Below are positions 1-47,285 of a stretch of 47,285 nt of DNA, piece by piece; the first letter of the stretch is position 1, and each line of letters begins with the position of its first letter. The DNA is taken from contig SHZR01000021.1 in assembly GCA_009692205.1 (NCBI GenBank), positions 1 to 47,285 of the forward strand. The letters are read 5' to 3'. The translations under genes were made by a program, and so were the position numbers. The DNA is from Gemmatimonadota bacterium (GTDB taxonomy: Bacteria > Gemmatimonadota > Gemmatimonadetes > Longimicrobiales > Gaopeijiaceae). The notes under the pieces are model-generated. The model saw nothing but the letters and a program-made list of their open reading frames with translations, searched no databases and was not told where the DNA came from.

Positions 1-149
1 AGCAGCTGCCCGCCTGGTTCGCTGATTACAACGCCGTGGCGCCGCACTCGGCGCTCGGCTATCAGTCCCCTCACCAGTACCGCACCACCCTGCTCATGGC
101 AGGTCCCAAGTCTTAGCCTGAACTGCCTCTCGAAACGGGGTACAGAGCA
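1..149 (+). mobile_element. IS3-family insertion sequence, 3' end (truncated by window edge)
   Basis: The 3' end of a transposase gene is followed by a terminal inverted repeat ending at base 149. The same sequence appears in reverse complement at 47138-47285, and the two copies stop matching after GGGGTACAGAGCA. That fixes the outer boundary and gives the CA-3' end usual for IS3 elements. The window starts inside the element, so its other end and target duplication are not visible. Confidence 0.85.
3..116 (+). CDS. IS3-family transposase (DDE integrase), C-terminal fragment
   Basis: The reading frame is open from the window edge and ends in TAG. Its 37 residues carry the pattern typical of the C-terminus of IS3-family OrfB/IS2-like transposases: W-F-x-D-Y-N followed by P-H-S-A-L-G-Y-x-S-P. 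The catalytic DDE residues lie outside the window. The truncation is only the window edge, and the fragment is identical in sequence to the one at the other end. Confidence 0.85.
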   Translation, partial: QLPAWFADYNAVAPHSALGYQSPHQYRTTLLMAGPKS

Positions 150-304
150 GCTCCCACTACGACATTCACTTGTGGCGGAGTGACAGAAACTGAAGCGACG
201 GCCACGGGACCGACGCCTCCGTCGGCACCGTCTCCACCGGAGCACGCTACGACCAGCAGCGCCAGCGCTAGGAGAGGTGTTCTTCCGCGGAGGGGTCGGG
301 GCAT
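150..304 (-). pseudogene. Lipoprotein with BIG2-like Ig domain, cut by IS insertion
   Basis: The ATG at 304 opens a frame with a basic start (MPRPLRGR), a hydrophobic stretch and a lipobox ending VVAC, followed by a Gly/Asp linker. It then has ASVSVTPPQVNVVVGA, which is how BIG2 Ig-like domains begin. The frame runs into the IS end at base 149 and then reads IS sequence to a chance stop. Only about 51 codons of the original gene remain. The encoded protein would have been an outer-membrane-anchored surface lipoprotein. A protein of similar architecture is at 30440. The remainder, if it survives, should lie beyond the IS. Confidence 0.7.
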
Positions 305-421
305 CGCAGGCCCTTTAGGATTGTTGGATAGGTGAACGAAGGTGGCTGAACATGCACACTTACATACACACCCCAAACTACTTGAGGTCCAACAACCGTC
401 TACCTACGCCATATTCCTGCA

Positions 422-494
422 CTGGGGCGGCAGGTCTCGAACCTGCAACCTCCTGGTTAACAGCCAGGCGCTCTGCCAATTGAGCTACACCCCA
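422..494 (-). tRNA. tRNA-Asn (anticodon GTT)
   Basis: The minus strand folds into a complete cloverleaf of 73 bases. The acceptor stem is TGGGGTG paired with CGCCCCA plus discriminator G. The D arm is GCTC...GAGC. The anticodon stem CCTGG/CCAGG encloses the loop CTGTTAA, giving anticodon GTT. The T arm is GCAGG-TTCGAGA-CCTGC. The 3' CCA is not encoded. It lies between mdh and the IS-interrupted lipoprotein gene. Confidence 0.97.
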
Positions 495-574
495 CCGATC
501 CCGACGAGCGAGCCACAGTCTCGCAATGCGGCCCGGCCGTCGTCAACGGCCGCCGCGAGGGCGGCCGAGAACCG

Positions 575-1510
575 TTACCCGAGTGCCTTCAGCTCGGCCA
601 CCGTCGTGCGCACGGCCGCGGCGCTCGCCTCGAGCGCAGCCTTCTCGGAGGGATCGAGCTCGACCTCGATGATGCGCTCGAGACCCTTCTCGCCGAGCAG
701 ACACGGCACACCGAGGAAGAGGCCCTTCATGCCGTACTCGCCCTGGAGCCAGGCGGCGCACGGCAGGATGCGGCGCTTGTTCCTCGCGATGGCCTCGGCC
801 ATCTGCACGGCGGCCGCGGCCGGCGCATAGTACGCGCTGCCGGTCTTGAGGAGGGCGACGATCTCGCCGCCGCCTTTACGGGTGCGCTCCACCAGCGCTG
901 CGATGCGGTCCTGGCTCAGCAGTTGCGACAGCGGAATGCCGCTCACCGACGTGTAGCTGGCGAGCGGGACCATGGTGTCGCCGTGTCCGCCGAGGACAAG
1001 CGCCTGGACATCTTCGATGCTCACGTCCAGCTCGAGCGCGATGAACGAGCGATACCGCGCCGTATCGAGCACGCCCGCCATGCCGATGACTCGCTCGCGC
1101 GGGAACCCGGTCGTCTCCATGGCCACCTGCGCCATCACGTCGAGCGGGTTCGTCACCACGATGACGATGGACTTCGGCGCAACGCGCTTGATCTCCGCGC
1201 TCACGGCCCGAATGATGCCGGCGTTCGTCTTGAGCAGGTCGTCGCGGCTCATCCCCGGCTTACGCGCGATACCCGCGGTCACGATGAAGATGTCGGAGCC
1301 CGCGGACGACTCGTAGTCGTTGGCTCCCTTCACGCGGGAGTCGAAGCCTTCGATCGGCGCGCTCTCCCACTGGTCGAGCCCCTTCCCCTGGGGCACGCCC
1401 TCGACGACATCGACCAGGATGATCTCCCGGGCGAGCTCCTTCTGGGCGAGCAGCTGCGAGCAGGTGGCGCCGACGTTGCCGGCACCGACGACGGTGATCT
1501 TCTTGACCAT
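575..1510 (-). CDS. mdh: Malate dehydrogenase (NAD-dependent)
   Basis: Interconverts malate and oxaloacetate in the TCA cycle. The 311-residue product starts with a Rossmann fold (GAGNVG at about residues 9-14) and an acidic residue ending strand 2 (ILVDVVEG). It has the substrate-binding arginine segment [12 protein letters not shown], the VTNPLD motif and the catalytic histidine in GGHGDTMVP. This is the LDH-like MDH group (MDH type 3), full length. It starts at an ATG with no clear Shine-Dalgarno sequence and ends in TAA. It stands alone: moaA ends 128 bases upstream and tRNA-Asn lies downstream. Confidence 0.96.
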
Positions 1511-1638
1511 GAATGAAGTACGCCGCGCGAGGGGAGGATACGGGAGATGGCGATCCGCGGAGCGGAGCGCGGGCAGGAGTGTAAGCGAGCCCCGCGACTA
1601 GGTCTACTCCGCGTGTAGCTGCCCGCCTACCGGCGCGT

Positions 1639-2619
1639 CTAGCCGCCCGTCTGCGAGAGCGCGACGAGCCCGCCGGAACCCAGCTGGCTTCCCTGGATCA
1701 GGTAGTGACGCTCGGGCTTGATGCGGAGCGTCTCCTCGACCAGCGGCCGGATGTCGGCGCCGGCACGGAGGGCGTCGCGCAGGTTGGTCTGGATGTGGCC
1801 GAAGAGGCACGGCCGCAGCTGCCCGTCGGCAGTCAGGCGCATGCGGTTGCAGCGATCGCAGTAGTTGTGGCTCATCGGCGTGATGACGCCGATCGTCCCC
1901 GGTGCGCCCTTGAACTGGTAGTAGCGCGCCGGGCCGTTTCCGAACGGGCCCGCGACCGGCTCGAGGTGGTCGATCTTACGGATGCGCGCGAGGGCCTCCG
2001 TGCACGAGACGAACTGCTTCGCGCTGAGGTCGAGGTTGGCGCCCGTGGGCATCATCTCGATGAACCGCACGTGCCAGGGCCTCTCACGCGTGATCTCGGC
2101 GAAGTCCTCGATCTCGTCGTCGTTCTCCCCACGGATCAGGACGACGTTGATCTTGATCGGGGTGAACCCCACGCGCTCCGCGGCGTCGAGGCCCTCCATG
2201 ATCTTCGGGTAGGAGCCGGGGCGCCTCGAGATGGCGTCCACACGCTCGGGCCGGAGCGAGTCGAGCGACACGTTCAGCCGGTGAACCCCCGCGGTGCGCA
2301 GCGCGTCGGCTTCGTCGGCCAGCAGCACGGCGTTCGTGGAGAGCGAGAGATCTCGGATCCCCGGAACGGCCGCGATCATGCGCACGAGCTCCGGCACGTC
2401 CCGCCGGACCAGGGGCTCACCGCCGGTGAGGCGCACCCGCTCGAGACCCATCGGCGCGAGCGTGCGGATGATCTGCTCGATCTCCTCGTAGGTGAGGAGG
2501 TCTTCGCGCGGGAGCCAGGGCAGCCCCTCCACCGGCATGCAGTACACGCAGCGGAGGTTGCACTTGTCGGTGATCGAGACCCGCAGGTACTGGACGGTGC
2601 GCCCGAACTGGTCGATCAT
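1639..2619 (-). CDS. moaA: GTP 3',8-cyclase MoaA (molybdenum cofactor synthesis)
   Basis: Radical-SAM enzyme for the first step of molybdopterin synthesis, GTP to 3',8-cyclo-7,8-dihydro-GTP. The N-terminal 4Fe-4S motif is C20-x3-C24-x2-C27 (CNLRCVYC), followed by LTGGEPL. The second cluster is near the C-terminus (NYCDRCNRMRL, then a cysteine in RPCLFG). The protein ends in Gly-Gly, as MoaA requires for activity. The start chosen is the ATG at 2619, which overlaps the moaE stop as ATGA and begins with the usual D-x-F-GR sequence; a longer open frame upstream lies inside moaE. 326 residues; stop TAG. Confidence 0.96.
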   Translation of the reverse strand: MIDQFGRTVQYLRVSITDKCNLRCVYCMPVEGLPWLPREDLLTYEEIEQIIRTLAPMGLERVRLTGGEPLVRRDVPELVRMIAAVPGIRDLSLSTNAVLLADEADALRTAGVHRLNVSLDSLRPERVDAISRRPGSYPKIMEGLDAAERVGFTPIKINVVLIRGENDDEIEDFAEITRERPWHVRFIEMMPTGANLDLSAKQFVSCTEALARIRKIDHLEPVAGPFGNGPARYYQFKGAPGTIGVITPMSHNYCDRCNRMRLTADGQLRPCLFGHIQTNLRDALRAGADIRPLVEETLRIKPERHYLIQGSQLGSGGLVALSQTGG

Positions 2620-3080
2620 CGCGCGCCCTCCCCGGCCGTCGACGCCGCGCCTTCTCGCCCAGGACTTACGCCCTCGACCCACTCCGAACGGCCGTCGCCG
2701 TAGTGCTCCCGCTTCCACACTGGCAGCCGCTTCTTGATCTCCTCGATCACGTAGCGCGACGCGTCGTAGGCCTGCCCCCGGTGGGGGCTCGACACGGCGA
2801 TCGCCACCGAGACGTCTCCGATCGCGAGCTCGCCCACGCGGTGCACCACGGCCACGCGGTCCGTCCCGAGCCGCACCGCGGCCTCGTTCGCGATCTCGGC
2901 CAGCACGGGAGAGGCCATGCGCTCATAGGCTTCGTAGGTGATGCCGTCCACGGACTCGCCGTCCGCATGGTTGCGGACCGTGCCGAGGAAGAGGAGGACC
3001 GCGCCGTCCTCGGCGGCTCCCACGCGGGCCAGCACGTCGGCCGGATCGATCGTCTCGTGCACCAACTCGGCGTGGATCAC
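2616..3080 (-). CDS. moaE: Molybdopterin synthase catalytic subunit MoaE
   Basis: The large subunit of MPT synthase converts cyclic pyranopterin monophosphate to molybdopterin using the MoaD thiocarboxylate. Family landmarks visible are VLLFLGTVRNHADG near the start, YEAYERMA, VHRVGELAIGDVSVAIAVSSPHR and the C-terminal KKRLPVWKREHYGDG, which carries the active-site lysines. The start is uncertain: a GTG at 3080 lies just after the moaD stop with a G-rich Shine-Dalgarno-like run, while a TTG at 3098 would add six residues and overlap moaD. The end overlaps moaA by four bases. Confidence 0.93.
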   Translation of the reverse strand: MIHAELVHETIDPADVLARVGAAEDGAVLLFLGTVRNHADGESVDGITYEAYERMASPVLAEIANEAAVRLGTDRVAVVHRVGELAIGDVSVAIAVSSPHRGQAYDASRYVIEEIKKRLPVWKREHYGDGRSEWVEGVSPGREGAASTAGEGAR

Positions 3081-3084
3081 GTGC

Positions 3085-3330
3085 TCAGCCCCCCGCAACA
3101 GGGGGAATGAAGGCCACCTCGTCTCCCGACCGGAGCGTCTCGTCGTGGAGCGCGTAGGTGCGATTCACGGCGATGGCAGGCTCCTTCGGCAGGGAGGTGA
3201 ACGGCGCCCCACGGCCCCGCAGCTCCCGCACCAAGTCGGCGACCGTGGCCCCGTCGGGTAGCTCCACGTCCAGCTTGGACGTGCCGAGGAGGTCTCGGTA
3301 GGACGCGAAGAAGAGGGCTTGAACGGACAC
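3085..3330 (-). CDS. moaD: Molybdopterin synthase sulfur carrier subunit MoaD
   Basis: Small ubiquitin-like sulfur carrier of about 81 residues. It contains the ALFFASYRDLLG opening, the ELPDGATVADLVREL helix, the AVNRTYA strand, and the diagnostic end EVAFIPPVAGG with the C-terminal Gly-Gly that becomes a thiocarboxylate. The GTG at 3330 is preferred over the longer open frame because it puts the beta-grasp start in the family position; GAGG lies about 8 bases upstream. It is the first gene of the moaD-moaE-moaA operon. Sulfurtransferase and other Moco genes are not in this window. Confidence 0.93.
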   Translation of the reverse strand: MSVQALFFASYRDLLGTSKLDVELPDGATVADLVRELRGRGAPFTSLPKEPAIAVNRTYALHDETLRSGDEVAFIPPVAGG

Positions 3331-3441
3331 CGACGCGCCTCGGAGGTGGGGATCGCTCGGTCGATCACCAAAGGAATCGACCCCCAAGTGAACCGACCTA
3401 ACGGTACCCGTCAACGCTGTGGATGGCCCACCCGTACCCCG

Positions 3442-3990
3442 TCAGAGACCCGGCGTACCCCCGCTGCGTCCGCCCCGGCCGGGCCCGGGCCCTCCTCCAG
3501 GCGCACCATTGCGGCCGCCGAGCGCGCGGATGCGCTGGCCGAGGTCCTGCCTGAGTTCCTGAAGGCGAAGCACCTGGACGGGCGTGAGCACCTCGAGCAA
3601 CGCCGCCTGCTCCGAGCGAAAGACTTCGGCCTCCTGCTCGCGCAGCTCGCCCATGCGCCCGATCAACTCGCGCGCCTCGTCCTGGTCGTTGCCACCTTCG
3701 AGCAGCAGCGCCTCCACGCGACGCCGCGTCGCCTGCTCGAGCGCGAAGAGTTCGCGCCGTTGGCCGTCGAAGTCCTGGACCACCGCGGACAGCCGGGTCG
3801 CCTGCTCCTCGTCGAGGCCGAGCCCCTCGCGCATGACGCGGCCCATCTGAGCGCGCACGCGTTCCTCCAGTTGGGCCCGGTTGCCGTCACCGCGCCTCCC
3901 CGGTCCACCGGCCTGTGCCTCGAGCGCCGCCGGAAGGAAGCCCGAAGCCATCAGCGTGCCGATCAACAGCAACCGAACGTGCGTCTTCAT
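3442..3990 (-). CDS. Spy/CpxP-like LTXXQ periplasmic protein
   Basis: Predicted periplasmic helical protein of 182 residues. It has a signal peptide (MKTHVRLLLIGTLMASGFLP, probable cleavage after ALEA), a long charged helical region, and an LTPVQVLRLQEL segment matching the LTXXQ motif of Spy, CpxP and ZraP. The tail is Gly/Arg/Pro-rich and probably disordered. The ATG overlaps the stop of the anti-sigma gene (ATGA). The position suggests a chaperone-like or metal-sensing accessory protein controlled by the adjacent ECF system. The family is only weakly conserved, so the function is inferred from motif and context. Confidence 0.78.
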   Translation of the reverse strand: MKTHVRLLLIGTLMASGFLPAALEAQAGGPGRRGDGNRAQLEERVRAQMGRVMREGLGLDEEQATRLSAVVQDFDGQRRELFALEQATRRRVEALLLEGGNDQDEARELIGRMGELREQEAEVFRSEQAALLEVLTPVQVLRLQELRQDLGQRIRALGGRNGAPGGGPGPGRGGRSGGTPGL

Positions 3991-4463
3991 GCGGAGCCTC
4001 CCGCGGACCCGACCGTGAGCTCGTCGAGCAGTTGGAGGAGGGCTTCGTCGCTCAGCTCGTCGAGAGCCGGAGCGCCCGCGAGCAGCCCGTCCTCGCTCGA
4101 CCAGATCTCGCCTTCCTCGGCCTCGTACGCGAAGCCAGGAACTTCCACGGGCAGTTCCTGGGCCGGGTCGGACGTGATCCCGATGCCCAGTGCCAAGGCA
4201 GCGATCGCGGCCGCGGACACACCCCACCATGTCCGTGCGGGCGCGCTCCGCTCCGTGACGGAGTTGCGCATGATGCGCTCGAGGAGCTCTTCCGGCACCG
4301 ACGCGCGGCTCGCCAGGAGTACCTGCGCCAACTCGAGCTCGGCGAGACACTCGGCACATGCCTGCACGTGTCCCTCGACCCGCTCGACTTCCTCGGCAGC
4401 CAAACGGCTGCCCACGAAGTCCGGGATCAGCTCCCGCACCGTGCCGCACTCTGTGTCGTTCAT
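3987..4463 (-). CDS. Anti-sigma factor with zinc-finger-like N-terminus (ZAS type)
   Basis: About 158 residues. A cytoplasmic N-terminal domain has the H-x3-C-x2-C pattern (HVQACAEC) of zinc-binding anti-sigma domains. One transmembrane helix follows (WWGVSAAAIAALALGIGI), then an acidic periplasmic tail (EAEEGEIWSSED and ELSDEALLQLLDEL). It would hold the sigma factor encoded just upstream at the membrane. The start is either the ATG at 4463, with GGAG about 11 bases upstream, or a GTG at 4475 that overlaps the sigma stop as GTGA. It ends overlapping the LTXXQ gene. Confidence 0.87.
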   Translation of the reverse strand: MNDTECGTVRELIPDFVGSRLAAEEVERVEGHVQACAECLAELELAQVLLASRASVPEELLERIMRNSVTERSAPARTWWGVSAAAIAALALGIGITSDPAQELPVEVPGFAYEAEEGEIWSSEDGLLAGAPALDELSDEALLQLLDELTVGSAGGSA

Positions 4464-4471
4464 TCGCTCAT

Positions 4472-5029
4472 TCACTCCATCAACTCCCGCAACCGTCGGA
4501 TGCCGTGGAAGTAATTCGCCCGAGCCGCTCCTTCGCTCGAACCGATCACCTCTCCGATCTCCTTGAAACTCAACCCCTCTTCGATCCGGAGCGTCACCGA
4601 CAATCTCTGCTTTTCCGGCAACTGCTCCAACATCCTTCGAGCCCTGCTCGCCTCGTCCCTCATCATCGCGTCGTGGGCCGGACCTCCGCCTTCGGACCGG
4701 ACCTCGCTCGCGTCCTCGAGCGCGGTCTCCCGCCGCCGACCCTTCCGCCTGAGTGCTCCCTTCGCTTCGTTGGCCGTGATGGTCAGAAGCCACGTCCGAA
4801 ACGATGCGTCGGCTCGAAACTCTCCCAGTGCCCTGAACGCCTTCAGGAACGCGTCCTGAACGACGTCCTGCGCCAAGTCGTCTTCCCGGACGAAGGAGAG
4901 CGCCACGCGGTAGGCGGCCGCGTGATGCCGTTTCGCCAGAGCGCCGAGCGCCGCATCGTCGCCGGAACGTCCGCGCTGCACCAACTCCAGGTCGGATGGA
5001 TCCGGGCCCTGCCGCTCCTCGTCCTTCAC
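4472..5029 (-). CDS. ECF (sigma-70 family) RNA polymerase sigma factor
   Basis: 185 residues with both ECF domains. Region 2 runs from LVQRGRSGDDAALGALAKRH through the DVVQDAFLKAFRAL core. Region 4 is LPEKQRLSVTLRIEEGLS with the helix-turn-helix FKEIGEVIGSSEGAARANYF. It starts at a GTG at 5029. It is first in a three-gene unit with its anti-sigma factor and an LTXXQ protein, the usual arrangement for an envelope-stress regulon that controls its own operon. The signal and target promoters cannot be told from the sequence. Confidence 0.93.
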   Translation of the reverse strand: MKDEERQGPDPSDLELVQRGRSGDDAALGALAKRHHAAAYRVALSFVREDDLAQDVVQDAFLKAFRALGEFRADASFRTWLLTITANEAKGALRRKGRRRETALEDASEVRSEGGGPAHDAMMRDEASRARRMLEQLPEKQRLSVTLRIEEGLSFKEIGEVIGSSEGAARANYFHGIRRLRELME

Positions 5030-5094
5030 CGACCGTTAGACGCCGGCCGCGGCCGCGCCGTTAAGTGGGCCAGCCGGCAGGGGTGCGCCGGGAC

Positions 5095-5394
5095 TCAGGT
5101 ACCGATCTCGTCGAGACGCTCTACCCTCATGCGGAGATGCTTCGAGGGCTTGAAGACCGGCACGGATCGCATGGGGACCTTCACGGCGTCTCCCGTGCGT
5201 GGGTTACGCGCCATGCGGGTCTTGCGGCGGCGCACCTTGAACGTGCCGAACCCACGGATCTCGATGTTCTCCCCGTGGGCGAGGGCCACTTTGACGGCGT
5301 TGAGGAAGCCGTCGACGACGAGCGCGCAGTCCTTCTTGGTGATCCCGGGGCCGATGGCGTCGGCCACCTGTTCAACCAAGTCTGCCTTCGTCAT
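5095..5394 (-). CDS. HU/IHF-family DNA-binding protein
   Basis: 99-residue nucleoid protein. The start MTKADLVEQVADAIG is typical, followed by ALVVDGFLNAVKVALAHGENIEIRGFGTFKVR and the DNA-binding beta arm (RKTRMARNPRTGDAVKVP). The C-terminal extension after VFKPSKHLRMRV is slightly longer than usual. The ATG has a strong Shine-Dalgarno sequence (GGAGG four bases upstream). HU and the IHF subunits are hard to separate by eye, so no symbol is given. It is co-oriented with but separated from carA by 126 bases, in which I see nothing distinctive. Confidence 0.93.
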   Translation of the reverse strand: MTKADLVEQVADAIGPGITKKDCALVVDGFLNAVKVALAHGENIEIRGFGTFKVRRRKTRMARNPRTGDAVKVPMRSVPVFKPSKHLRMRVERLDEIGT

Positions 5395-5520
5395 GCTCCC
5401 TCCAGAGCGGCGTGCGCGCGGTCCCCACGAGCGAGTTGGGCAGGGACGCTAACGAGCACTCACGAGGGCCGCAAGCCGACCGGACTCGTTGCGACAACGG
5501 AACTTGCGCCGTCCCGACGG

Positions 5521-6639
5521 TCAGCGTCCCGAGCGTCTCCGCTGCTCCATCATTTCGATGAAGCGGTCGAAGAGGTAGCGGCTGTCGTGCGGCCCCGGCG
5601 CGGCTTCGGGATGGTACTGCACAGACAGGACCGGGAGCTCGCGATGCGCCACGCCCTCCACGGTTCCGTCGTAGAGATTGACGTGCGTCAGGCGGAGCCC
5701 CGGAGCTCCGGGAATCTCATCGCCCTCTCCCCTGCGCACCGCGAAGCCGTGGTTCTGCGACGTGATCTCGACGGCGTGAGTGTCGAGGTTCTTCACGGGA
5801 TGGTTCGCCCCGTGGTGGCCGAACGGAAGCTTGTAGGTGTCCGCGCCGAACGCCCGGGAGATGAGCTGGTGCCCTAGGCAGATTCCGAATACCGGGACGT
5901 CCGCCTTGGCGAGACCCAGAATGGCTCCCTCGGCACGCTCCACCGCGGCGGGATCGCCGGGACCGTTCGAGACGAAGAGGCCGCTCGGCGGGTTGGCCAG
6001 GATCTCATCGACCGAAGTGTCCGCCGGGATCACCGTGACGCGGCAGCCGCGCTCCGCGAGCAGCTTGGGCGAGTGTGCCTTCACCCCGAAGTCGTAGGCC
6101 AGGACGTGGAAGCGCTCCTCGCCGACGGCGGGCACCTCGTAGGGCTCGTCGGTGGACACACCGCACGCGAGGTCGAGCCCCTCCATCAAAGGCTGCGCGC
6201 GCACCTGCTCGAGAACGCTCTTCTCCGGAAGGGCGACCGGCGCGATGGCCCCCCGCATCGCGCCATGCGTGCGCAGGTGCCGCGTGAGTGCGCGCGTGTC
6301 GACGTCCGCGATCCCCGTGATGCCGTTCTCGCGCAGGTAGTCGCCCAGTCCCTTCTCGGCGCGCCACGAGGAATAGACGCGTGAGGCCTCGCGCACGACG
6401 AAGCCCGCCACCTGAGGCACGGGCGACTCGCAGTCCTCCGAGTTGACGCCGTAGTTGCCGATGAGCGGATAGGTCATCGTCACGAGCTGCCCCGTGTACG
6501 ACGGATCCGTGAGGATCTCCTGGTACCCCGTCATCGCGGTGTTGAAGACCACCTCGCCGAACGCGAGCTCGCCCGCGCCGATCAGTTCACCGTCGAAACG
6601 GCGCCCGTCCTCGAGCAGGAGGTAGCCGGTGCGTGCCAG
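5521..6639 (-). CDS. carA: Carbamoyl-phosphate synthase small (glutaminase) subunit
   Basis: Glutamine amidotransferase subunit that supplies ammonia for carbamoyl phosphate (arginine and pyrimidine synthesis). It has the N-terminal CPSase domain (NTAMTGYQEILTDPSY, then GNYGVN) and the class I amidotransferase domain with nucleophile Cys in FGICLGHQL and the His/Glu pair in QYHPEAAPGPHDS. The first conventional start (GTG at 6552) would remove about 29 conserved residues. The conserved frame continues upstream (ARTGYLLLEDGRRFDGE) with no ATG, GTG or TTG before a stop. A CTG at 6639, eight bases after GAGG, is the best candidate start. 372 residues; carB is not in the window. Confidence 0.92.
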   Translation of the reverse strand: MARTGYLLLEDGRRFDGELIGAGELAFGEVVFNTAMTGYQEILTDPSYTGQLVTMTYPLIGNYGVNSEDCESPVPQVAGFVVREASRVYSSWRAEKGLGDYLRENGITGIADVDTRALTRHLRTHGAMRGAIAPVALPEKSVLEQVRAQPLMEGLDLACGVSTDEPYEVPAVGEERFHVLAYDFGVKAHSPKLLAERGCRVTVIPADTSVDEILANPPSGLFVSNGPGDPAAVERAEGAILGLAKADVPVFGICLGHQLISRAFGADTYKLPFGHHGANHPVKNLDTHAVEITSQNHGFAVRRGEGDEIPGAPGLRLTHVNLYDGTVEGVAHRELPVLSVQYHPEAAPGPHDSRYLFDRFIEMMEQRRRSGR

Positions 6640-6750
6640 GGGCGGAGCCTCGCGTGGGGGGGAGTCCAGGGTCGGGCAAAGGTACCGAGCGGGAGGTCGG
6701 GGTCAAGCCGCTTCACGCGTGCGCGCGAGGCGCGTTAGGTTCGGCCGATC

Positions 6751-7320
6751 ATGGATACCGTCTACGTCCACGCCGACGAGTCGTGTCTCGGCAACCAGTT
6801 CCAGGATCGCGCCTCGCCCGGGGGTGCCGCTGGCCTCGTGGAGATATGGAAGGACGGCGCGTGGGAGCGGCGCGACTACTGGCTCTCGGAGCCCGACACG
6901 ACGAACAACCGCATGGCGATCCGGAGCGCTACCGAAGTGCTTCGCGCCTTCACGCGCCCCTGCCCCGTTCGGTTCGTCTCCGACAGCCAGTACCTGGTGA
7001 ACGGCATCAAGAGCTGGCTCGGGATGTGGAAGGCCCAGGGATGGAAGAGGAAGGCGGGCCCGATCGAGAACCTCGAGCTCTGGAAGCAACTCGACGCCGA
7101 GCTCGGGCGACATGACGTCGAGGCCAAGTGGGTCCGTGGCCACGTGGGCCACCCCGAGAACGAGTACTGCGACTTCCTGGCCACGCGCGCCGCGAAGGAG
7201 CAGACGGCGTCCGGCGGGCTCATCGCGTCGGGCTTCGAGGCCTGGCTGGCCGGGCAGCGGACCAAGGGCCGGTACGTCGACTACGCCGATTCGGCAGGAC
7301 CCGCGCAGCGCTTCGGCTAA
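6751..7320 (+). CDS. rnhA: Ribonuclease HI
   Basis: Degrades the RNA strand of RNA-DNA hybrids. Four acidic catalytic residues line up with the family: D9 (in HADES), E62 (RMAIRSATEVL), D78 (VSDSQYLV) and D141 (NEYCDFLA). GIKSWLGMWKAQGWKRK matches the basic handle region, and H134 in VRGHVGHPEN fits the usual His. 189 residues, with a C-terminal extension of about 40 residues beyond the core. This is the only plus-strand gene in the first 27 kb. It shares a 111-base divergent interval with carA and overlaps the lipB stop tail-to-tail. Confidence 0.93.
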   Translation: MDTVYVHADESCLGNQFQDRASPGGAAGLVEIWKDGAWERRDYWLSEPDTTNNRMAIRSATEVLRAFTRPCPVRFVSDSQYLVNGIKSWLGMWKAQGWKRKAGPIENLELWKQLDAELGRHDVEAKWVRGHVGHPENEYCDFLATRAAKEQTASGGLIASGFEAWLAGQRTKGRYVDYADSAGPAQRFG

Positions 7321-8024
7321 GAGGGAAAGGCGACCGGATGCGGGTATCCGAAGACGTCGGCGAAGGCCTCGGTGAAGGCGCCCGCGACAGCCTCCATGTC
7401 CACGGGCCTCCCGAGCTCGTGCTCGAGCGAGGTGACACCCTCCCCCACGATGCCGCACGGGACGATACGGTCGAAGAAGCGCAGGTCCGAGCTCACGTTG
7501 AGCGCGACCCCGTGCGAGGTGATCCATTGGGACGAGACTCGCACACCCGCGGCCGCGAGCTTGCCCGCCTCGGTCCAGACCCCCGTGAGCCCCGTCCGCC
7601 GTTGGGCCGGCACCCCGTGGGCCCCGGCGACCCGAATGAGTACCTCCTCCAGATCGCGGAGGTAGGCGTGCAGGTCCTTGCGGTCGGGCTTGAGGTCGAG
7701 GATCGGGTAGGCGACGAGCTGCCCGGGACCGTGGTAGGTCACGCCCCCTCCCCTCCCCACCTCGAAGACCTCGATGCCGAGACGGTCGCGCTCGGCGGGC
7801 TCGACCAGGACGTGGGCCTCGTCGGCGCTCGACCCGAGGGTGATCACGTGAGGGTGCTCGAGCAGGAGCAGGGTGTCCGGCGTCTCTCCGGCTCTGCGGC
7901 TCGCGACGAGTTCATCCTGCAGCCGCAGCCCTTCGGCGTAGGGTACCGATCCGAGACGCCGCACCACGAGAGCCCGCTCCACCCCCGGCTCGCGCGGAGT
8001 CCGCGCCGGAGCCGAGCGCGTCAC
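7317..8024 (-). CDS. lipB: Octanoyl-[acyl carrier protein]:protein octanoyltransferase LipB
   Basis: Transfers octanoate from ACP to lipoyl domains. Landmarks are LLLLEHPHVITLGSS, the RGGGVTYHGPGQLVAYPILDL signature, the lysine in GKLAAAGVRVSSQWITSHGV and the catalytic cysteine in IVPCGIVGEGVTSL. The start is the GTG at 8024, overlapping the E2 stop as GTGA, giving 235 residues; the longer open frame upstream is E2 read in another frame. The neighbouring E2 is a lipoyl substrate, so coupling of the two genes makes sense. Stop TAG overlaps the rnhA stop. Confidence 0.95.
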   Translation of the reverse strand: MTRSAPARTPREPGVERALVVRRLGSVPYAEGLRLQDELVASRRAGETPDTLLLLEHPHVITLGSSADEAHVLVEPAERDRLGIEVFEVGRGGGVTYHGPGQLVAYPILDLKPDRKDLHAYLRDLEEVLIRVAGAHGVPAQRRTGLTGVWTEAGKLAAAGVRVSSQWITSHGVALNVSSDLRFFDRIVPCGIVGEGVTSLEHELGRPVDMEAVAGAFTEAFADVFGYPHPVAFPS

Positions 8025-9412
8025 GCGTCGCTCGGGAAGCTCTCCAGCGTCTCCTTCAAGCGGGCTAGGAAGCGCGCGGCGTCGGCTCCGTCCACGATGC
8101 GGTGATCGTAGCCGAGCGAGAAGTAGGCGCGGTTGCGGATGGCGGTGGAGTCGGTTCCGGTCTCGGGGTCGACGACCACCACGACTCGCTTCTCGACCGC
8201 CCCGGTCCCGAGGATGGCCGAGGTGCCCTTGGGGATCACCGGCATTCCGACCAGCGTCCCCAGCACCCCGGGGTTGGTGATCGTGAAGGTCGCGCCCTGG
8301 ATCTCGCTCGGCATGAGCTTCCGGTCGCGCGCACGCGTGGCCAGGTCGACGATCCGGTTGCCGATCCCGACGAGCCCGAGATGGTCCGCGTCGTGGATCA
8401 CCGGGACAATGAGGCCCGGGTCCAGATCCACCGCGAGGCCGAGGTTCACGTTGCCTCGGTAGATCACGTTGTTGCCGGAGATGGTCGAGTTGACCATCGG
8501 GAAGTCGCGCAGCACGCGGGACACGGCCCAGGCCGCGAAGGCCGTGTAGCTGACGCGGGCCCCCTGGGCCGCCCACCGCGCCTTGCTCTCGGCGCGAATG
8601 CGGTCGATCGCCGAGAAGTCGACCTCGATGAACGAGTGGACGTGGGGGGCCACGCGCTTCGCGAGCACCATGTGCTCGGCGGTGAGTCGGCGGATCTTGT
8701 CCATCGGCTCCACGCGGTCCGCGGCACGCACGTGGTACTCGGGGTGCTGCACCTCCCGGTAGAACGTCTCCCACAGGCCGGACGGCGCGGGGCGCTGGGC
8801 GGCGGGAACCTGGGCGGACGGGACCGAGATGGGGGCGGGAGCGGGGGGTGGCGGGGCTTGGGGAGCCGCAGGCGCCGGGGCACCCTCGATGAAGCTCAGG
8901 ATATCCTGCTTCGTGACACGCCCCGCGTGGCCCGTCCCGGGCACGGCGTCGACGTCGATCCCGTGCTCCTCCGCGATCCGGCGGACCACCGGAGTCGAGC
9001 GTGTGCGGGCTCGCTCCTCCAAGAGCGCAGCCGGCGGAGGCGGGACCGCTGCCGGCGCCGCAGGAGGCACGTCGGGCACGTAGGCCGGCTCGGCCTCCTC
9101 AGCGCTGGGCGCCGCCGGGACGGCCGGGAAGGCTGCTTCCGGGGTCGGCCGCGCCACAACCGGGGCGCTCCCGTCCGGATCGATGTACGCGAGGATGGTG
9201 CCGACGCCCACCGTCTCACCCTCTTGCACGGCGATCTCGACGAGCGTGCCGGCCGCAGGGGACGGGATCTCGGCGTCGACCTTATCCGTGGAGATCTCGA
9301 GGATGGGCTCGTCTCGTTGGACCGCGTCGCCGAGCCGCTTGAGCCACTTGGAGACCGTGCCCTCCGCGATGGACTCGCCCATCTGGGGCATCGGAACTTC
9401 GATTCGCGCCAC
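8021..9412 (-). CDS. 2-oxoacid dehydrogenase E2 component (lipoyl acyltransferase)
   Basis: Acyltransferase core of a 2-oxoacid dehydrogenase complex. It has a single lipoyl domain at residues 1-77 (lipoyl lysine in EISTDKVDAE), a Pro/Ala linker, an E3/E1-binding domain (TPVVRRIAEEHGIDVDAVPG) and a C-terminal catalytic domain with DHRIVDG. 463 residues, GTG start. The sequence does not settle whether the substrate is pyruvate, branched-chain oxoacids or 2-oxoglutarate; no E1 or E3 gene is adjacent. It is followed directly by lipB, with secG upstream on the same strand. Confidence 0.93.
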   Translation of the reverse strand: MARIEVPMPQMGESIAEGTVSKWLKRLGDAVQRDEPILEISTDKVDAEIPSPAAGTLVEIAVQEGETVGVGTILAYIDPDGSAPVVARPTPEAAFPAVPAAPSAEEAEPAYVPDVPPAAPAAVPPPPAALLEERARTRSTPVVRRIAEEHGIDVDAVPGTGHAGRVTKQDILSFIEGAPAPAAPQAPPPPAPAPISVPSAQVPAAQRPAPSGLWETFYREVQHPEYHVRAADRVEPMDKIRRLTAEHMVLAKRVAPHVHSFIEVDFSAIDRIRAESKARWAAQGARVSYTAFAAWAVSRVLRDFPMVNSTISGNNVIYRGNVNLGLAVDLDPGLIVPVIHDADHLGLVGIGNRIVDLATRARDRKLMPSEIQGATFTITNPGVLGTLVGMPVIPKGTSAILGTGAVEKRVVVVVDPETGTDSTAIRNRAYFSLGYDHRIVDGADAARFLARLKETLESFPSDA

Positions 9413-9427
9413 GAGCGCGCTCTCCCC

Positions 9428-9817
9428 TCAGTTGCCGGGAGCCCCTGCGGGGCTCGCCGTGCCCACGGGGGCGGGCGCGGGCGCCGCAGCGCCTCCTTCC
9501 CCTCCGCCTAGTCCAGGAAGCACGGGCTGGGGCGCACTGGTCGGAGCCGTCGCGGGCACTTGGATCACGGACTCCGGGAGCGCCGACCTCGACGACATGA
9601 TCGAGAGCACGAGGGCGAGCACCATGAACACCGAGCCCGAGATCCACGTCGCGCGCGTGAGCACGGTGGTGGCCTGGCGACCCCCGAGAACGCCTTCCGT
9701 CATGCCCGCACCCCCGCCGACGGACGCGAGACCACCGCCCTTTCCAGCCTGCAGCAAGACCACGATCGACATGAAAATGCCGTCGATAACCAGCACGGCG
9801 AGCAGGAATCCGTACAT
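9428..9817 (-). CDS. secG: Preprotein translocase subunit SecG
   Basis: Small membrane subunit of the SecYEG channel. Helix 1 is MYGFLLAVLVIDGIFMSIVVLL, followed by QAGKGGGLASVGGGAG, the conserved SecG loop. A second helix is WISGSVFMVLALVLSIM. The tail after residue 85 is Pro/Ala/Gly-rich and longer than in E. coli. 129 residues. It sits immediately downstream of tpiA, a common arrangement (gap-pgk-tpiA-secG). Confidence 0.94.
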   Translation of the reverse strand: MYGFLLAVLVIDGIFMSIVVLLQAGKGGGLASVGGGAGMTEGVLGGRQATTVLTRATWISGSVFMVLALVLSIMSSRSALPESVIQVPATAPTSAPQPVLPGLGGGEGGAAAPAPAPVGTASPAGAPGN

Positions 9818-9886
9818 CGGCGCTTAGTTCCCCCCTCGGGAGTTTGAAGGCTAAACGTCGAAGAGCCTCAGGGGGGTGTCAACGCC

Positions 9887-10624
9887 TCAGGATGCCGCCG
9901 ACGCGATCGCCACGAACTCAGCGGGATCGAGGCTCGCGCCGCCTACCAGCACCCCATCGACCTCCTCGGCCGCGAGCAGTTCGCCGGCGTTCGTAGGCTT
10001 GACCGAGCCGCCGTAGAGGAGCGGGACGCGACCTGCGGGTCCCGCGCCGAGCGCTTCTGCGAGCCGCCGACGCAGCGTGGCGTGGGCCGACGACGCGTCG
10101 CGGGGGGTCGCGTGCTCGCCCGTGCCGATGGCCCACACGGGCTCGTACGCGATCATGGAGCGGCTCGCCACGGCCAACTCGGGCAGGACCGCATCGAGCT
10201 GGCGGAGGATCACCTCGTCGACGCGGCCCGCACGGCGCTCGGCGAGCGTCTCCCCGAGGCATACGACGGGCACGAGGCCGTGCCGGACGGCGGTCCCTGC
10301 CTTCCACGCGACCTGCTCGTCGGTCTCACCGAATACGTGCCGGCGCTCGGAGTGCCCGATCAACGCGAACTCGGCGCCCACCTCGAGCGCCATCGACGCC
10401 GACACCTCGCCGGTGAACGCCCCCTCGTCCTCCCAGTGGATGTTCTGCACACCGAGCCGCACCCTCGCCGGGCGAGCCCCGGCTGCGGCCACGAGCGAGA
10501 TCACGGGGGGGAAAACGAGCAGCTCGTGCTGCTCCGGAACCCCTTCGATACGAAGGGCCTCGAAGAACGCGCGCGTCTCCGCCGGGCCCCGGTGCATCTT
10601 CCAGTTCCCGGCGATGACCGCCAC
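9887..10624 (-). CDS. tpiA: Triosephosphate isomerase
   Basis: Interconverts dihydroxyacetone phosphate and glyceraldehyde 3-phosphate. The catalytic residues are visible: N and K in AGNWKMH, the electrophilic His in IGHSERR, and Glu in AYEPVWAIGTG. The phosphate-binding end is LYGGSVKP and DGVLVGGASL. 245 residues with a GTG start four bases after the pgk stop, so the two are almost certainly co-transcribed. Confidence 0.97.
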   Translation of the reverse strand: MAVIAGNWKMHRGPAETRAFFEALRIEGVPEQHELLVFPPVISLVAAAGARPARVRLGVQNIHWEDEGAFTGEVSASMALEVGAEFALIGHSERRHVFGETDEQVAWKAGTAVRHGLVPVVCLGETLAERRAGRVDEVILRQLDAVLPELAVASRSMIAYEPVWAIGTGEHATPRDASSAHATLRRRLAEALGAGPAGRVPLLYGGSVKPTNAGELLAAEEVDGVLVGGASLDPAEFVAIASAAS

Positions 10625-10628
10625 TCCG

Positions 10629-11834
10629 CTAGGCCCGTTCCGTGAGGGAGTCGCGCCCTGGCAGGCGACCGCCCGCTAAGAGCTTGATCGAAGCTCCCCC
10701 ACCGGTCGACACGTGGGTCACCCGGTCGACCACGTCGGCCCGTTCCGCGGCCGCACCCGAGTCACCCCCGCCGATGACGCCGAGGGCGCCCCGGTCGCAC
10801 GCCGCGGCCACCGCGTGCGCGATGGCAATCGTGCCTTCGGCGAAGCCCTCGATCTCGAAGACGCCCATCGGGCCGTTCCACACGATCGAGCGCGCGCGCC
10901 CGATCTCCTCGGCGAAGAGCGCCTGAGTCTTCGGCCCGATGTCGACGACCTTGTCGTCGTCCGCCACCTCGTCCCGCGGCACCGCCCGCGTGGGCGCGCC
11001 ATCCACGAGATCGTGCGCGACGATGCAGTCGATGGGCAGCAACAAGCGCTCCCTTCCCTCGCAGAGCAGCTTCTTCGCGAGGTCGATGCTGTCTTCCTCG
11101 ACCAGCGAACTCCCCGTGTGGAGCCCCATCGCGCGAAAGAACGTATTGGCCATCGCGCCGCCGATCAGCAGTCGATCCACGCAGGTGAGCAATGCGGAGA
11201 TCACCCAGATCTTGCTCGAGATCTTCGCGCCGCCCAGGATCGCCATGAACGGACGCTCGGGAGCGCGCAGAGCCTCCTCGAGGAACTTGAGCTCGGTGGC
11301 CATGAGCAGACCGGCCACCGACTCGCCTCCGCGGGCGGCCATCGCCTCCGCGAGGCCCGACGTCGACGCATGCGCCCTGTGCGCGACGCCGAACGCGTCG
11401 TTGACGAAGAGATCGCCGAGTCCCGCCCAGAACGCAGCGAGATCGGCGTCGTTCGCCTCGTCGCCGGGGTTGAAGCGTGTGTTCTCGAGCAGGGCGACGC
11501 CTCGCGCAGGCAAATGATGCACCATGACCGCGGCCTCGGGCCCGGTCGGTGATACAATGAACACGACGGGTTTACCCAGGAGGCGGCTGAGTCGCGCCGC
11601 GACCGGCTCGAGAGAAAACTCGGCCTTCGGCTGACCCTCCGGGCGCCCGAGGTGCGACAGGATCACGACGCGCGCACCCGCGTTCGTGAGCAGCTCGATG
11701 GTGGGCACCGACTCGCGGATACGGCGTTCGTCCATGACGTGTCCGCCGTTCAACGGCACGTTGAAGTCGGCACGCACCACGACGGTCTTGCCCGCGAGCC
11801 AGCCCGGATCGATGTCGGAGATCGTCTTCTTCAC
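10629..11834 (-). CDS. pgk: Phosphoglycerate kinase
   Basis: Produces ATP from 1,3-bisphosphoglycerate. The N-terminal substrate-binding half has VVVRADFNVPLNGG, the HLGRPEG basic patch and LLENTRFNPGDE. The C-terminal nucleotide half has AILGGAKISSKI, VWNGPMGVFE and VIGGGDSGAAAE. 401 residues, ATG start, TAG stop. It is the second gene in the glycolytic run gap-pgk-tpiA. Confidence 0.97.
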   Translation of the reverse strand: MKKTISDIDPGWLAGKTVVVRADFNVPLNGGHVMDERRIRESVPTIELLTNAGARVVILSHLGRPEGQPKAEFSLEPVAARLSRLLGKPVVFIVSPTGPEAAVMVHHLPARGVALLENTRFNPGDEANDADLAAFWAGLGDLFVNDAFGVAHRAHASTSGLAEAMAARGGESVAGLLMATELKFLEEALRAPERPFMAILGGAKISSKIWVISALLTCVDRLLIGGAMANTFFRAMGLHTGSSLVEEDSIDLAKKLLCEGRERLLLPIDCIVAHDLVDGAPTRAVPRDEVADDDKVVDIGPKTQALFAEEIGRARSIVWNGPMGVFEIEGFAEGTIAIAHAVAAACDRGALGVIGGGDSGAAAERADVVDRVTHVSTGGGASIKLLAGGRLPGRDSLTERA

Positions 11835-11856
11835 GCGAGATCTCGGATGCCGCCCG

Positions 11857-13680
<1,824 letters not shown>

Positions 13681-13684
<4 letters not shown>

Positions 13685-14517
13685 CGGCCGAGCGGCCCAC
13701 GCACGGCGGCGCGCATGGTGTCGATCGGCGCCGGTCGATTCCACCAGCGCTCGAACGACGACGCCGCCTGCTGGACCAGCATCTCCATCCCGTCCGTCGA
13801 CCGGATGCCGAGTCGCTCGGCGCCCAGCACGAAGGGCGTCTTCTCGCGTCCGTAGACCAGATCCATGGCGGCGCCCGCGCGGCTCAGTCGCGCGAGGTCG
13901 ATGGCTGGGGGGTCTCCCGGCTCCAGTCCGAGTCGGGTCGTGTTGACCACCAGATCGAACCCCTCGCCGTCCAGCCCCGAGATCACAGGGACGACCCGCG
14001 CACGCTCCCCGCCGATGCGACGAGCCACGGCCCGCGCCCGCTCGGCGGTGCGATTGTAGATGAGAACCTCGCCGGCACCCTCGTCCAAGAGGCCGAGCAG
14101 CGCGGCGCGCGCAGCGCCGCCCGCACCGAGCACGAGCACGCGAATGCCCGTGATGGGGCCGTCGAGGAAGATGCGGACCGCCCGGCGGAATCCGTCCACG
14201 TCGGTGTTGTCTCCGTGGACGCGGCCGTCCACTCCCCAGAACGTGTTGCACGCGCCCGTGCGCCGCACCGCGTCGCTCGGGACGTCGACGACCGCAGCGG
14301 CCTTTTCCTTGTGGGGCAGCGTGATGTTGCCGCCCCCACCCGCTCGGGCCAAGCCGTGCATGAACCCGGACAGGTCCTCGGCCGCGCAGCGGACCGCGAC
14401 GTACACGCCATCGACCCCCGCCTCGGCGAACGCCGCATTCTGGATCTCCGGCGAGGCCGAGTGAGCGATCGGGTCACCGAGGAGAGTCAGGACTCTCGTG
14501 CGCGCGGTGACCATCAT
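13681..14517 (-). CDS. aroE: Shikimate dehydrogenase (NADP)
   Basis: Reduces 3-dehydroshikimate in aromatic amino acid synthesis. The substrate domain has PIAHSASPEIQNAAF, the catalytic lysine in NITLPHKEKAA and the aspartate in GDNTDVDGF. The nucleotide domain has GAGGAARAALLGL, and the basic residues in IYNRTAERA favour NADP. 278 residues. It overlaps the upstream phosphatase gene by four bases and comF by four. Confidence 0.95.
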
Positions 14518-14987
14518 CGGGCCAGAACCGGCTCGAGTCGCGCGAGCACGCGCTCGATCAGAGTCTCGAGGAGCCGAAACGTGTCCTCATACTCCTCGTC
14601 GGATCCGCCGATAGGGTCGGGAATGGAAACCTCCCGCGCGTCGTCGGGGTGACCCCCCGCGTAGGAGGTGAGGAGCGCCGCCCGGTCGCCCGCGCCGAGC
14701 TCGACGAGCCTCATGAGGTGGCTCGGCGACATCACGAGGATGAGGTCGGCTCGGCGGGCATCGGTTTCGGTGATGGGCATCGCGGTGTGGTGGGAGAGAT
14801 CGAGGCCGTGCGCGGCGGCCGTGCGAAGCGCGCCGTCGGATGCTTCCGAGCCCTCGAACGCGCCGACGCCCGCCGAACGGAACTCCACCTGAGTCCAGCC
14901 GAGCGCGGCCGCCTGTCGCCGCGCGATGACCTCGGCCATCGGGCTGCGGCACGTGTTGCCGGTGCAGACGAAGAGGACTCGAAACAC
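14514..14987 (-). CDS. Low-molecular-weight protein-tyrosine (or arginine) phosphatase
   Basis: The P-loop CTGNTCRSPMAE near the N-terminus carries the C-x5-R nucleophile motif, and the acid loop is DPIGGSDEEYEDT. About 157 residues. The GTG at 14987 follows the upstream stop by one base with GAGGG just before it and gives the usual start (FRVLFVCTGN). An ATG at 15014 would add nine residues and overlap the tsaC-like gene by 26 bases. Next to a Sua5/TsaC gene this type is often a McsB-opposing arginine phosphatase (YwlE-like), but substrate specificity is not shown by the sequence. Confidence 0.9.
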   Translation of the reverse strand: MFRVLFVCTGNTCRSPMAEVIARRQAAALGWTQVEFRSAGVGAFEGSEASDGALRTAAAHGLDLSHHTAMPITETDARRADLILVMSPSHLMRLVELGAGDRAALLTSYAGGHPDDAREVSIPDPIGGSDEEYEDTFRLLETLIERVLARLEPVLAR

Positions 14988-14988
14988 G

Positions 14989-15660
14989 TCACCCTCGGTC
15001 GGGCTGATATCCATGGATTTCCGGCACGGCGCACCTCAAGCGACTCGTGGGCACGGCACCTTCCCTGATCACGACGGGCGCCTCGCCCGTGCAGTCGACC
15101 ACCGAGGACGGACGCGAGGGCGGGAGCGTCCCGGCGTCCAGCACCAGCACATCTCGCGCACCGAGCAAACGAACCACTTCGAGCGCCTCGCTCCCCGACG
15201 CGGCCGGAGACTCCCCCGGGGCGTTCAGGCTCGTGGACGTGAGCGGACCACCGAACTCCTCCACGAGGCGACCCACCAGGGGGTGCGGGCTCACTCTCAC
15301 CCCCACGGCGTGCGTGTCCTCATCCCGCACGCCGCGGGGGAAGATACCGAGCGGGTCCTCGAGAACCAGGGTCAGCGGACCCGGCCAGAAGATGCGCGCG
15401 AGCTCCCGCGCGGCGTCCGTCCAGCGCAGACCCGAGACCGCGTCCGCCGACGCGACGAGTGCGATGAGCGGCTTCCCCCGCTCTCGCCCCTTCAGGGTCC
15501 GTGTGCGCTCGACGGCGGCGTCCGTCACGGCACCGCCGAGCCCGTACACGGTCTCGGTCGGATAGGCGATCAGGCCCCCCCCTCCGAGATGCTCGACCAC
15601 CTCGGCCAGGTCTGCGTCCGGGTTGGCCCGCACGTCGAGCGTGCGGGGCGAGGCGCTCAT
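14989..15660 (-). CDS. tsaC: L-threonylcarbamoyladenylate synthase (Sua5/YrdC/YwlC family)
   Basis: Makes threonylcarbamoyl-AMP for the t6A37 tRNA modification. Family signatures are GGGLIAYPTETVYGLGG, RTLKGRERGKPL, WPGPLTLVLE and STSLNAPGESP, with the ending PSSVVDCTG then VVIREGAV. 223 residues, so it consists of the YrdC domain without the longer Sua5 extension. The start ATG overlaps the ispD stop as ATGA. Confidence 0.93.
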   Translation of the reverse strand: MSASPRTLDVRANPDADLAEVVEHLGGGGLIAYPTETVYGLGGAVTDAAVERTRTLKGRERGKPLIALVASADAVSGLRWTDAARELARIFWPGPLTLVLEDPLGIFPRGVRDEDTHAVGVRVSPHPLVGRLVEEFGGPLTSTSLNAPGESPAASGSEALEVVRLLGARDVLVLDAGTLPPSRPSSVVDCTGEAPVVIREGAVPTSRLRCAVPEIHGYQPDRG

Positions 15661-16367
15661 CGCTCGGCTCGGCCGCGCAGGATCGCCTCCGCGACCGGCA
15701 CGTCCTCCGGGCGCGTGACCTTCAGGTTCGAGGGTCCGGCGTCGACCATCCTCACACGCACGCCCGACCCGGTGCGCTCGACCAGCGCCGAGTCGTCCGT
15801 GCCTTCGGCGCGTGCGTCCGCGTAGGCCGCCCGGAGGACGCCCGCCGGGAACACCTGGGGCGTCTGCGCATGCCAGAAGCTCGACCGGTCCGGGGTGTCC
15901 AGCACGAAGCCCTGGGTGTCGACCCGCTTCAGCGTGTCGACCGCGGGGCACCCGGCGACGGCCCCGAAGCCCTCCAGCGCGAGGTCGAGGCACTCCGCCA
16001 CGACGCGAAGCGTGATCAGCGGCCGCGCGGCGTCGTGCACCGCGATCGCGTCGAGGTCCTCCGGCAGTGCCGCGATCGCTGAGCGCACCGACTGACTCCG
16101 CGTCGCGCCGCCCGCCACCACGAGCACGCGCGGCGCGAGATCGAGGAGCCACGAGGGTGGAGAAGACGCGTCCTCCGGTGCGAGGGCGACCACCACGGCC
16201 ACCACGCGCGTCTCGGCGAGGAACGGCCCGAGCGCGTGCAGCAGCGTCGGCTGACCCAAGAGGTAGAGGAACGCCTTGCGAACGCCGCCCATGCGAAGGC
16301 CGGACCCGGCGGCGGGCACCGCCACGCCGACCCGAGCCGAGCTCGGGCCGGCGGCGCGTGCGGTCAT
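15657..16367 (-). CDS. ispD: 2-C-methyl-D-erythritol 4-phosphate cytidylyltransferase
   Basis: Third step of the MEP isoprenoid pathway. The CTP-binding loop PAAGSGLRMGG is followed by RKAFLYLLGQPTL. Further motifs are GGATRSQSVRSAI, VHDAARPLI and the ending TRPEDVPVAEAIL. 236 residues. The start is the ATG at 16367, overlapping the dnaB stop. The usual K in the KQF/Y motif after the glycine loop is shifted (RKAF), a minor variation. ispF is not adjacent. Confidence 0.93.
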   Translation of the reverse strand: MTARAAGPSSARVGVAVPAAGSGLRMGGVRKAFLYLLGQPTLLHALGPFLAETRVVAVVVALAPEDASSPPSWLLDLAPRVLVVAGGATRSQSVRSAIAALPEDLDAIAVHDAARPLITLRVVAECLDLALEGFGAVAGCPAVDTLKRVDTQGFVLDTPDRSSFWHAQTPQVFPAGVLRAAYADARAEGTDDSALVERTGSGVRVRMVDAGPSNLKVTRPEDVPVAEAILRGRAER

Positions 16368-17788
16368 AACTGGTAGCCGGGCCCTTCGTCCTGAGCGCGC
16401 GGCCCACCGCCAGCACCGGGCAGCACCGAGTCGAACCTGGTGTAGGCCTTCTGGAAGTAGAGTTCGATGACGCCGGTCGGTCCATTACGCTGCTTGCTCA
16501 GGATCAGCTCGCACTTTCCCGCGAGTTCCTCCCGCTTCTCCGCTGGAGCGTAGTACTCGGGGCGGTACAGGAACATGACTAGATCGGCATCCTGCTCGAT
16601 GCTGCCGCTTTCACGCAGATCCGAGAGCATCGGCCGCTTGTCGGTACGCTGCTCCGGGCCGCGGCTGAGCTGCGAGAGCGCGATGACCGGTACCTCGAGC
16701 TCGCGAGCGAGCGCCTTCAGCCCGCGCGAGATCTGGCTGACCTCCTGCACTCGGCTCTCCGACTGCCCGGCTCCCGACATCAGCTGCATGTAGTCGATCA
16801 GGATGAGGCCGAGGTCCTTCTTGTCCGCGCGCAGCTCCGACTGGAGCCGCCGGGCCTTCGCGCGGATCTCGAGCACGTTCGTCCCGGGCTGGTCGTCGAT
16901 CCAGAGCGGGGCGGTGTTGAGGTGCCCGGCTGCAGCGGCGAGCCGCTGGTGCTCTTCCTGCGAGAGCTTGCCGCGACGGAGCTTCTGCGCATCGATGCGG
17001 CCCTCCGCGCAGAGGAGACGCTGCACGAGCTGTTCGGACGACATCTCGAGCGAGAAGATGGCCACCGGAATGCGCTCTTCGATGGCCGCATGCGCGGCGA
17101 CGTTCAGCGCCAACGACGTCTTTCCCATCGACGGCCGCGCAGCCACGATGCAGAGGTCCCCCTTCTGGAGACCGGTCGTGAGTCGATCGAGGTCCGGCAA
17201 ACCGGTCGGTACGCCCGTGATGCCGGTCGCGGACTCCTGCAACCGCTCGATGTGCTCGAACGCGGACCAGAGGATCTCCTTGATCCAGACGAAGCCCTCG
17301 CGCTTGTGGCTCTCCGCAACCGAAAAGATGCGCGCCTCGGCCTGATCGAGGATTTCGTTGACGTCGCGCTCTCCCTGCTCGTACACGTCGCGGATGATTT
17401 GCGACGACTGCTCGACGAGGCGGCGCAGGAGCGCCTTGTCCCGCACGATGCGCGCGTGGAACGCGATGTTGGCGGCGGTGGGGACCGCGTCCACCAGAGC
17501 GGCGAGGTAGTCGAAGCCCCCGGCTGACTCCAACTCTCCGGTGTTCTTGAGCTCCTCGGAGAGGGTGATCACGTCGATGACGCCGCCGCGCTCGAACAGG
17601 CGGATCATCGCGCGGTAGAGCCGGCGGTTCGCCTCGCGGTAGAACATCCCCTCGTCGAGGTGCTCGACCGCTCGCGTCACCGCCTCGCGGTCGATGAGCA
17701 TGCCGCCCAGCACCGCCATCTCCGCTTCCAGGGAGTACGGTGGCGTGCGGTCGAATACGGCTTGGGCGAAGGTCGCTTCTGCTTCCAT
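16364..17788 (-). CDS. dnaB: Replicative DNA helicase DnaB
   Basis: Hexameric helicase of the replication fork. The N-terminal domain has PPYSLEAEMAVLGGMLID. The RecA-like domain has Walker A ARPSMGKTSLALN, SLEMSSEQLVQRLL, Walker B LILIDYMQLM and SDLRESGSIEQDADLVMFLYR. 474 residues, with no intein. The ATG at 17788 gives the standard start; the extra upstream frame lies in the udg gene. It follows udg by two bases. Confidence 0.97.
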   Translation of the reverse strand: MEAEATFAQAVFDRTPPYSLEAEMAVLGGMLIDREAVTRAVEHLDEGMFYREANRRLYRAMIRLFERGGVIDVITLSEELKNTGELESAGGFDYLAALVDAVPTAANIAFHARIVRDKALLRRLVEQSSQIIRDVYEQGERDVNEILDQAEARIFSVAESHKREGFVWIKEILWSAFEHIERLQESATGITGVPTGLPDLDRLTTGLQKGDLCIVAARPSMGKTSLALNVAAHAAIEERIPVAIFSLEMSSEQLVQRLLCAEGRIDAQKLRRGKLSQEEHQRLAAAAGHLNTAPLWIDDQPGTNVLEIRAKARRLQSELRADKKDLGLILIDYMQLMSGAGQSESRVQEVSQISRGLKALARELEVPVIALSQLSRGPEQRTDKRPMLSDLRESGSIEQDADLVMFLYRPEYYAPAEKREELAGKCELILSKQRNGPTGVIELYFQKAYTRFDSVLPGAGGGPRAQDEGPGYQL

Positions 17789-17790
17789 AC

Positions 17791-18588
17791 TTACGCGCCG
17801 TCCATGATGCTGCGGAGTGTCTGGAGATCGTCCCAGAACGCTCGGGTCCACCTCGGGTTCCTAAGTAACGCGGCAGGGTGGTAGGTGCAAATCAGGGGTA
17901 CGCCCTTGTACGAGTGCACCTGGCCTCGGAGTTGCCCCAGCGCGACGCCCTGCCTGCCGGTGAGAAGCTGACCGGAGAACGACCCGACCGCCAACAGGGC
18001 CTCGGGGGCGATCAGCTCGATCTGCTTCTCCAGGAACGGCGAGCACGTCTCGATCTCGTCCGGAAGCGGGTTCCGGTTCCCGGGCGGCCGGCACTTGAGG
18101 ACGTTGCAGATGTAGACGGACTCCTCGCGCGCGAGCCCGACCGTCTGGAGCAGAAGGTCGAGAAGCTTGCCGGCGGCACCGACGAACGGGAGTCCCGTGG
18201 CGTCCTCGTTCGCCCCCGGCGCCTCGCCGACGACGACCAGACGGGCATCGGGGACGCCGTCGGAGAACACGACGTGCGTGCGGGTCCCGGAGAGCCGGCA
18301 GCGCGTGCAGACGAGCGCGGCCTCGCGGAGCTCGCCATACGAAGCCGGGAGCACGGGCAGCCCCACCGGGGCACCGGCCATGGCGGGCACCCGCGGAGCG
18401 GGCGCGCCTCTCTTCGCCGTTGCGGGAGCGGGGGCGACAGGCCCGGCCGCGGCAGACTTCCGCGCGGCGGCGGCAAGCGCGAGCGCCTGGTTCCTGGTGA
18501 GACCCTCGAGGACGATCTCGTGCTCGCCGAGCTCGGCGCGCTGCCGAAGCAGGCGTGCCGCCTGCGCGGCCGACGTCGAGCGACTCAC
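17791..18588 (-). CDS. Uracil-DNA glycosylase, family 4 (4Fe-4S)
   Basis: Removes uracil from DNA. The core starts after a roughly 80-residue Ala/Pro-rich extension. Cluster cysteines appear as CTRCRLSGTR, then CNVLKCRPPGNRNP and a third region CSPFLEKQIE. The uracil-binding motif is GEAPGANEDATGLPFVG and the second catalytic motif is TYHPAALLRNP. 265 residues. It overlaps coaBC by four bases and precedes dnaB by two, so it is likely expressed with the replication helicase. Confidence 0.93.
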   Translation of the reverse strand: MSRSTSAAQAARLLRQRAELGEHEIVLEGLTRNQALALAAAARKSAAAGPVAPAPATAKRGAPAPRVPAMAGAPVGLPVLPASYGELREAALVCTRCRLSGTRTHVVFSDGVPDARLVVVGEAPGANEDATGLPFVGAAGKLLDLLLQTVGLAREESVYICNVLKCRPPGNRNPLPDEIETCSPFLEKQIELIAPEALLAVGSFSGQLLTGRQGVALGQLRGQVHSYKGVPLICTYHPAALLRNPRWTRAFWDDLQTLRSIMDGA

Positions 18589-19826
18589 CCTCGCGACCCG
18601 AGCAGCCGGCCGACGCGGTCCAGGATCTCTTCGGCGACTTCGTCCTTGGAAAGCAGAGGCAGCGCCTCGGGCTTCCCCTCGCGGGAGAGGATCGTCACAC
18701 GATTCGTGGTGACCTCGAAGCCGGCACCCTCTTCGGTGGCATCGTTCGCGACCACCAGATCGAACCCCTTCGACTCGAGCTTCCTCGCCGCGTTCGCGAG
18801 CAGGTCGGAGGTCTCGAGTGCGAAGCCTACGACCACGCTGCCTGGCCGACGCGCACCAGCCGTAGCGCGGGCAATGTCGGGGTTGGCAGCCAGTGCGACC
18901 GAGATCTCCGGTCCCTCCGCCTCGCGCTTCACCTTCTCACTCCGGGATTCCGCCGGACGGTAGTCGGCTACCGCGGCGGCGAAGACCGTGACGTCGGCAC
19001 GGCCGATGCGCTCCGCGACCACGGCGTGCATCTCGTCCGCGGTCTCGACGCGTACCAGGTCCACACCCACCGGGGCCTCCAATGCGGAAGGGCCCGAGAC
19101 GAGCGTGACATCGGCGCCACGCCGCCACGCCGCCTGCGCGAGTGCATATCCCATTCTGCCCGACGATCGGTTGCCGAGATAGCGGACGGGGTCGAGAGCC
19201 TCGCGCGTGGGTCCGGCGGTCACGAGGACCGACCGGCCCGCGAATGCGGGTTCCGCACCGAGCGCATGCCCGATGTGCTCCTCGATCTCCGTGGGCTCGA
19301 GCATCCGCCCGGGACCCTCGCCCTCCCCCGCGGCGAGGGCTCCAGCGGCCGGACCCGCGATGCGGTATCCGAGCCGCTCCCGCAGGTGCGTGAGGTTCTC
19401 CTGCACCTGGGGGTGCGCGAACATGCGGTCGTTCATCGCCGGACACACGATCACCGGCGCACGCGTGGCCAGGAGCGTCGTGCAGAGGAGGTCGTCCGCC
19501 CTCCCCTGCGCGGCCCGCGCGAGGAAGTCCGCGGTCGCCGGCGCAACGCACACCACGTCCACCTCTTGGCCCAGACGGACGTGCAGCGCAGCGCCTTCGA
19601 CCGTAAAGAGCCCGGTCAGCGCCTTGCGGCCTGTGACGCCCTCGAACAAGAGCGGCGCCACGAACTGCTGCGCCGCATCCGTGAGGACGACGTCCACCTG
19701 CGCGCCGAGCCGCGTGAGATCTCGCGCGAGCTGGACCGACTTGTACGCAGCGATGCTACCGGTGACGCCGAGCAGAACCCGCCGACCTCGCCACGGACGA
19801 CGTGGAATGAGCTCGGCGCCAGGCAA
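18585..19826 (-). CDS. coaBC: Bifunctional phosphopantothenoylcysteine decarboxylase / phosphopantothenate-cysteine ligase
   Basis: Two steps of coenzyme A synthesis. The N-terminal flavoprotein CoaC domain has LLGVTGSIAAYKS, a His in LHVRLGQ, CVAPATADF and PAMNDRMF. The C-terminal CoaB domain has VLVTAGPTREALDPVRYLGNR, SSGRMGYALA and the lysine in the SEKVKRE region. 413 residues. It starts at a TTG (19826) with GGAG/AGG upstream, right after the rpoZ stop; no ATG is available near the domain start. Confidence 0.95.
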   Translation of the reverse strand: MPGAELIPRRPWRGRRVLLGVTGSIAAYKSVQLARDLTRLGAQVDVVLTDAAQQFVAPLLFEGVTGRKALTGLFTVEGAALHVRLGQEVDVVCVAPATADFLARAAQGRADDLLCTTLLATRAPVIVCPAMNDRMFAHPQVQENLTHLRERLGYRIAGPAAGALAAGEGEGPGRMLEPTEIEEHIGHALGAEPAFAGRSVLVTAGPTREALDPVRYLGNRSSGRMGYALAQAAWRRGADVTLVSGPSALEAPVGVDLVRVETADEMHAVVAERIGRADVTVFAAAVADYRPAESRSEKVKREAEGPEISVALAANPDIARATAGARRPGSVVVGFALETSDLLANAARKLESKGFDLVVANDATEEGAGFEVTTNRVTILSREGKPEALPLLSKDEVAEEILDRVGRLLGSRG

Positions 19827-19831
19827 TCTAC

Positions 19832-20062
19832 CTACTCCCTGCCGGTCGGCTCGTCCTTACGGCGACGCTTCACGAGGCGGAACTCGATCTGGCCCGAGGT
19901 GAGGGCCTCCAGGGCGCGGGTCGTGAGCTTCTTCTCCTCACCGAGGGGCATGGCATCCCGGGGAAGCGAGTTCAGCTCGCGCGCATACTTGGCGGCCACC
20001 AGGACGCCGAGATACTTGCTCTCGGTGCCGGCGGCGACCTCGTCGGGGGTGAAGACTCTCAT
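19832..20062 (-). CDS. rpoZ: DNA-directed RNA polymerase omega subunit
   Basis: 76 residues. KYLGVLVAAKYARELN, LGEEKKLTTRALEALTSGQIEFRLV fit the omega pattern (the family's helix with K-x2-T-x-A-L-x-E). It lies between gmk and coaBC, the usual gmk-rpoZ-coaBC order, which supports the call for such a short protein. The ATG at 20062 is eight bases after the gmk stop. Confidence 0.9.
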   Translation of the reverse strand: MRVFTPDEVAAGTESKYLGVLVAAKYARELNSLPRDAMPLGEEKKLTTRALEALTSGQIEFRLVKRRRKDEPTGRE

Positions 20063-20070
20063 GCGGACTC

Positions 20071-20736
20071 CTATCGCTTGGCGTTCGTGTACTCGGAGTA
20101 ATCTTCTTCGAGGATCCGGCCGATCTCGCGTCTCAGGGCACGCGCGCTCTGGAGCGCCGCGCCGGAGCCACTCATCTCGACCTTCCCAGATACGATGCCG
20201 CGGATGGTTTCCAGGCACCGATCCAGGTCGTCGTTGACCACTACGTAGTCGAACTCTTCGACGACCTGCAACTCCTCGAGGGCAGAATGTAACCTACGGG
20301 CCAGAGCAGCGGAGTCCTCGGTGCCACGACCGGTCAGCCGGCCCATGAGGGTTTGGACGTCGGGAGGCAGCAGGAAGATCAGCTTGGCGCCGGGCATCCT
20401 CTGCTTGATCTGGCGCGCCCCCTGCACGTCGATGTCGAGCACGACGTGCTCTCCCCGCGCCGCCGCCCGCTCGAACTCGGCCCGCGGGGTTCCATAGAGG
20501 TTACCGTGCACCTCGGCCCACTCGACCAACTCGCCGTCGGCGATCATGGCCTCGAAGCCAGCCGGGTCGACAAAGTGGTAGTCCACACCGTCGACTTCGC
20601 CGGTTCGGGGGCTGCGCGTCGTCGCAGAGATCGAGAACACGTAGTCGGACGACTGCCCGACGAGCCGCTGCGCGAGCGTCGTCTTCCCGGTTCCGCTGGG
20701 AGCCGCGAGCACCACGGCGCACGCGCGGGTGCTCAC
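20071..20736 (-). CDS. gmk: Guanylate kinase
   Basis: Phosphorylates GMP to GDP. P-loop VLAAPSGTGKTTLAQ at the N-terminus, GMP-binding ISATTRSPRTGEVDGVDYHFV, then EWAEVHGNLYGTP and VVLDIDVQGARQIK. 221 residues, with a slightly extended C-terminus. The start overlaps the yicC stop by four bases. Confidence 0.96.
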   Translation of the reverse strand: MSTRACAVVLAAPSGTGKTTLAQRLVGQSSDYVFSISATTRSPRTGEVDGVDYHFVDPAGFEAMIADGELVEWAEVHGNLYGTPRAEFERAAARGEHVVLDIDVQGARQIKQRMPGAKLIFLLPPDVQTLMGRLTGRGTEDSAALARRLHSALEELQVVEEFDYVVVNDDLDRCLETIRGIVSGKVEMSGSGAALQSARALRREIGRILEEDYSEYTNAKR

Positions 20737-21620
20737 TCGACGTTCTCCACCTGCTCGCGGATGCGCTCGATCTCCTCCTTCAGAGCCACCGCCGATCGGG
20801 CCATCGCCGAGTCGTTGGCCTTGGAGGCGATGGTGTTGGCCTCTCGCTGCATCTCCTGCGAGAGGAATCCGAGCCGCTTGCCCACCGGCTCGGAGCCGTC
20901 GGCCGCCAAGGCCTCGCGGAAGAGCTCGACGTGGGAGCGGAAACGCACGATCTCCTCGTTCACATCCCAGCGCTCCGCGAGGTAGGCGATCTCGCGCGCG
21001 AGTCGGTCCTCGTCCACGTCGACCTGGGCTGCCAACTCCCTCACCTGCTCGCGCAGCCGGTCCCGCAGCTCGAGCAGCCGCGTCGGCGCTCGGGCCGCTA
21101 CCGCGGCGAGTTCTCCTTCGATCGCGTCGAGCCGGGCCGAGAGGTCGGCGGCGAGGCGCTCACCCTCGGCCTCTCGCAGCGCTCTCGTAGCGGCCGCGGC
21201 GGTCTCCACCAGCTGGGTGACCAGCGCCGGGTCGACCTCGACGGCGACGTCCGTTTCCGGACCGCGGAAGAGATCCGGAAAGCGCGAGAGCATCTCCAGG
21301 TTCACCGCGCCCGATACGTTCATCTCGTGTCGGAGCGCCTCGAGCGCCACCAGGTACGCGCGCGCCTTCTCCAGGTCCGGCCGGACGCCCGTGTCGCGAG
21401 CACCGTCGCGCCGAGCGAGCGACAGATAGACGCTCACGTGGCCGCGCTGCACGTAGCGCTTCAGCGCCTCCGTGATCGGACCCTCGAGCCTGTCCAGCCC
21501 AGATGGCGTTTTGATGTTGGCGTTGAAGTAGCGGTGGTTGACCGTCTTCACCTCGACGCGCAACCTACCTGCTGGAGAGTCGAGCTCCGCCTCTCCGAAT
21601 CCGGTCATGCTCCGGATCAT
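20733..21620 (-). CDS. yicC: YicC/YloC-family endoribonuclease
   Basis: 295 residues opening with MIRSMTGFGEAE, followed by VEVKTVNHRYFNANIKTPSGL, and ending in the DUF1732 part with DRLAREIAYLAERWDVNEEIVRF, GKRLGFLSQEMQREANTIASKAND. YicC proteins are endoribonucleases linked to sRNA turnover in E. coli; the role here is inferred from the family. It is first in the coupled set yicC-gmk-rpoZ-coaBC. Confidence 0.94.
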   Translation of the reverse strand: MIRSMTGFGEAELDSPAGRLRVEVKTVNHRYFNANIKTPSGLDRLEGPITEALKRYVQRGHVSVYLSLARRDGARDTGVRPDLEKARAYLVALEALRHEMNVSGAVNLEMLSRFPDLFRGPETDVAVEVDPALVTQLVETAAAATRALREAEGERLAADLSARLDAIEGELAAVAARAPTRLLELRDRLREQVRELAAQVDVDEDRLAREIAYLAERWDVNEEIVRFRSHVELFREALAADGSEPVGKRLGFLSQEMQREANTIASKANDSAMARSAVALKEEIERIREQVENVE

Positions 21621-21648
21621 GCGTATCCTCGCGGGAAGAAGCGGGACA

Positions 21649-23553
21649 TCAGTTCCATAGGTCCCAGTGCAGACCGAAGAAGGAGCGCGTGAGCGGGAGG
21701 ACTCTCCCGGGAAAGTTCTGGAGGTTGCGGCGTATGGTGAAGTTCTCCCAGCCCAGGAAGAGCCGAACCGTGAGGATACGGGCCTGGATGCGCCCGTACC
21801 AGCTCTGATAGAACGGAACGGTCACGAGTCCTCCCCCACCCCCAGGGGCCCCGGTCGCCACGAAGACGTCCATGGGATCGTGTCCGCGAACGCCGAGCGA
21901 CCACCACAGCTCGAAGTTGCCGGTCTCGAGATAGGTCTTCCGAAAGACGAACGCCCCTTGGTAGATCTGCTTCGGCAGGTACGGGCCGTCCTCGTCCCAG
22001 GTCTGATACGATCCCTCGAGCTTGAGGGACCTCCAGGGGGTGGGCAGCGAGCCCCACGCCTCCAGGCCGCGCCGCTCCATGCCCGGTACCGTGGGCGAGC
22101 CGCGGTCGAGCTCGAGGCCGAGAGGCAGGTGGACATCGGCGTCCGTGCGGAGCGCGGCAGCGGCGAGCGTGGCGCCGAACAGGGACGCCGACCCCCCGAG
22201 CCGGAGCACCGTCCGCTCGGTCGCGGCGACCGTGGGCCCGGGCGGCAGCGGCGACCAGTCGAACGGAAAGACCGGCTCGGGAACCACCTCGAGCGGGGGG
22301 CCCGAGCGCGCCGCATACGTGCCCCCGTCCCACGACCCGAACAGCGTGACGCCCTCCATAGCGCGGACCCACGCTCCGCCCCGATAGCTGCCCACCGACG
22401 TGCCCTGCCATGAGGCCTGAGCGATGCGCGCCGACGCCCCGAAGCGCTCCGAGTCGAAGCCGGCAGATCCGTCGAGTCGATGCGCCGGCAGGCGGTCGTC
22501 GCTGAAGAGGCGATACTCGCCGCGCGCCCAGAGCCCGTCACGGCTCCCCGCGATACGCACGCCGTGCTGCGAGCGCGCGCCTCCTTCGAAGTCGTACGCC
22601 GCCCGGATGTCCTCCACGTCGTGCGACGACCGGCCCGTGTACGCCTCGGCCACGAGACCCGGAACGACCTCCATGCGACCGCGCACCGTCCAGTCGGCAC
22701 GCCGGATCGACGCCGCGTAGTCCACCACCTGGGTCTCGGAGCCCATGCTCCGGTACTCGAACGCGAGCCCCGCCCGGTTGCTGCGGTGGAGCTGATACCG
22801 GAACCACACGCCGGTGCGGTTCCCGCCTTCGTTCTCGCCATATCCGCGGGTGTCGACGCGCTCGAGCGCGAGCGCGAGGCTCCCCCGTAGCGCCGTCGGA
22901 TCGGCGTACAGGCCCCGGAACATGTTGGTGTCCAGCTGCCCGGTCCCGGCCTCGATGAGCGAATAGGCTCTCCCTTCCGCGTGCTCGTGCGAGGTGAGCT
23001 CGATCAGCATCTCGCCGCCGCTCCGCTCGAAGCGCACGCGCGTGATGCCCCCGAGCCCTACGCGCTGGAGGTCGGCGACGCCGCCCTCCAGCGGAAACAC
23101 CTCGAAGCCATCGCGGAGGATCCGGACTCCGCCGGCGCCTGTACCGAAGGCACTGATCGCGGCGGGCGTCCCGAAGTCTCCCCCTAGGAGCGTGATCAAG
23201 CCGGGAACCTCGGCGACTAGTTCGGCCAGCGTGTTTGCGCCCGACCCCATGATCTCCGCGCGGTCCCATATCCAGACGCCGGTGGCGAACCCCGGGGGCG
23301 AGCCGCCTTCGATCGCGGGCAGGTTGTAGTAGATGGTGTCGGCGGACACCGAGTCCTCCACCTGCGGGCCGACGGCCGAGTCGGGCACGGGGACAGGGCC
23401 CGGAACCGGAACCACGACCGCCACAGTGTCCACGGCCTGCGCCGGGTCGGTGCGCACCTGGGCGCCGGCCGGAGACGTCCACGCGACCGCGAGCACCACG
23501 AGCGCCGCCAGACCGCGGGAACGGACCGCGTGCGGGCCGGGGCCCAGCCTCAC
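21649..23553 (-). CDS. Outer-membrane plug-domain protein (TonB receptor-like, function unknown)
   Basis: About 634 residues. A signal peptide of about 30 residues ends in SPAGAQ. A Pro/Val linker follows, then a short plug-like domain (NTLAELVAEVPGLITLLGGDFGTPAAISAFG, ILRDGFEVFPLEGG, LQRVGLGGITRVRFERSGG). The rest consists of alternating strands ending in SFFGLHWDLWN. It is shorter than normal TonB-dependent receptors and I see no clear TonB box. The GTG at 23553 overlaps the pepA stop as GTGA; an ATG at 23574 would add seven residues. Similar proteins are common in Gemmatimonadota-type genomes; the substrate is unknown. Confidence 0.8.
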   Translation of the reverse strand: MRLGPGPHAVRSRGLAALVVLAVAWTSPAGAQVRTDPAQAVDTVAVVVPVPGPVPVPDSAVGPQVEDSVSADTIYYNLPAIEGGSPPGFATGVWIWDRAEIMGSGANTLAELVAEVPGLITLLGGDFGTPAAISAFGTGAGGVRILRDGFEVFPLEGGVADLQRVGLGGITRVRFERSGGEMLIELTSHEHAEGRAYSLIEAGTGQLDTNMFRGLYADPTALRGSLALALERVDTRGYGENEGGNRTGVWFRYQLHRSNRAGLAFEYRSMGSETQVVDYAASIRRADWTVRGRMEVVPGLVAEAYTGRSSHDVEDIRAAYDFEGGARSQHGVRIAGSRDGLWARGEYRLFSDDRLPAHRLDGSAGFDSERFGASARIAQASWQGTSVGSYRGGAWVRAMEGVTLFGSWDGGTYAARSGPPLEVVPEPVFPFDWSPLPPGPTVAATERTVLRLGGSASLFGATLAAAALRTDADVHLPLGLELDRGSPTVPGMERRGLEAWGSLPTPWRSLKLEGSYQTWDEDGPYLPKQIYQGAFVFRKTYLETGNFELWWSLGVRGHDPMDVFVATGAPGGGGGLVTVPFYQSWYGRIQARILTVRLFLGWENFTIRRNLQNFPGRVLPLTRSFFGLHWDLWN

Positions 23554-25040
23554 TGAGCGCGGCTCCGCACCCATTCGATGAGGAGTCGGGTGGGGACCCC
23601 GTAGCCACCTTTGCGCTGGTAGGGGAGGTCGCCTTCGCCGTAGGCGGTCCCCGCGATGTCGAGGTGGGCCCACGCGGTGTCGCCGACGAACTCGGACAGG
23701 AAGAGCGCCGCCGTGAGCGTGCCGCCCGGCCGGCCGCCCACGTTCTGGAGGTCGGCGGTGGTGCTCTTGAGCTGCTTCTTGTAGGCGTCCCAGAGGGGCA
23801 GACGCCAGCAGCGCTCGCCCGAGGCCTCGCCCGCGGCGATCACCTCGTTCACGAGCGTGTCGTCGTTGCCGAGCACCGCCGAGGCGTGTTGCCCGAGAGC
23901 GATGACGACCGCACCAGTGAGCGTCGCGCAATCGATCATCGCCGCGGGGCGCATGCGCGCTCCGTAGGCCAGAGCGTCCGCCAGGATGAGACGCCCCTCG
24001 GCATCGGTGTTGATGACCTCGACCGTCTTGCCACCGAGCGTGCGGATCACGTCGCCCGGCTTGAGCGCACTCCCCGAGGGCATGTTCTCCGACGACGGAA
24101 TGAGCCCCACGACGTTCGCCCCGACACCGAGCTCGGCGATCGCCTGCATCGCAGCGATGACGGCCGCCCCACCCGACATGTCGAACTTCATGTTCTCCAT
24201 GCCCTCGGGTGGCTTGAGCGAGATCCCGCCCGCGTCGAACGACAGGCCCTTCCCCACCAGGATCAGCGGGGGCTCACCCTCTGCCCCTCCCCGATGCTCG
24301 AGGATGATGAAGCGCGCCTCCTCGTCCGACCCCCGCGACACCGCGAGGATCGCGTGCATGCCCTCTTCCTGCATGCGCGCCTCGTCGAAGACCGTGATCT
24401 CCAACCTGGCGCCGCCCGCGATCCGCGTCGCCTCTTCGGCTAAGTGCGTAGGGGTGGCGATGTTTCCGGGCCTCGACTGGAGCGTACGCGCGAGGTTCTC
24501 CGCACGGGCGATGATCGCCCCCGCTATTGCGCCATGCTCGAGCGCCCCCGCATCGCCCGCGCCCATGAGGTCGACCGCGCGCACATCGACGGCCGGCTCG
24601 TCTTCGCTCGGGGTCTTCAGCTCCCGGAAGTGCCACGCCGCCAGAGTCGCGCCCTCCGCGGCCGCCTGAGCGCGCGCGACGTCCGCCACGCCCGGCAAAC
24701 CGTCGAGGCTCACGGACAGGCTCTCGAGCCGCAGCTTCTCCGCCGCACGGACCGCGCGCGCCGCCATCCGACGCACGACTTCCGGGGTCAGATCCGTCGC
24801 CTTGCCCACGCCGAGGAGAAGCACGCGCCTCGGACCCACCTTCCCGCCGTAGAGCATGACTTCGTCCGCGGCGTTGCCACGCATGTCGCCCGCCGCCAGA
24901 GCGCGTCCCACGGCTCCGCCGAGCGCCTGGTCGAGCGCCGCGAGGCTTCCTGTCGCCTTCGTGGTGCCCTGCACCACCGCCAGCGCGAGCAGCTCGGTGT
25001 CGTGCGTCGCCGGTTCCGCGTTCACGTAGCGAAGCTGCAT
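23550..25040 (-). CDS. pepA: Leucyl aminopeptidase (M17)
   Basis: Cytosolic dinuclear-zinc aminopeptidase. The metal-binding lysine and aspartate are in LVGKGLSFDAGG, and the signature NTDAEGRLILADALAYG is intact, as are MKFDMSGGAAV and ATLTGAVVIALG. 496 residues, ATG start. It follows icd by five bases and overlaps the outer-membrane protein gene, so the three are likely one transcript. Confidence 0.95.
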   Translation of the reverse strand: MQLRYVNAEPATHDTELLALAVVQGTTKATGSLAALDQALGGAVGRALAAGDMRGNAADEVMLYGGKVGPRRVLLLGVGKATDLTPEVVRRMAARAVRAAEKLRLESLSVSLDGLPGVADVARAQAAAEGATLAAWHFRELKTPSEDEPAVDVRAVDLMGAGDAGALEHGAIAGAIIARAENLARTLQSRPGNIATPTHLAEEATRIAGGARLEITVFDEARMQEEGMHAILAVSRGSDEEARFIILEHRGGAEGEPPLILVGKGLSFDAGGISLKPPEGMENMKFDMSGGAAVIAAMQAIAELGVGANVVGLIPSSENMPSGSALKPGDVIRTLGGKTVEVINTDAEGRLILADALAYGARMRPAAMIDCATLTGAVVIALGQHASAVLGNDDTLVNEVIAAGEASGERCWRLPLWDAYKKQLKSTTADLQNVGGRPGGTLTAALFLSEFVGDTAWAHLDIAGTAYGEGDLPYQRKGGYGVPTRLLIEWVRSRAQ

Positions 25041-25044
25041 CGGG

Positions 25045-30295
<5,251 letters not shown>

Positions 30296-30323
30296 GGCGA
30301 GCGCCGGCACTCCAGGTGTCCTG

Positions 30324-30443
30324 ATGTCGCCTCCGACCCGGAGCCCTCGTGCTGCGCCCATCGCGAAGACGGTCCTGTTGCTCGTAGCTTCCAAGGTCGC
30401 GGCGGCGTTCTTCATCTTCCGGAGCGGGGTGGCGGCCGAGTGA
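30324..30443 (+). CDS. Small putative membrane protein (39 aa)
   Basis: A short ATG frame with AGGTG five bases upstream encodes a basic N-terminus (SPPTRSPRAAPIAK) followed by a hydrophobic helix (TVLLLVASKVAAAFFIF). Its TGA overlaps the GTG of the next gene as GTGA, the same junction used by several real gene pairs in this window. No family is recognised. It may be a genuine small coupled ORF or a chance frame in GC-rich DNA. Confidence 0.35.
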   Translation: MSPPTRSPRAAPIAKTVLLLVASKVAAAFFIFRSGVAAE

Positions 30444-32129
30444 ACGGGATGCCGAAGCGACACGCGATCTTCGCGGTGCTGTTCGTCGCGGCGTGCGGCG
30501 GTAGCAGCAGCACGGCACCCACCCCCGAGCCGAGCTCGATCACGCTTTCGAGCACGACGGTGAACTTCTCCTCCCTGCTCGCCACGCAGGACCTGATCGC
30601 CACCGTGCGGGACGCGAGCGGCGCCTCGATCTCTGGCCTGACCCCGCTATGGTCGAGCGACGCCGGCTCGGTGGCTACGGTATCGAACGCAGGCCCGGTC
30701 ACCGCCGTGGGGAACAGCACCGCTCGGATCATCGCCGCGGTGGGTGCGCTCCGGGACACCGCTACGGTCACCGTGCAGCAGGTCTCGGCCACGCTGACGT
30801 TGTCGCCCCACACCCTGCGGCTCGCGGCGGTCGGGGACACGGCGATCATCGGGGCGATCGTGCGGGACGCAGGCGGCTCCGTCATGACGGGCGTGGCCAA
30901 GACCTTCGCGACGGGCAACCCGAGCATCGCCACGGTCGTCGCCACCGGCCGCGTCACGGCCGTAGCCACCGGCGCGACAACCGTCACCGCTCAAGTCGCC
31001 CCGGGCGGCAGCGGCCTGACGAAGAGCGTGCGAATCGAGGTCGGCGGCAGTCTTCCTCCGGCGTATATGGTGGGTGGCTATGTGGGGACCGCGTAGAGCG
31101 ACCAGGTCGGACCGGTGATCGGGGGCAGCGGCTTCACGTACAGCGTCACGGCCGGGGCCCTGCCCTCCCCGCTCTCGCTCCACCCGACGACCGCTCAGAT
31201 CACTGGCACGCCGAACGCGTCGGGCGTCTACTTCTTCGAGGTGACGGCGACGAACGGAGTGCTGACCCTGTCCGAGCGCTACGGCATCACCATCTCCACG
31301 AAGCCAGCCTCCGCGTTCAACCTCTGGATCACCTACAACGGCGGAGCGATGCCGCCCGCCAACGCGATCACGGCGCTCACGGCGGCCCACGCGCGGTGGG
31401 AGGCGATCGTCACCGGCGACGCCGGCCCGGCGGTGACCTACCCATCCTCGGGCCTCGCGGGCGTTTGCACGCTGGTGACCGGCTCGCTTCTGCACGGAGC
31501 CTTCATTGAGGACGTCGCGATCCTGATGGGGATCGGCCCCATAGATGGCCCGAACAACACGCTGGCCCGGGGCGGTTTCTGCGGCTTCAGTAGGAACCCC
31601 GCGCCTCCCGCGACGATCACCGGCCAGATGCTGCTCGACCAGGCGGACGCGTCGATCGCGTCGGCGACGTACCTCCAGGACGTGATCCTGCACGAGATCG
31701 CGCACGCGTTTGGCATCGGTACGCTGTGGCAATCATAGACTACGGGGGTCGGCACCCCAACCGTGCTGTACTTCGGCACGAATGGGAACGCCGAGTGGCG
31801 GACGCTCGGCGGCGCCGCCGACGGGGTGCCGCTCGAGCCGGATATCGGGGCGCACTGGAACGAGGGGGGGGTTCAACGGCGAGATCATGACGCCGACCAC
31901 AGAGGTCCCGCCGGTCCGCCTGCCCATCAGCCGCATGACCATCGGCACGCTCATCGACCTGGGGTGGGCCGCCTCGCTCACGGCGGACGACGCGTATAGG
32001 CTGCCGGGATGCTCACCCGCATGCTCCATCCGGGGCCCCGCGGGCGCGCCCGGCGAGGGCGCCTTCCTCGATGATGTCGTGATCGAGAGGCTGCTGCCGC
32101 TGCCGCCGGGGGCGGTGGGAAGGAACTGA
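30440..32129 (+). pseudogene. BIG2-domain lipoprotein with leishmanolysin-like metalloprotease domain, broken
   Basis: One continuous homology with three lesions. Residues 1-210 are a lipoprotein signal (ATG at 30449 or GTG at 30440; FVAACGG) and two Ig-like BIG2 repeats. A TAG at 31094-31096 interrupts the frame; the same frame resumes with a Put-type Ig segment and HEIAHAFGIGTLW (HExxH, codons 31691-31705). A second TAG at 31736-31738 follows, then GTNGNAEWRTLGGAADGVPLE and GAHWNE, whose His fits the third zinc ligand. A run of eight Gs at 31864-31871 shifts the frame: seven Gs would join to FNGEIMTP and SRMTIGTLIDLGW. Probably inactive unless assembly errors explain all three lesions. Confidence 0.8.
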
Positions 32130-32163
32130 CGGCATCGCACCTCTTGCCGGTGGAGCCCCTCCC

Positions 32164-32418
32164 GTGAGCGCCAACATGCTCATTCACGTGATCGCCGTGG
32201 GATGTGCCGGGCCGCGAGCCCTCAGGGTCTGGTTCGACGACAACACGGTGAAGGACGTCGACCTCAGTAACGAGCTGTGGGGTGAGGTGTTCGAGCCCCT
32301 ACACGATCCTGATTTCTTCAAGCAGGTCTTCGTGAACGACGAGACCCGCACGGTCGAATGGCCCAATGGGGCGGACGTCGCGCCGACCTTCCTTTACGAG
32401 AAGGGTGTCGCTCACTGA
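32164..32418 (+). CDS. DUF2442 domain protein
   Basis: 84 residues with the DUF2442 pattern: RALRVWFDDNTVKDVDLSNELWGEVFEPLHDPDFFKQV in parts, then VEWPNGADVAPTFLYE. It starts at a GTG preceded by GGAG eight bases upstream; an ATG at 32176 is also possible. DUF2442 proteins are often partners of small DUF4160 proteins in putative toxin-antitoxin pairs; no DUF4160 gene is present. It converges on the mazF-like gene with overlapping ends. The solitary gene may be an orphan antitoxin. Confidence 0.87.
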   Translation: MSANMLIHVIAVGCAGPRALRVWFDDNTVKDVDLSNELWGEVFEPLHDPDFFKQVFVNDETRTVEWPNGADVAPTFLYEKGVAH

Positions 32419-32729
32419 CCGCAGCCCACCGCCACGCGGAGCGCCTCGCAAACGCGGACCATCTTCTCGGCTGATAGCGCGCCCACGTACCTGCGGAGAA
32501 GCTGCTTCTCCACGGTCTGAACGTGGTCGAGGTTGACCGCAGAGGGTGCCTTGAGTCCTTCGTCCACGCCCACGACAACCTCGCTGGGCGCGCCGCGAAT
32601 CGCCGACGTGATCGGGGCGACCATCACCGTGCGCAGGAGATCGATGACCTCCGGGCGCGTGAGTACAAGAACAGGCCGGCGCTTGTCCGGTGGCTTGAAC
32701 TCGTAGAGCCAGATCTCCCCGCGCCTCAC
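32412..32729 (-). CDS. MazF/PemK-family endoribonuclease toxin
   Basis: 105 residues. The start RRGEIWLYEFKPPDKRRPVLVLTR is diagnostic of MazF/PemK, followed by VMVAPITSAIRG, SAVNLDHVQTVEKQLL and RYVGALSAEKM. The conserved arginine and threonine/serine of the active site are in RRPVLVL and PITSAI. The GTG at 32729 overlaps the antitoxin stop as GTGA and is preferred over an in-frame GTG at 32741. These toxins cut mRNA at short sequences; the specificity is unknown. Confidence 0.93.
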   Translation of the reverse strand: MRRGEIWLYEFKPPDKRRPVLVLTRPEVIDLLRTVMVAPITSAIRGAPSEVVVGVDEGLKAPSAVNLDHVQTVEKQLLRRYVGALSAEKMVRVCEALRVAVGCGQ

Positions 32730-32959
32730 TCCTCGGGCCACGAGCCCTGCTTCTCCCAGCCCTCGAACTCCTTCCCGAGCACGTCTCCACCTCCGTAGGC
32801 ACGGAGGTACCGCTCGCGGATCCCATCCCTACGGCGTCGCTCGAGGTACTCGGTCACCGCGCGTCGTAGCACGGCCGAGCGTCCCTCGCGCCGGACCTCC
32901 TCCGTGGCGTCGAGATCAGCGAGGAGGTCGGGATGGATCATGACCTGTACCGGTTTCAT
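32726..32959 (-). CDS. Ribbon-helix-helix antitoxin (partner of MazF-like toxin)
   Basis: 77 residues. MKPVQVMIHPDLLADLDATE followed by GRSAVLRRAVTEYLERRRR is the ribbon-helix-helix pattern. The C-terminal third (GIRERYLRAYGGGD to KEFEGWEKQGSWPEE) should be the toxin-wrapping tail with Trp anchors. The ATG at 32959 lies four bases from a -10-like hexamer, so translation is probably leaderless; the longer open frame upstream covers the promoter. It precedes and overlaps the toxin, as in classic type II modules. Confidence 0.88.
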   Translation of the reverse strand: MKPVQVMIHPDLLADLDATEEVRREGRSAVLRRAVTEYLERRRRDGIRERYLRAYGGGDVLGKEFEGWEKQGSWPEE

Positions 32960-32996
32960 GTGGATAATATATGTATATGAATGGCCCACAGCCAAC
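32960..32996 (-). promoter_or_regulatory. Probable promoter/operator of the toxin-antitoxin pair
   Basis: This AT-rich patch stands out in GC-rich DNA. On the minus strand TTGGCT (about 32991-32996) precedes TATATT/TATTAT (32964-32971). TATTAT ends four bases before the antitoxin ATG, implying a leaderless mRNA. The imperfect palindrome ATATATGTATAT inside it could bind the ribbon-helix-helix protein for autoregulation. Inference from sequence only. Confidence 0.5.
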
Positions 32997-33016
32997 CCAG
33001 TTATGGGGCGTGGAAG

Positions 33017-33028
33017 TTTCAGCTGAAA
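33017..33028. repeat. 12-bp perfect palindrome TTTCAGCTGAAA
   Basis: TTTCAGCTGAAA is its own reverse complement. It lies between the divergent toxin-antitoxin promoter and imuB, about 190 bases upstream of imuB. It could be an operator half-site pair or a remnant of a mobile-element end; no further element sequence is recognised. Confidence 0.45.
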
Positions 33029-33073
33029 ATTGATCGCCGGCGTCCCCCTGACCCTGCTTGCCGACCCTCCGTC

Positions 33074-33112
33074 TTCGGTGTACCTTCGGCATCGTATTCG
33101 GTTTTTATTCGG
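33074..33112 (+). promoter_or_regulatory. Four helically phased TTCGG motifs upstream of imuB
   Basis: TTCGG occurs at 33074, 33085, 33097 and 33108, i.e. at 11, 12 and 11 base spacing, so all four lie on one face of the helix. The last two are inside the longer direct repeat TATTCGGT. Direct-repeat operators of this kind are known for some LexA proteins (GTTC-N7-GTTC in Alphaproteobacteria), but this motif is not that consensus. A regulatory role is inference. Confidence 0.45.
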
Positions 33113-33116
33113 TGTG

Positions 33117-33181
33117 CGATCCCCGGCTCCGAAGCTGAGGGTGCGACGAGGGGTGGGGTGCCACTTCGGAGCCGGGGATCG
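33117..33181. repeat. Perfect 18-bp inverted repeat upstream of imuB
   Basis: CGATCCCCGGCTCCGAAG at 33117-33134 is matched exactly in reverse complement at 33164-33181, around a 29-base spacer. Transcribed, it would form a very stable stem-loop ending 35 bases before the imuB ATG. No T-run follows, so it is not a standard terminator. It could be an attenuator-like leader structure, a protein site, or the ends of a small inserted element. Confidence 0.8.
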
Positions 33182-33216
33182 CTGTCTCCTGCATCCTCGA
33201 ATCGTCCCGTTCCACT

Positions 33217-34641
33217 ATGTCCAAGGCCACATCGGGCGCGCATGGTGTTCCCACCCAACAAGGTCGAGGGTGGGTTCACAGCAGCACGTCCGAGGCATGG
33301 CCCCCTACCACACCCGACAGCAGCTGGGCCTCCGGCCCCGGATCGGGTACCGCGTTCCTCCCCACCACCCCACGCGCATCGACGGGGAGCTGGCAAGCGC
33401 TCTGCCTCTGGCTCCCCACCTTCGAGCTCCGGCTCGAGCTGGTCCGCTCCCCCGAGCTCGACAGCACGTCGGTCGCCCTGCTCGGGTCCGGCGAGAGCAC
33501 GCGCCGCACGATCTGGCAGGTCTCGGAGCGCGCATACGATGCTGGAGTTCGCCCCGGCCAGCTCGTCTCCCAGGCGATATCCCTGTGCACGTCGCTCACG
33601 CTCCTCGAGCCCGACCCCGCCCACTACGACGCCGCCGTGGACACGCTGCTCGAGGTCCTCGGCGAGGTCACACCGATCCTCGAGCCGGCCGGTCGCGGGC
33701 GCGTCTTCCTGGGAATGGACGGCCTCGGCCGGATCTTCGGCTCACCTCCTCGGCTGGTGGATCGCGCGCTCCGCTCGCTCTTCCGCGTATTTCCTGCTCC
33801 CTTGGTCGCGGCGACCCGGGCGGGCATGGCGCCCGGGAAATTCGGCGCCTGGGTCGCCGCAGCGTCGGCCCGGCCGGGCGAGCCCGTCATCGTATCCGAG
33901 GAAGATCTCCCTCGTTTTCTCGGCCGCTGCCCGGTGAGCACGCTTCCCGTCGACCCCCTCGTCGTCGAGCGCCTGGAGCGCCTCGGCATCCGGACGCTCG
34001 GGGAACTCGCGCGCTTCCCGGAGCCCTCACTCGTCGCCCAATTCGGCGAGGACGGGAGGAGCGCGCTCGCCTGGTCGACGGGGCGACGCATCGACCCCGT
34101 GCTGCCTTGGCATCGCCCCAGGCCCATCCGCGTATCGTTGGAGTTCTCGAGTCCGGTGGGGCTCACCGAGACGCTCCACGGAGCACTGGATCGCCTGGTC
34201 GAGCGCGCGCTCTCGCGTCCCGCGCGCCGCGGGCGCAGCGTGACCGGCGTACGGATGGGGGCGCACCTGGAGGGCGGTGGCTCCTGGTTCGTGGAGACGG
34301 TACTCCGTGAGCCCACCGCCACGCGCGAGCGCATCGCTGCGCCCCTGCGCGCGAAGATGGCGATCTCGCCGCCCCCGAAGGCCGTGCAGACGCTCCTGCT
34401 CGAGCTCACGCACTTCGGCCCCCCGAGTGCGCAGACCGAGCTCTTCGACCGCAAGGAGGGGAGCGGCCGCGAGGCGGGTGGGCACGAGCTGGCCCAGGGT
34501 GAGGTTCCGCCCTCGCTTCGTGACGCCGTGAAGGAGCTCAAGCTCCGACTCGGGGACTCGCCGCTCTACCGAGTGGTCGAAATCGACCCGTGGTCGCGGA
34601 TCCCCGAGCGACGCCACGCGCTCCTCAGTTTCGATCCATAG
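33217..34641 (+). CDS. imuB: ImuB-like Y-family DNA polymerase homolog (damage-tolerance protein)
   Basis: The recognisable core begins at about residue 60 (ALCLWLPTFELRLE); the first 59 residues (Ser/Thr/Pro-rich) may not be translated. It continues with ERAYDAGVRPGQLVSQA, GRVFLGMDGLGRIFG, a fingers/thumb segment and the helix-hairpin-helix LERLGIRTLGELARFP. The catalytic acidic motifs of Pol IV are lacking (no D-x-D-x-F at the start; GMDG where DE is expected), as in ImuB. QTELF at 406-410 resembles a beta-clamp-binding motif. In the known pathway ImuB links the clamp, ImuA and DnaE2; neither partner gene is adjacent here. 474 residues, TAG stop. Confidence 0.88.
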   Translation: MSKATSGAHGVPTQQGRGWVHSSTSEAWPPTTPDSSWASGPGSGTAFLPTTPRASTGSWQALCLWLPTFELRLELVRSPELDSTSVALLGSGESTRRTIWQVSERAYDAGVRPGQLVSQAISLCTSLTLLEPDPAHYDAAVDTLLEVLGEVTPILEPAGRGRVFLGMDGLGRIFGSPPRLVDRALRSLFRVFPAPLVAATRAGMAPGKFGAWVAAASARPGEPVIVSEEDLPRFLGRCPVSTLPVDPLVVERLERLGIRTLGELARFPEPSLVAQFGEDGRSALAWSTGRRIDPVLPWHRPRPIRVSLEFSSPVGLTETLHGALDRLVERALSRPARRGRSVTGVRMGAHLEGGGSWFVETVLREPTATRERIAAPLRAKMAISPPPKAVQTLLLELTHFGPPSAQTELFDRKEGSGREAGGHELAQGEVPPSLRDAVKELKLRLGDSPLYRVVEIDPWSRIPERRHALLSFDP

Positions 34642-34649
34642 TTCGACCC

Positions 34650-34928
34650 GTGAGCCCCGAGCGTCACGAACGCCCCAGGCTGAAACCGCTGGGGAAGCCG
34701 CTGGTCGTGACCGTGCGCACCGACGAGCACGGCGAGCCCGTCCACGTGCGACTCCCCGGCAAGACCGCACGCCGCGTCGAGGTCGTGCGCGAGCGCTGGC
34801 GTATCGACGACGAGTGGTGGCGCGAGCTCATCTCCCGGGAGTACTTGGCCGTCGTCCTCGACGATGGGCGCGCGCTCACGCTCTATCACGACCTGTCGGA
34901 CGGGCTCTGGTATGCGCAGAAAGAGTGA
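34650..34928 (+). CDS. DUF6504-like small protein linked to imuB
   Basis: 92 residues from a GTG nine bases after the imuB stop. The recognisable part is VRERWRIDDEWWRELISREYLAVVLDDG followed by LTLYHDLSDGLWYAQKE, matching the small family (DUF6504) encoded beside imuB and dnaE2 in several phyla. It is Arg/Trp-rich and has no enzymatic motif. Repeated linkage suggests a role in the mutasome, but this is inference from gene context. Confidence 0.75.
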   Translation: MSPERHERPRLKPLGKPLVVTVRTDEHGEPVHVRLPGKTARRVEVVRERWRIDDEWWRELISREYLAVVLDDGRALTLYHDLSDGLWYAQKE

Positions 34929-34986
34929 AGCTCGTCACCCGTGCCGAGAGCCTTGTTGGGGCCCGCGATTCGGACGACGATTGGGT

Positions 34987-36585
34987 ATGCGCCTTCCCTT
35001 GTTGCCCCCCGAAGTCGAGATCGAACTCGGGCTCGACGAGGCCGACGACGACGAGACCATCCGCCGAAAAGCGGCGCGCCGGATCGGCGTCAACCCGGCC
35101 GACCTCGCCGGGCTCACGCTCCGCAAACGGTCCATCGACGCGCGACGCGGCCGGGTGGTGTTCCGGCTCCTTCTCGAGGTGGACCCGGAGCCGCATGAGC
35201 TGGGCACGCCCCATCCCGTCGACGTGGATCGTCTCGGCCGGGTCATCGTCGTCGGAGACGGGCCCGCGGGGTTGTTCTGCGCCTACGAACTCGCGCGCCG
35301 CGGTATCGGCTGCACGGTCGTGGACCGTGGCAAGACGGTTCAGCCTCGGCGCCGCGACCTCCGCGGACTGAACCAGTTGGGTGTCGTCGACGCGGACAGC
35401 AACTACTGCTTTGGCGAGGGCGGAGCGGGCACGTACAGCGACGGCAAGCTCTACACGCGGTCCCACAAGCGCGGTGACTGCCGCGACGTGCTCGAGGTGC
35501 TGGCGCTGCACGGGGCGCCCGGGTCGATACTGACCGACGCCCGCCCCCACATCGGCAGCAACAAGCTACCCAGAGTCGTCACGGCGATCCGGGAGCGCCT
35601 GGAACGGCACGGGGTGACGTTCCGCTTCGGCGCCCGGGTCGTGGCGTTGCTGACACGGGACCAGGGGGCAACGCGTCATGTGACCGGTGTTCGACTCGAG
35701 TCCGGTGAGGAACTGGGGGCCGACGCGGTGGTGCTTGCTACGGGGCACTCGGCCCGTGACGTCTTTCACATGCTCCTCGACGCCGGCGTCCCGCTCCAGC
35801 CGAAGGCGTTCGCGCTAGGGGTTCGCATCGAGCACCCTCAGCCCCTCATCAATCGCGCCCAGTACGGCCCACGCGCCGAGCACCCGAAACTGCCCAACGC
35901 GGCTTACAAGTTGGCGCTCACCGAGTCAGGACGAGGCGTCTTCAGCTTCTGTATGTGCCCAGGTGGATTCATCGTCCCCGCGTCCACGAGCCCGGGCGAG
36001 CTCGTCCTCAACGGCATGAGTCTCTCCCGCCGCGACTCTCCTTATGCCAACTCGGGGCTGGTGGTCGCCATCGAGGTGGAGGATACGCTCCGAGCAGGCT
36101 TCAGCGGGCCGCTGGCGGGCCTCGAGCTACAGCGCCGCATTGAGGAGGGGGCGTGGCAAGCAGGAGGGGGCGGGCTGCGGGCTCCGGCCACCCGAGCCAC
36201 CGACTTCGTGGCCGGGCGGGCTTCGACCACCGTGCCCGCGACGAGCTACCAGCCGGGGCTGGCCGCCGGAAACGTCGGGGACGTGCTCGACCGGGTCGGA
36301 CTCGGACTCTCGGAACGGATACGCCGCGCGCTCCACGTCTTCGATAAACAGATACGCGGATACGTGAGCGAAGAAGCAGTCCTCGTCGGCGTCGAGTCGC
36401 GAACGAGCTCACCCGTGCGCGTGCCCAGAGACAAGGAACGACTCACGAGCCCAGATCTCGAGGGGCTCTACCCGTGCGGCGAGGGAGCCGGGTACGCGGG
36501 TGGCATCATGAGCGCCGCCATGGACGGCATCGGCGTTGCGCGTGCGATCGCGAACACCGTCGCGTCAGCTTGCAGATCTACGTGA
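34987..36585 (+). CDS. FAD-dependent dehydrogenase (COG2509-like)
   Basis: 532 residues. An N-terminal domain of about 85 residues (KAARRIGVNPADLAGLTLRK) precedes the dinucleotide-binding motif VIVVGDGPAGLFCAYELARRG at residues 86-106. Then come SNYCFGEGGAGTYSDGKLYTR, LATGHSARDVFHMLLDAGV and CMCPGGFIVPA. The C-terminal FAD segment is LYPCGEGAGYAGGIMSAAMDGIGVARAI. This matches the uncharacterised FAD-dependent dehydrogenase group COG2509; the substrate is unknown. The ATG at 34987 is the family start. It lies between the DUF6504-like gene and recX on the same strand. Confidence 0.9.
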   Translation: MRLPLLPPEVEIELGLDEADDDETIRRKAARRIGVNPADLAGLTLRKRSIDARRGRVVFRLLLEVDPEPHELGTPHPVDVDRLGRVIVVGDGPAGLFCAYELARRGIGCTVVDRGKTVQPRRRDLRGLNQLGVVDADSNYCFGEGGAGTYSDGKLYTRSHKRGDCRDVLEVLALHGAPGSILTDARPHIGSNKLPRVVTAIRERLERHGVTFRFGARVVALLTRDQGATRHVTGVRLESGEELGADAVVLATGHSARDVFHMLLDAGVPLQPKAFALGVRIEHPQPLINRAQYGPRAEHPKLPNAAYKLALTESGRGVFSFCMCPGGFIVPASTSPGELVLNGMSLSRRDSPYANSGLVVAIEVEDTLRAGFSGPLAGLELQRRIEEGAWQAGGGGLRAPATRATDFVAGRASTTVPATSYQPGLAAGNVGDVLDRVGLGLSERIRRALHVFDKQIRGYVSEEAVLVGVESRTSSPVRVPRDKERLTSPDLEGLYPCGEGAGYAGGIMSAAMDGIGVARAIANTVASACRST

Positions 36586-36592
36586 AATACTC

Positions 36593-37318
36593 ATGATTCT
36601 CGACATGCGAGCCACCTCACTGAGCTTGCCCACGCCCCGTATCACACGCGTCGAGCCCATCGGCCCTCGGGGGCTCACCGTCCGCGTGCACCTCGACGAG
36701 GGCGACCCCCTCGAGGTGATGCTCGAGGCGCTCGAGTTCAGCCGCCTGGGCTCCGGCGACGTGCTCTCGGCCGACGCGCGCACACGCCTCCTCGACGCCG
36801 ACGCCGACATCCGGGTCCGGGAGGCCGCGCTCACCCTGCTGTCCTACCGAGCCCGCACGCGGCAGGAGCTCAGACGGAAGCTCCGCGGCAAGAGATTCGA
36901 TCCCGCGCGCATCGACGCCTGCCTCGCGCGGCTCGAGGAGAGGGGACTGCTGTGTGATGCCGCCGTCGCGGCCGCGTTCGTGCGGGACCGGCTGCGGCTG
37001 CGGCCGAGCGGACGCACCAGGCTCGCGTCCGAGCTGCGCGCCAAGGGCGTCGAGGCCGAGGTCGCGCAGGAGACCATCGCGCTGGTCTTCGAGGACGAGG
37101 AGGTGAGCGACACGGACCTGGCCCGCGGGGCCGCCGAGGCGTGGCTCGCGAGACAGCCATCCCAGGTGTCGAGCGCGCTCGCGAGCCGGACACACACGCC
37201 CGCGAGCGGGAAGGCGAAGCGGCGCCTCTATGGGTACCTCACGCGCCGTGGGTTCCGCGGCGATGCCATGCACGCCGCCCTGGTGCACGCCGAGGCGCTC
37301 GCGGCCGAACGGCCATAG
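36593..37318 (+). CDS. recX: RecX-family regulator of RecA
   Basis: About 241 residues with three-helix RecX repeats: AALTLLSYRARTRQELRRKLRGK, IDACLARLEERGLLCDAAVAAAFVRDRL, GRTRLASELRAKGVEAEVAQE and KRRLYGYLTRRGFRGDAMHAAL. RecX binds and modulates RecA filaments. The start may be the ATG at 36593 or 36605. It is not next to recA here but follows imuB and the FAD gene, so several DNA-damage functions are clustered. Confidence 0.88.
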   Translation: MILDMRATSLSLPTPRITRVEPIGPRGLTVRVHLDEGDPLEVMLEALEFSRLGSGDVLSADARTRLLDADADIRVREAALTLLSYRARTRQELRRKLRGKRFDPARIDACLARLEERGLLCDAAVAAAFVRDRLRLRPSGRTRLASELRAKGVEAEVAQETIALVFEDEEVSDTDLARGAAEAWLARQPSQVSSALASRTHTPASGKAKRRLYGYLTRRGFRGDAMHAALVHAEALAAERP

Positions 37319-37346
37319 GCGCCAAGCTGGCCGGCCGTTGTTCGCT

Positions 37347-37886
37347 CTACTTTACTTTCATGTACTCGAGCAGGGCCCGCTTGCCGGCCTCGGACGAGGT
37401 CATGAACTCGTGGCCCTGGTTCGAGCGCCCCGGCTCGCGCGTGTCGTACAGGAACGGCCTCGACCAGGGCTCGTACCCGTCCGGGTAGACGTACGTCCCA
37501 GCCTCGTCGATCTCGCCCGCGATGCCCACGAACTCGTAGTCCAGCGCGTGCCCGCCTATCCAGAAGCGCTCCGGACGGTCCTCTGCGTGCAGCAGGTGCC
37601 AGAGCGTCGGCACGGATCCGTTGTGCAGATACGGAGCGGTCGCCCAGATGCCGCCGAGGTCCGGAGCGACGTACCCCGAGGACGCGGCTGCCTCGATGAG
37701 CTCGTCGTATCCGATCTGACCCATCAGTCGGAGCGACGTGCTGTCCACGGTGCCCCACCGCACGGTGTCGGTGAGCATGCGGTCCTGCGCCACGAAGCGG
37801 TTGGGGTGCGCCAGGAGATGGGAAGCCACCACGTCGTCGCCATACGATCCGTGACAGGACGCGCATGCCTCCGCGTAAATGACACG
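37347..37886 (-). pseudogene. c-type cytochrome, C-terminal fragment
   Basis: The frame carries one haem motif, CASCH (about 37852-37866), followed by GSYGDDVVASHLLAHPNRF, a segment GGIWATAPYLHNGSVPTLWHLL typical of diheme cytochrome c peroxidase/RoxA-like proteins, and a proper C-terminus (ALLEYMKVK). No start or signal peptide is present. At about 37886 it runs into the membrane-protein gene in a different frame. The N-terminal half and one haem site appear deleted. Confidence 0.75.
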
Positions 37887-38214
37887 CGCCGGCGAGCACG
37901 GCCGCCCCGACGAGCGCCGTCATCCAGTTCGCGGTCCTGCGCGAGAACATCAGGTAGACGGTGCCCTGCGCGAGTGGCGCCCCACCGAGAAGCGCACCCG
38001 AGATGTACCAGGCACGGAAGACCATCTCGTTCCAACCGAAGAGCGTGGTCAGGGATTCCGTCAGCGTGCCGAGTCCGTAGACCACGATCCCGAGCGACCA
38101 CCAGAACAAGTGCGGCGCCGGCCTTCGGCTCCGCCAGCGCTGGAACACGATCGGCGCGAACGCGACCGTGAGCAGCGTGGTCGCAATCGGGATGTGGTGG
38201 ACGAACGTCTGCAT
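37887..38214 (-). pseudogene. Multi-helix membrane protein, N-terminal fragment
   Basis: ATG at 38214 starts MQTFVHHIPIATTLLTVAFAPIVF, then HLFWWSLGIVVYGLGTL, VFRAWYISGALLGGAPLAQGTVYL and MTALVGAAVLAGA: about four membrane helices. Just after the last one the homology ends and cytochrome sequence begins in another frame; the frame stays open only by chance. The family is not recognised. It lies 46 bases downstream of the TonB receptor gene, so the original operon was receptor, membrane protein, cytochrome. Confidence 0.65.
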
Positions 38215-38260
38215 CAGCGAGGAGCGACGGGGGCGGCCGAGCCGCCCCCGTCCGCCCGAA

Positions 38261-40435
38261 TCAGAACGTCATGTCCCAGCTGATCGTCAGGTTGCGCTTC
38301 GGCTCCGGACGGAAGAACGACCCGTTCGCAGTCTCGGCGTAGAGCTCGTCGGTGAGGTTGCCGACCGCGAGCGTCAGCCCGTGTGTCAGCCTGCCGGTCT
38401 CGACGAGCCGAATGCCTCCCCGAATCCCGTGCACGACGAACGAGGGCAGCATGGCGCCGAGGGGGTTGCCCGATCCGAGCGCAACGTCCTTCTGCTCGCC
38501 GCTGTAGCGCGTCTCCCACTCGCCCCAGAAGCGCCCGTCCGGAGCCCGATACCCGGCCCGACCCGTGATCTTCGTCGAATAGCTCTCACCGACGGGGTTC
38601 TGCGGGTCGATCTTGTCTTCCGCGTCGAGCGTCGCGAACGACCCGCCGAGGCCGAATCCACTCGCCAGACGCACGTCCGCGTTCACCTCGACGCCCTTGA
38701 TGCGGATCTTATCGACATTGACGTTCTGATAGGTGCGGAGTCCGGCCGTCCGAATCGTGTCGCCGGTCGCACCCAGAACGGGTTCACCGCGGATGCCGTC
38801 CGACACCTCGTTGCGGAAATAGAACCACTCGATGTGCAGCAGCTCGTCTTGGTAGCGGGCACCCAGGTCGTAGTTGAAGCTCGTCTCGGCCTTCAGGTCC
38901 TGACTGGCCCTTTGGTACGCGTTGGCCTCCGGCACGGCCCCGTCGAAGAAGAGCTCGACCAGATTCGGTGAGCGGAAGCCGCGCCCGACGGACCCGATGA
39001 GCTGCACGCCCTCCGTCACCTCGAACATCGCGTTCAAGGCACCCACCACCGTGCTGTTGGACTCGGAGGTCGGCGTGTTGCCGAGCGCGTCGGTGACGCG
39101 CGTGTCCGCGGAGACGTTCTGATAGCGTCCGCCCGCCACCAGCGAGACCCGCTCGACGACGTCGATCTCGCCCTGCACGAAGGCGCCGAGGCTCGTGAAC
39201 TGCGCATGTGGAATCGACGGGGCTATGGACGTGCGCACAATCGGTGGTCCGAAGCCGGTGATGCGCGACGTGTTGTTGTCCCTGCCCTCCGAATTGTCCT
39301 GGAAGCCGTCGACGCCGTAGGTGAGCGCCAGTTCGCCTGCGACCAGCTTACGCGCTTCCGCTCGCAGACCGTAGGTCCGGATGTCCGTGAAGTTCTTGTT
39401 GTCGAGGGTCAGGCCAGCGGTCGGCGTGAACGGGATGTAGGCACCGAACAGGAGATCACGCTCGTTGTCCTGACCGTACACGGTGAGGCTGACCTCTTGG
39501 GCCAGCGGATTCGTGAGGGATCGAGCCCGGAGCCCGCCCGACATCTTGGTGAAGCGCTGCTTGGGATACAGGATCTCGATCTCGGCGTCCCCGGGGTTGT
39601 AATCGTCGGGATGGACGAACCCGAAGCCGGTGTCGTCCGCCGAGTAGGCCTCGACCTTCGCGAACACACCGATCGACTCGGAGACGTCCCAACCGAAGCG
39701 CGTATCGAACGTCCGGTCTTCCACGCCCGAGTGGAGCACCTCGACGTCATTGGCGAGGGTGATGCCGCCGAAGGCGCCCGCCGGCGCCTCGTACGTCCCG
39801 GCGTTGCGCCAGGTCCCGCCCCCCTGGAACGAGAAGGCGCCGCCGCGACCCTCGAAGCGGAGGGATGCCTTGCTCTGCGAGGCGGCCGACCCAAACAGAT
39901 ACGACGCCGAGCCCCTCGAGCCCTCTTGAACACGCGTCTCCGTGATGATGTTGACGACGCCGCCGATCGCGTCCGATCCGTAGAGGACGGATGCGGGTCC
40001 GCGCACCACCTCGACCTGCTCGATCGCGCCGAGATCCACGAGCGCCGGCAGCTCACCGAAGTCGCGCTGCCTGCGCGTGTTGTTCATGCGGAGGCCGTCC
40101 TCAAGCAGCAGGATGCGCTGGCCGCCCTGCCCTCGGATCTGCGGGCGCACTTGGCTGACGCCGACGCCCGTCACGTCGAGCCCCGGAAGCGTACGGAACA
40201 GGTCCGAGACCGTATTCGGGACCCGCTCGATGAAGTCGCGCCGCTGCATCACGGAGATCGGCGTGGGGCTGTTCGAGAGCGCCCGCGGACCACGAGTGGC
40301 GGTCACGACCACGGGATCCACGATGTACACGGAGTCGGGATCAGGGAGCGCCTGGTTCTGCGCAGAGGCGGCCAGGGGTCCGAGAGCAAACAGGGCAGCG
40401 GTAGCGGCAACGGCCGCGCGGACTACGGACATCAT
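38261..40435 (-). CDS. TonB-dependent outer-membrane receptor
   Basis: 724 residues. Signal peptide to ASAQ (about 26), then a TonB-box-like DPVVVTATRG. The plug domain contains VSDLFRTLPGLDVTGVG, RPQIRGQGGQRILLLEDG, IEQVEVVRGPASVLYGSDAIGGVVNIIT. The barrel includes GSVGRGFRSPNLVELFFDG, and the last strand ends in SWDMTF, with terminal Phe for BAM recognition. It resembles BtuB/FepA-type vitamin or siderophore receptors; the ligand cannot be told. The downstream partner genes (membrane protein, cytochrome) are damaged. Confidence 0.94.
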   Translation of the reverse strand: MMSVVRAAVAATAALFALGPLAASAQNQALPDPDSVYIVDPVVVTATRGPRALSNSPTPISVMQRRDFIERVPNTVSDLFRTLPGLDVTGVGVSQVRPQIRGQGGQRILLLEDGLRMNNTRRQRDFGELPALVDLGAIEQVEVVRGPASVLYGSDAIGGVVNIITETRVQEGSRGSASYLFGSAASQSKASLRFEGRGGAFSFQGGGTWRNAGTYEAPAGAFGGITLANDVEVLHSGVEDRTFDTRFGWDVSESIGVFAKVEAYSADDTGFGFVHPDDYNPGDAEIEILYPKQRFTKMSGGLRARSLTNPLAQEVSLTVYGQDNERDLLFGAYIPFTPTAGLTLDNKNFTDIRTYGLRAEARKLVAGELALTYGVDGFQDNSEGRDNNTSRITGFGPPIVRTSIAPSIPHAQFTSLGAFVQGEIDVVERVSLVAGGRYQNVSADTRVTDALGNTPTSESNSTVVGALNAMFEVTEGVQLIGSVGRGFRSPNLVELFFDGAVPEANAYQRASQDLKAETSFNYDLGARYQDELLHIEWFYFRNEVSDGIRGEPVLGATGDTIRTAGLRTYQNVNVDKIRIKGVEVNADVRLASGFGLGGSFATLDAEDKIDPQNPVGESYSTKITGRAGYRAPDGRFWGEWETRYSGEQKDVALGSGNPLGAMLPSFVVHGIRGGIRLVETGRLTHGLTLAVGNLTDELYAETANGSFFRPEPKRNLTISWDMTF

Positions 40436-40577
40436 CGTATCTCCACGAATGGGTGGGCGCCGGGACAGCGCCCGGGTTCCGAAACGAGCGGGAACCTAGG
40501 CGGGGAGCCGACCGCAAGGAATTCGGAGATCTACGTCAGCCGGGATCGGGGAAAACACCTAGGGACGCACAAGGCCC

Positions 40578-41243
40578 TCATATCACCGACTTGTCGAGCC
40601 CATGCTCCACGACGAAGCGGGTCAGGCCCGCCACGCTCCGGATGCGCAGCTTGGCCATCACGCGCTCCCTGTGCGTCTCCACGGTGCGCGGCGAGATCCC
40701 GAGGTCCTCGGCGATGCCCCGGTTGGTCTTGCCCTGCGCCACGAGGACCAGCACCTCAACCTCGCGCGCCGTGAGGGAGTCGATCCGACTACGCCGCTGC
40801 TCCCGCTCGATCTCCTCCCGCAGACCCACACCCAGTTGGTGCGTGACACGGGCGCTGAAGTACTCCCGACCCTCGTAGATCGCAGTGAGCGCGGCGCGGA
40901 GCTCGGCGGGCGTCACGTCCTTGAGCACGTAGCCGTCGGCGCCCGCGCGGACGGCCTCGAGCACGTACTCGGGCTCGTCGTGCATCGAGAGCAGGAGGAC
41001 GCGCACGCCGCTTCCCGCGTCACGCAGCGCGCTGGCGACCTCGAGGCCCGTCTTGCCCGGCATCGTGACGTCCAGCACGACCACGTCGGGGTGGTGGGCT
41101 TCGGTCAGCGCCAATGCTTGATCCCCGTTCTCCGCCTCGGCCACGACCTCGAGACCCTCGACCTCCTCGAGCACGCCGCGGATGCCCTGGCGGACCACCG
41201 CGTGGTCGTCGGCGATGACGACGCGAATCACCTCGGCGCTCAC
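40578..41243 (-). CDS. NarL/FixJ-type response regulator
   Basis: 221 residues. Receiver domain with acidic pair ADD (11-13), phosphoacceptor D58 in VVVLDVTMPG and lysine in DGYVLKDVTP. The C-terminal LuxR helix-turn-helix is LTAREVEVLVLVAQGKTNRGIAEDLGISPRTVETHRERVMAKL. The start overlaps the kinase stop by four bases, so the two form a two-component pair. The target genes are unknown; the TonB receptor gene lies next downstream but 142 bases away. Confidence 0.95.
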   Translation of the reverse strand: MSAEVIRVVIADDHAVVRQGIRGVLEEVEGLEVVAEAENGDQALALTEAHHPDVVVLDVTMPGKTGLEVASALRDAGSGVRVLLLSMHDEPEYVLEAVRAGADGYVLKDVTPAELRAALTAIYEGREYFSARVTHQLGVGLREEIEREQRRSRIDSLTAREVEVLVLVAQGKTNRGIAEDLGISPRTVETHRERVMAKLRIRSVAGLTRFVVEHGLDKSVI

Positions 41244-43015
41244 GCGGAACTCTCCCGAGTCTCGACCGGCAGTCTGACGCGCACCCGGGCTCCTCCTCCG
41301 TTCACGTTGTCGAAGGCGAAATCACCCCCGAGCGCTCCGATCCGTTCCCGGATCCCCGCCAACCCTCCGCGCGACCGCAAGCGATTCGCCGTGTCCTTGG
41401 GGAACCCAGGCCCATTGTCCGTCACGCTGAGCGTGACCCGTTCGGCATCGGCCTCCAGGCGAATCTCCACGCGTCGGCATGGACCGTGACGAACCGCATT
41501 GGCGAGCGCCTCTTGTAGGGCACGATAGATCGCTACCTCCGCGTCTGCCGACAGTCGGGGCATGCTGGTCGGCGGATCGAAGACGATCTCCAGGGAGTCG
41601 TGCCCCCAGAAGTCTCGCGCCAGCGCGCGCATTGCCGGCAGCAGGCCCAGGTCGTCGAGCGCCATCGGACGCAGATTCCGTGTGACACTGCGAATGCTCT
41701 TGATGCCCTCCCCGACCAGCGTCCTGGCGCGCGCGAGCGCCGGGGCGATGGACGCGTCCCCACGCTCCTCGACGAGACCCAGCTGGAGGTTCAATGCGGC
41801 CAGCACCTGGGCCGTCTCGTCGTGGAGCTCACGCCAGAGACGGTTCCGCTCCTCCTCGTGCTGGCGCACCATACGAGCCTGCAAGCGCTCGAGCTCCTCC
41901 GTGCGCGCCCCGAGGCTCTTGTGCAGCTCCTCGTTCGCGAGCGCCGCTCCTACTTGCTGGCCGAATGCGAGCAGGAAGCGGTTGTCGAGAACCGTGAACG
42001 GATCCCGGGCCTCACCCACGACGACGAGCGCGCCGACGACCCGTTCGTCGCCGAGCACCGGCAGCGCCGCCGTGTAGGCGTGGAAGCTGCTGGAGCCCGC
42101 ACCCCTGTCGCGGGCGCCGCTCACCACGGTGGGCATCCCCGAGAGACCGACGTCCCGAGCGCTCTGGGTCGCGGCCTCCGGAGGAGCTTCGAACGGCCAG
42201 AGGGCCGCCACGCCCGCGCCCTGCACGAAACCGCCGCCGTCGGGTGACCCGAGCCAGAGCGCGGAGCCATGCACGCCGCGGAGGGAGAGCGCGCGGCGGA
42301 GCATCGCCTCGGCGGTGGTCCCTTGGCTTCCCGGCGCGGCCTGCAACTCGCCCGACAGCGCGGTGAGCGTGCGAAGCCCCTGGTCCAGGTCCTCAAGCAC
42401 CAGGAGCAGGATGCCGAGCCCCATCCCGAGCTCGAAGCCGACGTCGAGGTAGTAGCCCCAGGGGATCCACGCCCCCTGCGCCCGCATGAACGGATAGTCT
42501 AGGTGGTGGAGTGCCCAGAGCGCGAGGACTCCGACGAGGAAACGCGCGGCGGGCGAGCGCACGAGGCGGTCGTAGCGGAAGAACGCCCACGCCGTCCAGG
42601 CGGTTGTGATGCTGAGGAACGCCACCATCGGAGCCGCCGCCGAAGCGAAGCTCTGGAGCACGTAGATGGCCACGTAGGACCAGACGAACGGCAGGAGCCA
42701 GAGGCCGAGGTACAGGTTCGTCCAAGGGAGGCGCTGGGAGAAGACGAGCGTTGCCCAGAGGAGGGCGAGCGCGGTCCAGCCCGTGGTGACCTGATGCCAG
42801 AAGAGCCACGTCGACGCGCCCGTTTGGAGAAACAGCAGGATGCACACGAGCCGCAGGGCGTACACTCCCCAAGCGACCGCCCAAAGGCCGAAGTAGCGCC
42901 TCCGATACCGAGCGTGGAGGACGGCGCACAGCGCTACCAGGCCGAGGGTGACGGCGAGTTGGAGGTACGCGGCGGCGAGTTCGGTCGCGACGGCGTTGGG
43001 CACCGACAGGTCCAT
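41240..43015 (-). CDS. Membrane sensor histidine kinase (HisKA_3, GAF)
   Basis: 591 residues. Six to seven membrane helices at about residues 14-210, a GAF-like domain at about 235-360 (AEAMLRRALSLRGVHGSALWLG, AYTAALPVLGDERVVGALVVVGE), a coiled linker, then the HisKA_3 dimerisation helix with H398 in RELHDETAQVLAALNLQLG. The HATPase domain has LQEALANAVRHG and DNGPGF. It overlaps the response-regulator start. The ATG at 43015 begins in the last bases of a hydrophobic first helix region. Confidence 0.94.
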   Translation of the reverse strand: MDLSVPNAVATELAAAYLQLAVTLGLVALCAVLHARYRRRYFGLWAVAWGVYALRLVCILLFLQTGASTWLFWHQVTTGWTALALLWATLVFSQRLPWTNLYLGLWLLPFVWSYVAIYVLQSFASAAAPMVAFLSITTAWTAWAFFRYDRLVRSPAARFLVGVLALWALHHLDYPFMRAQGAWIPWGYYLDVGFELGMGLGILLLVLEDLDQGLRTLTALSGELQAAPGSQGTTAEAMLRRALSLRGVHGSALWLGSPDGGGFVQGAGVAALWPFEAPPEAATQSARDVGLSGMPTVVSGARDRGAGSSSFHAYTAALPVLGDERVVGALVVVGEARDPFTVLDNRFLLAFGQQVGAALANEELHKSLGARTEELERLQARMVRQHEEERNRLWRELHDETAQVLAALNLQLGLVEERGDASIAPALARARTLVGEGIKSIRSVTRNLRPMALDDLGLLPAMRALARDFWGHDSLEIVFDPPTSMPRLSADAEVAIYRALQEALANAVRHGPCRRVEIRLEADAERVTLSVTDNGPGFPKDTANRLRSRGGLAGIRERIGALGGDFAFDNVNGGGARVRVRLPVETRESSA

Positions 43016-43540
43016 GCCCGAAGATCCGCCCCGTCCCTACCTAGAGCAATGCGCTTGCGGCGAGCCCAGCAACTGACGATCCTCGGGCGCGTCGAGGACC
43101 CTCCCTTCCCCGCGTCCTTCATGGAGGATCCACGCGTGTCGCCGAGCATCGCTTTCGGGCCCCGCCGGGCCACCTGAGCGGCTCGGATGAGAACGTGATG
43201 CGCGAGGCCGGACTCGACGCCGACGTCCAATACGCGCGCGTTCGCGACTACGTCGCCGCCCGTCGGAGGAAATGAGGTACCGGCACCGGCACGGTGTGAC
43301 CTGCGCCGAGCGTCGGGACGTCCACCGAAAGGCGTGAGCGCGCCGGTGTTCGGCGCGCGACCATGCGGCACGCATCCTGCTCCTTGGAGACGTCGTCGTG
43401 ACCTATGGGTCGCCCACGGCCGGCGGTATCCGGCTGGAGCGCAGTGCACCGCTCTCCCGGAAGGTCGTGGGCGATCCACCACGACGGCTCGTCGAGTCCC
43501 GGGGCCTTGCCCCGCAGAGCGCTCGCACCAGAATACCTTC
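43016..43540. other. Intergenic region upstream of the two-component system
   Basis: 525 bases with no recognised gene. A plus-strand frame ending at TGA 43275 encodes ENVMREAGLDADVQY then VRDYVAARRRK, which looks protein-like and may be the remnant C-terminus of a lost gene; its start is unclear. A GC-only hairpin (GCGCGCCG / CGGCGCGC, loop GTGTT) lies at 43338-43358 without a T-run. The promoter of the minus-strand kinase and that of the plus-strand lipoprotein should both lie here; no convincing hexamers were found. Confidence 0.4.
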
Positions 43541-44236
43541 ATGCTGCGACCCAGTTTCCGACCCACGCACGTTCTCGTCGCGTCGTGCGCCATGCTCCTG
43601 GCCGTCGCGGGCTGCGAGGAGCCCACGGCACCCCCGGTGGTGGCCGGATCAATCGGAGGCGTGCGCTTCACGGTCGTGTCGGGCTCGGTTCTCCAACCGG
43701 TCGCGGACGGACCGATCTTCGCCGACGTCGCGGGGACGGAAGTCGTGCTGGACAACAATCCATCCGCGCTCGGGATGAGCAACGGCAAGCGGCTCCATCT
43801 GCGAACGTAGTTCGCGCTCCGGCACGGGGACACGCTGACGATCAGCGCGTTCGGCACGTCGAGCGATCCCTTTGGGCCTGGTACGGCGGTCGTGATCGGC
43901 CGCAACCAGGGGGAGAGCGACTACGCCTTCTACGTCGACAGCCTGGTCTTCGCGGACAGCTCCTTCGTTCCCCAGCCCGCGGCGGCGAACGTCGAGCAGT
44001 GGATCGTGACCGAGTTCTACGCCGAGAACGTTCCGGGGTACGGCGCGGGCAGCGGTGTCGCCACGTGGCCCCTCAACGATCTCGCTCCCGCGTTCGGCGC
44101 CGACGTGCTGGGCTGCACCGACGGTCCGGCCATGAGTGCGGCGCTCCTGACCGGGGACCGCGTGGCCTACCGGCTCACGTCCGCGTTCCTCACCCGCGTC
44201 GAAGTGGTCGACACCATCGTGGGCCCCTGCATCTGA
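43541..44236 (+). pseudogene. Secreted lipoprotein interrupted by an in-frame TAG
   Basis: ATG at 43541 starts a lipoprotein signal peptide with lipobox LAVAGC. The frame continues through GSIGGVRFTVVSGSVLQPV to a TAG at 43808-43810, then goes on in the same frame for a further 141 codons with normal composition (FALRHGDTLTISAFGTSSD to VVDTIVGPCI). Total about 231 codons. No family is recognised; it looks like a beta-rich domain with a disulfide near the end. Either a recent nonsense mutation (CAG to TAG fits), a sequencing error, or two ORFs. Confidence 0.7.
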
Positions 44237-44331
44237 GGGAGCCCGGCGGCGGCGGCTCGCCTTGCCGAGCCCTCCCCCCGTTCGGACATTCAGGGCATCC
44301 GTTCGTCCCACGTCCCCGCAGGAGCATCCCT

Positions 44332-45003
44332 GTGAAGAAGGTCCTCTTCGTGCTCGCGCTCGTGCTGGGCACGGCCCTCCCGGTCGCCGCGCAGGCAGGC
44401 AACTTCAGCTTCTTCGTCACCAGCCGCGGAATCGGAAACGGCGCGAACCTGGGAGGCCTCCGGGGCGCCGATCAGCACTGTCAGTCCCTGGCCTACGCCT
44501 TGGGGTTCGGCGACGCCGTCTGGCGCGCCTACCTGAGCGCGGTGGCGATGGGCGACCAACCCGCGGTGAACGCCCGGGACCGCATCGGCCGCGGTCCGTG
44601 GTACAACTTCCGCGGCGACCTCATCGCCCGGGACGTCACCGACCTCCACTCGGAGAACGCCAACCTCACGAAGGAGAGCACCCTGACCGAGCTGGGCCGT
44701 CCTTCGAACGGCCGGGGCGACACGCCGAACCAGCACGACATCCTCACCGGGTCCAACGCCGACGGGACCGTGTACACCGGCGGGGGTACGACCGCGTGTG
44801 GCAATTGGACCAGCAACGGAGAGGGCTCGGCGCGGGTCGGGCATCACGACCGCCAAGGAGGCGGCGAGAATCCCACGTCGTGGAACTCGGCGCACGACTC
44901 CCGGGGATGCAGCCAGGAGAACCTCGTCGCCACGGGAGGCAACGGCTACTTCCTATGCTTCGCGGCGGACGGCAACGTGCCCACGCGCCAAGAAGAGGAG
45001 TAG
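44332..45003 (+). CDS. Secreted lectin-like domain protein
   Basis: 223 residues. GTG start with GGAG eight bases upstream. Signal peptide MKKVLFVLALVLGTALPVAAQ. The mature part is one domain: FFVTSRGIGNGANLGGLRGADQHCQSLAYALG, then WRAYLSA, IGRGPWYNF, LTGSNADG, CGNWTSNGEG, WNSAHDSRGC and GGNGYFLCFA. Cysteines and the W/N-rich pattern resemble the C-type-lectin/endostatin-like fold seen in secreted bacterial proteins. No catalytic residue is apparent. Ends in an acidic EEE tail. Confidence 0.75.
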   Translation: MKKVLFVLALVLGTALPVAAQAGNFSFFVTSRGIGNGANLGGLRGADQHCQSLAYALGFGDAVWRAYLSAVAMGDQPAVNARDRIGRGPWYNFRGDLIARDVTDLHSENANLTKESTLTELGRPSNGRGDTPNQHDILTGSNADGTVYTGGGTTACGNWTSNGEGSARVGHHDRQGGGENPTSWNSAHDSRGCSQENLVATGGNGYFLCFAADGNVPTRQEEE

Positions 45004-45055
45004 GCTTCCCCGGCCGCGGCGCTTCACGCGCAGCGGCCATCGGTAGGCAGCCGTC

Positions 45056-46126
45056 ATGAGATCACGCACGCTCGTCCTCGGGGTCATGCTCGCGGGAGCC
45101 CCGATGGCCCCGGCGGCCGGCCTCGCCCAGGAGGTTCCTAGGATGGAATCGTGGGGCATCACGGCCGTGGAGGGCATCGAGCTCGGCCACCATACGCTCA
45201 CCGCACGTCCGACCGGCTGCACTGTCGTGCTCGCGAGGGCGGGAGCCGTGGGCGGAGTCGACATCCGCGGGAGCGCCCCCGGGACGCGCGAGACCGCGCT
45301 GCTCGATCCCGTGAACACGGTGGATGTGGTCCACGCGGTGGTACTCTCGGGCGGGTCGGCGTTCGGCCTCGACGCGGGATCGGGCGTCATGCGCTACCTG
45401 GACGAACGGGACATCGGCTATCGGGTGGGACGGCGCACCGTCCCCATCGTCGTCGGCGCGATCCTGTTCGACCTCGGGCTCGAAGGCGAGGAGCGGATCC
45501 GCCCGGGGGCCGAGTGCGGGTACACAGCCGCCGAGGCGGCTTCGTCCAGCACGCCCGCCGAGGGCTCCGTAGGGGCGGGCGCCGGTGCCACCGTCGGCAA
45601 GTTCGGCGGCGGGCGCCCCATGCGGGGCGGATTCGGAACGGCTTCGATCCGGCTGCCGAACGGCCTCACGGTGGCCGCAGCAGTCGCGGTGAACGCCGTC
45701 GGTGACGTGATCGATCCTGCCACCGGCGAGATCGTCGCCGGGGCGCGGAACCAGGACGGAACGGGCTTCTTGGACCTGCGCAGCCTGCTCCGGAGCGGGA
45801 CGACCAGCCCGCGAGCGCCCGCGGGCGCGAACACCACCATCGGCGTGGTGGCGACGAACGCCCGCCTGACCAAGGCCGAGGCTACCAAGGTCGCCCAGAT
45901 GGCGCAGGACGGGCTCGCCCGGACCATCTATCCGGCCCACACCACAGCCGACGGCGACACCGTGTTCTCCCTGGCCACCGGAGCCTGGGAGGGGTCGGCG
46001 GACGTGACGGTCATCGGGGCCCTCGCCGCGGAGGTGATGGCCGAGGCGATCCTGCGGGCAGTGCGCGCGGCCACGGGACTCCCTGGCATTCCGGCCGCCT
46101 CCGACCTCTCCCGCCCGACGCGCTGA
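45056..46126 (+). CDS. P1-family peptidase (DmpA/S58-like), secreted
   Basis: 356 residues. A signal peptide ends in GLAQ (about 25). Family segments are VEGIELGHHTL, GCTVVLARAGAVGGVDIRGSAPGT, ETALLDPVNTVD, HAVVLSGGSAFGLDAGSGVMRYL and GSVGAGAGATVGKFGG. The self-cleavage site should be in GANTTIGVVATNARL; the nucleophile would be a Thr rather than the Ser of Ochrobactrum DmpA. Enzymes of this family cleave N-terminal D- or beta-amino acids from short peptides; substrate here is unknown. Confidence 0.9.
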   Translation: MRSRTLVLGVMLAGAPMAPAAGLAQEVPRMESWGITAVEGIELGHHTLTARPTGCTVVLARAGAVGGVDIRGSAPGTRETALLDPVNTVDVVHAVVLSGGSAFGLDAGSGVMRYLDERDIGYRVGRRTVPIVVGAILFDLGLEGEERIRPGAECGYTAAEAASSSTPAEGSVGAGAGATVGKFGGGRPMRGGFGTASIRLPNGLTVAAAVAVNAVGDVIDPATGEIVAGARNQDGTGFLDLRSLLRSGTTSPRAPAGANTTIGVVATNARLTKAEATKVAQMAQDGLARTIYPAHTTADGDTVFSLATGAWEGSADVTVIGALAAEVMAEAILRAVRAATGLPGIPAASDLSRPTR

Positions 46127-46208
46127 CGCGTTCGCCAGGTCGTGGTGCTGGGAGGCCGCGTCGCCTAAACTGAGTCAGTGGGCCAAGATCCTCCGAGGAA
46201 AGGGCGAC

Positions 46209-47102
46209 GTGAGCACGTTCAGCGAGCAGCAGAACAGGGTGCGGACCGAGCCGGGATTCATCGCCGCGCTCGATCAGAGCGGCGGCAGCACACCGAAGGC
46301 CCTCCAGCAGTACGGCATCGACGCCAGCGCCTGGTCGAACGAAGACGAGATGTTCGACGTGGTGCACGCGATGCGGGCACGGCTCATCACCAGCCCGGCC
46401 TTCGACGGGAAGCGCATCCTCGGCGCGATCCTCTTCGAGGGCACGATGGATCGCGACACCGACGGCCTTCCCACCGCCACCTACCTGTGGACGAAGAAGC
46501 GCGTCGTCCCCTTCCTCAAGATCGACAAGGGCCTCGCCGACCTTAAGGACGGCGTGCAGCTCATGAAGCCCATGCCGGATCTCGACAAGCTCCTCGATCG
46601 GGCACACGCCAAGGGCGTATTCGGCACCAAGGAGCGCTCCCTCATCAAAGAGGCCAACCCAGCGGGCATCGCAGCGGTCGTGCGGCAGCAGTTCGAGGTC
46701 GCCAAGCAGGTCCTCGCTCACGGCCTCATTCCGATCGTCGAGCCCGAGGTCGACATCAAGTGCCCGGACAAGGCCAAGGCCGAGGAGCTTCTTCGGAAGG
46801 AGATCCTCGCCGACCTGGATCGTCTGGGACCAGGGGACCGCGTGATGCTCAAGCTCACGCTCCCGGAGAAGGACGACTTCTACCGGCCCTGCATCGAGCA
46901 TCCCAAGGTGCTCAAGGTGGTCGCGCTCTCCGGAGGCTACCCGCGCGACGCGGCCAATGCGCGCCTGGCGCGCAACCATGGCGTGGTGGCGAGCTTCTCC
47001 CGCGCGCTCGTGGAGAGGCTCTTCGCGCAGCAGTCCGCGAAGGAGTTCGATGCGGCGCTCGACGGCGCGATCGAGAGCATCTTCAAAGCGTCGATGACGT
47101 AG
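46209..47102 (+). CDS. fda: Fructose-bisphosphate aldolase, class I
   Basis: Cleaves fructose 1,6-bisphosphate by a Schiff-base mechanism. 297 residues resembling the Staphylococcus-type class I enzyme: GFIAALDQSGGSTPKALQQYG, NEDEMFDVVHAMR, GAILFEGTMDRD, VPFLKIDKGLADLKDGVQLMKP, the Schiff-base Lys region VMLKLTLPEKDDF and VVALSGGYPRDAAN, then SFSRALVERL. GTG start. It ends 35 bases before the IS end. Confidence 0.95.
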   Translation: MSTFSEQQNRVRTEPGFIAALDQSGGSTPKALQQYGIDASAWSNEDEMFDVVHAMRARLITSPAFDGKRILGAILFEGTMDRDTDGLPTATYLWTKKRVVPFLKIDKGLADLKDGVQLMKPMPDLDKLLDRAHAKGVFGTKERSLIKEANPAGIAAVVRQQFEVAKQVLAHGLIPIVEPEVDIKCPDKAKAEELLRKEILADLDRLGPGDRVMLKLTLPEKDDFYRPCIEHPKVLKVVALSGGYPRDAANARLARNHGVVASFSRALVERLFAQQSAKEFDAALDGAIESIFKASMT

Positions 47103-47113
47103 GGCTGTGTGAG

Positions 47114-47137
47114 CTGTACCCGGTTCGAAGGACACTT
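47114..47137. repeat. Sequence resembling the IS terminal repeat, adjacent to the IS end
   Basis: CTGTACCCGGTTCGAAGGAC at 47114 closely matches CTGTACCCCGTTTCGAGAGG at 47142 inside the IS terminal repeat, in the same orientation, 28 bases apart. The copy lies outside the element's boundary at 47138. It may be a preferred target, a relic of an older element, or the opposite end of another IS copy. Confidence 0.6.
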
Positions 47138-47285
47138 TGCTCTGTACCCCGTTTCGAGAGGCAGTTCAGGCTAAGACTTGGGACCTGCCAAGAGCAGGGT
47201 GGTGCGGTACTGGTGAGGGGACTGATAGCCGAGCGCCGAGTGCGGCGCCACGGCGTTGTAATCAGCGAACCAGGCGGGCAGCTGC
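47138..47285 (-). mobile_element. IS3-family insertion sequence, 3' end (second copy, inverted)
   Basis: Reverse complement of bases 1-149, sharing the terminal repeat TGCTCTGTACCCCGTTTCGA and the transposase end. The window stops inside the element at essentially the same position as at the left end, which is what an assembly break at a repeated IS looks like. Confidence 0.85.
47171..47284 (-). CDS. IS3-family transposase, C-terminal fragment (second copy)
   Basis: The same 37-codon frame as at the left end, in reverse, with W-F-x-D-Y-N and P-H-S-A-L-G-Y and a TAG stop. Truncated by the window edge. Confidence 0.85.
   Translation of the reverse strand, partial: QLPAWFADYNAVAPHSALGYQSPHQYRTTLLLAGPKS

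Follow-up and report, generated by a model that had tools for sequence, protein, structure and literature searches.

A split imuB locus linked to recX in an imuA-less Gemmatimonadota genome, and its predicted SOS operator

The locus described here lies in a window of 47,285 nucleotides, the whole stretch of DNA analysed (positions 1-47,285 of contig SHZR01000021.1), from the Gemmatimonadota bacterium GCA_009692205.1, whose genome is 97.9% complete. Four genes follow each other on the plus strand with short gaps (Table 1): imuB, a small gene, a gene for a FAD-dependent dehydrogenase and recX, all of them as named in the initial annotation. The start then given for the locus, 33030, belongs to a spurious open reading frame in another frame and not to imuB, and the predicted operator does fall within 33030-33216. 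The start codon of imuB is uncertain, the sole in-frame upstream start being ATG 33217 and the conserved core beginning at 33385. A CCCACC-N-GGTGGG inverted repeat at about 33249-33276, within the low-complexity N-terminal extension of imuB, is kept in about ten relatives. Just 5' of the operon, at 32164-32418, there is a DUF2442 gene, which adjoins a possible antitoxin-like frame on the minus strand.

Table 1. Features of the split imuB locus, in positions of the window
Feature	Position	Strand	Remarks
SOS/LexA box 1 (putative)	33074..33089	+	TTCGGTGTACCTTCGG; TTCGG-N6-TTCGG direct repeat
SOS/LexA box 2 (putative)	33097..33112	+	TTCGGTTTTTATTCGG; equals the most frequent form of the motif
Leader hairpin	33116..33182	+	Perfect arms of 19 nt, at 33116-33134 and 33164-33182
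imuB, inactive Y-family polymerase scaffold (iPolY)	33217..34641	+	PF00817, 50.7 bits
Beta-clamp-binding motif QTELF of ImuB	34432..34446	+	Q and F unchanged throughout the family alignment
RecA-NT-like motif of ImuB (putative)	34504..34575	+	Residues 374-397, counted from 33385
Standalone ImuB-C ("DUF6504-like" gene)	34650..34928	+	GTG start; hhalign to the full-length ImuB C-terminus
FAD-dependent dehydrogenase (COG2509-like), passenger	34987..36585	+	PF21688, FAD-depend_C, 228 bits
recX, only copy found in the genome	36593..37318	+	RecX_HTH1/HTH2/HTH3 (Pfam)

ImuB is a Y-family protein by both sequence and fold, with the catalytic residues lost. It belongs to the Pfam family IMS, its profile matches DNA polymerase IV with an E-value of 1.3e-34, and a Foldseek search with its model gave a DinB/Dpo4 match with an E-value of about 1e-25. 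Alignment to the DinB of the same genome, which encodes one ImuB and one DinB in all, revealed that the acidic catalytic positions are replaced, D-C-D by W-L-P and S-V-D-E by G-R-G-R. The QTELF clamp-binding motif reported earlier is indeed present. After it, at the expected site, there is a strongly conserved, putative RecA-NT-like motif, which in the ImuB model forms a helix followed by a strand; when a RecA-NT profile from Gemmatimonadota was aligned to that of ImuB, this was the top placement, a weak match (P 0.024) for which the reversed control was empty. It has been demonstrated by experiment that the RecA-NT motif binds ImuA' (PMC11791113). In the same GTDB family, with 58 genomes, 45 carry this ImuB.

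The small gene alone gave no Pfam match. The label "DUF6504-like" that it had received is fair in that its homologues match DUF6504, but they do so weakly and below the cut-off (best E 0.0027). DUF6504 is also the best Pfam match, again a weak one, for the C-termini of full-length ImuB proteins. Comparison by hhalign of the small-gene profile with full-length ImuB C-termini, taken from canonical cassettes of the same family, aligned the whole gene with a probability of 95.9 and an E-value of 6.5e-9, and W, EWW, R, Y, G and W positions are invariant in the small gene across 23 relatives. The predicted structure is all-beta (pLDDT 87.6), in agreement with the novel beta-barrel described for ImuB-C in PMC12926913; relatives in the PDB were not found by sequence, and the best match by fold had an E-value of 0.7. 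As judged from the profile alignment and the model, the small gene is the C-terminal domain of ImuB, named as a standalone domain in PMC3765255, detached as a gene of its own. Since the small gene corresponds to ImuB-C and the Y-family ImuB has its catalytic positions replaced, the locus represents a split ImuB. The ImuB-C gene is found beside imuB in all 33 family loci inspected, often with a 4-nt ATGA-type overlap and with a single 3.7-kb interruption. Among the named loci, which come from Gemmatimonadota and Chloroflexota plus one MAG labelled Gammaproteobacteria, it is present in 73 of 80; four of the remaining seven are on cut contigs and three (L108, L116 and L123) show none.

The locus had been put forward as an undescribed functional unit for a separate kind of damage tolerance. 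The outline was right, as ImuB, paired with a small partner of its own in the absence of ImuA, makes a distinct unit that is kept across the family, but the kind was already known: a split ImuB (iPolY and a standalone ImuB-C) together with DnaE2 and RecA, without ImuA, has been published (available text of PMC6511836; PMC12926913), and the unit is therefore not undescribed. The reported absence of imuA holds genome-wide. The search of the split-imuB genomes with the ImuA model, including the genome of the window, matched only RecA, and an additional ImuA-specific match occurs in seven genomes, none of which has a split imuB. ImuA is thus found in none of the 45 split-imuB genomes and in 7 of the 13 others, a distribution with a hypergeometric probability of about 6e-6 when kinship is ignored. 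Nor is this imuB a paralogue of a complete cassette elsewhere, the genome having a single ImuB and no ImuA.

The absence of dnaE2, in turn, is true of the imuB locus only. The genome encodes one DnaE1 and one DnaE2, the latter near the end of contig C7 (C7:158122-161589; NF004225, 943 bits against a cut-off of 939). In relatives, dnaE2 as a rule shares the strand of imuB and lies 0-35 kb downstream of it; Chloroflexota, Palauibacter and a few others have it directly after ImuB-C. Collinearity of the window with a contig of the same genus extends up to 3.6 kb before the dnaE2 of that contig, and from this it is likely that imuB and dnaE2 are about 17 kb apart in the present genome; synteny fits a putative join between the window and C7, but neither end has sequence in common with the relative. 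A second, partial dnaE2 (L005:2590-3231; G000:C7:152664-153233), whose 190 residues correspond to 94-283 of DnaE2 with 92% identity, lies about 5 kb from the full gene and may be either a duplication or an assembly artefact.

The separation of the two genes gives some ground to the idea that ImuB and ImuB-C work with RecA and without DnaE2, as a regulator or a clamp-bound modulator of RecA, DnaE2 being a separate matter. Moreover, in one split-imuB genome that is 93% complete (G048) dnaE2 was not found. We regard this idea as improbable, because the same DnaE2 is present in the other 44 of the 45 split-imuB genomes, the genes form adjacent operons in several lineages, and they share the operator discussed below. 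Among the 13 other genomes of the family, this DnaE2 was found only in three fragmentary or incomplete ones. In a tree of split-associated and canonical sequences, built without reference DnaE2X or DnaE2B, the split-associated DnaE2s form one group apart from the canonical DnaE2s (support 99/98). This grouping also bears on whether the locus arose by decay of a canonical imuA-imuB-dnaE2 cassette, in which imuA was lost, ImuB was broken in two frames and dnaE2 drifted away. ImuB and ImuB-C combined do have the length and the domain order of a full ImuB. Nevertheless, decay is very unlikely: the split-associated DnaE2s are not nested among the canonical ones, the split extends from Gemmatimonadota to Chloroflexota and its proteins are highly conserved, the operators are intact, and other genomes of the same family hold canonical cassettes whose ImuB is 25% identical.

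Upstream of imuB there is a direct repeat, TTCGG-N6-TTCGG, with an 11-bp period and a T-rich spacer. Of 54 Gemmatimonadota loci, 53 have it 5' of imuB, compared with 23 of 530 random segments, when spacings of 9 to 13 were allowed. The genome of the window has only 13 exact matches (4 in the control), among them two at imuB, one that stops a few bases short of the dnaE2 start and two in tandem before lexA. Of the further matches, one (L172; G000:C7:52290) is located about 200 bp upstream of an mraZ-like gene, and another (L182; G000:C40:1553) precedes a divergent DinB/DfsB-like gene, both candidate members of the regulon. In relatives, dnaE2 carries the repeat upstream in 18 out of 20, and all 27 lexA loci parsed in the family have it too, in almost every case as a tandem pair. 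Upstream of recA there is a one-base variant in 20 of 21 cases, mostly with TTCGC or TTCGT as first half-site, and one perfect copy. The operator is thus common to lexA, the error-prone polymerase genes and, in this consistent variant form, recA. No box was found between ImuB-C and recX or in the gap between ImuB-C and dnaE2 of the operonic loci, as expected for one transcript. A Gram-positive-type LexA box was searched for as well; none was found in Gemmatimonadota and it is present only in Chloroflexota.

Very probably, therefore, judging from its distribution, TTCGG-N6-TTCGG is the LexA/SOS box of the phylum Gemmatimonadota. The deviation of the recA copy by one base would also suit a site for a regulator other than LexA that controls the same genes. 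We give this little chance, given that both tandem copies stand in the lexA promoter itself, between TTGCA-like -35 and -10-like sequences, in this family and in three further ones, and that the orthologous operon of Chloroflexota bears instead a box of the known LexA type, TAGAACATATGTTCTA, in 10 of 11 cases. In addition, the genes concerned are the core SOS set of lexA, recA and error-prone polymerases (PMC8565304). A literature search of open-licence papers found no published LexA motif for Gemmatimonadota. To our knowledge, the use of a TTCGG-type DNA switch by this phylum has not been reported.

Directly 3' of the boxes there is a hairpin followed by GTCTCC, which is kept in the recX-bearing clade. 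In an alignment of 15 relatives it has 13 pairs, four of them with compensatory changes, and the imuB leader gave no match in Rfam. Because its single-sequence energy is unremarkable, no more stable than that of shuffled sequences (z -1.44), the hairpin could also be a DNA element.

When neighbourhoods were compared across relatives, as had been suggested, the linkage of recX was kept in one clade and that of the FAD gene was not. The FAD gene stands between ImuB-C and recX in the genome of the window and in no relative. Since it occurs elsewhere in the genome in 4 of the 20 relatives searched and in neither of the same-genus genomes, the gene is, on its distribution, a passenger; this half of the initial proposal of "a passenger or a redox partner" stands, the redox partner finds no support, and a conserved partnership is rejected.

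Of the recX genes of the family, there is at most one copy per genome, and it is above the cut-off in 21 of 58 genomes, all with split imuB. Seventeen of these have recX beside ImuB-C, one has it immediately upstream of dnaE2 and three elsewhere, which places it in the imuB operon or next to dnaE2 in 18 of these 21 genomes. Among 28 named loci, 18 have a distance of at most 150 bp between ImuB-C and recX. In the genome of the window, the gene after recA is alaS, and no recX intervenes. Toxin-antitoxin-like cassettes (MazE/VapB and MazF-like, named from their translations only) lie between imuB-C and recX in L085, L086 and L091. Like the operator and the leader hairpin, a link of recX to the split-ImuB operon or to dnaE2 goes beyond the two papers on split mutasomes (available text of PMC6511836; PMC12926913).

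What this link means can be read in two ways. We hold it tentatively, and consider it rather doubtful, that RecX is a dedicated component of a mutasome that uses RecA and lacks ImuA, where it would strip RecA from filaments and hand it to ImuB from within the same SOS operon, under a so far undescribed Gemmatimonadota-wide LexA box; the analogy is with the switch from recombination to bypass reported for ImuA in Myxococcus (as cited in PMC11791113). The other reading, to which we give somewhat less than an even chance, is that imuB and imuB-C alone make up the functional unit, with recX and the FAD gene as bystanders. The linkage is limited to one clade, many split-imuB genomes show no recX, and the linkage may therefore reflect nothing more than inherited gene order; much of the family has recX unlinked or lacks it, and the toxin-antitoxin and FAD cassettes have been inserted between ImuB-C and recX. 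Against this, in many genera recX remains adjacent to ImuB-C, often with an overlap, as the other neighbours change, and one genome that has it away from imuB has it immediately upstream of dnaE2.

Taking these data together, we are fairly confident that the locus is under SOS induction and forms the split-ImuB arm of a mutasome without ImuA, a reading built on sequence comparison. LexA would keep the operon closed through the TTCGG-N6-TTCGG boxes. Upon DNA damage, imuB, imuB-C and recX would be produced together, and dnaE2, recA and lexA would be induced each from its own copy of the box. ImuB, predicted to be unable to polymerise, would bind the beta clamp through QTELF, and its putative RecA-NT-like motif would bind a RecA protomer that replaces ImuA. 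ImuB-C would dock DnaE2, which would then copy past the lesion, presumably with a mutagenic output. RecX would probably limit or trim RecA filaments, and in this way RecA could pass from recombination to the ImuB complex. The replacement of ImuA by RecA in split mutasomes has so far been a computational proposal, to which an operon uniting recX and split ImuB brings independent and directly testable genomic support. Moreover, the TTCGG repeat offers a predicted SOS operator for a whole, largely uncultured phylum, whose damage regulon could be listed from sequence.

According to these comparisons, the locus is best placed as a variant of the published split mutasome DnaE2-iPolY-ImuBC-RecA. A split ImuB with DnaE2 and without ImuA was proposed by Timinskas & Venclovas in 2019 (available text of PMC6511836), and the system was named DnaE2X-iPolY-ImuBC-RecA in their 2026 NAR survey (PMC12926913). 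The main text of that survey does not mention Gemmatimonadota, and RecX is mentioned neither there nor in the main text of PMC3765255. As far as the available descriptions of the Kyrpidia tusciae type go, the present locus shares with it the inactive Y-family protein, the standalone ImuB-C, a DnaE2 in the genome and the lack of ImuA, and it has a putative counterpart, a weak match, of the RecA-NT motif. It differs in that recX has joined the operon and that dnaE2 is displaced in this clade, yet under the same operator. With the canonical imuA-imuB-dnaE2 cassette it has in common the ImuB scaffold with its clamp motif, the ImuB-C domain, DnaE2 and LexA-type control, here predicted; unlike that cassette, it has no ImuA, ImuB is in two chains and dnaE2 is not adjacent. 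In the Geobacter lexA-imuB-C-polY operon, as cited in the available text of PMC6511836, a standalone ImuB-C is likewise paired with a Y-family gene and SOS-induced, but there the Y-family polymerase is active, whereas the ImuB described here is inactive, and DnaE2 is outside the operon. Finally, direct-repeat LexA boxes controlling lexA, recA and error-prone polymerases are known from Alphaproteobacteria (GTTC-N7-GTTC; PMC8565304) and Balneolaeota (PMC7739468). The predicted Gemmatimonadota box is of the same kind and has the 11-bp period and the TTC core of the alphaproteobacterial one, and differs from both in its TTCGG-N6-TTCGG sequence with a T-rich spacer.
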